64,000 nt of DNA from Colwellia sp. D2M02. GTDB taxonomy: Bacteria > Pseudomonadota > Gammaproteobacteria > Enterobacterales > Alteromonadaceae. Each line of letters begins with the position of its first letter. Within the stretch, counting starts at the first letter, position 1. The notes under the pieces were generated by a model, which was given only the letters and a program-made list of their open reading frames with translations, did no database searches and was not told the DNA's origin. Positions 1 to 64,000 of this stretch are shown in pieces. Both the position numbers and the translations under genes were made by a program. The stretch lies in the NCBI RefSeq assembly GCF_018860755.1, contig NZ_JAHKPW010000032.1, positions 1 through 64,000 of the forward strand. Direction: 5' to 3'.

Positions 1-204
1 CGCTTTTATCTCGAACAAAGTTTAACCGCGAAAAATCAACAGCCCTTAGTTTAATATAACAATTAAACTAAGTTTTTCCCTAACATGGCAATTAAGCGTT
101 GCATTTACACAACGTCACGGTAACATATCACTCCATTTTCAGAGTAAAAGCAAATTTGTAAAAATTTGATTACTATTTGATATAACAATATAAGAGGTCA
201 TTAA

Positions 205-1605
205 ATGTCAGTTATAGCAATTACTGATGTATTAGCAGGCAAATTCCCTGTTAATGAAAGTATTACCGTGCATGGTTGGATCAGAACCCGCCGCGACTCA
301 AAAGCCGGTATTTCATTTTTAGCCGTTCATGACGGTTCATGTTTCGATGCTATTCAAGCTATAGTGCCTAGTGATCTAGATAATTATCAAGACGATATAC
401 TTAAATTAACAACAGGTTGTTCAGTTAAAGTTACCGGTATTTTGGTAGAATCTCCAGGCCAAGGCCAATCATTTGAAATTCAAGCAACCGCAGTAGAAGT
501 ATTAGGTTTTGTTGAAGACCCAGATACTTACCCAATGGCCGCTAAACGTCACAGCATTGAGTTTTTACGTGAACAAGCACATTTACGTCCACGTACGAAT
601 ATTGGCGGCGCAGTAACACGCGTACGTAACTGTTTAGCACAAGCCGTGCACCGTTTCTTACACAGTAAAGGCTATTTTTGGATCAGCACACCGTTAATTA
701 CTGGTAGTGACTGTGAAGGTGCTGGTGAGATGTTCCGCGTAAGTACCTTAGATATGGAAAACTTACCACGTAGTGAAAATGGTCAAGTTGATTACAACAA
801 AGACTTTTTTGGCAAAGAAACTTTTTTAACCGTTTCAGGTCAGTTAAACGTTGAAACTTATTGTAACGCGTTATCAAAAGTATATACATTTGGCCCTACA
901 TTTAGGGCAGAAAACTCTAATACCAGCCGTCACTTAGCTGAGTTTTGGATGGTTGAACCAGAAATCGCTTTCGCTAACTTATCTGACGCTGCTGACTTAG
1001 CCGAAGAAATGCTTAAATACGTATTAAAAGCAGTTTTAGATGAGCGTCCAGATGATATGGCCTTCTTCCAACAGCGTGTTGATAAAACCGTTATCGACCG
1101 TTTGAACTCTGTTATTAATACAGAATTTGTTCGCTTAGATTACACTGATGCTATTACTATTTTAGAGAACTGTGATAAGCAATTTGAAAATGCCGTTTCT
1201 TGGGGTGTAGATTTAAACTCTGAGCATGAGCGCTATTTAGCAGAAGAGCATTTTAATGGTCCTGTTGTTTTACAAAACTACCCGAAAGATATTAAGTCTT
1301 TCTACATGCGTTTAAATGATGATGGTAAAACCGTTGCTGCAATGGATATTTTAGCACCAGGCATTGGTGAGATTATTGGTGGTAGCCAACGTGAAGAACG
1401 TCTTGATGTACTTGATAGCCGTTTAGGTGAAATGGGCTTAGATGTAGCCGATTACAGCTGGTATCGTGATTTACGTCGTTACGGCACCGTACCACATTCA
1501 GGTTTTGGTTTAGGTTTCGAGCGTTTAGTCGCTTATGCTACTGGCATGCAAAACGTGCGTGACGTGATACCTTTCCCAAGAACGCCTAACAACGCAGCGT
1601 TCTAA
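205..1605 (+). CDS. asnS: Asparaginyl-tRNA synthetase
   Basis: Cytoplasmic class II aminoacyl-tRNA synthetase that charges tRNA-Asn with asparagine. The 466-residue length equals the usual bacterial AsnRS. An N-terminal OB-fold anticodon-binding domain spans about residues 15-110. Class II motif 2 lies near residue 229 ([10 protein letters not shown]...) and motif 3 near 433 (GFGLGFERL). The ATG is preceded by a good ribosome site (AGAGG, about 8 bases upstream). The gene is monocistronic, with a strong terminator 30 bases downstream. Nothing is unusual about it. Confidence 0.98.
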
Positions 1606-1635
1606 GAAAATAAGCATTAGCTTTGCTTCTTATAT

Positions 1636-1661
1636 AAAGGCGACCATTGGTCGCCTTTTTT
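1636..1661 (+). terminator. Rho-independent terminator of asnS
   Basis: A perfect 10-bp stem (AAAGGCGACC / GGTCGCCTTT) with a 3-base loop is followed by a T run, 30 bases after the asnS stop codon. Confidence 0.92.
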
Positions 1662-1731
1662 ATGATTGTTGTTTGTATGCTTATTGGTTATAACGCACTA
1701 TGTAATAACGCGCTTCAACATATTGTCAGTA

Positions 1732-2298
1732 CTAATCCCAATACGTCACGAATTCCTCATAAGGTTTTGCGGGTTTTACTACCGCTTCTTTAGTTGGACT
1801 ACCAATATATAAATAGCCAACAATTTCATTATCATTACTAATACCTAACGCTTTCTTTACTGTTGGGTTATAAGCAAAACCCCCAGTACGCCACATAGCG
1901 CCATAGCCTAATGAATATGCCGCCATTTGCATAGCATGAGCGCAGCAACCCGCAGTAACTAATTGCTCTTGTTTTGGTACTTTATGCTCAACAAACTTGG
2001 TGCTGATCACAATAATCATTGGCGCGCGAAATGGTTTTTTTGAGACTTTTTCAATTTTAAGCGCCAGCTTTTCTTCATCTTCATCCGCTAACTCTTCATG
2101 GGTAGCTTGAACAAATACTTCACTTAAACGTTGCAAACCTTGCCCTGTAATGACAGTGAAGTGCCACGGCTTTAAGGCACCATGATCTGGGGCGCGCATT
2201 CCCGCAGATAAAATGGCATCAAGATCATTATCTTTAGGGGCTGGGTGACATAACATTTGTGTCGACTGACGGTGCAATAACATTTCAATAGCGTTCAT
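1732..2298 (-). CDS. ydjA: YdjA-type NAD(P)H nitroreductase
   Basis: Small FMN-dependent nitroreductase-family oxidoreductase of 188 residues, against about 183 for E. coli YdjA. The N-terminal HRQST segment, the MRAPDHGALKPWHF segment near residue 34 and the central AGCCAHAMQMAAYSLGYG segment match YdjA closely. In this family these regions bind FMN and build the dimer interface. The physiological substrate is not known. The gene is single, with no operon partner, and lies convergent to asnS. Confidence 0.9.
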   Translation of the reverse strand: MNAIEMLLHRQSTQMLCHPAPKDNDLDAILSAGMRAPDHGALKPWHFTVITGQGLQRLSEVFVQATHEELADEDEEKLALKIEKVSKKPFRAPMIIVISTKFVEHKVPKQEQLVTAGCCAHAMQMAAYSLGYGAMWRTGGFAYNPTVKKALGISNDNEIVGYLYIGSPTKEAVVKPAKPYEEFVTYWD

Positions 2299-2429
2299 TT
2301 AAGAGCCTTTAATATAAAATATAGAGTCTGTTTATCTTTCATATGACAATGAAAGAAAAGAATAGCTAAAGTGTATCGTGTCAGATAATTAACTGCATTA
2401 AAAATCCTCATAAAACCGCTATTTAATGC

Positions 2430-2461
2430 TTGACTTAGTATGTGCATATCGCCAGTATAAA
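2430..2461 (+). promoter_or_regulatory. Candidate sigma-70 promoter of a small transcript
   Basis: TTGACT at 2430-2435 is a near-perfect -35 box. TATAAA at 2456-2461 could be the -10 box, but the 20-base spacer is longer than the ideal 17. It sits upstream of a short open frame that ends in a terminator, which is why I list it. It is only a sequence match. Confidence 0.3.
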
Positions 2462-2502
2462 ATCACTGATATACAAACAATCAACAATCAAGATATAGCC
2501 CA

Positions 2503-2640
2503 ATGCTAACAACTTTATTGCCAACAATACCTATGCTTAACCGACTTATGCTGCTCAGCGTCTCTGATCGCTTAGCTAATTGTGTCTGTGTACCTAGCAA
2601 TAAATGGCGATTAAGCTGGCCTTGTAGTGCGGAGTATTGA
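2503..2640 (+). CDS. Possible 45-residue leader peptide or small protein
   Basis: An ATG-started frame of 45 codons. The first half is Leu/Met-rich and the second half has three Cys and two Trp (SNKWRLSWPCSAEY end). No clear Shine-Dalgarno sequence precedes the ATG, and an internal ATG lies at 2533. It is flanked by a promoter-like pair and followed 33 bases later by a strong terminator, so something is probably transcribed here. It could be a translated small protein, an attenuation leader or a non-coding RNA. I do not recognise a family. Confidence 0.28.
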   Translation: MLTTLLPTIPMLNRLMLLSVSDRLANCVCVPSNKWRLSWPCSAEY

Positions 2641-2673
2641 AAATATAAAAGAATAAAATTTATATTATTTTTT

Positions 2674-2706
2674 AAGCCGCAAAACTAAAACGTTGCGGCT
2701 TTTTTA
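2674..2706 (+). terminator. Rho-independent terminator of the small unit
   Basis: The stem AAGCCGCAA / TTGCGGCTT (2674-2682 with 2693-2701) is followed by TTTTTATTTT. It belongs to neither neighbouring large gene: ydjA reads away from it and the exporter starts 220 bases later. Confidence 0.82.
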
Positions 2707-2927
2707 TTTTCTTCATTTTTTACCTTGATTGTTTACCTTAATTGAGGAGCTAATAAAAACAATATAAAACCGCTAACATCTCTACCCTGTTTGAAACCTA
2801 CGGTTAAAAAATAATACTTAATTTGACTCAACATATGGCGGCTAAATAAAGGTACTAAGTTGATGTCAGGTTATACGTATTTATTAACTAAATGTTCATG
2901 CTGAGCATTATAACAAGGAGAAAAACC

Positions 2928-3833
2928 ATGTCGGTGCCAATAGCCTATTTAGCGGTATTATTAATTTGGTCTACAACACCATTAGGGATTGTTTGGAGCA
3001 GTGAGTCTATTCCACCAAGTATGGCAGTGTTACTGCGAATGCTTATAGCCTTAGTGCTCGGCTTTATGGTGATTAAAAGTAAAAAAATTAATTTACCTTG
3101 GCACAAACAAGCCATCACATTATATAGCTACTCTGCTTTGGGCATTTTTGGCGGTATGATGTTTTCTTATCTAGCAGCGGGTTACTTATCTTCAGGCGTG
3201 TTATCACTGGTTTTCGGTTTATCACCTGTGATTTCGGCTATTTTAGCGCGTAAAATATTAGCTGAGCCTAAAATTAGTAGTATTCGCAAAAGTGCTATGT
3301 TTATTGCTCTAGCTGGTTTAGGCGTTGTTTGCGCTGATAATTTTACCTTAGCTGAAAATGGCATTTTAGGATTAGTTTTTGTTTTTTTAGCCGTATTCTT
3401 TTTTAGTTTAAGTGGAGTTTTAGTAAAAAGTGTTTCTTTAGCGATACACCCTTTAGCAACCACTGTCGGGGCGTTAAGTGTAGCAACACCGTTATTTTTT
3501 ATCAGCTGGCTAGTATTAGATGGCAGTATTAATACAGAGCTTTGGCAAGCCAAATCTATTTGGGCCACTATATATTTAGGGGTGTTTGGCTCCCTACTGG
3601 GCTTTTATGCTTACTTTACGGTACTACAAAAGTTATCAGCAAGTACCGTAACGCTTATTACCTTAATAACACCGGTAATAGCACTGTCATTAGGCGCCTT
3701 ATTAAATGATGAAGCATTACACTATAAGTTAGTATTAGGTGCATTCTTTGTGTTATTTGGCCTAGCCATTTATCACTGGGGTGATGTGTTTGTCAGCTAT
3801 ATAAAAAAAAGACGAGCACTTGTTAACGCTTAA
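2928..3833 (+). CDS. EamA/DMT-superfamily transporter
   Basis: Inner-membrane drug/metabolite transporter of 301 residues with about ten hydrophobic helices in two EamA repeats (roughly residues 4-135 and 145-285), the usual length for this family. Substrates are typically amino acids, nucleobases or other metabolites; the sequence does not say which. I start it at the ATG at 2928 because AAGGAG lies 7 bases upstream and the protein then begins MSVPIAYLAVLLIW, the typical DMT beginning. An in-frame ATG at 2892 would add 12 residues without a ribosome site. Confidence 0.88.
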   Translation: MSVPIAYLAVLLIWSTTPLGIVWSSESIPPSMAVLLRMLIALVLGFMVIKSKKINLPWHKQAITLYSYSALGIFGGMMFSYLAAGYLSSGVLSLVFGLSPVISAILARKILAEPKISSIRKSAMFIALAGLGVVCADNFTLAENGILGLVFVFLAVFFFSLSGVLVKSVSLAIHPLATTVGALSVATPLFFISWLVLDGSINTELWQAKSIWATIYLGVFGSLLGFYAYFTVLQKLSASTVTLITLITPVIALSLGALLNDEALHYKLVLGAFFVLFGLAIYHWGDVFVSYIKKRRALVNA

Positions 3834-3851
3834 TGATCAATACAATAGTGA

Positions 3852-3886
3852 ATAAACCAAAGATTCATCATGAGTCTTTGGTTTAT
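3852..3886. terminator. Hairpin between convergent genes
   Basis: A 12-bp perfect inverted repeat (ATAAACCAAAGA / TCTTTGGTTTAT) with an 11-base loop lies between the convergent EamA and DoxX genes. It has no long T run, so it may be a weak bidirectional terminator. Confidence 0.55.
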
Positions 3887-3915
3887 CAACATTACCCCAT
3901 CATAATCACATTAAA

Positions 3916-4632
3916 TTATCTACCCGAGCTCGGGTTATCAGCCTGACCGGAGGTGAAGTGGCGCTTTACAATAAAATAATCAACACTGGTGTAGCGCCCT
4001 GCACCAATAAAAAACAACGCAAGTAACATAATGAAATACGTGGTAGAAAACTCAACACCATTATTGAGTATCACAATATTGCCTTTTTCATATAACCAAT
4101 CAGTATTGCCATTTTCGTCAAGTAAATTTTTCATTGCCGTTAAACGCTTAGCGGCTTCATCACTATTATCTAAACTCGCCTTGGCGCTATCAATACCAAC
4201 CCAAGTTAATACTTTTGCAGGACTTATTGCACTATTCGTTGGAGTAATAGCAAACCAGCCATGATCAAGGTGAACCGTTGTAGCTGCCACAAACATAGTA
4301 AACATCAAAGGAATTGTGACGAGTCGAGTTAACACGCCAAAAAGTAGTAGCCAACCACCAAGCAGCTCAACAATAATAACTAAGTTTGCCAGTAATGCCG
4401 GAAAAGGCAGACCTAAGCCCCATTCACTATTACCAAACCAAGCAATAATTGTAGGATCAGCCATTAGCGCGGTAACGCCATGCACCTCATCGTTGAGCAG
4501 TTGTGTTTTACTAAAGCCCGCCATAATAAAAACAGGGGCTAAATAAGCCCTTAACATTAAGGCAGGTATACCATCAAAATTTTTTAGTTTTGCTATAAAG
4601 CTTTGATAACAAGTGGCAATAGATTTCATCAT
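3916..4632 (-). CDS. DoxX-family membrane protein
   Basis: Inner-membrane protein of 238 residues. The N-terminal segment (LMLRAYLAPVFIMAGFSK, about residues 25-42) and the central LLGGWLLLFGVLTRL helix are typical of DoxX. A soluble loop of about 60 residues between helices 3 and 4 (about residues 120-185) is longer than in minimal DoxX proteins. The molecular role of the family is poorly defined; some members take part in thiosulfate oxidation or redox homeostasis. It has no operon partner. Confidence 0.8.
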   Translation of the reverse strand: MMKSIATCYQSFIAKLKNFDGIPALMLRAYLAPVFIMAGFSKTQLLNDEVHGVTALMADPTIIAWFGNSEWGLGLPFPALLANLVIIVELLGGWLLLFGVLTRLVTIPLMFTMFVAATTVHLDHGWFAITPTNSAISPAKVLTWVGIDSAKASLDNSDEAAKRLTAMKNLLDENGNTDWLYEKGNIVILNNGVEFSTTYFIMLLALFFIGAGRYTSVDYFIVKRHFTSGQADNPSSGR

Positions 4633-4807
4633 TGGAGCTTCTTATATACAGTTAAATAGTAGCGTATAGATTAAGACCTCGCTAAAGGGTAGTTCATTTC
4701 ATTAATATAAGATCATTATTACTTACAAACTTACGTGAGTGATTGTTATCTTTTGATAAATATTAAGTTACTATAAGGTTAGGTATAATTTTAAAATAAG
4801 AGATCTT

Positions 4808-6724
4808 ATGAATAAGAAACCCAACATCATTAAACGGATTTTCTCAGCACTTTGGCGCAGTATTACTTTTACACGTAACTTAATATTAAATTTAATCTTT
4901 TTTGTCTTACTATTTTCCTTTATTGCAGTTATCGCCAGCAGTGAAGACCAAATAATTGTGCCAGAAAAAACCGCCCTAGTTCTGAACCTTGTTGGTGATA
5001 TTGTCGAGCAAAAGCGTGAAGTGGATCCAATGGAAACATTCATTAATGAAGCGCTTGAGCAACAAGAAGAAAATCCAGAAGTATTACTGGCCGATTTAGT
5101 CAAAATTCTTGAAAAAGCGAAAAAAGATGATCGGGTACAATTATTAGTTTTACAACTACAAGGCCTAAACCGTACTGGCTTAACCAAGCTACAAGATGTT
5201 GCAGCGGCATTGAACGATTTTAAGAGCGATGGTAAAAAAATTATCGCGTTAGGCGATCAATACACACAAGATCAATATTACCTAGCCAGCACCGCCGATG
5301 AAATATGGTTAAACCCTAAAGGCTTTATGCTTATTGAAGGCTATGGTCGTTATAACATGTATTTTAAATCTGCATTAGATAAGTTAGCAATTAATCAACA
5401 TATCTTTCGCGTAGGCACATTTAAATCAGCAGTAGAGCCATTCATGCGTGATGATATGTCTGATGCCGCTAAAGAAGCCAATAAATTATGGTTAAACGAT
5501 TTATGGCAGCAGTATAAAACGGATGTTGCCAATCGACGTGGTTTTGCTATTGATAACTTTGATGAAAATGTTGACGACTTAGTTGCAAAGTTTTCTAAAG
5601 CCAATAGTAGCTTTGCTGATTATGCTTTAGCAAATAACTGGGTTGATCATTTAAAAACTCGTCAGGAAATGCGTAGCGAGTTAACCGAACTGGTTGGCAA
5701 AAATAAAAAAGGCGATAGCTACAGCCATATTGCTTATAAAGATTACCATAAAGTAACCAGCTCGCCACTAGCGACTGAGGCTGCTTTAGCAAAAACAACA
5801 ACAGCGGATAAAGTTGCCATTATTGTTGCCAAAGGCACTATTTTAGATGGTACGCAAAAGCCTGGCACTATTGGCGGCGACAGTACCGCTAAATTATTAC
5901 GTAAAGCCCGTAACGATGAAAACGTTAAAGCGGTTGTGTTACGTGTAGATAGCCCAGGTGGTAGCGCTTACGCTTCTGAAATTATTCGCCAAGAAGTTGA
6001 GTTACTCAAAAAATCGGGTAAACCTGTTGTGGCATCAATGGGAACCTATGCAGCGTCTGGCGGCTATTGGATTTCTGCACCAGCAGATAAAATTTATGCG
6101 GCTCCATCAACCATTACAGGCTCTATCGGCATTTTTGGGATGATGATGACATTTGAAGATTCATTAAGCAAAATGGGAATTTACACCGACGGTGTTGGTA
6201 CTACTGACATTTCAGGTTTCAGCCCTACTCGCCCATTAACCGATGGCATGAAGCAATTGTTTCAATTATCAATTAATAAAGGTTACCAAGACTTTATTAC
6301 CTTAGTGGCTAATAACCGCAATATGACTTTAGCGCAAGTTGATGCTGTAGCTCAAGGTCGTGTTTGGACAGGTAAAAAAGCAAAATCTTTAGGTTTAGTT
6401 GATGAGTTAGGTACCTTAGATGATGCAGTAGTAGCTGCAGCGACGTTAGCCAAATTAACCACTTATGACACTTTACTGATAGAAAAAACACCTTCTACCC
6501 GTGGTAAATTTATGGAGGCGTTAATGGGCAATGCAGCTAACATTACTGCGATGCTAAATGGCACTCAAGCAAATAGTGTTGTTGAGCTAGCAACACATAC
6601 AGCAAGTAACGAACAAGGTCTTGGTGTGCTCGTTAACATGTTGAAAACCCAAGTAGAGCAAGTTAATGAGTTTAATGATCCACAAGGTAAATATACCTTA
6701 TGTTTAGCTTGTACTAGCTTATAA
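4808..6724 (+). CDS. sppA: Signal peptide peptidase SppA, 67 kDa type
   Basis: Inner-membrane serine protease that degrades signal peptides released by leader peptidase. At 638 residues it is the long, duplicated E. coli-type enzyme (618 in E. coli). An N-terminal membrane anchor is seen at about residues 22-42. The catalytic lysine is K206 in GTFKSAVEPF and the nucleophile is S417 in YAASGGYWIS, one in each of the two S49 domains, matching the Lys/Ser dyad of E. coli SppA. An AAGAGA ribosome site precedes the ATG. A terminator follows before ansA, so the two are separate units. Confidence 0.96.
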   Translation: MNKKPNIIKRIFSALWRSITFTRNLILNLIFFVLLFSFIAVIASSEDQIIVPEKTALVLNLVGDIVEQKREVDPMETFINEALEQQEENPEVLLADLVKILEKAKKDDRVQLLVLQLQGLNRTGLTKLQDVAAALNDFKSDGKKIIALGDQYTQDQYYLASTADEIWLNPKGFMLIEGYGRYNMYFKSALDKLAINQHIFRVGTFKSAVEPFMRDDMSDAAKEANKLWLNDLWQQYKTDVANRRGFAIDNFDENVDDLVAKFSKANSSFADYALANNWVDHLKTRQEMRSELTELVGKNKKGDSYSHIAYKDYHKVTSSPLATEAALAKTTTADKVAIIVAKGTILDGTQKPGTIGGDSTAKLLRKARNDENVKAVVLRVDSPGGSAYASEIIRQEVELLKKSGKPVVASMGTYAASGGYWISAPADKIYAAPSTITGSIGIFGMMMTFEDSLSKMGIYTDGVGTTDISGFSPTRPLTDGMKQLFQLSINKGYQDFITLVANNRNMTLAQVDAVAQGRVWTGKKAKSLGLVDELGTLDDAVVAAATLAKLTTYDTLLIEKTPSTRGKFMEALMGNAANITAMLNGTQANSVVELATHTASNEQGLGVLVNMLKTQVEQVNEFNDPQGKYTLCLACTSL

Positions 6725-6757
6725 ACCACTAACAAACATCAAAATTTAAAAATATTT

Positions 6758-6790
6758 AAAGGCAGTTATGTAACCCATAGCTGCCTTTTT
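6758..6790 (+). terminator. Rho-independent terminator of sppA
   Basis: A 13-bp stem (AAAGGCAGTTATG / CATAGCTGCCTTT, with one G-T pair) is followed by a T run, 34 bases after the sppA stop. Confidence 0.88.
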
Positions 6791-6879
6791 ATTTTAGCGC
6801 GTTTTTTACATTTATTAGCCATAGCTAACGCAGCTACGATATAATGACAGGTATGTAGGGCTCAAATACGATAACAACA

Positions 6880-7902
6880 ATGAAAAAGAAAATTTATGTC
6901 GCTTATACTGGCGGTACTATTGGTATGATGCAAAGTACTCAAGGGTTTGTGCCTATTAAAGGGCATTTGACCGACTCAATTAACGGTTTACCTGAGTTTC
7001 ATCGTAGTGAAATGCCTGACTTTACCATTAATGAATATCAACCATTGATTGATTCTTCTAATATGACGCCAACTGACTGGCAGCGTATTGCTGAAGATAT
7101 CAAAGCCCATTATGACGACTATGATGGTTTTGTCGTATTGCATGGTACAGATACCATGGCTTATACCACTTCTGCCTTATCATTTATGTTTGAAAATTTA
7201 AGTAAGCCCGTTATTGTTACCGGCTCACAAATCCCGTTAAGCCAGTTACGCTCAGACGGACAAGTAAATGTTCTCAATGCTATTTATATTGCAGCAAATT
7301 ACCCGATCAATGAAGTTGGCTTATTCTTTAACAATAACTTATACCGTGGTAACCGTTGCATTAAAGCTTATGCCGATGGCTTTAATGCCTTTGATTCACC
7401 AAACATGCCGGTACTATTAGAAGCAGGAATAAATATTAAACTAGTTGCTGGTAAAGTTGCTCCACCCGCCACGACTATTGAGCCACTACAACTGACTTAT
7501 ATGACACCTCAACCTATAGGTGTAGTGCATTTATATCCGGGTATTAGTAGTGCTGTTGTAGAAAATGTTATTAAACAACCAGTAAAAGCATTGATTTTAC
7601 GCAGTTATGGAGTTGGTAATGCTCCGCAAGATGAAGCATTACTCAATTGTTTAGCTAAGGCAAAGCAGCAAAATATTATTGTTGTTAATTGTAGCCAGTG
7701 CATTAGAGGCACCGTAAATATGTCGGGTTATGCAACAGGCAATGCTCTTAGTGAAGCTGGCGTGATCAGTGGCGCTGATATGACCTTAGAGGCAACACTT
7801 ACTAAACTGCACTACTTACTAAGTAAAAATTACAGTTACGATGAAATATGCGCATTAATGCCAAAGAATTTACGGGGTGAGTTATCCGCCGTTGCTAATT
7901 GA
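6880..7902 (+). CDS. ansA: Type I (cytoplasmic) L-asparaginase
   Basis: Hydrolyses L-asparagine to aspartate and ammonia. The 340 residues compare with 338 in E. coli AnsA. There is no signal peptide, which fits the cytoplasmic type I enzyme. The first catalytic threonine motif is YTGGTIG (T13), and the second, HGTDTM, lies at residues 88-93. The C-terminal half carries the allosteric/dimer domain. It follows sppA, as in several gammaproteobacteria, but an intervening terminator suggests its own promoter. Confidence 0.95.
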   Translation: MKKKIYVAYTGGTIGMMQSTQGFVPIKGHLTDSINGLPEFHRSEMPDFTINEYQPLIDSSNMTPTDWQRIAEDIKAHYDDYDGFVVLHGTDTMAYTTSALSFMFENLSKPVIVTGSQIPLSQLRSDGQVNVLNAIYIAANYPINEVGLFFNNNLYRGNRCIKAYADGFNAFDSPNMPVLLEAGINIKLVAGKVAPPATTIEPLQLTYMTPQPIGVVHLYPGISSAVVENVIKQPVKALILRSYGVGNAPQDEALLNCLAKAKQQNIIVVNCSQCIRGTVNMSGYATGNALSEAGVISGADMTLEATLTKLHYLLSKNYSYDEICALMPKNLRGELSAVAN

Positions 7903-7961
7903 GATTTTTATCACGTTAGCTTAAAAGTAAATCGGTCTTGCTAGTATGTTATTAAACCTCT

Positions 7962-8005
7962 TAACCCGAGCTTAGATTAAATACTGATTTTAACTCGGGC
8001 TTTTA
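7962..8005 (+). terminator. Probable terminator of ansA
   Basis: CCCGAG at 7965-7970 pairs with CTCGGG at 7994-7999, with short additional pairing in the loop, followed by CTTTTAATTTT. The loop is large, so this is less certain than the other terminators. Confidence 0.5.
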
Positions 8006-8054
8006 ATTTTAGCTGCGCTTATTTTCCGCTTAACCTTTTCACGTAACTTAATAC

Positions 8055-8076
8055 ATTAACCTGAGTTCAGGTTAAT
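8055..8076 (-). terminator. Perfect inverted repeat after the DUF349 gene
   Basis: ATTAACCTGA / TCAGGTTAAT is a 10-bp perfect palindrome with a 2-base centre, 12 bases beyond the stop codon of the minus-strand DUF349 gene. It lacks a T run. It may stabilise the 3' end, act as a weak terminator or bind a protein. Confidence 0.4.
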
Positions 8077-8087
8077 ATATTAAGGTT

Positions 8088-11024
8088 TTAACTAACACAG
8101 TAAACCGCTTTTAGACGAGCTAATAATGCGCTATCTTTTTCACTCAGTTGTCCTAAGTGTAACCATTCAACAAGACAATCGGTTAGGTTAACGTCACTGC
8201 CTGATACCATTTGTTCTTGCATTAGTTTTACCTGAACTGCCATACGTTGTTCACTATATTCAGCAGGTGATGGCTTTTTAGCTAAAATTTCAATGGCTAA
8301 AGTTTGCTCAAAACGCTCGGTTGCATCAGCAACACCATTAAGTGTAACTTGCTCACGTAAACGTTTTTGCCAGAAGCTTGAAATACTTTGATAGTGTTCG
8401 GTTAACGCTAATTCGTCGGTAGTCATTGACTGACCACATAATGAGTTTAATAAACTAAATACCGATGACCACTGTCGCTGTTGCTCTTTCTCATTAGCCG
8501 TGTTTATTTTTGCTTTTAAGTCGTTAATAAACTGCTCAACACTATTAGCTACGCTTTTGATCACTGGTCGCTGCGAGGTAATTTGCTGTAATAAATCACG
8601 AGCTTGTTGCTGTGTTTGCTTTAAAGCAGTTAGCGTTGTCTCTGTGCCATTTGCTAACGCACTGGATAGTTGCTGCAATTGCTCTGAAAATGCTTGCTCT
8701 TGCTGTGATACCATCGCTTGTTGTGTCGACTTTTCTTGTGCGCGTTTGGCAAAAACTTCATCATTGATAGTACGAAAACGTTGCCATAATTTGCTTTCTT
8801 TAGCATTACCGGCAAAACCAACATTACGCCAGTTTTGTTGTAACTGCTTAATTTCTTCAATAACCGTAAAAACATTATCACTATTTAACAGGGCTTCTGC
8901 TTTAGTGATAAGCGCTTCTTTTTCATTAACGTTGCGTTGGTGAAAGGCGCTAATTGCTGCTTTTATCGGTTTAATAATCGTTTTGAATTGACCTTGCAGT
9001 TTTTTATATTCGTTACGATCTATTTCTCCAGCGTGTTGCCAGTTATGTTGTAATTTATTTAATTGTGCATCCAGCTTTTTAAAATCAAGCGACGGACTGA
9101 GCTCACCACTCTCGTGATTAGCATTATCGGTTGCAGTTAATTCAGCAGCCAATAATTGCGCATCAGCTAAAATTTTATGCCGAGTCACTAAATGTTGCTC
9201 TCGTAACTTATCCTGCTCTGCGTAAAATAAACGACACGGCGCAAAAGCTTCTTCACAAGCTTTGTTAAAGTGCTCGTTTAGCTCATTATCTACCGCTTCA
9301 TCGGCGTGGCCTAGCGTATTCCATATTTTACGGAACTGTTTTACTTTTTCAGCTTGTTCATTTGGGTTATCTAATGGTGTTGTCACTAAACTTTGTATAT
9401 CAGCTAACAACTCTTGCTTACGAGGAGTAGCAATGTAATGTTCCCAGTCACTTAACTCAGCAAGCTGTGTGTGTACATTGTCATAATCGCGTTGTAGCTG
9501 TTGCTGTTGCTTAGCTGACAATAAGGTAAAATCACTTTTTAGCCCTTTAAATAAACCAAAACACACTTTATATTTACCCGCTAATAATAAGCGCTTAATG
9601 TCGGTAAGCTTTTTCTTGTTTTGAAAGAAAAGATCTTTTTGGGTTGCTTGTAAAGGCTTTAAACCGCCTTGCCATAAACTAACAATTTGTAATTGTGAGT
9701 CTTTTATTGATTGCGGCAATACCCCTTTTGTTTTTGACTCAATAACTTTCCAGTCGTTTAACCAGTTATTATAGGTTTCTTGGCGATCATTTAATTGCTG
9801 TAGGTTATCAGGTAAAGTTAATTGAGAAATACGAGAAATTAACGCTGTTGCTTGACTAACCGACTGTGCAATATCAGGTAATTGCCCTAGTTTTTCTCTT
9901 AACTGAGTAACCTGTTTGCTGAAAACCTCTTGCTCTTGTTCATTCAAAACGGAGTGTTTAATATCGGTTGATAGCTGCTTAAGCGTTGCTAAAAAGCTCG
10001 TTTCATCTAACTTATCGCTATAAAAGCTGTCACTATCAAAGCTATCGCTTTCAAATATTGCCGTAGTTAATGCTTGGTTGGCGTTATTTATTTGTTTGCT
10101 AAAATTTGCTTTTGCTTGTTGTTTATCAAACGCGAGTTTATCAGCAATTTTTTGTTGTTCAAACGCTTCTACTTTAGCGGCATAAATTGTTGTAAGTTGC
10201 GCAGAAATAAGTTGATATTTTTCGGTAAGCTCGGTGTTATCATCAGCAGTTAAGCATGACATTTCTGTGCTTAGCTGTTGCCACTCTTGCTCTAAAGCTG
10301 ATTTTTTAGTGAGGTAGGTTCCATAATCCAGGTTATCTTTTAACGCTAACAGCTTTGATAAAACGAGTTGTAACTGTTTTTTCAATTTATTAGGTTTTTC
10401 TGCAACCTCATGAAGCTGTTGTAATTTATCAGTGATTATTTTAGCAATAGTTTCATCACACGCCTTTTTTAATAGCTTCTCTAATAGCTTGCTGTCGTCT
10501 ATTTGGTGCAATAAGTGCTGCTGTACTTGCACATTTTGCTTTTTAATAAAGGTTTGCGTTAGCAGTAAGCTACTTTGTTTTTTGCTATTGAGTTGCTCAA
10601 ATAATGGAATAACAAGCTCACTTCGCTGTTCTTGGTTTAGCCACTGTTCTAATAATGTGCTATGAGCGTTATCACTTTCAATAAAAGCAATTTTCTGCTC
10701 GGTCGATAATTGCTGTTTTGGCTCGCTCGTTGTTTGTACTGATTGCTGTTCAAGCAGCATATCGGTTAGTTGTTTAAGTGAAAATAGTTTAACTTTTTCG
10801 TTTGAGTTATATTTGCTTGCTTGTAAAAAATAATCAAAGTTATTCAGTTTAATTAGCGCTGCTCTGCGAACTAACTCATTGCTATCTTCATTGATTAAAT
10901 TGATTAAAATATCGTGGTGTGTAGGATCTTGAACGTGTAAATCGTTATTAATGGCCGCAATTCGAACATTACTGTCTTTGTGCTGCCAAGTAGGTTTACT
11001 TTTAAATAAAGAGGAGAAAATCAT
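8088..11024 (-). CDS. DUF349 repeat protein with HEAT-like N-terminus
   Basis: A 978-residue, presumably cytoplasmic protein with no signal peptide or membrane helices. Residues 1-110 resemble short HEAT-type repeats. The rest is strongly helical, Gln/Leu/Lys-rich coiled coil. DUF349 units, with their spaced Trp residues (KIWNTLGHADEAVDNEL, HNWQHAGEIDRNEYKK, QNWRNVGFAGNAKES), recur at about residues 540-760. Function is unknown. It ends an operon after a zinc-ribbon membrane protein and yeaC (spacing 20 and 49 bases). Long DUF349 proteins of this architecture occur in marine gammaproteobacteria. Confidence 0.85.
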   Translation of the reverse strand: MIFSSLFKSKPTWQHKDSNVRIAAINNDLHVQDPTHHDILINLINEDSNELVRRAALIKLNNFDYFLQASKYNSNEKVKLFSLKQLTDMLLEQQSVQTTSEPKQQLSTEQKIAFIESDNAHSTLLEQWLNQEQRSELVIPLFEQLNSKKQSSLLLTQTFIKKQNVQVQQHLLHQIDDSKLLEKLLKKACDETIAKIITDKLQQLHEVAEKPNKLKKQLQLVLSKLLALKDNLDYGTYLTKKSALEQEWQQLSTEMSCLTADDNTELTEKYQLISAQLTTIYAAKVEAFEQQKIADKLAFDKQQAKANFSKQINNANQALTTAIFESDSFDSDSFYSDKLDETSFLATLKQLSTDIKHSVLNEQEQEVFSKQVTQLREKLGQLPDIAQSVSQATALISRISQLTLPDNLQQLNDRQETYNNWLNDWKVIESKTKGVLPQSIKDSQLQIVSLWQGGLKPLQATQKDLFFQNKKKLTDIKRLLLAGKYKVCFGLFKGLKSDFTLLSAKQQQQLQRDYDNVHTQLAELSDWEHYIATPRKQELLADIQSLVTTPLDNPNEQAEKVKQFRKIWNTLGHADEAVDNELNEHFNKACEEAFAPCRLFYAEQDKLREQHLVTRHKILADAQLLAAELTATDNANHESGELSPSLDFKKLDAQLNKLQHNWQHAGEIDRNEYKKLQGQFKTIIKPIKAAISAFHQRNVNEKEALITKAEALLNSDNVFTVIEEIKQLQQNWRNVGFAGNAKESKLWQRFRTINDEVFAKRAQEKSTQQAMVSQQEQAFSEQLQQLSSALANGTETTLTALKQTQQQARDLLQQITSQRPVIKSVANSVEQFINDLKAKINTANEKEQQRQWSSVFSLLNSLCGQSMTTDELALTEHYQSISSFWQKRLREQVTLNGVADATERFEQTLAIEILAKKPSPAEYSEQRMAVQVKLMQEQMVSGSDVNLTDCLVEWLHLGQLSEKDSALLARLKAVYCVS

Positions 11025-11073
11025 CGAATTGTATTCACATATAAAAGGGAAAAGTTATTACATCGCTAAAACG

Positions 11074-11397
11074 CTATAATTCATTATTGCTAAAATAAGC
11101 AATATCAGCCTTAGTTGGCTTGGTACAAGGAACGATTTCTTCATCGCTTTTAGCGCTACTAAACTCTGCTTTTAGTTCACGCTTATTTTTTTCAACAATT
11201 TTACCATCAGCGCCAATAGTTAGCATTTGGTCATTATCAAGGTGGCGTGCTTGGTAAGCCATGGTTAATTGTAATGCCATTGCTCGCTGGCTCTCTTCGA
11301 CAACAGTACCTTCAGGCCATTTACCGGTTTCAGCAGCACACTTTAAACGTGTATACATATCTGCAGACATAGTGTCGATTGTATTTAATAAGTTCAT
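11074..11397 (-). CDS. yeaC: YeaC family (DUF1315) protein
   Basis: A 107-residue soluble protein matching E. coli YeaC along its length: N-terminal MSADMYTRLKCAAETGKWPEG, then ALQLTMAYQARHLDNDQMLTI. It has about 20 extra C-terminal residues relative to E. coli. Function is unknown. It lies in the middle of a three-gene minus-strand operon between a zinc-ribbon membrane protein and the DUF349 protein. Confidence 0.85.
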   Translation of the reverse strand: MNLLNTIDTMSADMYTRLKCAAETGKWPEGTVVEESQRAMALQLTMAYQARHLDNDQMLTIGADGKIVEKNKRELKAEFSSAKSDEEIVPCTKPTKADIAYFSNNEL

Positions 11398-11417
11398 AAG
11401 TTTTCCAAATCTGACTA

Positions 11418-11744
11418 CTATTTTTTATGTTTGGTGAAAAGCAACATAGCACGTATAACAATATAAAGAATAAATCCGATAACAGCACAAACCATAGCAC
11501 TGGTATGTTGCCATGTACCCGGCTCAACGTTGTCCCAATACATAAAAAGAAAGCCACCACAAAAAAGCAACATAGCAATAAATGAGTAATTCATTAATCG
11601 CTGCTTTTTATTAATGCGATTTATTTTTTCAATGGTTTGCATTTTTTCTGAGTCAAGCTCGTTCAGCGATATATTACAGTGCGAGCATGTTTTTGCTTTA
11701 TCAGATATTTTTTTCTTACAGCTTGGACAATTTATTACGGCCAT
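11418..11744 (-). CDS. Zinc-ribbon membrane protein
   Basis: A 108-residue protein. Residues 1-25 form a zinc ribbon with two CxxC pairs (CPSC at residues 6-9 and CSHC at 20-23). Two transmembrane helices follow at about residues 52-70 and 80-102. Prokaryotic ribbons of this kind fused to membrane helices have no established function. It is the first gene of the operon with yeaC and the DUF349 gene, so a shared role is possible but unproven. Confidence 0.75.
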   Translation of the reverse strand: MAVINCPSCKKKISDKAKTCSHCNISLNELDSEKMQTIEKINRINKKQRLMNYSFIAMLLFCGGFLFMYWDNVEPGTWQHTSAMVCAVIGFILYIVIRAMLLFTKHKK

Positions 11745-11930
11745 TTAATTACTCATAAAATAGATATTAGTCGTAGTGATAACGTTATTAGTGCTAAAGC
11801 ACATAACAAAAATTCGACTAAGTATACCTGACCTCATACGCTATTTCACTAGCGATATAGACTAAATTAATGCTATTGATAAAAGTAATAAAAAAGTCAA
11901 TTTGTTAAAACAGATATAAAGTAATCCCCA

Positions 11931-11964
11931 TTAAAAATGCCGCGCATATTACTGCGCGGCATTT
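11931..11964 (-). terminator. Rho-independent terminator of the AGCS symporter gene
   Basis: A 12-bp stem (AAATGCCGCGCA / TGCGCGGCATTT) with a 6-base loop and a run of A on its left side, which reads as a U tract on the minus strand. It sits 36 bases past the symporter stop. Confidence 0.88.
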
Positions 11965-11999
11965 GATTAATATCAATGTAATTTAACGATATTTTTTAA

Positions 12000-13511
12000 C
12001 TATTTTTGTTTAGACTCGCTATCACTATTATTTTTAGCTATACGTTTTTCCCAAAAGTCAGCATTAGTGATACCAAGTTTTTTAGGATCAAAAGTAAAGG
12101 TTGTTACACCACGCTTTTGTTGTTCTTCATAATCTTTTAGCGCTTTCAGTGCTGGCTTAGACATAAAGAAAATAATTAAAATACCAATAATATTAAGCCA
12201 AGCCATCATACCAACACCAATATCGCCCATACCCCAAGCTAAATCGGCAGCTTTAACTGTACCGTAGAAAGTGGCTGAAATTAACGCTACTTTTAAAATG
12301 GTGTTAAGTACTGGAATTTTGAATGTTCTTCGAATGTAATAAACATTATTTTCTGCAATAAAGTAATACGCCAAAATGGTCGTAAAGGCGAAGAAGAATA
12401 ATGCAACAGCAACAAAAGGTTTACCCACTCCTGTAAAAACACTTTCAACGGCAAGCTGAGTATATGCAGGGCTATTAGCCGCAACTGTCGCTGCAACATT
12501 TTGCACTAAAAACACATCATCTATGCCATGAACGTTATATGCGCCAGTAATTAAAATCATAAAGGCCGTTGCTGAGCAAACAAATAAAGTATCAATGTAC
12601 ACCGAAAATGCTTGTACTAAACCTTGTTGTGCTGGGTGATCAACTTCTGCTGAGGCTGCTGCGTGAGGGCCTGTACCTTGACCCGCTTCGTTAGAGTAAA
12701 CACCACGCTTTACGCCCCAACCTATTGCAGCACCAAAACCTGCCATCGGGTTAAACGCATCATTAATAATAAGCATAAATACCGCAGGTAAACGGTCGAT
12801 ACTTAAACCAATGATCACCAAAGAAACTAAAATATAAGCAAGTGCCATAAATGGCACAACCACTTGAGTAAAGTGAGCAATGCGCTTTACCCCACCAAAA
12901 ATAATAAAACCTAACAGTAGAACAATCGCTGTAGCAGTATAAACTTTTACCATACTTAGCTCGCCAAGCGCGGTATCAATAGAGTTACCTTGGCCAAATA
13001 CCATGGTGATAGCTTCACCAATGCCATTTGATTGCACCATAGGTAATAAAACACCACAAGCAAGGATCGTTGCTAACGCGAATATCCATGCGTACCATTT
13101 TTGTCCCATCGCTTTTTCAATATAGTAAGCGGGACCACCACGGTAAAAACCGTCTTTCTCTTCTTTGTATATTTGCGCACTAGTTGATTCAATATAAGCG
13201 GTAGCAGCACCAAAAAAAGCAACAACCCACATCCAAAATACAGCGCCAGGGCCACCAAAACCAATGGCAGTTGCAACACCTGCAATATTACCCGTACCAA
13301 CGCGACCTGATAACGAAACTGACAGTGCTTGAAATGATGACAAACCTTTTTCAGAGCTTTTTCCAGACAATAACAGTCGCCACATTTCACTAAAATGACG
13401 TACTTGTACAAAACGCGTGAGTATAGTAAAAAACAACCCCGCTCCCAAACATAAATAAATTAATGCTGGGCTCCATATAATTCCATTGAGACTATTGACA
13501 AAATCTTGCAA
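12000..13511 (-). CDS. Alanine/glycine:cation (sodium) symporter, AGCS family
   Basis: Inner-membrane secondary transporter of 503 residues with about 11 hydrophobic helices, importing alanine or glycine with sodium or protons. The family signature is clear in VSLSGRVGTGNIAGVATAIG and PGAVFWMWVVAFFGAATAY (about residues 66-105), as is GVKRGVYSNEAGQGTGPHAA (about 268-287). The C-terminal 40 residues are charged and cytoplasmic. The gene is monocistronic with its own terminator. Sodium coupling would suit a marine host. Confidence 0.92.
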   Translation of the reverse strand: MQDFVNSLNGIIWSPALIYLCLGAGLFFTILTRFVQVRHFSEMWRLLLSGKSSEKGLSSFQALSVSLSGRVGTGNIAGVATAIGFGGPGAVFWMWVVAFFGAATAYIESTSAQIYKEEKDGFYRGGPAYYIEKAMGQKWYAWIFALATILACGVLLPMVQSNGIGEAITMVFGQGNSIDTALGELSMVKVYTATAIVLLLGFIIFGGVKRIAHFTQVVVPFMALAYILVSLVIIGLSIDRLPAVFMLIINDAFNPMAGFGAAIGWGVKRGVYSNEAGQGTGPHAAASAEVDHPAQQGLVQAFSVYIDTLFVCSATAFMILITGAYNVHGIDDVFLVQNVAATVAANSPAYTQLAVESVFTGVGKPFVAVALFFFAFTTILAYYFIAENNVYYIRRTFKIPVLNTILKVALISATFYGTVKAADLAWGMGDIGVGMMAWLNIIGILIIFFMSKPALKALKDYEEQQKRGVTTFTFDPKKLGITNADFWEKRIAKNNSDSESKQK

Positions 13512-13556
13512 AGTTAATTCCTCATCTTATTTTATTTATTGTTATATAGATAAATA

Positions 13557-13587
13557 CGCAAAAGGCGAATTCACTATGAATTCGCCT
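13557..13587 (-). terminator. Rho-independent terminator of the M14 peptidase gene
   Basis: An 11-bp perfect stem (AGGCGAATTCA / TGAATTCGCCT) with a 3-base loop. A's on the left give a U tract on the minus strand, 24 bases past the peptidase stop. Confidence 0.82.
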
Positions 13588-13610
13588 ATTTCATTTATAA
13601 TATTAGCTGA

Positions 13611-14753
13611 CTACCTTAAGTCATCCAACATATGATAAACCCCTGTTAAGAAGTCTCGGCCTAATAAGCTACTACGTTCATCTGACCAACCTACGCTGTA
13701 ATCTGGGAGTAAATCATTATCTTTAAATGGCATTTCAATGGTATACGCTAAACATTTAAATTGATTACCAACCCAGTTGGTGCCAACCGTTGGGTTCGCT
13801 TTACCTGGCTCATCTTTAGCATAACCACGCTCATCTTGAAACTCAGGGGTAATGGCGACCATAATTTCTTTGAACTTGTCTTCAAGTGCCTTATGACGAG
13901 CATCGTAATTTACAACACCTTCACAGCCAGCAACAAAGTTCACTGGTAAAGCTTCATCGCCATGCACGTCAAGGAACATATCAACGCCAATCGCTAACAT
14001 TTGTTCACGTACCAAGAAAACTTCTGGGCTACGCTCCATTGTTGGCTCTAACCACTCACGGTTTAAGTTTGCGCCACAAGCATTAGTACGTAAATGACCA
14101 CGAACACTGCCGTCTGGATTCATGTTAGGTACGATATAAAATACGGCTTTATTTAATAAAGCACGAGCAACACCGTCATCTTCGTCAAGTAAACGGTCTA
14201 ATAAACCTTCAACAAACCACTCAGCCATAGTTTCACCTGGGTGTTGACGCGCAGTGATCCAGATTTTACGTTTACCTTCGCCCTCTTCACCTACTTTTAA
14301 TAAGGTCATGTCACGACCATCAAGTGTTTGACCTAAAACTTGAACTTGGCAATCAAGGTGCATTTGTGCGTTATGAATTAAGTCTTGATGACGCTCATAA
14401 CTATAAGGTGCAAAGTAAGCGAAATATACTGAGTCGTATTCTGGCGTTAAAGTTATTGTTAACTTTTCACCATCATATTCTGTCGGCACGCGAAACCAAT
14501 GCTCACGATCATAAGAAGCAACGGCTTGATAATCAACCCAACCATCGGTGTAAGCTGCTTTACCAGCGTTATTTAAATGAAGAACATGCTCTTGACGTTC
14601 GCCATTAATTGGCGCATCGGTTTGCAACTTAAAATGGAACCATTGATAAAACTCTGATTGGTGATCATGTTTTATTTCTAATTGAATATTATTAGCATTA
14701 GTTGCATCAATAACGCGGATATTACCGCTGTCAAAATTATCAGTAATTTGCAT
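13611..14753 (-). CDS. M14-family zinc carboxypeptidase (cytosolic CCP-like)
   Basis: A 380-residue metallocarboxypeptidase. The zinc ligands are H171 and E174 (HPGE) and H264 (DVHGDE). The substrate-binding NLNREW segment lies at 229-234, and the catalytic glutamate is E340 (YTIEMPF). Residues 1-125 form the beta-rich N-terminal domain typical of the Nna1/cytosolic carboxypeptidase branch. No signal peptide is present. Members of this branch trim C-terminal residues from proteins or peptides; the bacterial substrate is unknown. All catalytic residues are intact. Confidence 0.88.
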   Translation of the reverse strand: MQITDNFDSGNIRVIDATNANNIQLEIKHDHQSEFYQWFHFKLQTDAPINGERQEHVLHLNNAGKAAYTDGWVDYQAVASYDREHWFRVPTEYDGEKLTITLTPEYDSVYFAYFAPYSYERHQDLIHNAQMHLDCQVQVLGQTLDGRDMTLLKVGEEGEGKRKIWITARQHPGETMAEWFVEGLLDRLLDEDDGVARALLNKAVFYIVPNMNPDGSVRGHLRTNACGANLNREWLEPTMERSPEVFLVREQMLAIGVDMFLDVHGDEALPVNFVAGCEGVVNYDARHKALEDKFKEIMVAITPEFQDERGYAKDEPGKANPTVGTNWVGNQFKCLAYTIEMPFKDNDLLPDYSVGWSDERSSLLGRDFLTGVYHMLDDLR

Positions 14754-14837
14754 AAGGGCTCTTCTTTCGTTTTCTTGCGAGAGTATTAATGAAAGTCATA
14801 GTGTACACAAACAATACTTAGATCACTATATCGAACC

Positions 14838-15356
14838 TTATAAAGATCGTAAATAAAGCCCTAGCTCTGATGAATAGCCCATTGACTTTGCTGTTATAAC
14901 GTTATCTTTATCTACAATGTAATAGCTTGGGTAGCCGGTAATAGCAAAAGCTTGCTTGGTTTTCTCATCACCTAACGCAATAGGAAAAGTAAGTTGATGT
15001 CGTTGTGTAAACTTCAACACTTCTTCATTACTTGTGTAATCAAGCGCTATAGCAATCACATCAACGTCCTCGTTATGCTGAAATAAGTTTTGTAAATTAC
15101 CAATACTGGCATGACAAACTTGACACCAAGGAGCAAAGAAATAAAGTACGGTAGTGTTACCTTGTGCTTGTAAAGCCACAGGTTCACCGTTTAAGGTAGA
15201 TAACATAATCGCACCACTTTCATTATGATGCTGTGCTGGTGTATTAAGTGATGTTACGGGTAAGTCGGTGTCGAGCATACTTCTTTCTCTTAATAAAGAA
15301 AGTAACTGAAATGCCAGAATAAAAATCACTAATTGAATCGCAAAACTACGTAGCAC
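14838..15356 (-). CDS. TlpA/ResA-like membrane-anchored thioredoxin
   Basis: A 172-residue protein with an N-terminal membrane anchor (about residues 5-23) and a periplasmic thioredoxin fold. The redox motif is C78-Q-V-C81 within FFAPWCQVCHAS, and a cis-proline segment ITGYPSYYIV lies near residue 135. Proteins like this reduce or shuffle disulfides outside the cytoplasm. It is divergent from the exosortase operon with a 263-base gap; a functional link is not shown. The exact redox partner cannot be told. Confidence 0.85.
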   Translation of the reverse strand: MLRSFAIQLVIFILAFQLLSLLRERSMLDTDLPVTSLNTPAQHHNESGAIMLSTLNGEPVALQAQGNTTVLYFFAPWCQVCHASIGNLQNLFQHNEDVDVIAIALDYTSNEEVLKFTQRHQLTFPIALGDEKTKQAFAITGYPSYYIVDKDNVITAKSMGYSSELGLYLRSL

Positions 15357-15429
15357 GTATAAACCTTTTATAAAAAATGAAATGACGAATAAATAGACCT
15401 GAAATGAATAAAATTTATTACAAGCCTCT

Positions 15430-15438
15430 TGCTATAAT
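15430..15438 (+). promoter_or_regulatory. Candidate extended -10 promoter of the exosortase operon
   Basis: TGCTATAAT is an exact extended -10 element (TGn-TATAAT), about 180 bases before the exosortase ATG in the divergent intergenic region. No good -35 box sits at the standard distance, which extended -10 promoters tolerate. Confidence 0.4.
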
Positions 15439-15619
15439 TTAATGTAACTCATCTCATTATAATTACAGCTGTTTAACCCTATTTATAAACTAACTTAAAA
15501 ATAAAGGTTAAAAAACAAGATGCTGATTAAGTAATTACTTGCCATAAAAAGGGTTCCGCCACTATACTGAGATAAACTGAAACGATGCGCTAACCTGCTT
15601 TTGATAGACAAGGAATATA

Positions 15620-16249
15620 ATGGTCTTATCGAACAAAGTTCCACAATTAAGTCTATTCAAACACTTCTTAATATATTTGGGTTCATCACCCCTTGTTCGT
15701 AAATTAAAAGATAACAACCTAACTTTCTTTGTTGTTTTCGTCTTATGTTCCGTACTTATTCAATTAACAGTTTGGCAAATACATCAAACACCATGGTTAG
15801 CCGATAGTATTCAAACAGCACTTGCCTATGCCGCTGCAAATTTATCTCAGCTATTTTCAAGAGATGTCTTACTGAATGAAAATGAAATTATCCATTCACT
15901 ATCGCAGCGCTATATAGTCGTTGACTCACAATGTACTGCTCTCTCATTAATAGGCACTTTATTAGCTGCGATTATCGCTTTACCAATAAAATCAATATCT
16001 GCGTCAGCTTCCTCTGTGACATTTTCACAAATTGTACGTATAAAGGGATTAATATTTTTCATCAGCGCTGGTTTTATTCAAGTGCTCAATATTATACGTA
16101 TTAGTCATTTATTTTTTGAAATAAAGCACCCTATTAATAACTTTGAATTTTATCATTTATATGTTTGGCAAGGTATTAACTTCGTTACCGTCATATGCAT
16201 TTTTTATCTAATTCATCAATATGTTAAAAGGAAATTAACACTTGAATAA
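15620..16249 (+). CDS. Exosortase/archaeosortase-family transpeptidase
   Basis: A 209-residue polytopic inner-membrane protein with about five or six helices. The exosortase catalytic set is visible: C105 in VVDSQCTALSL, R160 in NIIRISH and H179 in EFYHLYVW, in the usual order and spacing. Exosortases cut a C-terminal PEP-CTERM-like signal and are thought to attach the new C-terminus to another molecule. AAGGA precedes the ATG. The next gene overlaps by 8 bases and encodes a short secreted protein with a matching C-terminal signal. No polysaccharide genes are nearby, unlike typical PEP-CTERM loci. XrtH (IPTL-CTERM-specific) is the closest type I can suggest, unverified. Confidence 0.8.
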   Translation: MVLSNKVPQLSLFKHFLIYLGSSPLVRKLKDNNLTFFVVFVLCSVLIQLTVWQIHQTPWLADSIQTALAYAAANLSQLFSRDVLLNENEIIHSLSQRYIVVDSQCTALSLIGTLLAAIIALPIKSISASASSVTFSQIVRIKGLIFFISAGFIQVLNIIRISHLFFEIKHPINNFEFYHLYVWQGINFVTVICIFYLIHQYVKRKLTLE

Positions 16250-16421
16250 GATCTCTTGGTTTTGTCTACTCTTTTGCTTACTGTATACCTTTAATGCTTT
16301 AGCTACCGGAGGTGGCGGTGGCGGCGGAACAGGCTCAAGTGCTAGCGTACCTTTTTTAACACCTAGCCTAAACTTACTTGCTGTTCTCGTTATTTATTTC
16401 ATTTATAAAAAACGTAAATGA
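16242..16421 (+). CDS. Small Gly-rich secreted protein with C-terminal sorting signal (candidate exosortase substrate)
   Basis: A 59-residue protein starting at TTG. AAGGA sits 9 bases upstream, which supports the start. Residues 1-21 form a signal peptide ending in the SPase I motif ALA. The mature part is a run of seven glycines, then TGSSAS, then VPFLTPSLN, a hydrophobic helix (LLAVLVIYFIY) and the basic tail KKRK. That final tripartite layout is that of an exosortase CTERM signal and resembles IPTL-CTERM. It overlaps the exosortase stop by 8 bases, and its stop overlaps the next start by ATGA, so the three genes are translationally coupled. It is below normal gene-calling size and uses TTG, so it is easily missed. 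Confidence 0.7.
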   Translation: MNKISWFCLLFCLLYTFNALATGGGGGGGTGSSASVPFLTPSLNLLAVLVIYFIYKKRK

Positions 16422-18130
16422 GCCATACCGATAAACCTACCGCCATTACCTCCTTATCAAATAGTCATATTGTGGAAGATAAAACGTCTGAGCAATTATC
16501 AGCGAATACATCAAAGAATAACATTAGCCCGAGTAAACAACGAAAAGATTTGTTACTTGTTTTAGTCACCGTCGCTCTATTTTATTTAGCGTTTCCCAGT
16601 GGGGGTTATGGACATTTAGCCTGGTTTATTATGATCCCTTTAATGATCGCACTTCATAATACCCAAGGTAAGTACGCTTTTATGCTCGGCTTAGTTGCCG
16701 CGACACTTGGCTGGATGTGCAGCATTTGGTGGGTAGTTGATGGCTTAGCTCAAGTCACTTTCAGTCAAAGTAATATTGTTATCCCTTTTATCTTTGGGTT
16801 TTGTGTATTATTTGCGCTGCCTTATGCCCTCGCTTGCTGGTTACACGCACGGTTTTATTGGGGAAACTCAATCAGTGGCGCATTAAAGTCAGCATTAACT
16901 TTTACCGTCATTGTTAACTACATACCTAATGTACTGCCTGGTAACCTTGCACATGCACTGTACTTAGCACCATTACACATTCAACTCCTTGATATTGGTG
17001 GTGTGCCATTGGTGTTTTTTCTTTTGCATTTTGTTAATTTTCTCTTGGCGACTGCGATTATTAATTGGCGTAAAAAAATCGACCTTAGTGTTAAGTGTAT
17101 CGCTGTAGCATTAAGTTGTTGGTTAATAAATGTTGGTTATGGTTATGTAAAAATAAATGACTTACTTGAGCCGAGTACAGAGCAACCCCCTACGCTTTCA
17201 ATAGCAATGGTGCAGCCAAATGTTGATATTTCGCTGCGTACTCGCGATGACTGGCGACAAACATTACCTAAAATTCAAGAGCTACTGGCTGGGGTAGTAA
17301 GCGCTGAGCCAACCGACTTAATTATTTTACCTGAAATGCCTGTCCCACTTTCTTATAAAAATTATCCACAAGATAAGCACGCTTTTGATGCTGTAATCAA
17401 AAATAACAACCTGTTAATTACAGCGATTGAGCCTATGTTCAACCCTATAACCAATGAAGTTCAAGGCTATTTCAATACTGTTGAGCTTATTAGTGAGCAA
17501 GCGCTTTTACAGCAATATAAAAAACAAAAACTTTTGCCCATTGGAGAATATTTACCCTTTGAAGCACAGCTACCAATATTAAGAACTTTATTTCCTAATG
17601 CTCCCAACTATATCGCGGGTAAACAAACATATACTTTAACGCTAGCCTTAGAGCAGAAAACCATTAATATTGTGCCGTTAATTTGTTATGAAGCGGTTTT
17701 TACTGAATTAGTTGCCAATAGCCTTAAAAAGAATGATCTCAACAAAGAAACTCTTGAGCCGAATAATACGGCAGCTCCCCCTAATTTTAGCGTACTTGTC
17801 AATACCGTTAATGATGCCTGGTTTGGTAACACGGCAGGTCGTGATGTGCATTTAGCTCTTGCTTTATATCGTAGTGTTGAATATAGAAAGCCACTTGTTA
17901 GAGTCACCAATAATGGTGCCAGTGGTATTATTAATCACAAAGGCGAAATTATTAAAGACTCTCAAATAAAGTCATTTACAGCGGATAGCGTGATAACACA
18001 TGTTGATTTAGTTGATATACACAGTATCTACCAGAGATTCCCTTATGGTTTTATGCTGTTAGCAATTATTTTTGTTGTTGTCGTCATTATTAACGAGCAA
18101 TATAAACGAGTTAACAAACCTCGATTTTAG
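16418..18130 (+). CDS. Apolipoprotein N-acyltransferase-like (Lnt-type) membrane nitrilase
   Basis: A 570-residue protein with seven or so membrane helices (about residues 45-240) followed by a periplasmic carbon-nitrogen hydrolase domain (about 255-530) and a final helix. The Lnt triad is intact: E306 (LPEMPVP), K369 (KQKLLPIGEYLP) and C423 (PLICYE); the accessory glutamates E377 and E425 are present. Lnt adds the third acyl chain to lipoproteins. It is about 58 residues longer than E. coli Lnt, with a hydrophilic N-terminal 45 residues and an Asn/Lys-rich insert near 435-455. It is coupled by ATGA overlap to an exosortase and its candidate substrate, not to the usual lnt neighbours (ybeX/leuS), so it may be a specialised paralogue. 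Confidence 0.8.
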   Translation: MSHTDKPTAITSLSNSHIVEDKTSEQLSANTSKNNISPSKQRKDLLLVLVTVALFYLAFPSGGYGHLAWFIMIPLMIALHNTQGKYAFMLGLVAATLGWMCSIWWVVDGLAQVTFSQSNIVIPFIFGFCVLFALPYALACWLHARFYWGNSISGALKSALTFTVIVNYIPNVLPGNLAHALYLAPLHIQLLDIGGVPLVFFLLHFVNFLLATAIINWRKKIDLSVKCIAVALSCWLINVGYGYVKINDLLEPSTEQPPTLSIAMVQPNVDISLRTRDDWRQTLPKIQELLAGVVSAEPTDLIILPEMPVPLSYKNYPQDKHAFDAVIKNNNLLITAIEPMFNPITNEVQGYFNTVELISEQALLQQYKKQKLLPIGEYLPFEAQLPILRTLFPNAPNYIAGKQTYTLTLALEQKTINIVPLICYEAVFTELVANSLKKNDLNKETLEPNNTAAPPNFSVLVNTVNDAWFGNTAGRDVHLALALYRSVEYRKPLVRVTNNGASGIINHKGEIIKDSQIKSFTADSVITHVDLVDIHSIYQRFPYGFMLLAIIFVVVVIINEQYKRVNKPRF

Positions 18131-18134
18131 CTAT

Positions 18135-18169
18135 AAAAAAGCGAATACATAAAAATGCATTCGCTTTCT
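18135..18169. terminator. Bidirectional terminator between the Lnt-like gene and serS
   Basis: A 12-bp stem with one mismatch (AAGCGAATACAT / ATGCATTCGCTT), flanked by A's on the left and T's on the right, lies between two convergent genes. Confidence 0.82.
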
Positions 18170-18196
18170 TGTTCAAGCTTTACAGCTAACTAGCAG

Positions 18197-19483
<1,287 letters not shown>

Positions 19484-19561
19484 TCACATTAATCGTTGAA
19501 AAGTTATAATAATGGGTTAATTGCTGACAAGTTAAGTAATAATACATATAACTTAACTTCT

Positions 19562-19963
19562 CTATTTGGCCAGTGACGATACAATAAACATACCGAGTGC
19601 AGCTGCGCCAATACATAAAACAACATTTAAAAATATATTTAATGTTGCTTTAACGACCTCGCCTTGTTGCAATAATAACAAGGAGTCTAATGAAAATGTA
19701 GAAAAGGTGGTAAAAGCACCTAAAAAACCTATTCCGATGAGTGTTCGGTGAACACTGATATCTAAAATTTCATTCTCTATCAGTTGATAAAGTAAGCCCA
19801 TAACGAGCGATCCGGTGATATTAACCATCAATGTCGCAAAAGGGAAACCTTTTCCTAGCCAATTTAACACTAATTGGGAAATATAAAAGCGCAAACTAGC
19901 GCCACAAGCTCCGCCAATGGCTACAAAGGCGTATAAAGTAAAGTTACTAATAGCGCCGCTCAT
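19562..19963 (-). CDS. crcB: Fluoride channel FluC/CrcB
   Basis: A 133-residue protein with four membrane helices that forms dual-topology dimers exporting fluoride. The conserved [11 protein letters not shown] segment is at about residues 17-27, N48 is in the TLMVNITGS motif, and the [13 protein letters not shown] signature is at 79-91. Its start overlaps the rarA end by 17 bases, which implies coupling. No fluoride riboswitch is recognisable upstream, as expected for an in-operon gene. Confidence 0.94.
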
Positions 19964-21443
19964 GACTGTTCCTATTAAGTTGTTCTAAATATTCCAGTTT
20001 CTCTTTGAGCTGCTTTTCAAGGCCACGTTCACTGGGTTGGTAAAGCTGTGTGTATGATTTATCACCTTGCGCTAACGCTTCAGGAAAATAATTCTCACCA
20101 GCGGCAAAAGCATTGGGTTCATTGTGAGCATAGCGATACTCACTGCCATGACCTAAACCTTTGGTAATATCGCTGGTTGCATTTTTTAAATGGTTAGGTA
20201 CATCAAGTTGTGAGGTATCTTGCGCTAATCGTTTTGCTTTTTTAAAGGCATCATAAACGGCATTGCTTTTAGGTGCTAGAGCCATATAAACTGCAGCTTG
20301 CGCAATTGCTCTTTCACCTTCACTGGGACCAACACGATGATAAGTATCCCAGGCATTAACGCCAATTTGTAAAGCTCTTGGATCAGCATTACCAATATCT
20401 TCACTGGCAATGGCTAATAAGCGACGGGCAACATAAAGTGCATCACCACCGGCAGTGAGTATACGTGCATACCAATAAAGCGCAGCATCTGGACTAGAGC
20501 CACGAACCGATTTATGAAAAGCGCTAATCAAATCATAAAAAGCATCACCGCCTTTATCATAAAGTGCTATTTTACTGCCTGAAACTTGTGCTATTAGCCC
20601 TTCAGAAATAAGACACTTACCCTCGCTTGTATCAAGACTATCAACACAGTTTTCAAGCAAATTAAGTAGTCGCCTAGCATCACCGTCACTACGATTGAGT
20701 AAGCTTTGAGCTGCATCGTCACTGAGCGAAACCATTAAGTTTTGCTCGTGTTGATAAAGCGCTATGGCACGACTTAAGACTAAACGTAAATCGTCACTGG
20801 TAAGTTTTTTTAAAATATATAAACGCGCCCGTGAAAGGAGTGCTTTATTTAATTCAAAAGCTGGATTTTCAGTGGTCGCGCCAATAAAAATAATGGTGCC
20901 GTCTTCAATATGCGGTAAAAATGCATCTTGTTGAGATTTATTAAAACGGTGCACTTCGTCAACAAATAATACCGTACGGCGTTGTTGAGCATTAGCACGC
21001 ATTTTTGCACGGTCAATCGCTGCACGTATTTCTTTAACACCAGAAGTGACTGCTGAGACACGTTCAATATCGGCATCGCTATGCTGAGCAATTATCTCAG
21101 CTAAAGTCGTTTTGCCGCTGCCTGGTGGCCCCCAAAAAATTAATGAATGGCAATGACCTTGCGCTATAGCTTGAGCTAAAGGTGACTCTGGCGCTAAAAT
21201 ATGTTGCTGTCCAACATAGTCTTTGAGTGTTTTGGGGCGCATTTTAGCCGCTAATGGCATAAACCCCTGGGGCTCATCTAGCGAAGGCTCAATACCATTA
21301 ATTTTCTTGGCTTGATTACTCTCTACGCCCTCAAGTCCATGCAACATGTCTCTTTCAGATGTATCGAATAAGTCATCTTCAAATAAGCCACTTTGACTTT
21401 GCTGTTGCTTATTAATAGCGCCCTGATTATCGCTTGTCTTCAA
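19947..21443 (-). CDS. rarA: Replication-associated recombination AAA+ ATPase RarA (MgsA)
   Basis: Clamp-loader-like ATPase that acts at stalled replication forks. Walker A is GPPGSGKT (residues 105-112 from this start), Walker [11 protein letters not shown], and sensor 1 IGATTENP. I place the start at TTG 21443 because AAGGTG lies 7 bases upstream and the overlap with lolA is then only 17 bases. The open frame extends to an ATG at 21494 with no ribosome site, which would add 17 residues. The protein carries about 55 extra N-terminal residues, acidic and Ser/Gln-rich, before the conserved PLAAKMRP segment. The true start is uncertain within that region. Confidence 0.92.
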
Positions 21444-22155
21444 GTCTAACACCTTGTGGCAAGCTAAAAGAGAATAATTGTGCGTTAGGCGCATCGGTAC
21501 TATTAAAGTTACTTAGAAGTATTTGGCTTACCTGCCCTGTTGCATCTTTAAATGAAAATTCACTTAATTGCGTTGTGCTAGACTCATTGCGGCTAAAGCG
21601 TAACGATAAGCTTTTAATCTGGCTTTCTTGATTTAATGGCGTAATCACAAATTGTTCATTTTTTTGTTCAACTTGATAATTATCCCATAGCGTTTTTTCA
21701 TCACTGGTAAGTAATAATATTGGAGTATTATCAATAGCTTTTGCTAAACTATAAGCACTAGCCTGCTCGATAAATGGGTCATAAAACCACAGTGTTTCAC
21801 CATCACTAACAATAATAGTTTCATCGGGCTCAGTCGTTTGCCAATTGACTAAATTAGGCTTACTAATCGCTAAAGTGCCAGCACCTTGTTGTAATAACTC
21901 TTCACTTTCGCTAAATATTTTTTGAGTAAAGTCTGCGCTAAAATACGTTAATTCAGATAAGGTTGCCATTAATCTTGCTTTATCTTGCGCACTACGTTCG
22001 TCCGTAGTATTTAACACTTGCGTTGCCACTGACTCAATAGCTGTGTCTTTAGTTGCCGGTGTAACACTTACCTCAGCATGTACACTAAAATGACTTAATA
22101 CGGGAATGCTCAATAACGTTGCTAAACGAATTTTTTTTAAAAGTGTTGGGGACAT
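21427..22155 (-). CDS. lolA: Outer-membrane lipoprotein carrier protein LolA
   Basis: Periplasmic chaperone that carries lipoproteins from LolCDE to LolB. A signal peptide with a basic N-terminus ends at about A27 (FSVHA|EVSV). The mature protein shows the LolA pattern [33 protein letters not shown] and [16 protein letters not shown]. At 242 residues it is about 40 longer than E. coli LolA because of an extended spacer after the signal peptide. It sits between ftsK and rarA, the classic lolA location. Confidence 0.95.
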
Positions 22156-22217
22156 CTAATTAATAAACCTTCTTCAATAAACCTAAGTAGTACAAACTAT
22201 TATTTCAATTGTGTTAG

Positions 22218-24803
22218 TTAAAAGTCACGCACAGGTGGCGGCGCTAATACTTCACGGGCACCGTTATGTCCAGGTGTTGAGACTACGCCTTGTATTTCCA
22301 TTTGCTCAACAATACGTGCTGCGCGGTTATAGCCAATTCTAAATTGACGTTGCACACTTGAAATTGATACGCGGCGTTTTTCAGTCACAAACTGAATCGC
22401 TTCATCATAAAGCGCGTCAAGCTCTTCTTCTCCACCACCTTCAGCTTGCTCGCCAGGTAATAAAATATCTTGCTCATTCTCACCAGAAAGAATTTCATCT
22501 ATGTAATTAGGCTCGCCGCGAGACTGCCAGTCTTTTACAACCGCATGCACTTCATGATCGTCAATAAATGCGCCATGTACACGCGTAGGAACACCTGTGC
22601 CCGGCGGTAAGTAAAGCATATCACCCATTCCGAGTAACTGCTCAGCACCTTGTTGATCTAATATGGTACGGGAGTTTAAACCAGAAGAAACTTGAAACGC
22701 CATACGCGTTGGAATATTTGCTTTAATTAAACCCGTGATAACATCAACTGATGGGCGCTGTGTTGCTAACACCAAATGAATACCTGCAGCACGTGCTTTT
22801 TGTGCGATACGTGCAATTAACTCTTCTACTTTTTTACCAACAATCATCATCATGTCGGCAAATTCATCAACAATAACCACAATACTTGGCAGTTTCTCTA
22901 ATAACGGTGCGGTTTGGTCTAAACCGTCATTTGGTTGCCATGTAGGATCAATAATAGGTTGTCCACTTGCTTCAGCGTCACGAATTTTTTTGTTGTAACC
23001 TTTCAGGTTTCTCACCCCTAAAGCAGACATCACTTTATAGCGACGTTCCATTTCACCGACACACCAACGCAGCGCGTTAGCTGCATCTTTCATGTCAGTT
23101 ACCACTTCAGCTAATAAATGAGGAATACCTTCATAAACACTTAACTCAAGCATTTTAGGGTCGATCATAATTAAACGGACGTCTTCAGGCGTAGATTTAT
23201 ATAACAAGCTGACAATCATGGTGTTAACACCCACTGATTTACCTGAGCCTGTAGTACCTGCTACCAATAAATGTGGCATTTTACCCAAATCAACAACCAC
23301 GGGTTCACCAGCAATATCTTTACCTAACACCATAGTTAATGGCGAGGTTGCCTCTTCAAAAGCAGGACATGAAATTACTTCGCTTAGGCGAACAATTTCA
23401 CGGTGTTTATTTGGTAATTCTAAGCCGATAACCGACTTTCCTGGAATAACTTCAACAACGCGGACACTAATCGCAGATAATGCTCGTGCTAAATCTTTTG
23501 ATAAACTGGTAATTTTACTGACTTTAACACCAGGAGCTAAATCAAGTTCAAAGCGAGTAATAACTGGGCCTGGATAAACTGAAACGACCTCAGCGACAAT
23601 ATTAAAATCAAGTAACTTGGCTTCAACTAGGCGGCTCACTTGATCAAGCTCTTCTTGGTTAATTGGATTTTTTGCTTTATCGGGTCTATCTAACAAGTCA
23701 ATGGAAGGCATCCCTTGGAATTTATCTTCTTCGACCACTAAATTAACTTGACCATTGCTGTTGTCTAACTGTTGTTCAAATGTTGATGTTTTATTGGCTG
23801 TGGCTGGAGTTTTAGTAGCGGTTCTCGTTTTAGGCTCAGCCTCATCATCAGCAATATGTAACTGTTCTACGTCGGTAAATGCCGCGGCAATTTCATCTTC
23901 ACTAACATGCTCTTGTACATTCATCGCCAATGGCTCAGTTAGCAACTCATTAATATCAATAAAGGGTTCACTTTTTTCATGTGAGCGATAATCATCTGCG
24001 CTCAGTATAGTTGAATCATCATTATTATCCGCTGTACTTGAGTCAGTTTGTGTAATAAGCGGCGATTTATTTAAGCTGTTACTATCTGATGTGAAATCAT
24101 CATCTTCAGCACTGTCGGCGGTAGGGTTTTTACTATGGTCATATTGTGTACCAAAATGCTCTTTAATTAAAGCAGGTAGCGTTAACAGCCAATTAAATGA
24201 GGCAATAGTATATTGACCAACGCTATCAACAAACTTTAACCACGAAAAACCCGTTAAAAGCACAAAACCAGAGCAGGTAAATAGTAGAAATAATAAGGTA
24301 CTACCAACAAAAGAAAGATAAGGAAGTACTGCTTTACTGATTACATCCCCTAAAATACCACCGGCAGAAAAATAGAATATATCATCAAAATTCATGCTCG
24401 CTAAAGACGTAATACCAAGATAGAGCATGAAAAAACCAACAAGCTTTAAGCCTAAGGTTAAATAATCCAGCGCCATAACTTGATGAAAGCGTTGAAACAA
24501 TAACCAGCCAACAATTGCAGTAACAAAAGGTAAGGTGTAAGCAATTAAGCCAAATAAGTTTAGTAATAAATCTGATAAATAAGCCCCTACTGCCCCGCCT
24601 AAATTGCGTACAGGGGTTTGATAACCAGTTTGCGCCCAGCCGGGATCGGCGGGATCAAAACTTAATAATGCCAACACCATAAATAAAGCAAAGGCGCTAA
24701 AACATAACAAGCCAGCCTCAAGCAAGCGCTGTACACCAGAAAGTTGTTTGTTGCTGATATCGGCAACACTGTTATCACTATTTTCTACAAGTTCAGAAGA
24801 CAA
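22218..24803 (-). CDS. ftsK: DNA translocase FtsK
   Basis: Septal DNA pump that coordinates chromosome segregation with division and activates XerCD. Four or five N-terminal membrane helices (about residues 30-200) are followed by an acidic, Ser/Asp/Thr-rich linker (about 215-360). The motor has Walker [11 protein letters not shown] with K522 and Walker [14 protein letters not shown], and the C-terminal winged-helix gamma domain spans about 795-855. At 861 residues the linker is much shorter than in E. coli FtsK (1329). It lies downstream of lrp and upstream of lolA, the usual order. Confidence 0.97.
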
Positions 24804-24854
24804 TTATTCGTACCATCGGGAAAATTAATAAGAAGAAAGGAATAAAATAACAAA

Positions 24855-25337
24855 TTAACGGTTAATTGGCAGCATATTCGATGATTTAATTTCATCCATC
24901 ACCACATAAGTTCTACTTGCACTTACTGCGGGCAACCGTAATAAGGTATCACCTAGTAACTCTCTATAGGCTAACATATCTTTAACTCTTGTTTTTAAAA
25001 GAAAATCGAAATTACCTGAAACTAAGTGACATTCTTGAATAACATCAAGTTTATGTACCGCTGCGGCAAACTCATCAAAAACATCGGGGCTGGTTTTAGT
25101 TAAGGTTATTTCAACTAACACTAATAAAGCAGCATCAAGCTTCATAGGATTAAGAGTGGCGCGATAACCGGTGATGTATTTTTCTTTTTCAAGACGCTTA
25201 ACTCTTTCTAAGCAAGGCGTTGGGCTTAAACCGACACGTTTAGATAATTCAACATTGGTCAACCTGCCATCCTTTTGTAATTCAATAAGAATGTTTTTAT
25301 CAATACGATCGATATTTTTACCTATAGTGATACTCAT
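24855..25337 (-). CDS. lrp: Leucine-responsive regulatory protein Lrp
   Basis: Global feast/famine transcription regulator. The 160 residues hold an N-terminal winged HTH (about 10-60; DRIDKNILIELQKDGRLTNVELSKRVGLSPTPC) and a C-terminal RAM ligand-binding domain (about 70-150), very close to E. coli Lrp (164). It is transcribed away from ald, and a near-consensus Lrp site lies close to the ald start codon. It is first in the order lrp-ftsK-lolA-rarA. Confidence 0.95.
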   Translation of the reverse strand: MSITIGKNIDRIDKNILIELQKDGRLTNVELSKRVGLSPTPCLERVKRLEKEKYITGYRATLNPMKLDAALLVLVEITLTKTSPDVFDEFAAAVHKLDVIQECHLVSGNFDFLLKTRVKDMLAYRELLGDTLLRLPAVSASRTYVVMDEIKSSNMLPINR

Positions 25338-25463
25338 TTTTATATAACTCTAAAATAATGGACTGTTGCAGCATTATATATCGAAGCAAATTAAATAACG
25401 ACAGGTTATTCTACAAATATATCACTATACTAGTCGCAAATATTACAGGCACTCTCATGTGCT

Positions 25464-25478
25464 TAGCATAATATGCTA
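25464..25478. promoter_or_regulatory. Lrp-like operator between lrp and ald
   Basis: TAGCATAATATGCTA is a perfect 15-bp palindrome. It matches the E. coli Lrp consensus YAGHAWATTWTDCTR at 14 of 15 positions (only the central base differs). It ends 28 bases before the ald ATG and covers an upstream in-frame ATG. Its position between lrp and an alanine catabolic gene fits regulation of ald, lrp or both by the adjacent regulator. The direction of control cannot be read from sequence. Confidence 0.6.
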
Positions 25479-25506
25479 CAACAAACTTTGCTTAAGAGAG
25501 ATTAGT

Positions 25507-26625
25507 ATGATTATTGGTGTACCTAAAGAAATTAAAAACCACGAATACCGTGTTGGTATGGTACCTGCGAGCGTTCGTGAATTAGTTAATCACGGTCATA
25601 GTGTTATTATTGAAACGAATGCTGGTAGTGGTATTGGTTTTACAGACACAGATTACATTGAAGCTGGTGCTTCAATTTTAGCAACGGCAAGTGACGTTTT
25701 TGCCCAAGCAGAGATGATTGTAAAGGTTAAAGAACCTCAAGCAGTAGAACGTGCTATGTTACGTGAAGGTCAAATTTTATTCACTTACTTACATTTAGCA
25801 CCTGATTTACCACAAACTCAAGATTTAGTGAAAAGCAAATCAATTTGTATTGCCTATGAAACAGTAACCGATGCTAACGGTGGTTTACCATTATTAGCAC
25901 CAATGTCTGAAGTGGCTGGTCGTATGTCAATTCAAGCAGGCGCACAAGCTTTAGAAAAATCAAATGCCGGTTGTGGCATGTTATTAGGTGGCGTACCCGG
26001 TGTTGAGCCAGCTAAAGTAGTTATTATTGGCGGTGGTATGGTTGGTAATAACGCGGCACAAATGGCAGTAGGCATGGGTGCTGAAGTAGTTATTCTTGAT
26101 CGTAATGTAAATGTTTTACGTAAACTTGATGCACAATTTGGTAACAAAATTAAAGCAATCTACTCAACAGCTGACGCACTTGAAAAGCACGTATTAGAAG
26201 CTGACTTAGTCATTGGCGGTGTATTAATTCCAGGTGCAGCAGCGCCTAAATTGGTTACTAAAGAGCATATTAAAAACATGAAGCCTGGCTCTGCTATTGT
26301 TGATGTAGCGATTGATCAAGGTGGTTGTATTGAAACCTCTTACGCAACAACTCACGCTGAGCCAACTTTTATTGTTGATGATGTTGTACATTACTGTGTA
26401 GCAAATATGCCAGGTGCTGTGCCTCGTACCTCTACTTTTGCATTAAACAATGCGACATTACCATACATTATTCAGTTAGCGAATAAAGGCTACAAGCAAG
26501 CACTTAATGATAATGCTCATTTATTAAATGGCTTAAACGTTATTAATGGCCAAGTAACGGTTAGAGAAGTTGCTGAAAACTTAGGCTTTGAATACGTTGC
26601 TCCTGCAACAGCATTAAATGCTTAA
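25507..26625 (+). CDS. ald: Alanine dehydrogenase
   Basis: NAD-dependent oxidative deamination of L-alanine to pyruvate and ammonia (reversible). The start is ATG 25507, with AAGAGAG upstream, giving 372 residues, the family length. An in-frame ATG at 25459 lies before the Lrp palindrome and is unlikely. Catalytic residues are K75 (VKVKEPQ) and H96 (YLHLAP). The Rossmann motif VVIIGGGMVGNNAA is at about 168-181. Being divergent from lrp, with an Lrp-like site in front, suggests alanine-responsive control. Confidence 0.96.
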   Translation: MIIGVPKEIKNHEYRVGMVPASVRELVNHGHSVIIETNAGSGIGFTDTDYIEAGASILATASDVFAQAEMIVKVKEPQAVERAMLREGQILFTYLHLAPDLPQTQDLVKSKSICIAYETVTDANGGLPLLAPMSEVAGRMSIQAGAQALEKSNAGCGMLLGGVPGVEPAKVVIIGGGMVGNNAAQMAVGMGAEVVILDRNVNVLRKLDAQFGNKIKAIYSTADALEKHVLEADLVIGGVLIPGAAAPKLVTKEHIKNMKPGSAIVDVAIDQGGCIETSYATTHAEPTFIVDDVVHYCVANMPGAVPRTSTFALNNATLPYIIQLANKGYKQALNDNAHLLNGLNVINGQVTVREVAENLGFEYVAPATALNA

Positions 26626-26695
26626 TAAATATGTAAAATAAGTGATAACCCTTCACCGCTAAATTTTTCAGTTGAATAATTATCACGCTAAATAG

Positions 26696-26737
26696 CGCAC
26701 TTTTGCTTACACTTGAGCAAAAGTGCGTTTTTTTTTG
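26696..26737 (+). terminator. Rho-independent terminator of ald
   Basis: A 12-bp perfect stem (CGCACTTTTGCT / AGCAAAAGTGCG) is followed by nine T's, 70 bases past the ald stop. Confidence 0.88.
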
Positions 26738-26865
26738 TTTAGCATATAACAAACTGGCTATTTACCCCCTTGCTTTATTTCCTTATCATCCCAATCAATT
26801 AAAGTAACTTTATTCATCAAAATACCCTGTTGGCTTTAAATATAGTCAGTTTCTGGGTTACTTGA

Positions 26866-27873
<1,008 letters not shown>

Positions 27874-27978
27874 TAAACCTGATTTCAGGTTGATAAGCAT
27901 TGAATGTTAGTGCTTGTTACACGTAAAAAAAACAAATACTAGCGGCTTATATATCTATATTGGTAAGCCTCACTCAAT

Positions 27979-28007
27979 AAAAAGAGCATTTCGTGCTCTT
28001 TTTTTAT
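27979..28007 (+). terminator. Rho-independent terminator of trxB
   Basis: An 8-bp stem (AAAGAGCA / TGCTCTTT) with a 5-base loop and a long T run, about 105 bases past the trxB stop. Confidence 0.85.
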
Positions 28008-28147
28008 GTTTATCGTTTATTGCTTTACCGTGTATTATCTAAAGGTGTTTTACTTTTAATTCACCCTTATTGTTTTCATGTATCTTAACCTCAATAAAAA
28101 TAAGTTAATCATAATATTATCAACAATATCAGTATGAAGAGTGCCGT

Positions 28148-28876
28148 ATGTTATATCAATTAGATGATAATGATCTAAGCTTCCCTCCTATTAAATTAGC
28201 CCTAACAGAGCCCAATGGTTTATTAGCTTTTGGTGGTGATTTATCCATAGAGCGGTTAAAAAATGCTTATCAGCAAGGTATTTTCCCGTGGTATTCATCA
28301 CAAGATCCTTTGATGTGGTGGTCGCCTAACCCCAGAGCGATTATTCCTATTGATACGTTAAAAATAAATCGTACTTTACGTAAGTTTATAAAAAAGTCTC
28401 CTTATCGTATTACCTTAAACCAGCAATTTGCTGAGGTTATTGATCTTTGTGCAGACGCGCCCTTTCGCAAAGATGGCACTTGGATTGTCGATGAAATGCA
28501 AACCGCTTATATTGCACTTCATCAACGAGGGTTAGCCCATTCAATTGAAGTTTGGCAAGACCATCAAGATGAAAATAACAATCACCACAGCAAACTTGTT
28601 GGCGGCTTATACGGCGTTGCTATTAATGGTTTTTTCTCCGGTGAATCAATGTTTTATACGCAGCCCAACGCCTCTAAATGTGCGTTAGTAGCCTTGGCAA
28701 AATTATTAAGCGAAATTAATATTGACTTTATTGACTGTCAATTACTCAACCCCTTTTTAGCCGATATGGGCGCTATAGAAGTAAGTAGAGATGAATTTAC
28801 CCTGATGAAAGATACAGCCCTGTCTGTTATAGTGCCTAATAACTTCTGGGATCCTAAAACGTTATCACTATGCTAG
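28148..28876 (+). CDS. aat: Leucyl/phenylalanyl-tRNA--protein transferase
   Basis: N-degron enzyme that adds Leu or Phe to proteins with N-terminal Lys or Arg, marking them for ClpS/ClpAP. The 242 residues compare with 234 in E. coli. Diagnostic segments are PPIKLALTEPNGLLAFGGDLS, AYQQGIFPWYS, PLMWWSPNPRAII and GGLYGVAINGFFSGESMF. It is followed by a periplasmic-binding-like protein and then bpt, the second N-end-rule transferase. Confidence 0.95.
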   Translation: MLYQLDDNDLSFPPIKLALTEPNGLLAFGGDLSIERLKNAYQQGIFPWYSSQDPLMWWSPNPRAIIPIDTLKINRTLRKFIKKSPYRITLNQQFAEVIDLCADAPFRKDGTWIVDEMQTAYIALHQRGLAHSIEVWQDHQDENNNHHSKLVGGLYGVAINGFFSGESMFYTQPNASKCALVALAKLLSEINIDFIDCQLLNPFLADMGAIEVSRDEFTLMKDTALSVIVPNNFWDPKTLSLC

Positions 28877-28882
28877 AGGGTT

Positions 28883-29767
28883 GTGCTAAAGGAGTATGAC
28901 ATTATCATTATACAAAAAGCTTATTTGATACTTATCGCTTCTCTTATCGTATTCATACCCAATAAGGCGTTTTCTTCTTCACCATTATTAATTGGCATAC
29001 ATCATGGTGGGCAAAAAAGTTTTGACATTTTTGTTAATGGCCGTGACCCATTAACAATTACCGATTTTACAGGAAAATACGCTTATCGGGATATTGTTGA
29101 ACAGGTTTTATTATTACAAGCACTGCATCGCGGCGGTTATAACGCTCCTATTCAACTCGTCTCTGTTGATTTTTATCAACGCCGAATAAAACTCATCAAC
29201 CAGGGTAAAGTTCACCTTAGTGCAACCCCTTCTTGGTACGCTGACATTAAAAATAAAGAAAACCTTTTTATCAGCCCGCCATTAACTCAAGAAGGCGAGT
29301 TTACCGCGGGTTTATATGTCTATGAAAAAAATGAACATTTATTAAAATCATCCCCCCCCAACATTCAAAGCCTTTTTGCCGTATCTAACCGTAATTGGAA
29401 AACTGATTGGGCAGCACTTTGCGATATGAACCTAGCAGGTCTGATTCATGTGGGGCAATTCCCACTAATGACAAAAATGCTGGTAAAAGGTCGAGCCGAC
29501 TTTATGCTGGCACCATTTTATAACACGCCAGATTTATCCTTTACGCAAGACGGCTTCACTTTTAAACCGATTCCTAATGTGCGCGTAAAATTACCGGGTA
29601 GCCGTCACTTTGTCATAAGTAAACAACATCCCGATGCCAAAAATATATACCTTGCTTTAACTAAAGGCTTAACCATACTTAGAGCAGAGGGCATTATAAA
29701 AAAAGCCTATATACAAAGCGGATTTTTTAATAAAGCAGTAGAGAATTGGCCTATTATCAATGAATAA
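28883..29767 (+). CDS. Secreted solute-binding-like protein (SBP family 3 type)
   Basis: A 294-residue protein with an N-terminal hydrophobic signal segment (about residues 8-31, ending NKAFSSS). The mature part has the two-lobe look of extracellular solute-binding family 3 proteins ([11 protein letters not shown] at the start, [19 protein letters not shown], a central [20 protein letters not shown] hinge-like segment). No transporter genes are adjacent. The start appears to be GTG 28883; a strong AAGGAG lies inside the frame at codons 2-4 with no usable in-frame start after it, so the start is uncertain. The stop overlaps the bpt start by 8 bases, placing this gene inside the aat-bpt unit. 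Confidence 0.7.
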
Positions 29768-30476
29768 CACCAGTTTTAAGTTAGGGGTAACCCAAGAGTT
29801 TCCTTGTAACTATTTACCCGAGCAAAACGAGCGATTATTAATTGCCGTTGATGAACGACTACAGAATAACAAAAGCTATTCATGGTTAATGGAGCAAGGC
29901 TTTAGACGCAGTGGTGAGCAAAGTTATCGCCCCCATTGTTTACAGTGCAACGCTTGTCAGTCTATTCGCGTTTTAGTCAACCAATTTACACCATCTAAAA
30001 GCCAAAGGCGCAGTAAAAAGCGTAATAGTCATTTTATCATTAAAGAGTCGAACACTTTAAAAGACAGCTATTACCCTCTTTATGAAAACTACATTAATAC
30101 CTGCCATAGCGACGGTTCAATGTTTCCAGCCAATATTGAGCAATTTAGAAGTTTTTTAAGTTGCCAGCTAACCCAACAACTCTTTATTGAAACCTGGCTC
30201 ATTGAAGATGACTTAGAGCAACTCATTTGCGTGGCGGTTACCGATGTTTTAAGTAATGCACTATCAGCGGTATATACCTTTTATCATCCAGAATTTAAAG
30301 CACACGGTTTAGGCGTATTTTCTATTTTAACTCAAATAGAAATATGTCAGCAGCGCGCACTTCCCTATTTATATTTGGGATATCAAATTGATGAGTGCCA
30401 AAAAATGAATTATAAAAATCGTTACCACCCTCATGAGCGATTTATTAACGACCGATGGCAATATAACGAGAATTAA
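29760..30476 (+). CDS. bpt: Aspartate/glutamate leucyltransferase (Bpt)
   Basis: N-end-rule enzyme that transfers Leu to proteins starting with Asp or Glu. The 238 residues match the ATE-family bacterial form. The N-terminal cysteine set is present (C16, then C60, C63, C66 in [11 protein letters not shown]), as is the C-terminal [13 protein letters not shown]...[16 protein letters not shown] signature. It is coupled to the preceding gene by an 8-base overlap, and aat lies upstream, so both N-degron transferases are in one unit. Confidence 0.94.
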
Positions 30477-30630
30477 CGACATATAACCAGTAAATTGACA
30501 AATAAATGGTCACAATGCTTTACATTAGCCAAGCAATTAGGCATCATTCGCGCAGCTTTTTTTATCGGTCATGACTTTTAGCAATCTCGTTATTATGTTT
30601 TGGCTAATTTGCACAACATTAGAGGTTTAG

Positions 30631-30855
<225 letters not shown>

Positions 30856-30897
30856 TATATTATAATTACCTTGAGTTATCTCGAGGTTGATAAATTT

Positions 30898-30926
30898 AAA
30901 AAACCAGCTTTTGCTGGTTTTTTTAT
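30898..30926 (+). terminator. Rho-independent terminator of infA
   Basis: The stem AAACCAGC / GCTGGTTT with a TTTT loop is followed by eight or more T's, about 45 bases past the infA stop. Confidence 0.9.
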
Positions 30927-31046
30927 TTCTTATTTTTAAGAATCTAGCAATTCATCGCATATTCCCTTGTTGTTACCTTAACAAGCTTTCATTTCACTAA
31001 CCCTAAATGATACATTCTACATATTGTATACAATAAGGAATTAATT

Positions 31047-32261
31047 ATGACACTTGGTGTTGGCGGCTCTACCCCTGAAATTGAACTCAATAAATTATCT
31101 GACATGACCACAGATATTAGCGCAATTTCTCTCGATGAATTTAAAGCCCGTATCGCGCAAGCACAAACTTATATGCTCGAGCAAAATATTCAGGCGATGT
31201 ACTTAGATGCAGGAACTAACTTAACTTACTTTACCGGGTTAAAGTGGTATAAGAGTGAGCGTTTAGTTGGCGCCATTTTACCTGCAAAAGGTGAGCTAGC
31301 ATTTATTGCACCGCACTTTGAAGAAGGCTCTTTACGTGATCACATGTTGATACAAGGTAACTTTCACGGCTGGCATGAGCATGAGAGCCCTTATGCGCTA
31401 TTTGCTCATGTGCTAACAGAGATGAACATTAGCACAGGTAATATTGCCATTGATGAATCAGCTCCTTTTTTTGTGTTTGATGGTTTTAGAAAAGCAGCAC
31501 CACATATAACTTACACCAACGCTTCAGATATAACCGCATTGTGTCGTCAAATAAAGTCGAGCGCAGAGATTGCTTTAATGCAACGAGCGAAAGATATGAC
31601 AATTGCCGTACACAAAGCAGCAGCCCGTATTTTAAGGCCTGGTATCAGTACAGTAGAGGTTACACAGTTTATTAACGAAGCCCATAAACGGGTTGGCGCC
31701 ACAGGCTCTTCGTTTTGTATTGTACTTTTTGGTTTAGCCACCTCATTCCCACATGGCGTAAAAGATCCGCAAATTTTACAAGAAAATGACTGGGTTTTAA
31801 TTGACACGGGTTGTTTAGTGCAAGGTTATAATTCTGACATTACTCGCACTTATGCTTACGGCGAGGCAACCCCTGAGCAACGCAAAGCATGGCAAGTTGA
31901 AAAAGATGCACAAATTAATGCGTTTAATGAAGCTAAACTTAATGCTCCTTGTGGAAATGTCGATGATGGCGCACGTATAGTATTAGAAAAACACGGTTAT
32001 GGACCTGACTACCAACTACCGGGTTTACCACACAGAACGGGGCATGGTTGTGGGCTTGATATTCACGAATGGCCATATTTAGTTAAAGGGACTGAAACAA
32101 AATTACAAACCGGCATGGTATTTAGCAATGAGCCGATGTTAGTTATTCCTGATCAATTTGGTGTTCGCTTAGAAGATCATTTTTATATGGATGAAAACGG
32201 TCCTGTGTGGTTTACCACGCCATCACATTCAGTTGACGACCCTTTTGGATTAGAAGCTTAA
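31047..32261 (+). CDS. M24B metallopeptidase (Xaa-Pro dipeptidase-like)
   Basis: A 404-residue protein: a creatinase-like N-terminal domain (about 30-165) and a pita-bread catalytic domain. The five dimetal ligands are all present: D253 and D264 (LIDTGCLVQGYNSDITRTY), H333 (HRTGHGCGLDIHEWPY), E362 (FSNEPML) and E376 (VRLEDHFY). Such enzymes cut an N-terminal residue before proline. No signal peptide is evident, so it is probably cytoplasmic. Single gene; exact specificity is not clear. Confidence 0.9.
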   Translation: MTLGVGGSTPEIELNKLSDMTTDISAISLDEFKARIAQAQTYMLEQNIQAMYLDAGTNLTYFTGLKWYKSERLVGAILPAKGELAFIAPHFEEGSLRDHMLIQGNFHGWHEHESPYALFAHVLTEMNISTGNIAIDESAPFFVFDGFRKAAPHITYTNASDITALCRQIKSSAEIALMQRAKDMTIAVHKAAARILRPGISTVEVTQFINEAHKRVGATGSSFCIVLFGLATSFPHGVKDPQILQENDWVLIDTGCLVQGYNSDITRTYAYGEATPEQRKAWQVEKDAQINAFNEAKLNAPCGNVDDGARIVLEKHGYGPDYQLPGLPHRTGHGCGLDIHEWPYLVKGTETKLQTGMVFSNEPMLVIPDQFGVRLEDHFYMDENGPVWFTTPSHSVDDPFGLEA

Positions 32262-32307
32262 CGACTTACACAGTTAATGACTTATACAGTTAACAACAGC
32301 TATGAAA

Positions 32308-32337
32308 GTTTAATGGGGTGTGAATACCCCATTAAAC
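32308..32337. terminator. Strong hairpin between convergent genes
   Basis: A perfect 12-bp inverted repeat (GTTTAATGGGGT / ACCCCATTAAAC) with a 6-base loop lies between the M24 peptidase and the SUKH gene. There is no clear T run; it probably serves as a transcription end or 3' stabiliser. Confidence 0.5.
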
Positions 32338-32373
32338 AACGATAAAGTTAATAATACGTATAAAAAATAATAC

Positions 32374-32829
32374 TTATAAATGAGCAGTGTTAAAACGTAT
32401 TAGCCAAGGTACAAATCCTTGCGCGACTTGAGTAACAGTGCATAACGCCTGATTATAAAACCATACTGGTACATCATTAAGCTGAAGATCACACTCACTT
32501 TTTTTAAAGCAAAACATATTACCTTCACTATCAGAAGCAAAAACTATATGCCCGGTTGGCATGCCTGTCATCTCATAAAGCTTTGAAAGAGATAAAACAT
32601 CTTCAACACTTAAAAAGTCTTGCACGTTTGCTACTTCAACATTTAAGTCACAAGTTTTTGTCAGTACATTGGGCGTACGTACTAAACCATAAGTAGTCAG
32701 TAAATATTTATATGCCTGAGGTAAAGCAACTTGTAGTTGCGCTTCAAGCTCAATAATATCTTGGTGACTTATCGGCACCATAGCACTCTTACCTGCCCAA
32801 TTTTCTATAAATAAATCGATATCTTTCAA
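32374..32829 (-). CDS. SMI1/KNR4 (SUKH) family protein
   Basis: A 151-residue soluble protein with the SUKH pattern: an N-terminal helix, ISHQDIIELEAQLQVALPQAYKYLLTTYG, then GHIVFASDSEGNMFCF and the C-terminal WLIRF helix. Bacterial SUKH proteins are often immunity proteins for polymorphic toxins, but some are house-keeping. No toxin or secretion gene is adjacent, so the immunity role is only a family-level possibility. Confidence 0.75.
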   Translation of the reverse strand: MKDIDLFIENWAGKSAMVPISHQDIIELEAQLQVALPQAYKYLLTTYGLVRTPNVLTKTCDLNVEVANVQDFLSVEDVLSLSKLYEMTGMPTGHIVFASDSEGNMFCFKKSECDLQLNDVPVWFYNQALCTVTQVAQGFVPWLIRFNTAHL

Positions 32830-32933
32830 TTAAATGTACTCTTATTTTTCAAAGGGGTAAACACTGTAGCTCCCGGCAAATACGCCAACCACAATACGGT
32901 AAAATCACTTATTTAACCTAAACTTGGGCTAAG

Positions 32934-33461
32934 TTAGTTCTTTATTTTTGGCTCAGTAGCATTGCTTTCATTATCTTTAATATAATAACGATAAAAGCCA
33001 ATCGCTGTACTTCCCACGAAAATTGCTTCTACTAATATACCAACCGGTGTCCATAAAATAATATTGTGTAGAAGCCATAACGAGCCGCCTACCATCATCA
33101 TAATACGTAGTAATTTATCATTTTTAGTAAATGAGCCAATGGTAATAAAAACCGTCGCCATAAAGCCAATCACACTTAAAAAGCCAATATAGGTATAACA
33201 CGCAATTAATAAACTAACCCCAATGGATAATGCTGAAATCCATTGAAACTTCCATTTAATAGAAATTAAAAATCGAATACTCGAAAACCAGAAAATGAAA
33301 GCCGCAGTCGGCTGAGCTAATAAAAAATAATGAATACCATTAAAAAAACAACTCACTGACAGCAACGCTAAAATGGTATTTTTATTTTTGTGCTGCATTG
33401 CATAGCATTCAATAATTAAGGTAATTGATGCAAGCACCTGCGAAAGAAGAAAATCAGGCAT
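32934..33461 (-). CDS. YgjV-family inner-membrane protein
   Basis: A 175-residue integral membrane protein with about six helices. The pattern fits the E. coli YgjV family (QVLASITLIIECYAMQHKNK at the start, CFFNGIHYFLL, then GGSLWLLHNIILWTPVGILVEAIF). Function is unknown. It stands alone on the minus strand between the SUKH and flavin-reductase genes. Confidence 0.8.
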   Translation of the reverse strand: MPDFLLSQVLASITLIIECYAMQHKNKNTILALLSVSCFFNGIHYFLLAQPTAAFIFWFSSIRFLISIKWKFQWISALSIGVSLLIACYTYIGFLSVIGFMATVFITIGSFTKNDKLLRIMMMVGGSLWLLHNIILWTPVGILVEAIFVGSTAIGFYRYYIKDNESNATEPKIKN

Positions 33462-33607
33462 GTTATCTCAAATAAATATCAAAATGGTGGTCTAGAATAT
33501 TACTGGGCATGAGCAGTAAATGAGCTGACCTATTAATGCAAGGTGTTTAATACAAGGTAGTTAACATAAAGCAGCAAAGTTAGAAAATCCCTTTGCTGCT
33601 CGGTATG

Positions 33608-34267
33608 CTAAGGTGCGTTGCGCTCAGCAGGCGATGTTTTAAAGTCTTTCACCATAGTGTTCGGGTTAACTTCACTCTTATGCTTTTGGGCCGCCTGTGC
33701 CCACCATACAAGTTGACCGAATGTTCGAGAGAAATAATCAAACCACGAAGATTGCTCTTCACCTGGTTGTAATGTGCCTTCTTGTGTAAAGACATCTTGC
33801 GCTTTAGGAACATGAATCATAGCAGAGACCGGCAGACAGCCTAATTCACCCAAAAAGGTGCGCATGCCAACCGCCGCTCGCATACCACCCCATTGCCCAG
33901 CTGAATAAGTAACAATAGCGCTAGGCTTATAAGCAAACAAAGAGCTGCCAAAATGATTAAGTAAGTTAGCCAACGCAGGACTCATTGAATGATTATATTC
34001 TGGGCTGATCATAATAAAAGCATCTGCTGCGGCTATTTTTTCAGCTAAGCGACTAAGGGCTGCAGGCGCTTGATTACTTCCATACGCAAAGTGCGGCTTA
34101 AAAATAGCCTCTAAAGGGTAATCTAACGCGTCAATTAGCTCAATCTCATGTTCCGCAAAGCGAGCGTGTAAACAGTTAAGACTCGCTTTAGCAACTCTAA
34201 CACCAAGACGTGCTGGTTTAGGTGGTGTGCTTTCACGAACCGTCCCTAAAAAAACGAGAATTTTCAT
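33608..34267 (-). CDS. NADPH-dependent FMN reductase family protein
   Basis: A 219-residue flavodoxin-like oxidoreductase. The N-terminal phosphate-binding segment MKILVFLGTVRES and the SPEYNHSMSPALANLLNHFG segment (about residue 88) are typical of the NADPH:FMN reductase/azoreductase group, as is SAGQWGGMRA. I start at ATG 34267 because AAGGA lies 8 bases upstream; the frame extends 15 codons further to 34312 without support. Physiological substrate unknown. Confidence 0.87.
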   Translation of the reverse strand: MKILVFLGTVRESTPPKPARLGVRVAKASLNCLHARFAEHEIELIDALDYPLEAIFKPHFAYGSNQAPAALSRLAEKIAAADAFIMISPEYNHSMSPALANLLNHFGSSLFAYKPSAIVTYSAGQWGGMRAAVGMRTFLGELGCLPVSAMIHVPKAQDVFTQEGTLQPGEEQSSWFDYFSRTFGQLVWWAQAAQKHKSEVNPNTMVKDFKTSPAERNAP

Positions 34268-34320
34268 CGGTGAATTCCTTTTATTCTGTAGACTCAATAA
34301 CTGTAAAACCAAATATAGCG

Positions 34321-34599
34321 CTATGCTTGCGTAATGAAATATATACCAAACGCTAACCCCAAATACATCATCAGTGAAAATACACTACCAACGAGTGTCA
34401 ACATCGTTGAAATTCCCCTGAATTGAAAACTTAATGCCGCACTCAGCGCTTTAGGTCGTGACTGAAATGAATGAAAATATTTAAATTCAGTTAACGTACT
34501 AGCTAAAGTCGGATTGTTTTTAATTTCATTATCAATAGTTTTATCATAAACAAATGCGACTAAATAAAAAACAATCAAAAAAATTAAAATGGATTCCAC
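34321..34599 (-). CDS. Small uncharacterised membrane protein
   Basis: A 92-residue protein with an N-terminal helix (ILIFLIVFYLVAFVY, residues 4-18), a polar middle with YFHSFQSRPKALSAALSFQF, and a C-terminal helix (about 65-90). I do not recognise a family. It lies between the flavin reductase and a DUF3087-like gene on the same strand and may be co-transcribed with them. Confidence 0.6.
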   Translation of the reverse strand: MESILIFLIVFYLVAFVYDKTIDNEIKNNPTLASTLTEFKYFHSFQSRPKALSAALSFQFRGISTMLTLVGSVFSLMMYLGLAFGIYFITQA

Positions 34600-34655
34600 A
34601 ACCGTATTTCCTCAGCTACTCAGTATAAATTATTGTCATTAAAAGCTCAGGGCTA

Positions 34656-35213
34656 TTACTTATAATCCGCCAGCATTGCTTTATCGAAAGGCAGCGCGTC
34701 AATATCAATATTTTTCTCATTAATTGATTCAGTGATATCTTGTAAATTTTTCTCAACACTTGATAAAGTAATGGTATTGTCATCTAAAATATATAACTGC
34801 TTGATGCTGTTGTAATAGTAAAACAAAATACGTAATGCTTGTTCATCACTCTCTTTCGCCGCGGCTTTGATCTTTTTTAGCTTACGATAAATAAGGTTTT
34901 GTACCTGTTTAATTTGCCACACATAATAAACTTCGTTGAAAAAATCACTATTTTTCACGCGGTGTAAAATAGCTGCGTTCACAAATAACGCTAGCACAAC
35001 GCCAATTAAATTAAACTTAAAATTACTCCCCTCTGGTGCTTGCTCTGCGGTAATTTTTGCAAGGTCAATCACGTTTTGCTCTACGGTTGAAAAAAGTGCA
35101 ATCAGCAGCTGACCAAAAATCAGAGATAGTATTAATAAACTACTGATAAAACCAACAATGACAATATTTAAATGTTTTTTATAACGTGCTTTATCAATAT
35201 CTTTTAATTGCAT
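34656..35213 (-). CDS. DUF3087-like membrane protein
   Basis: A 185-residue protein with two membrane helices (about residues 15-42 and 65-85) and a C-terminal cytoplasmic helical domain. The start (LKDIDKARYKKHLN) and the LILSLIFGQLLIALF helix fit the DUF3087 family of marine gammaproteobacteria. Function is unknown. Confidence 0.7.
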   Translation of the reverse strand: MQLKDIDKARYKKHLNIVIVGFISSLLILSLIFGQLLIALFSTVEQNVIDLAKITAEQAPEGSNFKFNLIGVVLALFVNAAILHRVKNSDFFNEVYYVWQIKQVQNLIYRKLKKIKAAAKESDEQALRILFYYYNSIKQLYILDDNTITLSSVEKNLQDITESINEKNIDIDALPFDKAMLADYK

Positions 35214-35367
35214 AACCTTAAACCTTAAACGCTAGTGACTAACCTGAACTCTTCAAAAATAAAACGCGAGTTATTTTAACTATCGCTTTATCGCAAGCCG
35301 CAATTATATCAGGCATTTAGGTAATTAACGCACAATAAATCATGACTAAATTGTTATTAGACTGATC

Positions 35368-37389
35368 TTAGTCAAAGTCACTGCAACTAAGCGATAGTCC
35401 TGAGTGTCTTTTAACCTGAGCATTAACCCCTTGCTGCCAAGTACTTTGGTTACTTGCCACGGTGATCTGCTGTTTAGCGCGTGTAATGGCAGTGTACAAT
35501 AACTCGCGCGACAGTAATTTACTCTCTCTTGCCTTATCAGAGCCATGACTAACACCAGTTTCACTTAATAACATCGCAACATGGGTAAATTCACTCCCTT
35601 GGGTTTTATGAATTGTCATTGCATAAACTGTTTCATATTTCGGTAAACGTGACGGCAGAATACGCCGAATAGGCTGTGCTTGGTCACTACTTTCAAAGCA
35701 TGCCATTAAATGGCTATTACTATTATTTTCATCATCAACTCGCCATATAATGCCAATATCACCATTATAAAGTCCCAAACGGTAATTGTTTTCACTGATC
35801 ATTATCGGTTGCCCGTGATATAAGCCTTGCTGCTCACTATGTTGGCTGACAAAAGCTTTACCTAAGTAGCGTTTTATATAGTCGTTAATCGCTTCAACGC
35901 CATAGCTACCTTGACGCGTCGCGCATAACACTCGAAATTGCGCGAGTAACTTAAAGGCTTCACTCACATTTTCGCAATGCTCTATAGGCTGGAAATACTG
36001 CTTAATTAACGGTGCTAACCAAGCTGACAACTCGGTTGTGGCTAATGCTAATTGTGAAGAATTGTTAGCTTTAGCCTCCGTTAATAAACCCCAGCTCTCT
36101 TGAGAGTCACCTTTTATCACTGCACTGGCTAATAAACCAATACCGCCTTTGCCGTCAAAACGTCGAGATTTAAGTAAATAAGTCAAATAGTCATTAGGGT
36201 TTGTTGAGTGCTCAGTATTGAACTGAGAAAAAGCTTGTCTTAATACAGCTCCCTTTAACTGACAAACTTGCGCTAAGTAATCACAATTTTGTGTTGAAAA
36301 CCCACCATGAGGTCTTGGCGCTATATCAGCTAAAACACTTCCTGTTGCCACTGACGGTAACTGATCGGCATCTCCTAACAATATAACTTTAGTGTTGGGC
36401 TTTAAAGCACGAAACACACGTGTCATTAAAGGTAAATCAACCATAGATACTTCATCAATTAGTACTACGTCATAAGCCAATTTGTTATCAATGCCATGTC
36501 TGAAATTAGGACTATTAGGAATAACCCCTAATAAGCGATGAATAGTTTGTGCACTACTAGGAATTTTTGCTAATACATCGCTAGCAATTAATTCACTAAA
36601 CCCTGTGACTGCTTTAACAATAGACTCTGATAAACGCTGTGCGGCTTTACCTGTTGGCGCAACTAGCGCAATACTTAACTCGCTTGATGATAACGCATTA
36701 CTTGGCTGCAACATAACCAGCGCCGCCAGTAATTTAGTTACCGTATAGGTTTTTCCTGTGCCAGGTCCGCCTGCAATCACACTGAAGTTTTTGTTAATAG
36801 CATTGGCCACTGCAACTTTTTGCCAATCAATATCATTAACATCATTGCTAGTTTCGCTTAAATTATCCTCTGGAAATAAACCACTAATACACTCAGTAAT
36901 CTCATCAAAACTAAAGGTTGAGCGCGTAGCAATACGCATTGAAATATCTTGCGCTAATTCACACTCAAACTGAAAATATCGACGCAAATATAAATTACCA
37001 TGATGAAAAACAATGGGTTGTTGTTGCTCAGGTGATAGCGCTAATGCCGTAATAGTTGTTGTTAATATCGTTAACTCAGGAAAAATAACACCTGAATGAC
37101 TAACCTCTCCGTAATTATCATAGGCACAACCCCAGTGTTTATTAGCGAGCTCACTTAATGGCAAGCAGGTATGCCCTGCGCGCAAACTCTCACTTAATGC
37201 CAACAAGATATGAGTAATTAAACGGTCATTGTCGCTATGGTTGTCACCCGTATTCACTTGTTCTTTGCGATGAACACTGTCATTACTCGCTAGTGCTTGT
37301 ACCATTTCTTTGGCAAAAAAGTAATCGATAGCTTCAAGGCCGTGAATTTTCTGTTTGGCTTGTGCAAAGCTGCTATAAACATTATTCAT
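35368..37389 (-). CDS. recD: Exodeoxyribonuclease V alpha subunit RecD
   Basis: 5'-3' helicase of RecBCD. The 673 residues compare with 608 in E. coli. Walker A GGPGTGKT is at 207-214, the DEVSMVD motif II at about 314-320, and GDADQLPSV and the C-terminal VYAMTIHKTQGSEF / LYTAITRAK helicase motifs follow. It overlaps the recB end by 8 bases and completes the recC-recB-recD operon. Confidence 0.96.
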   Translation of the reverse strand: MNNVYSSFAQAKQKIHGLEAIDYFFAKEMVQALASNDSVHRKEQVNTGDNHSDNDRLITHILLALSESLRAGHTCLPLSELANKHWGCAYDNYGEVSHSGVIFPELTILTTTITALALSPEQQQPIVFHHGNLYLRRYFQFECELAQDISMRIATRSTFSFDEITECISGLFPEDNLSETSNDVNDIDWQKVAVANAINKNFSVIAGGPGTGKTYTVTKLLAALVMLQPSNALSSSELSIALVAPTGKAAQRLSESIVKAVTGFSELIASDVLAKIPSSAQTIHRLLGVIPNSPNFRHGIDNKLAYDVVLIDEVSMVDLPLMTRVFRALKPNTKVILLGDADQLPSVATGSVLADIAPRPHGGFSTQNCDYLAQVCQLKGAVLRQAFSQFNTEHSTNPNDYLTYLLKSRRFDGKGGIGLLASAVIKGDSQESWGLLTEAKANNSSQLALATTELSAWLAPLIKQYFQPIEHCENVSEAFKLLAQFRVLCATRQGSYGVEAINDYIKRYLGKAFVSQHSEQQGLYHGQPIMISENNYRLGLYNGDIGIIWRVDDENNSNSHLMACFESSDQAQPIRRILPSRLPKYETVYAMTIHKTQGSEFTHVAMLLSETGVSHGSDKARESKLLSRELLYTAITRAKQQITVASNQSTWQQGVNAQVKRHSGLSLSCSDFD

Positions 37390-40300
37390 CAGTGCTTTCC
37401 TCGGCCTTTGCTATATTTTTGTCTGTTTTGTCTGTTTTGTTTACTGGCGTGCCGCTATGCTGAGCTTTTTCACCTGAAAATAATTGATCAAGCAATGTTA
37501 ACTCCTGTGGTGTTACCGCACTATAATAAATACCTGCGCCGGCATGCTGCGGGTTTGCGGTCATACCACGAAGATATAAATAATAGACTCCACCAAAGTG
37601 TGCTTCAGGTTGGTAATCGGGTAACGATTGCTGTAAATGACGATGCAATGCCAAGGCATAAATTAAATACTGTAAATCGTAGTAATTACCTTGCACATTA
37701 TCTAATAACGCCGCAGGTTGATAATCACTATACCTGTCTCCTAAATGGCTCGATTTATAATCACAAAGGTAATATTTACCTTGATGTTCAAACACTAAAT
37801 CAATAAATCCATGCATCATACCTGAGAGTTTTTTATAACTCGGTAATTGCACAGCTCTGGCAATATTAATGTCACCTGAGTTAGCTGAAGTCGTGGCTGT
37901 TTTTATTTTTCTATGCTCGGTGAGTATTTTAGCTAACGCATTACTGTCTTCCCCTTGCATTGGAAAGTAAAACTCACTCTCTCGCATAGTTTGTATTAAG
38001 CTTAAGCTCGACAAGCTCCCCTTATTTTCAATATCTTCATTTTCGCCAATAAACGGCGCAGCGATCACATCATCAAGCCAAGTGATTAAGTCATCTTCGC
38101 TAAATTGTGTATTAGCTTGTTGATTTAAATCACCATATTTAACTAAAGGCCACTTAATACTTTCTTGCCAATTAGCGTGGCTAAAATCAGTTAACTCAAA
38201 AATATCATGCAATAAATTACCACTATGTGCGCCTTTACTTAACTTAAAGCGAATAGACTGTGATACTGCGGTTGTTTCACTGCTGACATAAAGATCGGCA
38301 TCTCTGTCAGGAGTTGAAACACCGCTGTGTCTGATGTTACGGGTTAATGCTGAAAACGAACTTAACCACCAATCTCGTTCAATATTTCCAGTAAAACGGC
38401 TAGCTTGTAGTGGATTTTGCTCGTCATAACTAGTCTTGTTAAGGCAAGCATTGTCTTTATTAATAAGGTTATTCGCCGCTAGCGCTGAAAAACTTAATTC
38501 GGTAATGCCAATAGCATCGGGACAAAGCGCTTTAAGTGATTGTAAATTGGTAATGATATTGTCATCTTCACGCCACTTTAAAGTATTGCCTAATGGGGAT
38601 AAGTGAAACTTTTCAAACCCCGTAGTTAGCACATAACAGCGTTTTTCTGCGCGAGTTATCGCCACATACAATAAACGAATACTTTCAGCATAGGCCTCTT
38701 CAGCCATTGCCTGTTTCGCTGCTTTTGAGCCATCTAAGCTTAAAATTAATTGCCCGTTACTATCATGATATTCAATATAACTCACCGATTTAGGCCCAAA
38801 TTTCATCGGGTCTTTATGACGAGTTGCAAACGGAATAAAGACATAAGGATACTCTAGGCCTTTTGAGCCATGTTGAGTAATAATACGAATTAAATCACCG
38901 TCACTTTCTAAGCGTAATTCGGCTTCAGTTTCAGGATTATCTAAACGGCATTGTTGCTCAAACCAGAACAACAGCTCTTGTCCTTGGTGATGACGTTGAC
39001 TTGCCGCTTGCAGCACCTCAAATAAATGCAGTAAATTAGTTAATGCCCGATCTTTATCATCATCAAAAACCATAAAGTGCTGATGCATTAAATTAATGGC
39101 CATGGTAATAAAACCTTGACGCTGCCATTGCTGACGATAATCAACAAAAGCAAATTTTAAATGTTGATAAGCTTGCTCATCTTGTTGTAGTGCTGCAAGT
39201 TTATCGGCACTAAAGCCAAGTAAGCCCGAGCCAAGCGCAGCAATAAACAAACGTTCATTTTCAACAAGCAAAATGCCTTTAAGCAAGCTTAATAACTGCC
39301 CTGCTTGAGCGCTGTAAAATAAATTAGCGCGATCAGACATAAAAACGCTATCAAGCCCGGCATGTTGTAATGCTTGCTTAATTTCACGCGCTTCAGCGCC
39401 ATCTCGCACTAATAGCGCAATATCTTTAGGTCTTATTTTCTCAGCGGAGTTATTATCTTGATTATTCACGCTAAGGAGTTTACTTATTTCTGCTGCGCAC
39501 CAACTGGCCAAATAAGTACGCGAGCTTTGCCCTACTTTGTCATTGTCGTTTTCTTCGTCATAAAAATGAATAAACTGCAGCGCTTTATTGCTATCAAGTA
39601 CTGTTGACTCTTGCGGTTTGATTGACGACTTTTTACCCGCCAGCACCGGTAAATAAGGGATACCGTAACCAAACACTTGATCTTGAGCTAATGCTTGCTC
39701 GCTATTATCTTCACCTGCTGCAATCGAGCTATGTTTACTCACAAAAACTTGATTATAACCCGCAATCATTTCAGGGGTTGAACGCCAATTGGTATCCATT
39801 AACCAATGATAATCGCAACCAGCACGAGCACTTAAATAGGCAAAAACATCCCCACCACGAAAGCCATAAATAGCCTGTTTAGGATCGCCAATTAAAAACA
39901 ACCCTGCATTGGCTTGAGTTGCTTTTTTTCCGTAGTACAGTGCTTGTAAAATACCAAATTGTTTAGGATCGGTATCTTGAAATTCATCGACTAACGCCAC
40001 GGGGTACTGCGCTAACAATTGTGCGGCTAATACGCCCTGCTCGTCATTGGCTAAACATTGTGCGAGTGTATTAATCAGATCGTCAAAGTCGAGCATATTG
40101 AACAGTTGTTTTTGTTCAATAATTGTTGCTCGCATTTGATAAATACCCGAGCGCACTAACTGATATGCTTTCGCTTTATCTATTTTATTGTGAATGGTTT
40201 TACACTGCTCTTTAACCGCTTTTACACTGTCAAAAGCAACAAGCAGCTCTTCTTTAAACTTAGATCGTCCGTAGCGCTTGCCATCAAAAAAAGCATCTGG

Positions 40301-41155
40301 CATTTTACCCAGTGCAATTGGCTCATCGGTCACCTCTTGCTCCATTGTTTCAACGACCGACTCAAGCCATAAAATTAACTGCGCCAACTCACTACGCCTT
40401 GTTTCTTGCTCCGTCCCTTTTTTCACTAAGATAAGTGCGGTTTCTAATAGAGCATTATGACTAGCTAAGTCAGTTTTAGCTTGCCGCGCCAGCTCAGAGA
40501 ATTGTTGTTTAATCTCGTTAACATCAATTAAGGCAATTTCACCACTGTGACCGATGGCTTTATTAAAACTCGACAAAAAACTACTTGGGGTTGCCCAAAA
40601 ATTGGCAAGTAATCTAAATTGCTCACTGTTATTTTTTGCGAGTTGGCGATACCAATCTTGGCAAGCTTGTAAAATGATCTCTTTCGTATCTGCAGCCATG
40701 TTGGCATTAAACGGCAAGCCACTTGAAAAAGCATATTGATTAAGGACCCGCTGACAAAAACCGTGTATTGTAAAAATGGCCGCTTCATCTAAAAATAATA
40801 GCGCACGTTTTAATAAAAACTCCCGTTTATCGGCATCAATAGTAGTATTCAAACGGGTAAAAAATTCACCATCACTCCCTTGTGACTCACATAACCCCTG
40901 CCAATTACTTAATGCTTCACGTAAAAAGCTGTCAATACGGCCACGTAATTCTTCAGTAGCATCTTTGGTGAAAGTCATCAGCAAAATCTGTTCAACTTTC
41001 AGCTCTCGCTCAAGCAATAAGCGTAAATAAATACGGGTAATATTGTAAGTTTTGCCTGTGCCTGCGCTCGCTTCAATTAAATGCTTACCACTCAGTTCAA
41101 GGGTTGCGGCATTTAAATTTTTCAAATTAAGTACAGGAGATGTCGCTAAGCTCAT
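37382..41155 (-). CDS. recB: Exodeoxyribonuclease V beta subunit RecB
   Basis: 3'-5' SF1 helicase and nuclease of RecBCD, which repairs double-strand breaks and degrades foreign linear DNA. It has 1257 residues (1180 in E. coli). Walker A AGTGKT is at 31-36; the UvrD-type DEFQDTDPKQF motif follows. The C-terminal nuclease site is intact: D1119 (GFIDLVF), D1132 and K1134 (CDYKSS), with the same 13 and 2 residue spacing as E. coli D1067/D1080/K1082. Start and end overlap recC (ATGA) and recD. Confidence 0.97.
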   Translation of the reverse strand: MSLATSPVLNLKNLNAATLELSGKHLIEASAGTGKTYNITRIYLRLLLERELKVEQILLMTFTKDATEELRGRIDSFLREALSNWQGLCESQGSDGEFFTRLNTTIDADKREFLLKRALLFLDEAAIFTIHGFCQRVLNQYAFSSGLPFNANMAADTKEIILQACQDWYRQLAKNNSEQFRLLANFWATPSSFLSSFNKAIGHSGEIALIDVNEIKQQFSELARQAKTDLASHNALLETALILVKKGTEQETRRSELAQLILWLESVVETMEQEVTDEPIALGKMPDAFFDGKRYGRSKFKEELLVAFDSVKAVKEQCKTIHNKIDKAKAYQLVRSGIYQMRATIIEQKQLFNMLDFDDLINTLAQCLANDEQGVLAAQLLAQYPVALVDEFQDTDPKQFGILQALYYGKKATQANAGLFLIGDPKQAIYGFRGGDVFAYLSARAGCDYHWLMDTNWRSTPEMIAGYNQVFVSKHSSIAAGEDNSEQALAQDQVFGYGIPYLPVLAGKKSSIKPQESTVLDSNKALQFIHFYDEENDNDKVGQSSRTYLASWCAAEISKLLSVNNQDNNSAEKIRPKDIALLVRDGAEAREIKQALQHAGLDSVFMSDRANLFYSAQAGQLLSLLKGILLVENERLFIAALGSGLLGFSADKLAALQQDEQAYQHLKFAFVDYRQQWQRQGFITMAINLMHQHFMVFDDDKDRALTNLLHLFEVLQAASQRHHQGQELLFWFEQQCRLDNPETEAELRLESDGDLIRIITQHGSKGLEYPYVFIPFATRHKDPMKFGPKSVSYIEYHDSNGQLILSLDGSKAAKQAMAEEAYAESIRLLYVAITRAEKRCYVLTTGFEKFHLSPLGNTLKWREDDNIITNLQSLKALCPDAIGITELSFSALAANNLINKDNACLNKTSYDEQNPLQASRFTGNIERDWWLSSFSALTRNIRHSGVSTPDRDADLYVSSETTAVSQSIRFKLSKGAHSGNLLHDIFELTDFSHANWQESIKWPLVKYGDLNQQANTQFSEDDLITWLDDVIAAPFIGENEDIENKGSLSSLSLIQTMRESEFYFPMQGEDSNALAKILTEHRKIKTATTSANSGDINIARAVQLPSYKKLSGMMHGFIDLVFEHQGKYYLCDYKSSHLGDRYSDYQPAALLDNVQGNYYDLQYLIYALALHRHLQQSLPDYQPEAHFGGVYYLYLRGMTANPQHAGAGIYYSAVTPQELTLLDQLFSGEKAQHSGTPVNKTDKTDKNIAKAEESTDE

Positions 41156-44100
41156 GATTTAGCTCCTTTAGCACTGGCTTTTTTTGTAGTTGATTTAACT
41201 TTTTCAACCACGTTATAAATATCGTCATAAACCGCCACTAAATCACGTTCATACTGACTATATTCGGGGCATGTTGGCCAAAAGTAACTGATATAAGGGT
41301 CTTCAGCAAAGCCTCGCATATTGATATCACCATGCCAAAAGCTTTCAAATCGCTCTTGGGTAAACTCTTCTACTTTACCCCATTTTTTAGCATAAACAGC
41401 TGCCGCTAATTCGCCGTTAAGCAACAATGGCTGCTGTTGTCCTTGGATAAAAAAGCTGACTAATTGTTTGAGTTTAGCGACTGGACTCTCAATTGCACTC
41501 ACCTGATATTTTTCAACACTTTGAGTTTTCGTATTAAAATAAATACCGAGATTTTCATCAACCGCTAACAGTGTTTCATTTATCCCGACCGATTGCTCTT
41601 GCAAAACTTGTAATATCAATTGATTAAGGTACAAGGTAAAAAGGTCTTTGGCTTTAGCTGTTGAACTGCGGTAATGCACTAATTTATTATTTTTAATAGG
41701 TAATTTAGTGTTTAGGGTTAGCTCAATCGCTAAGGGCGATAACAGTGCTAACGGTAAACTCACATCGATTAATTTAGGGTTATCAACGCCATGATTGCGG
41801 ATTTCTTCGCTAAAAATCAAAGTGTCTTGTACATATTCATCTAACACGCCAGGTGTTGTCGGTAAATCAGGAAATTTACCGGTTAACTGTGCATGTTGTA
41901 ATACCGCGGCAGTGTTATCAGCACGTGTAGTTTCTTGCGTAGATAAACAGCCCTCAAGCAATGCTTGGCGTACAAGGTAACTTTGCAAACGATCAAATTC
42001 AAATGGCTCAACGTCGTTTAGCATTACGCTGTCATTATCAAAATAAAGGTTCAAGTTTTGCTGTGCAAAAAGGCGTGCTGGGTGTTGAAAAAAACGTATC
42101 AACTGTTCTGTTGAGAGCACTAGGTGATTATTAAGATCTTGTATCTCAATGCTGCTCAACAGTTGCGCATTACTTTGCTCAGTAACAAGGCTACTTTGCT
42201 GTTCATTTAGACCTAAGGCTAACCAGCGGCTATCAAAGCTCGGCCAAGGGTTGATATTACTGCGATAATTATCAAGACTGAACGCTTGCATCGGTAATTG
42301 ATTGAGGTCTCGCTTATCATGGTCTGAAAACTGATAACCATACCCCTGCGTTAAATAGTCCATTAACTCTTTAAGTACAATAGACGGTTGACGCTCGTTG
42401 TTATTTTTTATATTGCGTCCTTGAAAGCTTAAATACAGTGCCTTACGAGCAGAAATAATGGCTTCAAGAAAGAGGTATCTATCATCGCCTCGACGAGACC
42501 TATCGCCTAATGCCACTGGGGTTAACGACATTAAATCAAAGCCAAGCGGTTGTCGCTGCCTTGGAAATTCACCGTCATTTAAGCCTAATACCGCAATCAC
42601 TTTAAATGGAATGCTACGCATTGGTAACATTGAACAAAAGGTCACTTGCCCTACCATAAACTGTTTACTGGCATCGCCTTCACTAAAGTGATTATTCAGG
42701 TAGTCAACAATAATTGTTAATGGCAAAGCTTCTTCAAAGTGTGCATGCTGGCAATGCTCCACTAAGCCAGCAATCGCCTGCTCAATTATAGCAATGCTCG
42801 CTTCACTATTAAGTAATTTATCATCAACACGGCTAAAGAGCGTGTCAAGCTGCCCTAACAGGAAACTTTGCCATTGCACGGCGCTACGTGGTGTATTTAA
42901 CTGTAAGCTAAAATGTTGCAGTTGTTCAATAAAGAGCATGAGCTGCCCTAACAGAATGGCATCATCACCTTCAACATGTGTTAGTAATAATTGTTGTTGA
43001 TAGACTTGCTCGCTATCGTTAAAAGCAAACCCGCGTAATAATCGCGATAAACCTTGTTGCCAAGTAAAGCTATTGCTTGCTTGCTCACCAATAAACTGCT
43101 GTTTATGCCGTGTATCTAAACCCCAGTGTACACTGGCATCATCAAGCCATAAGGTAATTTTATCTAAGTCATCAGCGCTGATAGAAAACTTATGACTGAT
43201 GGCAGGTAAACGAATGAAGCTTAGTAACTGTGATACGCCAAAGCGGCTGTCAGGTAATGCCAGTAATTCAGTAAAAGCGGCAACCAGTGGGTCGCTGTCT
43301 TTAGCGCTTCTATCGGCAATTGAACACGGTAGCGGTGGCACATCGTCACCAACATCTTGCCAACCCCGCGTAAATACCGCGTTTACATAGGGTGCATACT
43401 GCTCTATTTGCGGACACATCACTAGTATATCTTTTGGGGTTAAACTCGGGTCTTCATTAAACTGATGCAGTAAATAATCATGTAAACCTTGTACCTCACG
43501 CAGCGCACTGTGAGCACTACTGATAACAATAGAGTTATCGTGGGTATTCAGGTTATTGTTACCCTCTGTGCTATTGCCTATGCTATTCGCACTATTTTCG
43601 CGGGCATCACTTAAGGTTAAAATATCATTTTGTAGTTGTTGGAGAATGTTAAGCGATGGGGAGCCTGCCGCTGGCTCTACTGCATGAGTGATAGCATGAG
43701 CCTCTTCAAATAACTCGATATCTACGGTGCTGTAGCCTTGAATCATCGACAAAAATTCGCGACCTTGTTGACCTAAGTTTGCCAACAAAGGATTACCAAT
43801 AAAGCATTGCTCGTTTTCTGCATCGGCCGACCAATGACTTAGCTTAGCCAGTGCTTGTTTTTCTCTTTGAATGTCACCCCAATAAGAGAAACACGGATTA
43901 AGGTGAAAAAAGTGTACTTCAACATGTTCACTCAGCGCATTAATAAAGTCTAACCACATCGGCGCCATGGTATTTAAACCAAAAAAACTAATTCGCTTTG
44001 GGATAATTGCTTTTTTATCTGCCATATTAGCAATGGCATCACGCATTAACGCTACAGGATCATAAGGTAATTCTTGGGTTAATAATTGCCACAACCGTCC

Positions 44101-44697
44101 CTGCCATTTATGCTCTTGAAGTGGGTTGTGTTGCTGTTCACTACTTTGGTTTTCGTTATTTAATGCTAATGCAAAAGGTGATGTCGGTGAAAAATCACCT
44201 TGTTGCCATGCACTTAACCACTGTGGTCTAAAAATTAAATATTGCTCATACAAGTCAGCCATTTGTCGGGCTAATTGATAACGTTTTAATGCGGCTTGTT
44301 TATCAACGTTGTGTTGCTCAGCTATATGATCTACATCCGCTAACCAATAACGTGTTGCTGGCATAAAATCATCATCTTTTATCACAGTTTCAAGACCTAA
44401 CAGGTGGTAAATTCGCCACGCTAACACCTCTCTAGAATAGGGAGATTGGTCTGGAACCTTTTCTTCGCTAGCCAGCGAACGCATTAACTTCCAGAGAAAC
44501 TGAGCAGGTAACGCGTAACGGATATTCATGCTAATTCCGCGCTCATTCGCTAATGCTAAGTTCAGCCAATGTTGCATACCTGCATTTTGCACCACAATAA
44601 CATCTTGATTAAAAACACCGAGGGGAGAAATTTCAGAAATCTTGTTCAATAAAAGCAACAAATTTTCCATTTTGTTTGCAGGATAGAGGTAAATCAA
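41152..44697 (-). CDS. recC: Exodeoxyribonuclease V gamma subunit RecC
   Basis: Chi-recognition and scaffold subunit of RecBCD; 1181 residues (1122 in E. coli). Internal segments such as VVQNAGMQHWLNLALANERGI and VLGLNDGEFPRQRQPLGFDLM mark the family. The frame has no ATG at its start. I choose TTG 44697, two codons into the open frame, because AAGG lies 7 bases upstream and the N-terminus (M-I-Y-L-Y-P-A-N-K-M-E) then aligns with E. coli M-L-R-V-Y-H-S-N-R-L-D. First gene of the recCBD operon. Confidence 0.95.
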   Translation of the reverse strand: MIYLYPANKMENLLLLLNKISEISPLGVFNQDVIVVQNAGMQHWLNLALANERGISMNIRYALPAQFLWKLMRSLASEEKVPDQSPYSREVLAWRIYHLLGLETVIKDDDFMPATRYWLADVDHIAEQHNVDKQAALKRYQLARQMADLYEQYLIFRPQWLSAWQQGDFSPTSPFALALNNENQSSEQQHNPLQEHKWQGRLWQLLTQELPYDPVALMRDAIANMADKKAIIPKRISFFGLNTMAPMWLDFINALSEHVEVHFFHLNPCFSYWGDIQREKQALAKLSHWSADAENEQCFIGNPLLANLGQQGREFLSMIQGYSTVDIELFEEAHAITHAVEPAAGSPSLNILQQLQNDILTLSDARENSANSIGNSTEGNNNLNTHDNSIVISSAHSALREVQGLHDYLLHQFNEDPSLTPKDILVMCPQIEQYAPYVNAVFTRGWQDVGDDVPPLPCSIADRSAKDSDPLVAAFTELLALPDSRFGVSQLLSFIRLPAISHKFSISADDLDKITLWLDDASVHWGLDTRHKQQFIGEQASNSFTWQQGLSRLLRGFAFNDSEQVYQQQLLLTHVEGDDAILLGQLMLFIEQLQHFSLQLNTPRSAVQWQSFLLGQLDTLFSRVDDKLLNSEASIAIIEQAIAGLVEHCQHAHFEEALPLTIIVDYLNNHFSEGDASKQFMVGQVTFCSMLPMRSIPFKVIAVLGLNDGEFPRQRQPLGFDLMSLTPVALGDRSRRGDDRYLFLEAIISARKALYLSFQGRNIKNNNERQPSIVLKELMDYLTQGYGYQFSDHDKRDLNQLPMQAFSLDNYRSNINPWPSFDSRWLALGLNEQQSSLVTEQSNAQLLSSIEIQDLNNHLVLSTEQLIRFFQHPARLFAQQNLNLYFDNDSVMLNDVEPFEFDRLQSYLVRQALLEGCLSTQETTRADNTAAVLQHAQLTGKFPDLPTTPGVLDEYVQDTLIFSEEIRNHGVDNPKLIDVSLPLALLSPLAIELTLNTKLPIKNNKLVHYRSSTAKAKDLFTLYLNQLILQVLQEQSVGINETLLAVDENLGIYFNTKTQSVEKYQVSAIESPVAKLKQLVSFFIQGQQQPLLLNGELAAAVYAKKWGKVEEFTQERFESFWHGDINMRGFAEDPYISYFWPTCPEYSQYERDLVAVYDDIYNVVEKVKSTTKKASAKGAKS

Positions 44698-44953
44698 GAG
44701 CAAGCCTTACGCGCAGAATAATACATAACAAAGAAAGTAAATTTAATCACATCGATACCATGAACACTAGTAAAATCAGTGCGCTATTTATAAGGAATAT
44801 TGCATTGATAGCAAACAGCACATATTACAATTACTCACAGTTGGCTATAGATTTCTTACAGGGTAACGACACAATTACAACGGTCGCTCAACAAGCTTTT
44901 ACCTATAGTAGCGCTATTCAATTATTGCGCTACTGACAATCTTAGGTAAAAAA
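44698..44953. promoter_or_regulatory. Divergent promoter region between recC and the adenylation cassette
   Basis: 256 bases that must hold the recC promoter (leftward) and that of the four-gene cassette (rightward). A plus-strand open frame (44676-44936) runs through it but has no ribosome site and overlaps recC antisense, so I do not call it. I see no clear operator. Confidence 0.4.
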
Positions 44954-46612
44954 ATGGACTTATTTCATGACACTTTTTATAAATCAGCACAACAATATCC
45001 ACATAATATCGCGCTTTGTACGACAGAATACGGTCAAGAGTTACAATTTAGCTATCAAGAACTCTTAAACATTACCACACACTGGTCACAATATTTATTA
45101 CCTTTAAATACGCACTATAACCCCATTGCTATTTATGGTGGTAAACAGTGGCAAATGTACGCAGGTATTCTCGCCATTTTACAAACTACCGCCGCTTACG
45201 TGCCATTGAATAATAAGCAGCCTGCTGAAAGAAACTGTTCAATATTAAAGCAAATAAACTGTAAAATTTTACTGGTTGCTGCTGGAGAAGATCCGAGCCA
45301 ATTATTATTGCACTCTCAACCAATGACGGTAGTGTATTTAGGTCGTGATACGCCGCAGTGGTTACATAGTATTGAACAAAGCTCGCACCACCGCACTGTT
45401 AATATTACGCAAGAAAACCCAATTGTGCCTTGTAAAATAGAACCGCCCCTGACTAACAAAGCTGCATTTTGTGGCTCACATCCTGCGTATATTTTGTTTA
45501 CTTCAGGTAGTACAGGAGTGCCTAAGGGCATTGCGGTTAGTCATAATAATATTACAGGGCATTTATTTAATTTACATAAATTATTGCAGTTAAATGCTAA
45601 TGACAGAGTCAGTCAATTTTTTGAATTGTCTTTTGATTTATCCGTTCACGATATGTTCAGTTGTTGGTCAACAGGCGCGGCATTGTATGTAGTACCTAAC
45701 CAATATTTGTTATGCCCTATTACCTACATTAAACAGCACCAATTAACGGTATTTTCAGCGGTTGCTTCTACGTTATCTTTTATGGATAAATTGCGTCAGT
45801 TAACACCTGAGCAATTACCTGACCTGCGCATTAGTTGTTTTGGCGGCGAAAAACTATTAACTAGCCAAGCTTTAAAATGGCAGCACTGCGCACATAACAG
45901 TCGAGTAATAAACCTGTATGGCCCTACCGAGTGCACGATAACCGCGACGAGTTATGAATTAAACCTTGACGATATACCATTATCAGCTTCAGTGCCTATT
46001 GGTAAGCCACTTAATAATGTCATCGCAGTGCTAGTGAAAGATAACCAAATAGTAAGTCAAAAAAATACACTAGCGGAGCTATATTTAGCTGGAGAACAGC
46101 TGGTTTCAGGTTATTGGGCTGATGATATAAAAACCGCACAATCATTCATTACCTGCTCATTGTCTAACACATATTTACAACGAGACAATTTGTCAAAACA
46201 AGCGTTAACACGCTTTTATAAAACCGGCGATATGGTTTATTTAGATGAGCAGCATAATATTGTTTTTCATGGCCGTAATGATCACCAGTTTAAAGTCTCG
46301 GGTCACCGCGTAGAATCGGCAGAAATTGAGGCAGCCCTATTGAGTTTTCATCAAGACATCAGTTGGGCAACAGTAAAATTGATGTCAAAAAGCTCAAGCG
46401 CTAAAAGTAACCATATTGTTGCGTTTATTGAAGTCGCAAAGCACGTAATAGACCATTCACAGTTAAACAGCAAATCTCTTCGAAAGTACTGCGTCGAAAA
46501 GTTACCGCTATACATGGTACCTGACCAATTTATTCTCACGGAGCATCTTCCTCGAAATCTCAGCGGAAAAGTTGATGTAAAGCAATTAAAAACGCTACTA
46601 ACTGATGCCTGA
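44954..46612 (+). CDS. Stand-alone amino-acid adenylation enzyme, AlmE-like
   Basis: A 552-residue ANL-superfamily adenylating enzyme, with no condensation or carrier domain of its own. A3 core LFTSGSTGVPKG is at 181-192, A5 NLYGPTECT at 320-328, A7/A8 YKTGDMVYLDEQH and HGRNDHQFKVSGHRVE follow, and the A10 lysine is K539 (LSGKVDV). A4 carries D228 (FDLSVHD), the aspartate that binds the amino group in amino-acid-specific domains, so an alpha-amino acid substrate is likely. A free carrier protein, an LpxL-family acyltransferase and an ABC exporter follow on the same strand. The first three match V. cholerae AlmE-F-G in class and order of action. AGGT precedes the ATG. Confidence 0.8.
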   Translation: MDLFHDTFYKSAQQYPHNIALCTTEYGQELQFSYQELLNITTHWSQYLLPLNTHYNPIAIYGGKQWQMYAGILAILQTTAAYVPLNNKQPAERNCSILKQINCKILLVAAGEDPSQLLLHSQPMTVVYLGRDTPQWLHSIEQSSHHRTVNITQENPIVPCKIEPPLTNKAAFCGSHPAYILFTSGSTGVPKGIAVSHNNITGHLFNLHKLLQLNANDRVSQFFELSFDLSVHDMFSCWSTGAALYVVPNQYLLCPITYIKQHQLTVFSAVASTLSFMDKLRQLTPEQLPDLRISCFGGEKLLTSQALKWQHCAHNSRVINLYGPTECTITATSYELNLDDIPLSASVPIGKPLNNVIAVLVKDNQIVSQKNTLAELYLAGEQLVSGYWADDIKTAQSFITCSLSNTYLQRDNLSKQALTRFYKTGDMVYLDEQHNIVFHGRNDHQFKVSGHRVESAEIEAALLSFHQDISWATVKLMSKSSSAKSNHIVAFIEVAKHVIDHSQLNSKSLRKYCVEKLPLYMVPDQFILTEHLPRNLSGKVDVKQLKTLLTDA

Positions 46613-46716
46613 GCTACCTCACTAAAGTATCTCTAAAGAGCAGTTGTTCGTTAAACACCTGAATTTAGCTTAAAAAATAATTAATCACAAAAATATCAAA
46701 AGAAATTGGAGTATAT

Positions 46717-46944
46717 ATGCTGGTAAAACAAACCATTATCAACTTTATTCAAGAGAAAACTCATAGTAACGACATTGACTTAGAAATGAGCTTATTTGCT
46801 TCGATAAAGTCTTTTGACTTTATGATGTTGATGCTCGATTTAGAGCAGAAATTCAATATAGCGTTACCGTTAGAAGAAGCTTTTGAGCTAAGTACCCACA
46901 ATATTTGCCAATTTATTACTTGGGTTGAGAAACATGCCAATTAA
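46717..46944 (+). CDS. Acyl/peptidyl carrier protein, AlmF-like
   Basis: A 75-residue four-helix carrier protein. The phosphopantetheine serine is S32 in LFASIKSFDFMML, followed by the helix-II pattern MMLMLDLEQKFNI. The residue before the serine is Lys rather than the usual Asp of D-S-L, an oddity that might affect the choice of phosphopantetheinyl transferase. A clear TTGGAG ribosome site precedes the ATG. It presumably receives the aminoacyl group from the upstream adenylation enzyme and hands it to the downstream acyltransferase, whose start lies 11 bases inside its end. Confidence 0.8.
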   Translation: MLVKQTIINFIQEKTHSNDIDLEMSLFASIKSFDFMMLMLDLEQKFNIALPLEEAFELSTHNICQFITWVEKHAN

Positions 46945-47830
46945 AGCATCGACCCAGCAAAAACAAAAAACGGTAAACCTAAAGCATGCTTTGCTCAGTG
47001 TTTTGGCAAAAATGTTAATTACCATATTACGTATATTGCCCGCTAAAGTGCGAAAATCAAGCATTAAGCAACTAGGTAGGTTCATTTTACATTGCGCTAA
47101 AAAAACACGTTCTCGCGCTATTAATAATATTCAACGGGCTTTACCTGACTTATGTTTTAATGAAATGAAACAAATTGCCTTTGATGCCTATGCTAACTGT
47201 GCATTTGGCGTAGCGGAGTCTTTATGGCTTGATCAACTAGACCCTGAAATCTATTGTGATGAAGCAACACTTGAAATTTTACAATCAGGAGAAGGTGCTT
47301 GTATTGCCACAATGCATTTAGGCTGTTATGAAGCCGTCCCCTTAGCTATAAATAAGTTCTCAGGGCAGTCTGTAACGTTAACTAATGTGCCAGATTTTCT
47401 TGAGCAAGGCCTACAATTTTACGCTAAAGCAAAAATTACAGCGATTAATAAAAATGACAACAACGCCTTTGCGCAGCTGTTAAAGCATACAACTAGTAAT
47501 GCTTATATTTCATTACACTGTGATTTATATGCAAATCAAACTCCGGTTAACTTTTTCAAACAAACGACTAAAGCACCGTCTGGCGTAGTAATGTTAGCTA
47601 AGTTGAGCAAAAAGCCTTTATTACTTGCTTATTCTGTTTATCAAGCCGATGGCAGTATTAGTGTATTTTTTGAAACAATTGTAAGCAGCAACAATAGTGA
47701 AATTCAGCTAAACCAAGATAAATCCGTCGAAGATCTTATGGACATTATTTATCAACGCTTTGAACAAATCATTCAACAATATCCAAGCCAATGGTATTGG
47801 TCTTATAACCGTTGGCGTATTAGAAGCTAA
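46934..47830 (+). CDS. LpxL/LABLAT-family lipid acyltransferase, AlmG-like
   Basis: A 298-residue inner-membrane-associated enzyme of the lipid A late-acyltransferase family. An N-terminal amphipathic/hydrophobic segment (about residues 18-45) is followed by the catalytic HX4E pair, H128 to E133 (TMHLGCYEA). PARVRKSS-like and GRFILH segments near 40-55 are typical of the family. I use ATG 46934; an in-frame TTG at 46925 is possible. Placed directly after an adenylation enzyme and carrier, it more likely transfers an aminoacyl group than a fatty acyl chain, as AlmG does with glycine onto lipid A. This is inference from gene order and family. Confidence 0.78.
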   Translation: MPIKASTQQKQKTVNLKHALLSVLAKMLITILRILPAKVRKSSIKQLGRFILHCAKKTRSRAINNIQRALPDLCFNEMKQIAFDAYANCAFGVAESLWLDQLDPEIYCDEATLEILQSGEGACIATMHLGCYEAVPLAINKFSGQSVTLTNVPDFLEQGLQFYAKAKITAINKNDNNAFAQLLKHTTSNAYISLHCDLYANQTPVNFFKQTTKAPSGVVMLAKLSKKPLLLAYSVYQADGSISVFFETIVSSNNSEIQLNQDKSVEDLMDIIYQRFEQIIQQYPSQWYWSYNRWRIRS

Positions 47831-47848
47831 ATCACAAAAGTAATAACA

Positions 47849-49675
47849 ATGAATTCTACCAATAAACAAAGTACAACCTCTCATGAACATAGTAATCGTC
47901 GTCAATTATTACGGTTACTCAGCTATTACCGCGCTCATACAAAACTTATTGCGATTGCATTTTTAGGGCTATGCCTATTCAGCACCATTGATGCAGGCAT
48001 GATTTACTTTATTAAACCTTTAATTGATAACGGGTTAAGTAATGCTAATAGTGACACCTTAAAAATTGGCGCTATTTTAGTCGTTTTGATATTTTTATTT
48101 CGCGGTATAGCCAGCTTTATATCTAATTACACCATCGCCTATATGAGCAGTAAAATTACTTACTGTATAAGACAACAAACCTTTGAAAAACTACTGGTTT
48201 TACCTCGTAGCTTTTATGAAAGTCACAGTCGCGGTAGTATCATTTCAAAACTCATTTATGACACTGAACAAATATCACATGCCATTTCTAAAAGCGGTGT
48301 CATCATCGTCAGAGAAAGCATTATCATTTTAGTACTCATTGGCATGATGATTTATAACAGCTGGCAACTCAGCGCTATTTTTTTAATAATAGGTCCTGTT
48401 ATTACTTTACTGATTAACCGAGTTGCCAAACGTTTCAAACGTATTAGTAGCCAACTACAAGTAAGTATGGGTGAAGTAAGCTGCGCTACAGAACAAGCCA
48501 TAGTAAATCAACAAGAAATACTACTGCTCAATACCGCAACACAAATATGCACACAGTTTGCTAAGGTTAATAATAAAAATCGTCTACAACACTGTAAACT
48601 TGCTGCAACGAGCGCCCAAAACAACCCAATCATTCAACTCATAGCCTCTTTTGCAATAGCTGGCGTCTTACTATTAGCAAGTATTGAGCAGGTACTCAAC
48701 AGCTTAACACCAGGAACATTTACCTTAGTGCTCGTAGCAATGGCATCATTATTAAAGCCCCTAAAGCAGCTCACTAATGTTAATCAGCAATTACAAAAAG
48801 GCTTGGCTGCCGCACAAAGCTTATTTACTTTACTAGATGAACCGGTAGAGCAAGATAACGGTACTTTAACCTTACGTGGTGAGCAATTTACTATTCGCTT
48901 TAATCAACTCTCGTTTACTTACCCGAATAATCTTTATAATACTGCTAAAAATGCTGAAACACGCACTGAAAGTAAAGTGAAGGCAGCTATCAACAATTTA
49001 TCTTGTACTATTGCTGCTGGTAAAAGCATTGCCATAGTCGGTGAATCTGGTAGCGGTAAAAGTACCTTAACCTCATTACTACTACGTTTATACCAAGCAC
49101 CTAAACAAAGTATTTTTATTAATAACATTGCTATTGAAGAATATACGCTAAGCTCTTTACGAGCACACTGCGTATTAGTATCACAAAACATTGTGCTTAT
49201 TGATGATACCCTTGAAAACAACATTCGCTTTGGCTGTCATCACGCTATTACTGATGAAGATATTAAAATGGCGGCTGAAAAGGCGAATGTACTTACCTTC
49301 GCAGATAACATGCCGTTAGGGTTAGCAACTCCTGTCGGGGAAAATGGCAGAAACCTTTCGGGTGGTCAACGTCAACGCATTGCTATTGCGCGCGCGATAT
49401 TAAGAGATAGTCCAATTATTATACTTGATGAGGCAACTTCAGCACTTGATAACACCGCCGAAAAGTTTGTTAAGCAAGCGTTGGCGCAATTAGGTAAAAA
49501 TAAAACCATGATTATTATTGCGCATCGTTTATCAAGTATTAGTGAAGTCGATGATATATTGGTGATGCACCAAGGGAGATTAGTTGAACAAGGCTCGCAT
49601 CATGCATTGCTCTTAAAAAAAGGACATTATTATAATCTTTATCATGACGACGCATCACCTGAACTTATATCATGA
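47849..49675 (+). CDS. MsbA-like lipid-exporting ABC transporter
   Basis: A 608-residue half-transporter: six membrane helices (about residues 30-310) fused to a nucleotide-binding domain (about 345-595). Walker A is GESGSGKS at 398-405, the ABC signature LSGGQRQRIAIARAILRD, Walker B IIILDEATSALD and the H-loop IIAHRLS. Domain order and length match MsbA (582 in E. coli). It lacks the usual msbA neighbours (lpxK, kdsB), so it is probably a second copy devoted to the lipid made by the three genes upstream. It ends the cassette at a strong terminator. Confidence 0.82.
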   Translation: MNSTNKQSTTSHEHSNRRQLLRLLSYYRAHTKLIAIAFLGLCLFSTIDAGMIYFIKPLIDNGLSNANSDTLKIGAILVVLIFLFRGIASFISNYTIAYMSSKITYCIRQQTFEKLLVLPRSFYESHSRGSIISKLIYDTEQISHAISKSGVIIVRESIIILVLIGMMIYNSWQLSAIFLIIGPVITLLINRVAKRFKRISSQLQVSMGEVSCATEQAIVNQQEILLLNTATQICTQFAKVNNKNRLQHCKLAATSAQNNPIIQLIASFAIAGVLLLASIEQVLNSLTPGTFTLVLVAMASLLKPLKQLTNVNQQLQKGLAAAQSLFTLLDEPVEQDNGTLTLRGEQFTIRFNQLSFTYPNNLYNTAKNAETRTESKVKAAINNLSCTIAAGKSIAIVGESGSGKSTLTSLLLRLYQAPKQSIFINNIAIEEYTLSSLRAHCVLVSQNIVLIDDTLENNIRFGCHHAITDEDIKMAAEKANVLTFADNMPLGLATPVGENGRNLSGGQRQRIAIARAILRDSPIIILDEATSALDNTAEKFVKQALAQLGKNKTMIIIAHRLSSISEVDDILVMHQGRLVEQGSHHALLLKKGHYYNLYHDDASPELIS

Positions 49676-49702
49676 GTAAACACACGACATAATTACAGAT
49701 CT

Positions 49703-49733
49703 AAAAAAGGGGAGTATTCCTTACTCCCCTTTC
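49703..49733. terminator. Strong bidirectional terminator after the cassette
   Basis: An 11-bp perfect stem (AAAGGGGAGTA / TACTCCCCTTT) with a 5-base loop, A-rich on the left and T-containing on the right, lies between convergent genes. Confidence 0.85.
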
Positions 49734-49734
49734 G

Positions 49735-49786
49735 ATTATACCTTTGAATTATACTTTTGAGTTATACCTTTCAATTATACTATTGA
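49735..49786. repeat. Four tandem 13-bp degenerate repeats
   Basis: Four consecutive 13-base units of the form RTTATACYWTTSA (for example ATTATACCTTTGA, ATTATACTTTTGA, GTTATACCTTTCA, ATTATACTATTGA), with a decayed fifth unit up to about 49798 that runs into the end of the DUF4870 gene. They follow directly after the terminator. This may be a simple slippage expansion or an iteron-like binding array. Confidence 0.7.
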
Positions 49787-49793
49787 ATTAACT

Positions 49794-50153
49794 TTAACGA
49801 ATAAAGTCGATACTGTGTTGATAAAAGCTACCCAGTAGGGGAACTTCATACTTAGTACCTTTTATTGCACTATAAATCCCCATAAACCAAGCACATAATA
49901 CGCCAATACCAAGTGCCCAACCAATTAATGGTACCAAGGATAATAAAGCCCCGGTAATGATCAACCCTAGTGATTGTCGCAAGTGAAAGCTTGCTAAGGA
50001 TGATTGATGTTTGTCATAAATAACAAGAGCGACAATCCAACCAATTAAGGTGAAATAACTAATAACGGCAACAAGCACCGCCATTTTTTGTTGCTCTGGT
50101 AAGCTGAGTTTTTTCTCAAATACATTGTCATAATCACTGGGTACATTCGGCAT
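49794..50153 (-). CDS. DUF4870-family membrane protein
   Basis: A 119-residue protein with three hydrophobic segments (about residues 27-46, 58-78 and 82-102). The FHLRQSLGLIITGALLSLVPLIGW pattern is typical of DUF4870/Tic20-like proteins. ATG 50153 is chosen because GGAG lies 9 bases upstream; the frame extends 5 codons to 50168. Function unknown; monocistronic. Confidence 0.82.
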   Translation of the reverse strand: MPNVPSDYDNVFEKKLSLPEQQKMAVLVAVISYFTLIGWIVALVIYDKHQSSLASFHLRQSLGLIITGALLSLVPLIGWALGIGVLCAWFMGIYSAIKGTKYEVPLLGSFYQHSIDFIR

Positions 50154-50326
50154 AACAAAACACTCCATCGTTAACTACGTTAAGAATATTACGGGCTGTT
50201 ACTTTCCTATCTTTTTCTAGAATCCATAGCTTAAACCTAGTAAAAATTATCCCTCGAAACAAGTCCGTTTTTACCGTGAACTTGAAATTATCAAGTAATT
50301 GTTTCAAATATATGAATAAAAAAAAT

Positions 50327-52528
50327 TTATATTTTTTTGGTTGCTTTAATAAAGTTTTTGTAGTGTTGTTGCAGCTTTTTAAACTCCTTCTTTTGCTCTT
50401 CTCTTGTTAGTTCTTGATAATTCAAACGTGTGAAGCTAGCGTTAACACGAGCGAAAGCTAATGATAATTCAGGATATTTTATTTTTAATATCAGTAAAAA
50501 TTTTTGAGGTGTAACATTCACTGGTTTTTCCAAACCGTTATTGGCTAAGATTAATAATGCTTTTTGATACAGTACTAGCCACGGCGACAATGCACGTTTT
50601 TGCTTCTTTTGGTGGTTAATTAAAAGCATAACACCAAAAACAAGCGCAATAGATATCGCCATTGCGCCAATAATAATTAAGGCAACTTTCCATGCTTGAA
50701 CTTTTCCTAAAAGTTGCTGTAATAAATCACGCTGTTTATCATTTGAATAACCTAAAACCCAGCGTGTCCATTGATAATCGAGTGCATCAAAACGCAAACG
50801 TAATTCATTTAACCAAGCAAATTTTTTGAGGTGATTAAAGCTCAATAAGTTGTTATTTAATGCCAATTGCTGTTGTTGTAATTGTGTTGAAAATCCAGAA
50901 TTAACGCGCATAGGATCAACCGCAGCGGTAGGATCGACTCTTAACCACCCTTTTCCTTCGACCCAAATTTCAGACCAAGCATGTGCGTCTGATTGATAAA
51001 TACTTAAATGCCCTTGCTGAGCACCTTGTGCTTCATTACTTCTGTTAGTAGTGCCATCACTACTTAAATTATTATATTCACCACCTAAATAGCCAGTAAC
51101 AAGCCGAGCTGGCACTCCAGAAGCGCGCATAATAAACGTAAAGGCACTAGCATAATGCTCACAAAAGCCAGCTTTCGTGTCAAAGAAGAATTGATCAAGA
51201 CTGTTATTTAATAAACGTGGTGGCTCTAATGTATAAAAATATTGCTGTTCTCGTATTTGCGTTAATACGGCTTGCGCCCTCTGTTCACTATCAGGGTATT
51301 GTTGGGCTAGTTGTTGCGCTAATTGAACTAACCTAGGGTTGCTCCTTGCTGGTAGGGCTAAATTTTGTGCTTTTCTCTCTTGCGCAATATTGACTTCCAG
51401 AGGCGAATTAAGATAACTGTCAAGGTGATAACCTTTCGCTTGGCTGAGCAGCTTTCGGCTTTGAATGGTGTAATCAGGTAATAATAGTAAGCTGTTATCT
51501 TTACTGGTTGCTGGCGCTAAGGCAAACAACCAGTGCTGAAAACTTGGCTCTGTAATAATTTGATAGTTCAGTTTTTCACTTTCTTTGAATGTATTGGGCA
51601 TAAATAAACGTTTGTTTATCGCCTCAAGCTGATAGTTATCATGACTGACTGTTGCAGGATCAGGTGCCGTTCGAGACCATGCCCTACCATCATAATCCTC
51701 TAACACCATCGCTCGCCAATAAAGTTGTGAATAGGTAGGAATATTTCCTTGGCTGAAGTTAACCCGAAATGCTAACTCACTTGACTGAGCAAGCTTAGCA
51801 ATATCGCCCGGCTGCACCGTATCAGATAAACCAGTTGTCGCTGAATTTGCCTGCGGTACTTGCCAAAATGGTGATAAACGTGGGAATACTATAAATAATA
51901 CTGCCGCTAAGAACATACTTTGCCCAAGTAATAATAATACCGTTTTCAATGTATTACTCACCGCTTGCGCCCTAGAAAAAAACTGCAATAAAACAGCTAA
52001 ATTTACCACCAGCGCGACCATCGCAATTAATGCAAAACTTAAGTCTTGTTTAAAGATAAGTGCCGCAGCAACCAAAAATAATCCCAGTAAAAACAGCTGA
52101 TAAAAATCTCGACGACTTTTTAACTCAAATGCTTTTAATGCATAAGCAAAGCTAAGTAAATGCACCATACTCAGTAGCACACCTAAACCTTGCGCGCTTA
52201 GCGTAATAGCTAAACAACCTGCAATGGCAAAAAAACCTAAAAAGACTGGTGAAATATGGTGATCGGGTTTCTTTTTAGATTGACTATTCTTTTTATCGCT
52301 CGATAGTTTATGGCTCGTGGCATTTTTATTGAGTAACAGCGCTTGCCAAACAAACGATAAGGCAATTATCGCCAACATCCATGAGCTAAGCTCTGCGCTA
52401 ATCAAAGCAATGTTAATGCATTGGCAACACCACAATAACCAAGAATTTTGAGTTGATAAGCTAAAATGCGCTATTTTAGGTTTGGTTGCGATTACTTTTT
52501 TGTTGGTTGAAAATGAGAATAATGACAT
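50327..52528 (-). CDS. TgpA-like transglutaminase membrane protein (DUF3488)
   Basis: A 733-residue inner-membrane protein: six or more N-terminal helices, then a periplasmic transglutaminase-like domain with the cysteine in AGFCEHYASAFTFIMRASGVPARLV, the histidine in DAHAWSEIWV and the aspartate in WLRVDPTAAV. A further helix and a short DUF4129-like tail follow (about residues 610-730). It resembles Pseudomonas TgpA, an essential protein of unclear substrate. The start ATG 52528 is 2 bases after the DUF58 stop; a TTG at 52558 is the alternative. Last gene of the moxR-DUF58-tgpA operon. Confidence 0.9.
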   Translation of the reverse strand: MSLFSFSTNKKVIATKPKIAHFSLSTQNSWLLWCCQCINIALISAELSSWMLAIIALSFVWQALLLNKNATSHKLSSDKKNSQSKKKPDHHISPVFLGFFAIAGCLAITLSAQGLGVLLSMVHLLSFAYALKAFELKSRRDFYQLFLLGLFLVAAALIFKQDLSFALIAMVALVVNLAVLLQFFSRAQAVSNTLKTVLLLLGQSMFLAAVLFIVFPRLSPFWQVPQANSATTGLSDTVQPGDIAKLAQSSELAFRVNFSQGNIPTYSQLYWRAMVLEDYDGRAWSRTAPDPATVSHDNYQLEAINKRLFMPNTFKESEKLNYQIITEPSFQHWLFALAPATSKDNSLLLLPDYTIQSRKLLSQAKGYHLDSYLNSPLEVNIAQERKAQNLALPARSNPRLVQLAQQLAQQYPDSEQRAQAVLTQIREQQYFYTLEPPRLLNNSLDQFFFDTKAGFCEHYASAFTFIMRASGVPARLVTGYLGGEYNNLSSDGTTNRSNEAQGAQQGHLSIYQSDAHAWSEIWVEGKGWLRVDPTAAVDPMRVNSGFSTQLQQQQLALNNNLLSFNHLKKFAWLNELRLRFDALDYQWTRWVLGYSNDKQRDLLQQLLGKVQAWKVALIIIGAMAISIALVFGVMLLINHQKKQKRALSPWLVLYQKALLILANNGLEKPVNVTPQKFLLILKIKYPELSLAFARVNASFTRLNYQELTREEQKKEFKKLQQHYKNFIKATKKI

Positions 52529-52530
52529 AA

Positions 52531-53538
52531 CTAAAAACGCGCCAAGGCTTGTAGGCAACGTTGTTGATGGCTGCTACCACTATTAGGTAAAATTTCACTA
52601 TGTGAGCTATTTAATTGTAAACCAAAAACTTGCTCTGTTCGGGTTAACTCGTTTACTAAAAAAGTTAAATAACTCAATTGTGTTTCTATATTTTCTGCTG
52701 GCATATCACTTAGTTTAAGCCACAGTAATCCACCATGGTTTTCTTGATAATGCTTAGTAAAGTGACCTTGACCTTTCGCTAACTGCTTCCAGGCAGTACG
52801 TGCCTTAGACTCACCACGCACAAAATGTTTTAGCTCTGAAAAGTCATCAATACCACGGTTACCTCGAAGTGAGATAGACTCTCCTTGCTCAGTTTTATCA
52901 TTTAATAAAGCATATTGCTTACTAACTATGCGCTTAGGTTTAGGGTACAGGGTTACATGCTGGGCAAAGTCGAGTTGGCTCCAGCTTTTAAACAAGCCAA
53001 ACGAGTATTCACTATAAATAGTAACTCGGCCTAGTGAATACTCCCCACGCTGCTGCCCGATAATTAGCAACTGTCGACTATTATCGCCTTTTTCACAACA
53101 CGCTAATGAAGCTTTGCGATCATCAAAGTTTAATTGGGGTGGCAACGATTTAAGTTGAAAATTTACGTGGTAATGTTTTTTAACCGCGCTAATTATTAAC
53201 GGAAAATAAAGGGGTTGCCCAGCATAACCCAATTGATGTTGCTGATTTACTGGTACTGTAATTTTGAGCTTTGAGAAATTTAAAAAGCTATGCATCATGA
53301 CGGTAATAAAAAAGCTCGCTAATAAATAACTCAGTAACAAAATAATGTTATTTTGATAATTAGTGCCAAGTAAAAACAACAACAAGACAAAACTTAAGTA
53401 AGCAATACCAAAAGGCGTAGGTAAAATAAAAATATTACGATTACTAAGCGTATGAGAGTTTGCTGCAGGGATACGTTTAGTAAGCCAAGAGTTTGCTCGT
53501 TGTGTAAACCATGTTAGTGCATTTTCTTTAAGTGTCAT
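52531..53538 (-). CDS. DUF58 domain protein
   Basis: A 335-residue protein with two N-terminal membrane helices (about residues 35-52 and 60-85) and a cytoplasmic or periplasmic DUF58 region. The conserved block LRGNRGIDDFSELKHFVRGESKARTAWKQLA (about 228-258) is the family hallmark. DUF58 proteins accompany MoxR ATPases and may have a VWA-like fold. It starts 3 bases after the moxR stop and is nearly fused to the tgpA-like gene. Confidence 0.9.
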   Translation of the reverse strand: MTLKENALTWFTQRANSWLTKRIPAANSHTLSNRNIFILPTPFGIAYLSFVLLLFLLGTNYQNNIILLLSYLLASFFITVMMHSFLNFSKLKITVPVNQQHQLGYAGQPLYFPLIISAVKKHYHVNFQLKSLPPQLNFDDRKASLACCEKGDNSRQLLIIGQQRGEYSLGRVTIYSEYSFGLFKSWSQLDFAQHVTLYPKPKRIVSKQYALLNDKTEQGESISLRGNRGIDDFSELKHFVRGESKARTAWKQLAKGQGHFTKHYQENHGGLLWLKLSDMPAENIETQLSYLTFLVNELTRTEQVFGLQLNSSHSEILPNSGSSHQQRCLQALARF

Positions 53539-53541
53539 TTG

Positions 53542-54582
53542 TTAGTAAGCCAAAGGATTCAAGACATCAACTTGCTCTAAGATACGCTGCGCAATACTAT
53601 TTTTTTGAGCATGTTGACTCAGTATTTGCGTTGGGGTTTGCTCCAACCTATGTTGACACACCACATAAAAAACCGCTTGTACGTCATCTGGTAGTACATA
53701 GTCACGGTTATCAATAAAAGCGACAGCTTTAGCGGCGCTTAACAAGGCTTTAGATGCGCGTGGTGATAACGGATTACAATGTAAGTCACCTAAACTACCT
53801 GTTTTATTTGATTGCTGAGCGGTTAAAGGTTTATCAACATAAGCACTGCGACTTATATGGCTTAAGGCAATAATATATTCAAGCACATCATTGGCAACTG
53901 TCACTTCTTGTACTGCTTGCTGCATGGCTAATAACCCCGCTTGATCAATAATTGCGGTATGATTTACGGTTGGCGCTTTGGTGAGCGTTTTGTTTTTCCC
54001 GTTATGACTGAGTAAAATTTTCTTTTCTGCTGCTAAGTCAGGAAACCCTAGTGATAAGCGCATCATAAAGCGATCAAGTTGTGACTCTGGCAATGGGTAA
54101 GTGCCCGAGTGTGATAGTGGGTTTTGCGTTGCAATGACAAAAAATGGACTCGGTAGCTCATAGGTAGCACCATCAATACTGACTTGTTCTTCAGCCATAG
54201 CCTCAAGTAAAGCTGACTGTGTTTTAGGGCTAGCACGGTTTATCTCGTCAGCTAAAACCACTTGATTAAAAATAGCACCTTTGTGTAATTCAAAGCTATT
54301 ATCCGTATGATTTAACATTGAAAAACCCACTACATCAGCCGGTAATAAGTCACTAGTAAATTGAATACGTTGGTAACTTAACCCTAAAGTAGTCGCTAAC
54401 ATATGAGCAAGTGTTGTTTTACCCATGCCAGGTAAATCTTCAATAAGTAAATGCCCTTGTGCTAACAAGCAGGCTAGCGCAAGTTTACATTCTTGAGGTT
54501 TACCTAAAACGACTGATTCGATTGTCGCTAAAATGTCTTGGATAACTTGTTGATTTTCTGAAGGAGATAAAACTGGCGACAT
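53542..54582 (-). CDS. MoxR-family AAA+ ATPase
   Basis: A 346-residue AAA+ chaperone-like ATPase. Walker A is DLPGMGKTTLAH, Walker B VVLADEINRASPKTQSALLEAM, and sensor 1 FFVIATQNPLSHSGTYPLPESQLDRF. MoxR proteins are thought to help mature partner complexes, here probably the DUF58 and transglutaminase proteins encoded next. ATG 54582 is used; TTG 54588 is two codons earlier. Its ribosome site (AGGT) lies inside the 3' arm of the hairpin that terminates aroG, which is unusual. Confidence 0.93.
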   Translation of the reverse strand: MSPVLSPSENQQVIQDILATIESVVLGKPQECKLALACLLAQGHLLIEDLPGMGKTTLAHMLATTLGLSYQRIQFTSDLLPADVVGFSMLNHTDNSFELHKGAIFNQVVLADEINRASPKTQSALLEAMAEEQVSIDGATYELPSPFFVIATQNPLSHSGTYPLPESQLDRFMMRLSLGFPDLAAEKKILLSHNGKNKTLTKAPTVNHTAIIDQAGLLAMQQAVQEVTVANDVLEYIIALSHISRSAYVDKPLTAQQSNKTGSLGDLHCNPLSPRASKALLSAAKAVAFIDNRDYVLPDDVQAVFYVVCQHRLEQTPTQILSQHAQKNSIAQRILEQVDVLNPLAY

Positions 54583-54586
54583 AAAC

Positions 54587-54624
54587 AAAAAAACCTAATT
54601 AATAATAAACTAATTAGGTTTTTT
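54587..54624 (-). terminator. Terminator of aroG overlapping the moxR ribosome site
   Basis: The stem AAAAAACCTAATTA / TAATTAGGTTTTTT (14 bp, 9-base loop) ends 5 bases before the moxR ATG on the minus strand. It looks like an aroG terminator, yet its 3' arm and U tract hold the moxR ribosome-binding region. Confidence 0.75.
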
Positions 54625-54730
54625 ACCATGAATTACAACGTAATGATATTATTCAAAACATAAAAAAATACTGAGTTATTGTGCTAAGTCATTATTTATT
54701 TGCAATGCCTTTATTTTACATTAGTGTTAT

Positions 54731-55789
54731 TTATTCAGTAATTTCTCTGCGGTTTGTTACAGCAGCACTTAATTGCGCTAATAAAGTTTCAGTGTCAGCC
54801 CAGCCAATACAAGCATCGGTAATACTTTGTCCATAAACTTCAGCTTTACCATTGACCAAACTTTGATTGCCCTCAACTAAATGACTTTCAACCATAACAC
54901 CAAAGATATTTTGATTACCTTGGCTAATTTGCTCACTAACATCTGTTGACACGAGCATTTGATTTTCAAATTTCTTGCTCGAGTTAGCATGACTAAAGTC
55001 AATCATCACTTTAGTATTTTGCTCGCTTGATGCTAATTGCTCAGTAACTGCTTGCACGCTTTTCGCGTCAAAGTTAGGTGTTTTACCACCACGTAAAATA
55101 ATGTGACAATCGGTATTACCTGTTGTTTCAACAATGGCTGCATGACCAAACTTAGTCACAGACAAAAAGTGGTGCGATGCGGCGGCAGAGCCAATTGCAT
55201 CGATTGCTATTTTGATAGTGCCATCGGTACCATTTTTAAAACCAACAGGACATGATAAACCAGAAGCAAGCTCACGATGCACTTGTGATTCAGTTGTGCG
55301 TGCGCCAATAGCGCCCCAACACATAAAATCAGCCATATATTGTGGTGTGATCATATCTAAAAACTCACCTGCGGTAGGCAAACCAAGTTCATTTAAATCA
55401 AGGAGCAATTTACGCCCTAAGCGTAAACCTTCATTAAGTTTAAAGCTATTATCCATGAACGGGTCATTAATTAAGCCTTTCCAGCCGACTGTTGTACGTG
55501 GTTTTTCAAAATAAACACGCATAACGACTTCAAGCGTGTCTTTATATTTTTCACGTAGAGCGACTAAACGTTGTCCGTATTCAAGTGCTGCTTTAGGGTC
55601 ATGAATAGAACAAGGACCAATTACAACCAGTAGTCTATCGTCTTTACCATTTAATATATTATGAATACCCGCACGACCAGCAACAACCGACTGAGTGGCT
55701 TTTTCTGACGCTGGAAATCGTTCCAGTAATGCGATAGGGGGTAATAAGTCTTTGATTTTGTTGATGCGCACATCGTCAGTTTGGTACAT
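54731..55789 (-). CDS. aroG: DAHP synthase, AroG type (class I)
   Basis: 3-deoxy-7-phosphoheptulonate synthase: PEP plus erythrose-4-phosphate, first step of the shikimate pathway. The 352 residues align almost without gaps to E. coli AroG (350): start Y-Q-T-D-D-V-R-I, then LLVVIGPCSIHDP, EKPRTTVGWKGLIND, GAIGARTTESQVHRELASG and MIDFSHANSSK. AroG is the phenylalanine-sensitive isozyme in E. coli; the feedback type here is not certain. A 239-base leader with an inverted repeat precedes it. Confidence 0.95.
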   Translation of the reverse strand: MYQTDDVRINKIKDLLPPIALLERFPASEKATQSVVAGRAGIHNILNGKDDRLLVVIGPCSIHDPKAALEYGQRLVALREKYKDTLEVVMRVYFEKPRTTVGWKGLINDPFMDNSFKLNEGLRLGRKLLLDLNELGLPTAGEFLDMITPQYMADFMCWGAIGARTTESQVHRELASGLSCPVGFKNGTDGTIKIAIDAIGSAAASHHFLSVTKFGHAAIVETTGNTDCHIILRGGKTPNFDAKSVQAVTEQLASSEQNTKVMIDFSHANSSKKFENQMLVSTDVSEQISQGNQNIFGVMVESHLVEGNQSLVNGKAEVYGQSITDACIGWADTETLLAQLSAAVTNRREITE

Positions 55790-55825
55790 GTTCTGCTCTC
55801 TTTACTGCTTTATTAATAAGTGTGT

Positions 55826-55854
55826 ATACATGCCATTAGCAATATCGCATGTAT
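55826..55854. promoter_or_regulatory. Inverted repeat upstream of aroG
   Basis: ATACATGC (55826-55833) and GCATGTAT (55847-55854) are perfect 8-bp inverted repeats separated by 13 bases, 37 bases before the aroG start. They could form a leader hairpin or an operator. They do not match the TyrR box (TGTAAA-N6-TTTACA) well, so the regulator is unknown. Confidence 0.35.
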
Positions 55855-56028
55855 GTCATAGGTAACTCTCCAAAGTAATCCCACGATTAATCTAGCAGCC
55901 TTAACAGCCGAATACTATGAAAAAATGCCTCTTTATTTACGTTTTTAGAATATTTATTCTAAGTAGAGCAATACTCGTTATAAAAAAGGCTAAACCTCCC
56001 CCTTTTAATCCATAATATTGAGGTAAGT

Positions 56029-56289
56029 CTATTTTAATAACGCATGCCCTTCAGGTAACTGCTTAGCAATCCATAAAGCCAATTTATGTCGCATATTTAA
56101 TTGATTTTCATTTTCAACAGGTAACGGATGAATAAGTTTGTCATTAACTAATAAACGATACAGGCTTTCTATTTTATCTTTCGCAGAATTGGTTGGTTTG
56201 AATGACTCGTATCCTCGGTTGATGGCATACTTTTCACCAATAATCAGTGCTTTTTTCAATAACTCTGCTTCATTTTTAATTTTTTTCAT
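56029..56289 (-). CDS. DUF5062-like small conserved protein
   Basis: An 86-residue basic, helical, cytoplasmic protein (MKKIKNEAELLKKALIIGEKY; later LYRLLVNDKLIHPLP and HKLALWIAKQLPEGHALLK). It fits the DUF5062 family of Vibrio/Shewanella-type bacteria; function unknown. ATG 56289 has GGAG 8 bases upstream; the open frame extends 9 codons further to 56316. Confidence 0.7.
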   Translation of the reverse strand: MKKIKNEAELLKKALIIGEKYAINRGYESFKPTNSAKDKIESLYRLLVNDKLIHPLPVENENQLNMRHKLALWIAKQLPEGHALLK

Positions 56290-56381
56290 TGCCACTTCTC
56301 CAAACACGTTAGTCATACACTACTTGCCTATTTGGCATACTCTATAGCGTTACATTTTTTAACATAATGCCAGCTTTAATA

Positions 56382-56395
56382 TTGATTTACATCAT
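56382..56395. promoter_or_regulatory. FNR/CRP-family-like site
   Basis: TTGATTTACATCAT matches the FNR half-sites TTGAT-N4-ATCAA at 9 of 10 positions. It lies about 80 bases before the DUF3083-like gene and about 95 bases before the divergent DUF5062-like gene. It may give anaerobic control of either. Confidence 0.35.
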
Positions 56396-56473
56396 ATTTC
56401 ATTGTTTACGCGCACAGTATACTGCACGCAAAGCTAACACAATAAAATCAACACAATATTTACAGGTGACCTA

Positions 56474-57598
56474 ATGCCCTTATCTCGTATGCGAAACACA
56501 CAACACAAAGTTTATATCCCAACATCAGCAAGAGAAAACCAATATTTAATGGCAAAAATTCCATTAACTGATGAGTTACTCGCAAAATATAGCAACCTTA
56601 TTGATGAAAATAACAATGCCCCCTATGAAAAGCTATACCAAAAGCTCTCCGAGATATTTTTTAATATAACCAGCCATCTTGCTATTGAGAATGCACAATT
56701 TATTGCTAATGATAAGTTTGCACGGGTACGGTTTAGCCCTGAAAAAGTGGTATCACAAACTAAGCAGCAAGTATTATTTCTCTATAACCCTAAATATCAT
56801 ACTAGCCAGAATTCATTTTATAATGGCCAGAATAAAGCGAAAAAAATCACGTTAGTTTTTTTATCTAGTGGCGAAGATATTCGTGTGCAATCAGCAAAAT
56901 TTCATCGTTTAGTCGCCCAAGCCATTAGCGAATTCACTACAGAAATAGCACTCGATACAAGTTTATGTCGCGTTAGTGACCATCAACACTTAACTTATGA
57001 TTTATTTGCTAAAAGTAAAGGGGTTGAAGGGAGTCAAGCTCATAAGTTTCGTGCTATCTCTGAAAGATATATGGCAGATGAATATACATTACCGCAAAAT
57101 ACTGACGCCCTCACTTATGCCGTTGTTGACTTCCCTATTAATCATCGAGTTCGTTCACTAGCAACACCAGATGAAAATGAGTATGAACGTTACAACCCAT
57201 TATATAACTTGATCGCTGATGCTTTTATCCAAAGTGCTAAACAGCATAATTTACACAATGGAGCGATTATAGCTAATGGCTTAGTGCCAATTGTACGTAA
57301 AGGCGAAGATGAAAATGTGATCACCAATGGCGAACTCTTAATGCTCGGTTATAACCCCACTCATACTAGTGGTGGTTATACATGCAAATGGGATTCAGCT
57401 AAACTAGTTGATACCGCACAATTGATTTTCGTTGCGAGTGAACTCGATAAAAACGCTCATGGCTATGGTAAGTTTGTGAATAAAATTGAGCAAGCATTAC
57501 GAGATTTTTCTGAGAAGCTCAACATGATTGTTGAACAAGAAGAGTTATTAGTAAGATTACATCAACATATTGCTTTTTCTCTACCCGAAAAAGCATAG
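56474..57598 (+). CDS. DUF3083-like conserved protein
   Basis: A 374-residue soluble protein with no signal peptide or membrane helices and no catalytic motif I can name. It resembles the DUF3083 family of Shewanella/Alteromonas relatives. Conserved-looking blocks include DHQHLTYDLFAKSKG, YAVVDFPINHRVRSLATP and GELLMLGYNPTHTSGGY. A weak AGGTGA ribosome site precedes the ATG. A possible FNR-type site lies upstream. Confidence 0.65.
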   Translation: MPLSRMRNTQHKVYIPTSARENQYLMAKIPLTDELLAKYSNLIDENNNAPYEKLYQKLSEIFFNITSHLAIENAQFIANDKFARVRFSPEKVVSQTKQQVLFLYNPKYHTSQNSFYNGQNKAKKITLVFLSSGEDIRVQSAKFHRLVAQAISEFTTEIALDTSLCRVSDHQHLTYDLFAKSKGVEGSQAHKFRAISERYMADEYTLPQNTDALTYAVVDFPINHRVRSLATPDENEYERYNPLYNLIADAFIQSAKQHNLHNGAIIANGLVPIVRKGEDENVITNGELLMLGYNPTHTSGGYTCKWDSAKLVDTAQLIFVASELDKNAHGYGKFVNKIEQALRDFSEKLNMIVEQEELLVRLHQHIAFSLPEKA

Positions 57599-57616
57599 TT
57601 ATATTGTTATATACTC

Positions 57617-57641
57617 GCAGGCTGGCGTTATATTAGCCTGC
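57617..57641. terminator. Hairpin after the DUF3083-like gene
   Basis: GCAGGCT / AGCCTGC with an 11-base loop lies between convergent genes. No T run follows, so it is a weak candidate. Confidence 0.35.
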
Positions 57642-57673
57642 AGGGTATGTAACTTAAATATAAAGTAACTCTT

Positions 57674-57862
57674 TTAACTATGTTTAGGCTTACTATTCAT
57701 TTTTGCAGGACTATAACGAAAAACGCCCAACCAAAAAACGATTTCAAATAAAGCACCGATAACAACAAATATTACCGCCCCTTCAGCAAAACCCAAACCA
57801 TACGAAAACATTGCTAACACTAATAGCGTTAACATAATTATTCCTCTATATATACTTTTCAT
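57674..57862 (-). CDS. Small two-helix membrane protein
   Basis: A 62-residue protein with two hydrophobic helices (about residues 7-25 and 27-48) and a basic tail (SPAKMNSKPKHS). AAAGGA lies 9 bases before the ATG, which supports translation. No family is recognised. Confidence 0.6.
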   Translation of the reverse strand: MKSIYRGIIMLTLLVLAMFSYGLGFAEGAVIFVVIGALFEIVFWLGVFRYSPAKMNSKPKHS

Positions 57863-57988
57863 TATAAATATCCTTTTTATTTCGCGCTCATCTAGTGATT
57901 AAAATTCAATCGACAAGAGGAGTAAAAACAAGCTATACAAAAAGGTAATTTGTAATAGGTTGTTACCTGTCACTTAACGCTAGCGTAA

Positions 57989-58114
57989 TTATTTGCGGAA
58001 CCGTTCATTGAGTACGGCATTTAACGCGTTAAAAGGTTCACTCTCTAGCATGTTTAGCGTAAGGTATTTATTTAAGTAATTAGCAACACGCCGCCTTAAT
58101 AAAAACAAATGCAA
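57989..58114 (-). other. Open frame with coding-like composition, possible gene remnant
   Basis: From a TTG at 58114 a 41-residue frame reads L-H-L-F-L-L-R-R-R-V-A-N-Y-L-N-K, ending NAVLNERFRK. The frame stays open further upstream into the antisense of tag. The residue composition looks like a real protein C-terminus (charged, no low-complexity runs), but there is no ATG or ribosome site. It could be the tail of a decayed gene or chance. Confidence 0.2.
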
Positions 58115-58144
58115 GTCATTGCGTAAAAGAATATGGAAGTCCAG

Positions 58145-58741
58145 ATGAAAAATGAACCCCTCTGTCGCTGCCCTTGGGTCGACTTATCGAAACCTGATTA
58201 CGTCCAATACCATGATGAAGAATGGGGCGTTCCCGTTTATGACGATAAAACAATGTTTGAGTTTATGGTACTTGAGTCTGCTCAAGCTGGATTAAGTTGG
58301 TATACCATACTCAAAAAGCGAGCAGGCTATCGCCGCTTGTTTGCTGATTTTGACGTAACAGCTGTTGCTAAGTTTAACCAAGAAGATGTTGAGCGCTTAA
58401 TGCAAGATGCTGCAATTATTCGAAACCGCTTAAAAATAGAAGCAGCGATAAATAACGCAAAACGCTTTATAGAAATTCAAACAGAGTTTGGCAGCTTTAC
58501 GCACTTTATTTGGTCATATGTTAATAACGCCCCTATTGTTAATAACATTGAAAGCGCTGAGGACTACGTTGCAACCTCCCAGATTAGTAATGCTTTGGCT
58601 AAGGAGTTAAAAAAACGAGGTTTTAAGTTTTTAGGTTCAACGACGCTTTACTCTCATTTACAAGCAACTGGGTTAATTAACGACCATTTAAACAGTTGCT
58701 ATAGAAAGGAGGCGGTATCAGCTTTAATTCAACCTTTATAA
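58145..58741 (+). CDS. tag: DNA-3-methyladenine glycosylase I
   Basis: Base-excision enzyme that removes 3-methyladenine. 198 residues from ATG 58145 (GGAAG lies 5 bases upstream; an ATG 4 codons earlier is less likely). The N-terminal zinc-ligand region CRCPWV and H23 (YHDEEWG), the QAGLSWYTILKKR helix, and the C-terminal ALKKRGFKFLGSTTLYSHLQATGLINDHLNSC match E. coli Tag (187). Single gene. Confidence 0.94.
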   Translation: MKNEPLCRCPWVDLSKPDYVQYHDEEWGVPVYDDKTMFEFMVLESAQAGLSWYTILKKRAGYRRLFADFDVTAVAKFNQEDVERLMQDAAIIRNRLKIEAAINNAKRFIEIQTEFGSFTHFIWSYVNNAPIVNNIESAEDYVATSQISNALAKELKKRGFKFLGSTTLYSHLQATGLINDHLNSCYRKEAVSALIQPL

Positions 58742-58998
58742 CTCAAACCTAAACTCAAGGTTGTTATTGTTAATTTATTCTATAAATTACAACACGATAA
58801 AGTAATAAAATTGAATAAGCGCTTTGTTACAAAAGAAAACAATTTATAAGGCTCAGTAAGTTATAGTAATCATAGTATTTTAAAAAACACCGTGCCATAA
58901 TATGTCATAAGGCGTTATGTTAATAAAAGCGAGAAACCTTGAACTTAACTAAAATGACCTTATTTACATAATTAGAATTAAATACCTAAGGAAGTTTT

Positions 58999-59667
58999 AT
59001 GCAATCTAATATGAATTTTCAAACAGCGAGTCAAAGCTCTGCTGTAGAAATTAATAAAGTATTGAAAAATACTTACATGTTGTTATCAATGACTCTCGCC
59101 TTCAGTGCTGTTACTGCTGGCATTTCTATGGCGATGAACCTATCACATATCGCTGCACTTGTTATGACATTAGTCGCTTTTGGCTTAATGTTTGTTGTTA
59201 ACAAGAAAGCTGACTCTGCTAGCGGTATATACTGGATTTTCGCATTTACTGGTTTAATGGGCGCCTCTTTAGGGCCAATGTTAAATGTTTATGCTGCTAT
59301 GCCAAATGGTGGTGCATTAATCATGCAAGCCCTTGGTGGTACCGCATTGATCTTTTTCGTCCTATCGGGTTATGCACTAACAAGCAAAAAAGACTTCTCA
59401 TTTATGGGTGGTTTTTTAATGGTTGGCCTAATCGTAGTAGTGGTTGCCAGTATTGCTAATATGTTCTTCCAAATCCCAGCATTATCACTTGCCGTGAGTG
59501 CAGCGGTAATTATGATTATGTCTGGTTTGATTTTGTTTGATACAAGCCGAATCATTAATGGTGGTGAGCGTAACTACATTCGTGCAACTATTTCATTATA
59601 CTTGAACATTTATAATATCTTCGTTCACCTATTAAGCCTGCTAGGCGTATTAGGTAGTGATGACTAA
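58999..59667 (+). CDS. BAX inhibitor-1/YccA family membrane protein
   Basis: A 222-residue protein with seven membrane helices. In E. coli YccA modulates FtsH proteolysis; the wider family includes calcium-leak channels. The final region GLILFDTSRIINGGERNYIRATISLYLNIYNIFVHLLSLLG is the family signature, with the paired aspartates at the C-terminus (GSDD). It stands before the tus genes; E. coli yccA likewise neighbours tusE. Confidence 0.92.
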   Translation: MQSNMNFQTASQSSAVEINKVLKNTYMLLSMTLAFSAVTAGISMAMNLSHIAALVMTLVAFGLMFVVNKKADSASGIYWIFAFTGLMGASLGPMLNVYAAMPNGGALIMQALGGTALIFFVLSGYALTSKKDFSFMGGFLMVGLIVVVVASIANMFFQIPALSLAVSAAVIMIMSGLILFDTSRIINGGERNYIRATISLYLNIYNIFVHLLSLLGVLGSDD

Positions 59668-59718
59668 TAAAATAATGTACTAAGCTACTTTCATCTGTAC
59701 GCTAGTGCTTTATAATAA

Positions 59719-59748
59719 TAAACCTCGCTTTTGCGAGGTTTTTTTTTA
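59719..59748 (+). terminator. Rho-independent terminator of the YccA-like gene
   Basis: The stem AACCTCGC / GCGAGGTT with a TTTT loop is followed by nine T's. The tusD start lies only about 24 bases beyond. Confidence 0.9.
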
Positions 59749-59771
59749 GCTACTTTTTATTAGGAATTTTT

Positions 59772-60149
59772 GTGGATAAATTGGCTGTACTGATAACCAC
59801 TCCACCCTATAGCAATTTAACAGTAACGGCTATTGATTACATAGAAGCAGCATTACGCTTAAATGTTAATATAGTGGGTGTTTTTTTCTATCAAGACGGT
59901 GCTTTGCACGCCAATAGCAATATACACATTGCGAGCGATGAGTATCAAGCGGTTGCAAAATTAACGCAATTACATCAGGAGTTTGGGCTAGCACTACATT
60001 TATGTATTACCGCAGCAGAAAAACGCGGTATTGCCTGCGATGCATTAAGTGAAGGCAGTGCAATTAATATTAATCCAATATTCACCGTTTCAGGTTTAGG
60101 TGAATTAGTCTCCCTAACAACAAACAGTACACGTTTGGTTCAATTCTAA
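59772..60149 (+). CDS. tusD: Sulfurtransferase TusD
   Basis: Sulfur relay for 2-thiolation of wobble uridine (mnm5s2U), receiving persulfide from TusA. 125 residues from GTG 59772 with AGGAA upstream. The active cysteine is C78 (LHLCITAAEKRG), the same position as in E. coli TusD. First gene of tusDCBE. Confidence 0.94.
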   Translation: MDKLAVLITTPPYSNLTVTAIDYIEAALRLNVNIVGVFFYQDGALHANSNIHIASDEYQAVAKLTQLHQEFGLALHLCITAAEKRGIACDALSEGSAININPIFTVSGLGELVSLTTNSTRLVQF

Positions 60150-60178
60150 TACAAATTTACAAGGTAATATGAGTAGCA

Positions 60179-60541
60179 ATGACAACTAACCTATTAGCTA
60201 TAATTAATAGTAGCGCACCTTATAATCGTAATTTAGGTAAAGAATCACTCGATGTAGCATTAATTTTTGCATCGTTTGAACAAGGCGTTTCTCTATTTTT
60301 TCAAGGTGATGGCGTTTATCAATTAATTGATCAGCAAAACCCACAGAAGATATCTGCTAAAGATTATTTGAAAACATTCTCTGCGTTTGAATTCTACGAT
60401 ATTGAAGACATTTATATTTGCCAAGAGTCATTAACGGTACGTAATTTAAGTGAAAGCTTTCATATTGATAATGTACAAGTCTTACCGCCTGAAACCTTTG
60501 CTAAACATTTAGCAATGCACCAACAAATACTGAGGTTTTAA
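60179..60541 (+). CDS. tusC: Sulfurtransferase complex subunit TusC
   Basis: 120-residue DsrF-like partner in the TusBCD hexamer. N-terminal APYNRNLGKESLDVALIFASFEQGVSLFFQGDGVYQL is characteristic. It lies 29 bases after tusD and 3 bases before tusB. Confidence 0.93.
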   Translation: MTTNLLAIINSSAPYNRNLGKESLDVALIFASFEQGVSLFFQGDGVYQLIDQQNPQKISAKDYLKTFSAFEFYDIEDIYICQESLTVRNLSESFHIDNVQVLPPETFAKHLAMHQQILRF

Positions 60542-60544
60542 TTC

Positions 60545-60838
60545 GTGAGTATTTTACACCTTATTCGTAGCTCTGCATTTCACCGCTCTGACTTTGAACA
60601 ATGCCTTTCTATTGCGCAAAGCAATGACACTATTATTTTTTGTGATGACGGTTGTTACAACCTTAGCCACCCGTTAACGACAAATTTACTCGCTCAAGAA
60701 AATAAGTTAACGATAAAGGTACTGCAAGATCACGCACAAGCTAGAGCAATAATAGCCCCTCAAACAATTGAAGGGATAACGATGGAAGATTTAGTTTCTT
60801 TAACTTTTACCCACGATAAAGTAATAACATGGCAATAA
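60545..60838 (+). CDS. tusB: Sulfurtransferase complex subunit TusB
   Basis: 97-residue DsrH-like subunit from a GTG start at 60545. The N-terminal [18 protein letters not shown] and DDGCYNL segments fit TusB. Its end overlaps the tusE start by 10 bases. Confidence 0.92.
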
Positions 60839-61167
60839 CATTAATATTTAACAAACAAGAAATCGCCACCGATAAACAAGGCTATTTACTTGATCATTTA
60901 CAGTGGTCTGAAGCGTTAGCAGAGGTTATGGCAACAAATGATAAGTTCACGCTAAGTGATGAGCATTGGGAGGTTATTAACTTTGTTCGTACCTTTTATT
61001 TAACGTACAACACCTCACCCGCAATTAGAGCGCTCACAAAAGCAATGAAAAGTGAGTTTGGCGAAGAAAAAGCAAGTAGCCGATATTTATACCGTTTATT
61101 TCCTGATGGGCCCGCAAAACAAGCAACAAAATACGCAGGTTTACCAAAACCTGCGCGATGCATTTAG
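60829..61167 (+). CDS. tusE: Sulfurtransferase TusE (DsrC family)
   Basis: 112-residue DsrC-like protein that accepts sulfur from TusBCD and passes it to MnmA. The C-terminal arm ends in KPARCI with the penultimate acceptor cysteine C111; the core [14 protein letters not shown] and [28 protein letters not shown] are conserved. Last gene of the operon. Confidence 0.95.
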
Positions 61168-61183
61168 CTCATGCTAATAGTAG

Positions 61184-61384
61184 TTACACTTTAATATTAA
61201 TGTTACTACCTACACTGCCAGACGCAGGGGCAACGTTATCAATACTAGCAGATTGTATCATTTGAATTGCCATCTGCCCTTCTAGCTCTTGTTGTTTTTT
61301 CGCTAAGTTGGCAGTTTTAAGCGCAAACCCTGTATCTGTATTTGTTTGTACTGAACTTGCAGAGCCACCAATAGTTATTGACAT
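61184..61384 (-). CDS. YjfB-like putative motility protein
   Basis: A 66-residue protein (MSITIGGSASS start, then ALKTANLAKKQQELEGQMAIQMIQSA). The single amphipathic helix ending in IQSA resembles the small YjfB 'putative motility protein' family, but the match is short. No flagellar genes are near. It is convergent with tusE. Confidence 0.55.
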   Translation of the reverse strand: MSITIGGSASSVQTNTDTGFALKTANLAKKQQELEGQMAIQMIQSASIDNVAPASGSVGSNINIKV

Positions 61385-61503
61385 AAAAACACCCTCGTTA
61401 AAGTAAACTGTTATTCTCTATCGGCCGGAAAAATGTAAACTTAAGCGATTTTTAATAAATTTTATAATTAGGCTTAATAACACAAATTTTATGCCTTTAA
61501 AAA

Positions 61504-61537
61504 TATCAAAAGCCCATCAACAAAGCTGATGGGCTTA
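61504..61537 (-). terminator. Terminator of the GAPDH gene
   Basis: A perfect 10-bp stem (AAGCCCATCA / TGATGGGCTT) with a 7-base loop lies 25 bases past the GAPDH stop. A-rich sequence on its left gives U's on the minus strand. Confidence 0.78.
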
Positions 61538-61561
61538 AAGAGTAACAATTAATTTATTGTT

Positions 61562-63013
61562 TTATATTGATGGCAATGTTGGTACGGTAATACCCGCCAT
61601 TGCAAGCATTACTCTAACTACCTGACAACTATAACCAAACTCATTGTCATACCAAACATATAATACGGCACGATCGCCATCAACAATTGTTGCTTGCGAG
61701 TCAACAACACCAGCATAACGAGAGCCTACTAAGTCAGTAGAAACAATCTCACTTGAAGCGGTATAATCTACTTGGTTTTGTAAGTCTGACTTTAAAGAAA
61801 TATTGCGTAAATAATCATTTAGCGCTTCTTTGTCTGTCGCTTTATTAAGGTTTAAATTCATAATTGCCATTGAAACATTAGGCGTAGGAACACGAATAGC
61901 ATTGCCTGTTAATAAACCTTTTAGCTCAGGTAATGCTTTAGCTACCGCCTTAGCTGCACCTGTTGTGCTAATAACCATATTTAGTGGTGCACTACGACCA
62001 CGACGTGGCGCTGGGTGATAATTATCAATTAAGTTTTGATCATTAGTGTACGAGTGAATAGTTTCAACATGGCCATTTTTAATACCGTACTCATCATTTA
62101 GTGCTTTAAGCACAGGTGTAATCGCATTTGTTGTACAACTTGCGGCTGAAACAATTTTATCTGAAGCTAAAATCATGTCATGGTTAACACCGTAGACAAT
62201 ATTTTTAATATCACCTTTAGCAGGAGCGGTTAGTAAAACTTTAGCAACACCTTTAGATTTAAGGTGTTGTCCTAGGCCTTCTTCATCACTCCAGATACCT
62301 GTATTATCAACAACTAACGCATTATTAATACCATGTTCAGTATAATCAACTTCGGCTGGTGATTTAGCATAAATAACTTTAATAAATGCGCCATTCGCTT
62401 TGATAACATTGTTCTCATTATCAATAGTAATACTGCCATTAAATGCACCGTGAACAGAATCACGGCGTAACAAACTTGCACGCTTAGCTAAATCATCTTC
62501 ACCTTTACTTGGGCGTAAAACAATAGCACGAAGGTTTAATTTGGCATTAGGACCAGTTTGCTCTATTAATAAGCGCGCTAACAAGCGACCAATGCGGCCA
62601 AAGCCATATAAAACAATATCTTGGCTTTGCTGGCCGGTATTATCACGGCTAACCGCAGTCAGCTCTTTCTCTAGGTATTGTTCAATTGATAAATCGTTTG
62701 CTTCGCCTAAATACAGGTAACGATAAGCAAGCTTACCCACATCAATACGCGCAGGCGCCAAATCCATGTTATTAATAGCATTAACAAATGGAAAACTTTC
62801 ACGTAAACGTAATTTACTCTCTTCATGTAAAGCCACCGACTTGTGTGCTTTAATGATATCAATTGGCGATGCATTCAGTAATGGACGACCGTATACTGAA
62901 ATTTCAATGCCTTTATTTCTAAAGAGTTGCCCGATAATCGGTTGCATATTTTCAGCGAACGTTTGACGCTCTTGCCAGCTTGCTTGGTAAATTTCCTCAA
63001 GATGAGAAGTCAT
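61562..63013 (-). CDS. Glyceraldehyde-3-phosphate dehydrogenase, long form
   Basis: 483-residue NAD(P)-dependent GAPDH; the usual glycolytic enzyme is about 335. The extra about 125 N-terminal residues (QERQTFAENMQPIIGQLF through SIEQYLEKELTAV) form a helical domain also seen in long GAPDHs of Vibrio/Shewanella relatives. The Rossmann motif VLYGFGRIGRLLARLL follows. The catalytic cysteine is C293 in SAASCTTNAITPVL, and WYDNEFGYSCQVVR closes the protein. Whether it serves glycolysis or gluconeogenesis is unknown. Single gene. Confidence 0.92.
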   Translation of the reverse strand: MTSHLEEIYQASWQERQTFAENMQPIIGQLFRNKGIEISVYGRPLLNASPIDIIKAHKSVALHEESKLRLRESFPFVNAINNMDLAPARIDVGKLAYRYLYLGEANDLSIEQYLEKELTAVSRDNTGQQSQDIVLYGFGRIGRLLARLLIEQTGPNAKLNLRAIVLRPSKGEDDLAKRASLLRRDSVHGAFNGSITIDNENNVIKANGAFIKVIYAKSPAEVDYTEHGINNALVVDNTGIWSDEEGLGQHLKSKGVAKVLLTAPAKGDIKNIVYGVNHDMILASDKIVSAASCTTNAITPVLKALNDEYGIKNGHVETIHSYTNDQNLIDNYHPAPRRGRSAPLNMVISTTGAAKAVAKALPELKGLLTGNAIRVPTPNVSMAIMNLNLNKATDKEALNDYLRNISLKSDLQNQVDYTASSEIVSTDLVGSRYAGVVDSQATIVDGDRAVLYVWYDNEFGYSCQVVRVMLAMAGITVPTLPSI

Positions 63014-63215
63014 TGATTAAACCTTTTATTACAGTCAATTGAACAATAGTCTATTATTAGCAGATAATACCTACTACCTGTTAAATAATAGCGGATAAAT
63101 GGGGTAGTACTAAATCACACGCGCATTGTAATTCACTATGAAACATTTCTCCATAGGTTACAAAAATAATTTTATGGTTTATTTACTTTTATAAACACTG
63201 AACACAGAGATTAAA

Positions 63216-64000
63216 ATGAAATTAAGATTTTTTATTATCTTTTTACCATTAACCATAGCTGGTTGTGACAATAGCCCTAACTTGGCGCAATTATGCCAAG
63301 AGAACACTGAAATATGTAACGATTTTGGTAAAGATAATTGGTGTAAAGTAGAACGTAATAATGTTTCTTTATCTCGTATCGCCTTAAAAAACAAACCCAG
63401 TGCTGATATTGAAAAGTTTACGCTACTACTCGCTTATGAAAGTTATATTAAATGTATGGCTTTAGCTTCTCAAATTCAGCACATAAAGCTGAAAGAAAAA
63501 ACGACAATGAGAAAAAATCACTTACTAAAAGCGAAAGCACATTTAGTAGCCCTTACTGATGAAACGGCAAGCTCTGAACACCCTCACCTGTTGTATTATC
63601 ATTGGTCAAGAACAGCAAATCGTACAGCATTAGAAAAATTTTTAGCGCTTGAGGGATCACCTATCTTAGAAAACGCAATAGATCAGTATCATTTAGCAAC
63701 TTATTATGTGAAACGAGAGCCTAAAAAAACCCTGCGATTACTTTATCGTTCTTTAGAATTGCACCAACCACAAACAGAGCTTGAGGTGGAAACTTTGCAA
63801 ACACTAGCCACTATTTTCACCAATAAAAAAGAGTACAAACAAGCTTATATATGGCTTAAAGCCTATGAATTGGCACAAGAAACCCCTGATAAATGGGTGG
63901 TCGAAACATTACAGCAATACCAACAAGCTTATCAATTAGATCATGAATTTTTAGATGAAGTCGCAATGAATACACTTGATAATATCTTAGCTGGTAGCTT
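63216..64000 (+). CDS. DUF2989-like lipoprotein (3' end beyond window)
   Basis: The frame opens at ATG 63216 and is still open at the window end, giving 261 residues so far. A signal peptide with lipobox LTIAGC gives a lipidated C17. The mature start NLAQLCQENTEICNDFGKDNWCKVERN, with paired cysteines, fits the DUF2989 family. The rest is helical with TPR-like spacing (KTLRLLYRSLELHQP, KKEYKQAYIWLKAYELA). An outer-membrane or inner-membrane lipoprotein of unknown role; partial. Confidence 0.75.
   Translation, partial: MKLRFFIIFLPLTIAGCDNSPNLAQLCQENTEICNDFGKDNWCKVERNNVSLSRIALKNKPSADIEKFTLLLAYESYIKCMALASQIQHIKLKEKTTMRKNHLLKAKAHLVALTDETASSEHPHLLYYHWSRTANRTALEKFLALEGSPILENAIDQYHLATYYVKREPKKTLRLLYRSLELHQPQTELEVETLQTLATIFTNKKEYKQAYIWLKAYELAQETPDKWVVETLQQYQQAYQLDHEFLDEVAMNTLDNILAGS

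Follow-up and report, generated by a model that had tools for sequence, protein, structure and literature searches.

The 64,000-nucleotide stretch of DNA analyzed here, from the marine bacterium Colwellia sp. D2M02 and referred to as the window, contains an operon encoding an exosortase-like protein, a 59-residue mini-protein (the mini-substrate) and a dedicated paralogue of the apolipoprotein N-acyltransferase Lnt (Lnt2). We propose, with a probability of roughly 0.57, that these genes form an exosortase system dedicated to a single substrate, a mini-protein made on ribosomes, which it would convert into a small lipopeptide. The observations behind this reading are the gene set and its co-occurrence among genomes, the intact catalytic residues, the separate clade of Lnt2, the finding of one substrate in each genome and the joint absence of Lnt2 and presence of a Cys-bearing substrate in one natural variant, genome G101. 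The chemistry of the system is deduced from protein sequences and is worded conditionally below.

The exosortase-like membrane protein (209 aa) is encoded at 15620..16249 on the forward strand and is followed, on the same strand, by the mini-substrate (59 aa, 16242..16421, with a TTG start) and by Lnt2 (570 aa, 16418..18130). The three overlapping genes described in the first-pass annotation were recovered as open reading frames (ORFs) at these positions; the first two share 8 bases and the last two share 4. Between the operon and the convergent serS gene, a 9-base inverted repeat read from the sequence (AAAGCGAAT / ATTCGCTTT, 18138..18167, no strand assigned) is a possible, weak candidate for a terminator common to both. 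A consensus scan found no terminator, and promoter-like matches were no more numerous than in shuffled sequences. The polysaccharide locus reported as missing from the surroundings was also missing from the 20 other large ORFs compared with Pfam (20 of the 33 window ORFs of at least 220 aa, with Lnt2 scanned separately). Among the neighboring genes, a TlpA/ResA-like thioredoxin-fold protein (14838-15356, reverse strand) is divergent from the operon. Convergent to it, on the reverse strand at 18197-24803, lie serS, an ORF that by eye is CrcB-like, mgsA/rarA, lolA (LolA is a carrier of lipoproteins) and ftsK.

The putative catalytic residues of the exosortase (Cys105, Arg160 and His179) are all present in the window protein and are invariant in the 14 aligned orthologues. 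With the general signature TIGR04178, the window protein scored 19.9 bits, under the cut-off of 23; it is alone in failing, as the 13 other orthologues all pass (34.4 to 50.7 bits), which supports superfamily membership, the second condition set in the first-pass annotation. None of the 14 orthologues passed XrtH (TIGR04177, cut-off 86; 32.2 to 50.3 bits, with 34.7 for the window protein) or XrtX (NF046081, cut-off 170; 24.4 to 50.4 bits). These were the top-scoring named subtypes, XrtH in nine cases and XrtX in four, with one tie, and all 14 proteins lie under the cut-off of every named subtype. Since the orthologues pass the general signature and 14/14 stay under the subtype cut-offs, the window exosortase is classified by sequence as a superfamily member outside the named subtypes. 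An AlphaFold2 model built from two rows was too poor for use (pLDDT 42.6), and no solved structure related to the exosortase by sequence was found. To our knowledge, little is firmly established about the reactions that bacterial exosortases carry out.

In the mini-substrate, TGGGGGGGTGSSASVP is flanked by two hydrophobic stretches (residues 4-20 and 38-54), in agreement with the small protein described in the first-pass annotation. A signal peptide, seven glycines, SVP, a transmembrane segment and a KKRK tail follow each other along the chain. The glycine run is encoded by mixed codons and thus is not a simple DNA repeat. All 14 mini-substrates share a common layout in which a hydrophobic start, 5 to 14 glycines and SVP (replaced by SVS in G101) precede a second hydrophobic stretch and a basic end. 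The motif, the hydrophobic stretch and the K/R-rich end of a tripartite CTERM sorting signal are likewise found in 14/14. The residue directly before the glycine run is Ala in 10/14, the remaining four having Thr, Val, Ser or Cys; judged by eye, as were all the signal peptide cleavage sites, this Ala is probably the last signal-peptide residue in most cases. The segment from the end of the presumed signal peptide to SVP contains neither Lys nor Arg in 14/14. Furthermore, a profile search yielded one strong mini-substrate in each of the 14 genomes, the next best match being at E 6e-4 or weaker. It is important to consider that this profile was built on whole mini-proteins, so that a similar tail on unlike proteins may go undetected.

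The third protein has the domain composition of an Lnt (PF20154 and PF00795, with an LNT_N domain present) and scores above the TIGR00546 cut-off of 132.9 in the two of 13 sequences scanned (183.8 bits in the window and 194.8 in L014). Glu306, Lys369 and Cys423 are all present in the 570-aa protein, together with E377, and the three are invariant in 13/13 dedicated homologues. A canonical Lnt is present in 14/14 genomes, and 13 of these carry the dedicated protein in addition. In the tree, the 13 dedicated and the 14 canonical proteins are split by a 100/100 branch, so that Lnt2 does not group with the housekeeping Lnt found in the same genomes and falls outside the canonical orthologues. The canonical FPWLxxGYxQ stretch, which we take to bear on substrate access in Escherichia coli Lnt, is replaced by LPGN[LI][AV]H[ASG]LY in 13/13 Lnt2 proteins, and the Glu-x-Leu-Arg preceding it is also replaced. 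A second, canonical lnt, which the first-pass annotation proposed to look for, is present in the window genome behind a CorC/YbeX-like gene, and the 14 canonical loci have one CorC motif nearby in every case and a second one in 12. At E<=1e-60, Lnt2 was detected in 11/330 family genomes, all of them exosortase positive, and in 1/274 class-level genomes, which is the window genome. At locus L022 (8058-9539, reverse strand), the Lnt2 gene of G034 has no clear ATG, GTG or TTG start at the expected place, and its frame is open upstream.

The exosortase profile matched 18 of 395 same-family genomes, 14 strongly (E 6.9e-53 or better, window genome included) and four weakly. These samples hold one genome per species, so that the estimate of 14/395 holds for this sample alone, and the genome searches scored part of the first-look candidates (e.g., 8/17 in the order- and family-level exosortase searches and 4/6 in the family-level Lnt2 search). 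Among 394 order-level genomes there were four matches, strong in the window genome only, and among 369 class-level genomes there were 25, the best outside the window genome reaching E 2.3e-18; a plasmid search gave no match. The conservation of the trio on which the earlier interpretation depended is found in 13/14 exosortase genomes, the fourteenth having the first two genes. A five-gene operon (exosortase, mini-substrate, Lnt2, an acyl carrier protein [ACP] and a ketoacyl synthase [KS]) occurs in 11/14 strong genomes. The window genome and G034 have the three-gene form, and G101 has a two-gene form with exosortase and mini-substrate. In 12 loci, neighboring operon genes overlap (by 41 bases or less) or lie at most 20 bases apart; this count leaves out L019 and L021, where start codons are ambiguous, uses the first gap only of L022 and includes some starts picked by hand. 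The operon sits at differing genomic locations, and the pairwise distances of the exosortase are correlated with those of Lnt2 and of canonical Lnt, as are the latter two with each other (r 0.82 to 0.89, 13 genomes), which makes vertical descent with loss as likely as horizontal transfer.

Outside the window genome, the class-level matches comprise 26 loci in 24 genomes, at E 2.3e-18 or weaker. No match to Lnt, ACP or KS was obtained by tblastn (E 0.01) in 34 distant or weak exosortase loci with 1.5-kb flanks (26 class level, three order level, four weak family loci and L013), a range that an Lnt lying farther off would escape. This tblastn search used entire loci, while an earlier blastp covered only ORFs closed within the locus. 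By eye, a protein of about 190 to 310 aa follows the exosortase in about 17/26 of the class-level loci. Ten of the 26 were scanned, with seven above the XrtH cut-off, one just under it and two closest to XrtM. Several candidates were rejected. The four weak family matches (L078 to L081, E 1.4e-9 to 2.1e-7) showed no mini-substrate in 1.5 kb under the filter used, and the three weak order-level matches lacked the operon proteins nearby by both blastp and tblastn. The G109 match (E 8e-5) overlaps a 507-aa ORF that by eye is polysaccharide flippase-like and has no profile match. In the family loci L078 and L080, a divergent exosortase is followed by a 215- or 257-aa protein, and the L078 exosortase scores 52.6 with XrtH, under the cut-off. 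Additionally, PEP-CTERM-like ends (VPEP-TM-basic, by eye) were seen near the operon in L084 (6757-7377), L085 (6615-7232) and L015 (14167-14880), the latter two in reverse strand numbering; given these proteins, the three genomes may hold another exosortase system.

The ACP and KS genes, the latter of the KAS II type, lie behind Lnt2 in 11/14 loci. L014, the single example scanned, has a PF00550 match in its ACP and beta-ketoacyl synthase domains in its KS. Across the alignments, which include 8 of the 11 sequences, neither the DSL motif of the ACP nor the Cys-His-His residues of the KS vary. At the operon loci of the window genome and of G034 (20 kb in the latter), neither gene was found. The closest KS in the window genome is 36% identical to the operon KS, and the other operon KS proteins are 60 to 83% identical to that of L014. 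Because both genes are absent at the locus in two genomes with Lnt2, we take them as accessory and dispensable for the core system.

G101 is the sole genome of the 14 without Lnt2, having the canonical Lnt only, and its 17.6-kb locus contains no detectable remnants of lnt, ks or acp (E<=1). Alone among the 14, its mini-substrate has a lipobox-like Cys before the glycine run (LFSAC, then glycines). The Cys of a lipoprotein is acylated through the Lgt, LspA and Lnt route. The simplest reading, suggestive from these sequences, is that both arrangements would end in a lipidated N-terminus. This trade-off between Cys and Lnt2 rests on 1/14 genomes, and the G101 lipobox has Phe at position -3, which is not the usual residue there. 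The exosortase was present in one of the six genus members searched, which is G101 itself, leaving the Cys variant without a replicate.

On this basis, the pathway would begin with the export of the 59-aa precursor, from which signal peptidase I would cut at an AxA-like site to leave a glycine-rich N-terminus. In the manner of Lnt, which draws on phospholipid, Lnt2 with its intact Glu-Lys-Cys site would then pick up an acyl chain and move it onto the alpha-amine of the mature N-terminus. The alpha-amine is the likely acceptor because it is the only obvious amine in the mature segment. The exosortase, through its Cys-Arg-His residues, may cut at or near SVP and so remove the membrane tail. The resulting intermediate would be hydrolyzed, or the C-terminus would be passed to an amine acceptor, possibly an amine lipid, as hypothesized for the archaeosortase ArtA and as reported for VesB, whose adduct contains glycerophosphoethanolamine. 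In most relatives, ACP and KS could tailor the acyl chain, a step for which the window operon has neither gene. Lnt uses phospholipid in the periplasm, and ACP and KS are cytosolic; the need for a cytosolic ACP/KS product to reach the periplasmic Lnt2 counts against the mechanism. Acylation by Lnt2 would fit the evidence, and no support for amidation, the alternative offered in the first-pass annotation, was found in it. The conserved trio and the second lnt, both put forward as checks in that annotation, were found; the annotation missed the ACP, the KS and the likely N-terminal amine acceptor. The full scheme, a new ribosomal lipopeptide class in which a repurposed periplasmic Lnt N-acylates an oligoglycine peptide at a non-Cys residue, using an acyl chain tailored by a dedicated ACP and KS, and the exosortase releases or anchors the peptide, is held more tentatively and would be somewhat less probable than even.

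Other explanations place the acyl group elsewhere or separate the three proteins. Lnt2, ACP and KS could make an N-acylated small lipid or amino lipid, and the exosortase would attach the mini-protein to it by the C-terminus, so that the acyl group sits on the acceptor and not on the peptide N-terminus. Such a route has precedents: exosortase relatives appear to pass substrates to lipids, ArtA substrates being reported as lipid anchored with an ethanolamine lipid as their proposed acceptor (PMC7157517), and the title of Craig 2011 connects the PEP-CTERM/exosortase system with N-acyl amino acid synthases. The presence of ACP and KS in 11/14 operons also speaks for it. However, in G101 the exosortase and mini-substrate are retained, Lnt2, ACP and KS are all missing from the vicinity and the peptide N-terminus carries a Cys, which is easier to explain if the missing step acted at that end. 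We consider the lipid-acceptor explanation unlikely, though the strongest of the competing ones.

An improbable explanation is that the proteins acylated by Lnt2 are lipoproteins at large or others of the envelope, and that the exosortase and mini-protein are only its operon neighbors. Its score above the apolipoprotein N-acyltransferase cut-off would be expected of such an enzyme, but no genome with Lnt2 and no exosortase turned up among the 330 of the family, the canonical Lnt is present in all 14 genomes and the membrane-domain motif of that Lnt is replaced in 13/13 Lnt2 proteins. Less probable again is that the mini-protein escapes exosortase processing and is a small bitopic membrane protein regulating or assisting the enzymes. 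It is indeed short and has a hydrophobic segment, and the targets of an exosortase can lie elsewhere in the genome. Nevertheless, its SVP-TM-basic layout matches CTERM signals, the XrtH locus L052 of the class search has an LPTLSEWG-tailed protein beside its exosortase and the mini-substrate profile gave no further strong match in the 14 genomes. Processing of the mini-protein into a lipopeptide is the reading that we prefer.

The gene set is of the exosortase/CTERM kind, with known enzymes in a combination for which we found no description: the literature searched, which was incomplete and had most subscription papers outside it, yielded no account of an exosortase together with an N-acyltransferase. 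The closest named exosortases are XrtH and XrtX, whose Cys, Arg and His are kept, and the L052 tail (LPTLSEWG, transmembrane segment, basic end) has a layout similar to that of the mini-substrate. Lnt2 resembles Lnt in its curated score, catalytic site and LNT_N domain; it differs in its separate clade, its occurrence in the genomes searched only together with the exosortase, the replaced FPWLxxGYxQ stretch and a predicted substrate without Cys after the signal peptide in 13/14 (a Cys in the membrane tail of G1107 aside). GlyGly-CTERM substrates of rhombosortase likewise have a Gly- and Ser-rich motif, a hydrophobic segment and a basic end. However, rhombosortase is a rhomboid serine protease, not an exosortase, its substrates are protease-sized and we know of no Lnt partner. 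The GlyGly-CTERM protein VesB is reported to be cleaved near its C-terminus and linked there to a moiety that contains glycerophosphoethanolamine (PMC6219818). The lipolanthines resemble the proposed product as ribosomal peptides bearing a long acyl chain but differ in having actinomycete producers. They contain lanthipeptide rings, use a GNAT-type acyltransferase and are not known to have an exosortase or a membrane tail. Goadvionins are one example of such acylated ribosomal peptides, in which an acyltransferase links the polyketide and peptide parts (PMC10435860, with the title of Kozakai 2020 cited there).

If the lipopeptide product is confirmed, the exosortase/Lnt2 system would be a new class. 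With one enzyme and one substrate of about 60 residues, it is small enough for expression and mass spectrometry. Furthermore, if Lnt2 acylates a non-Cys N-terminus, this would extend the range of Lnt-type enzymes as we know it and would offer a genetic route to lipidated oligoglycine peptides.
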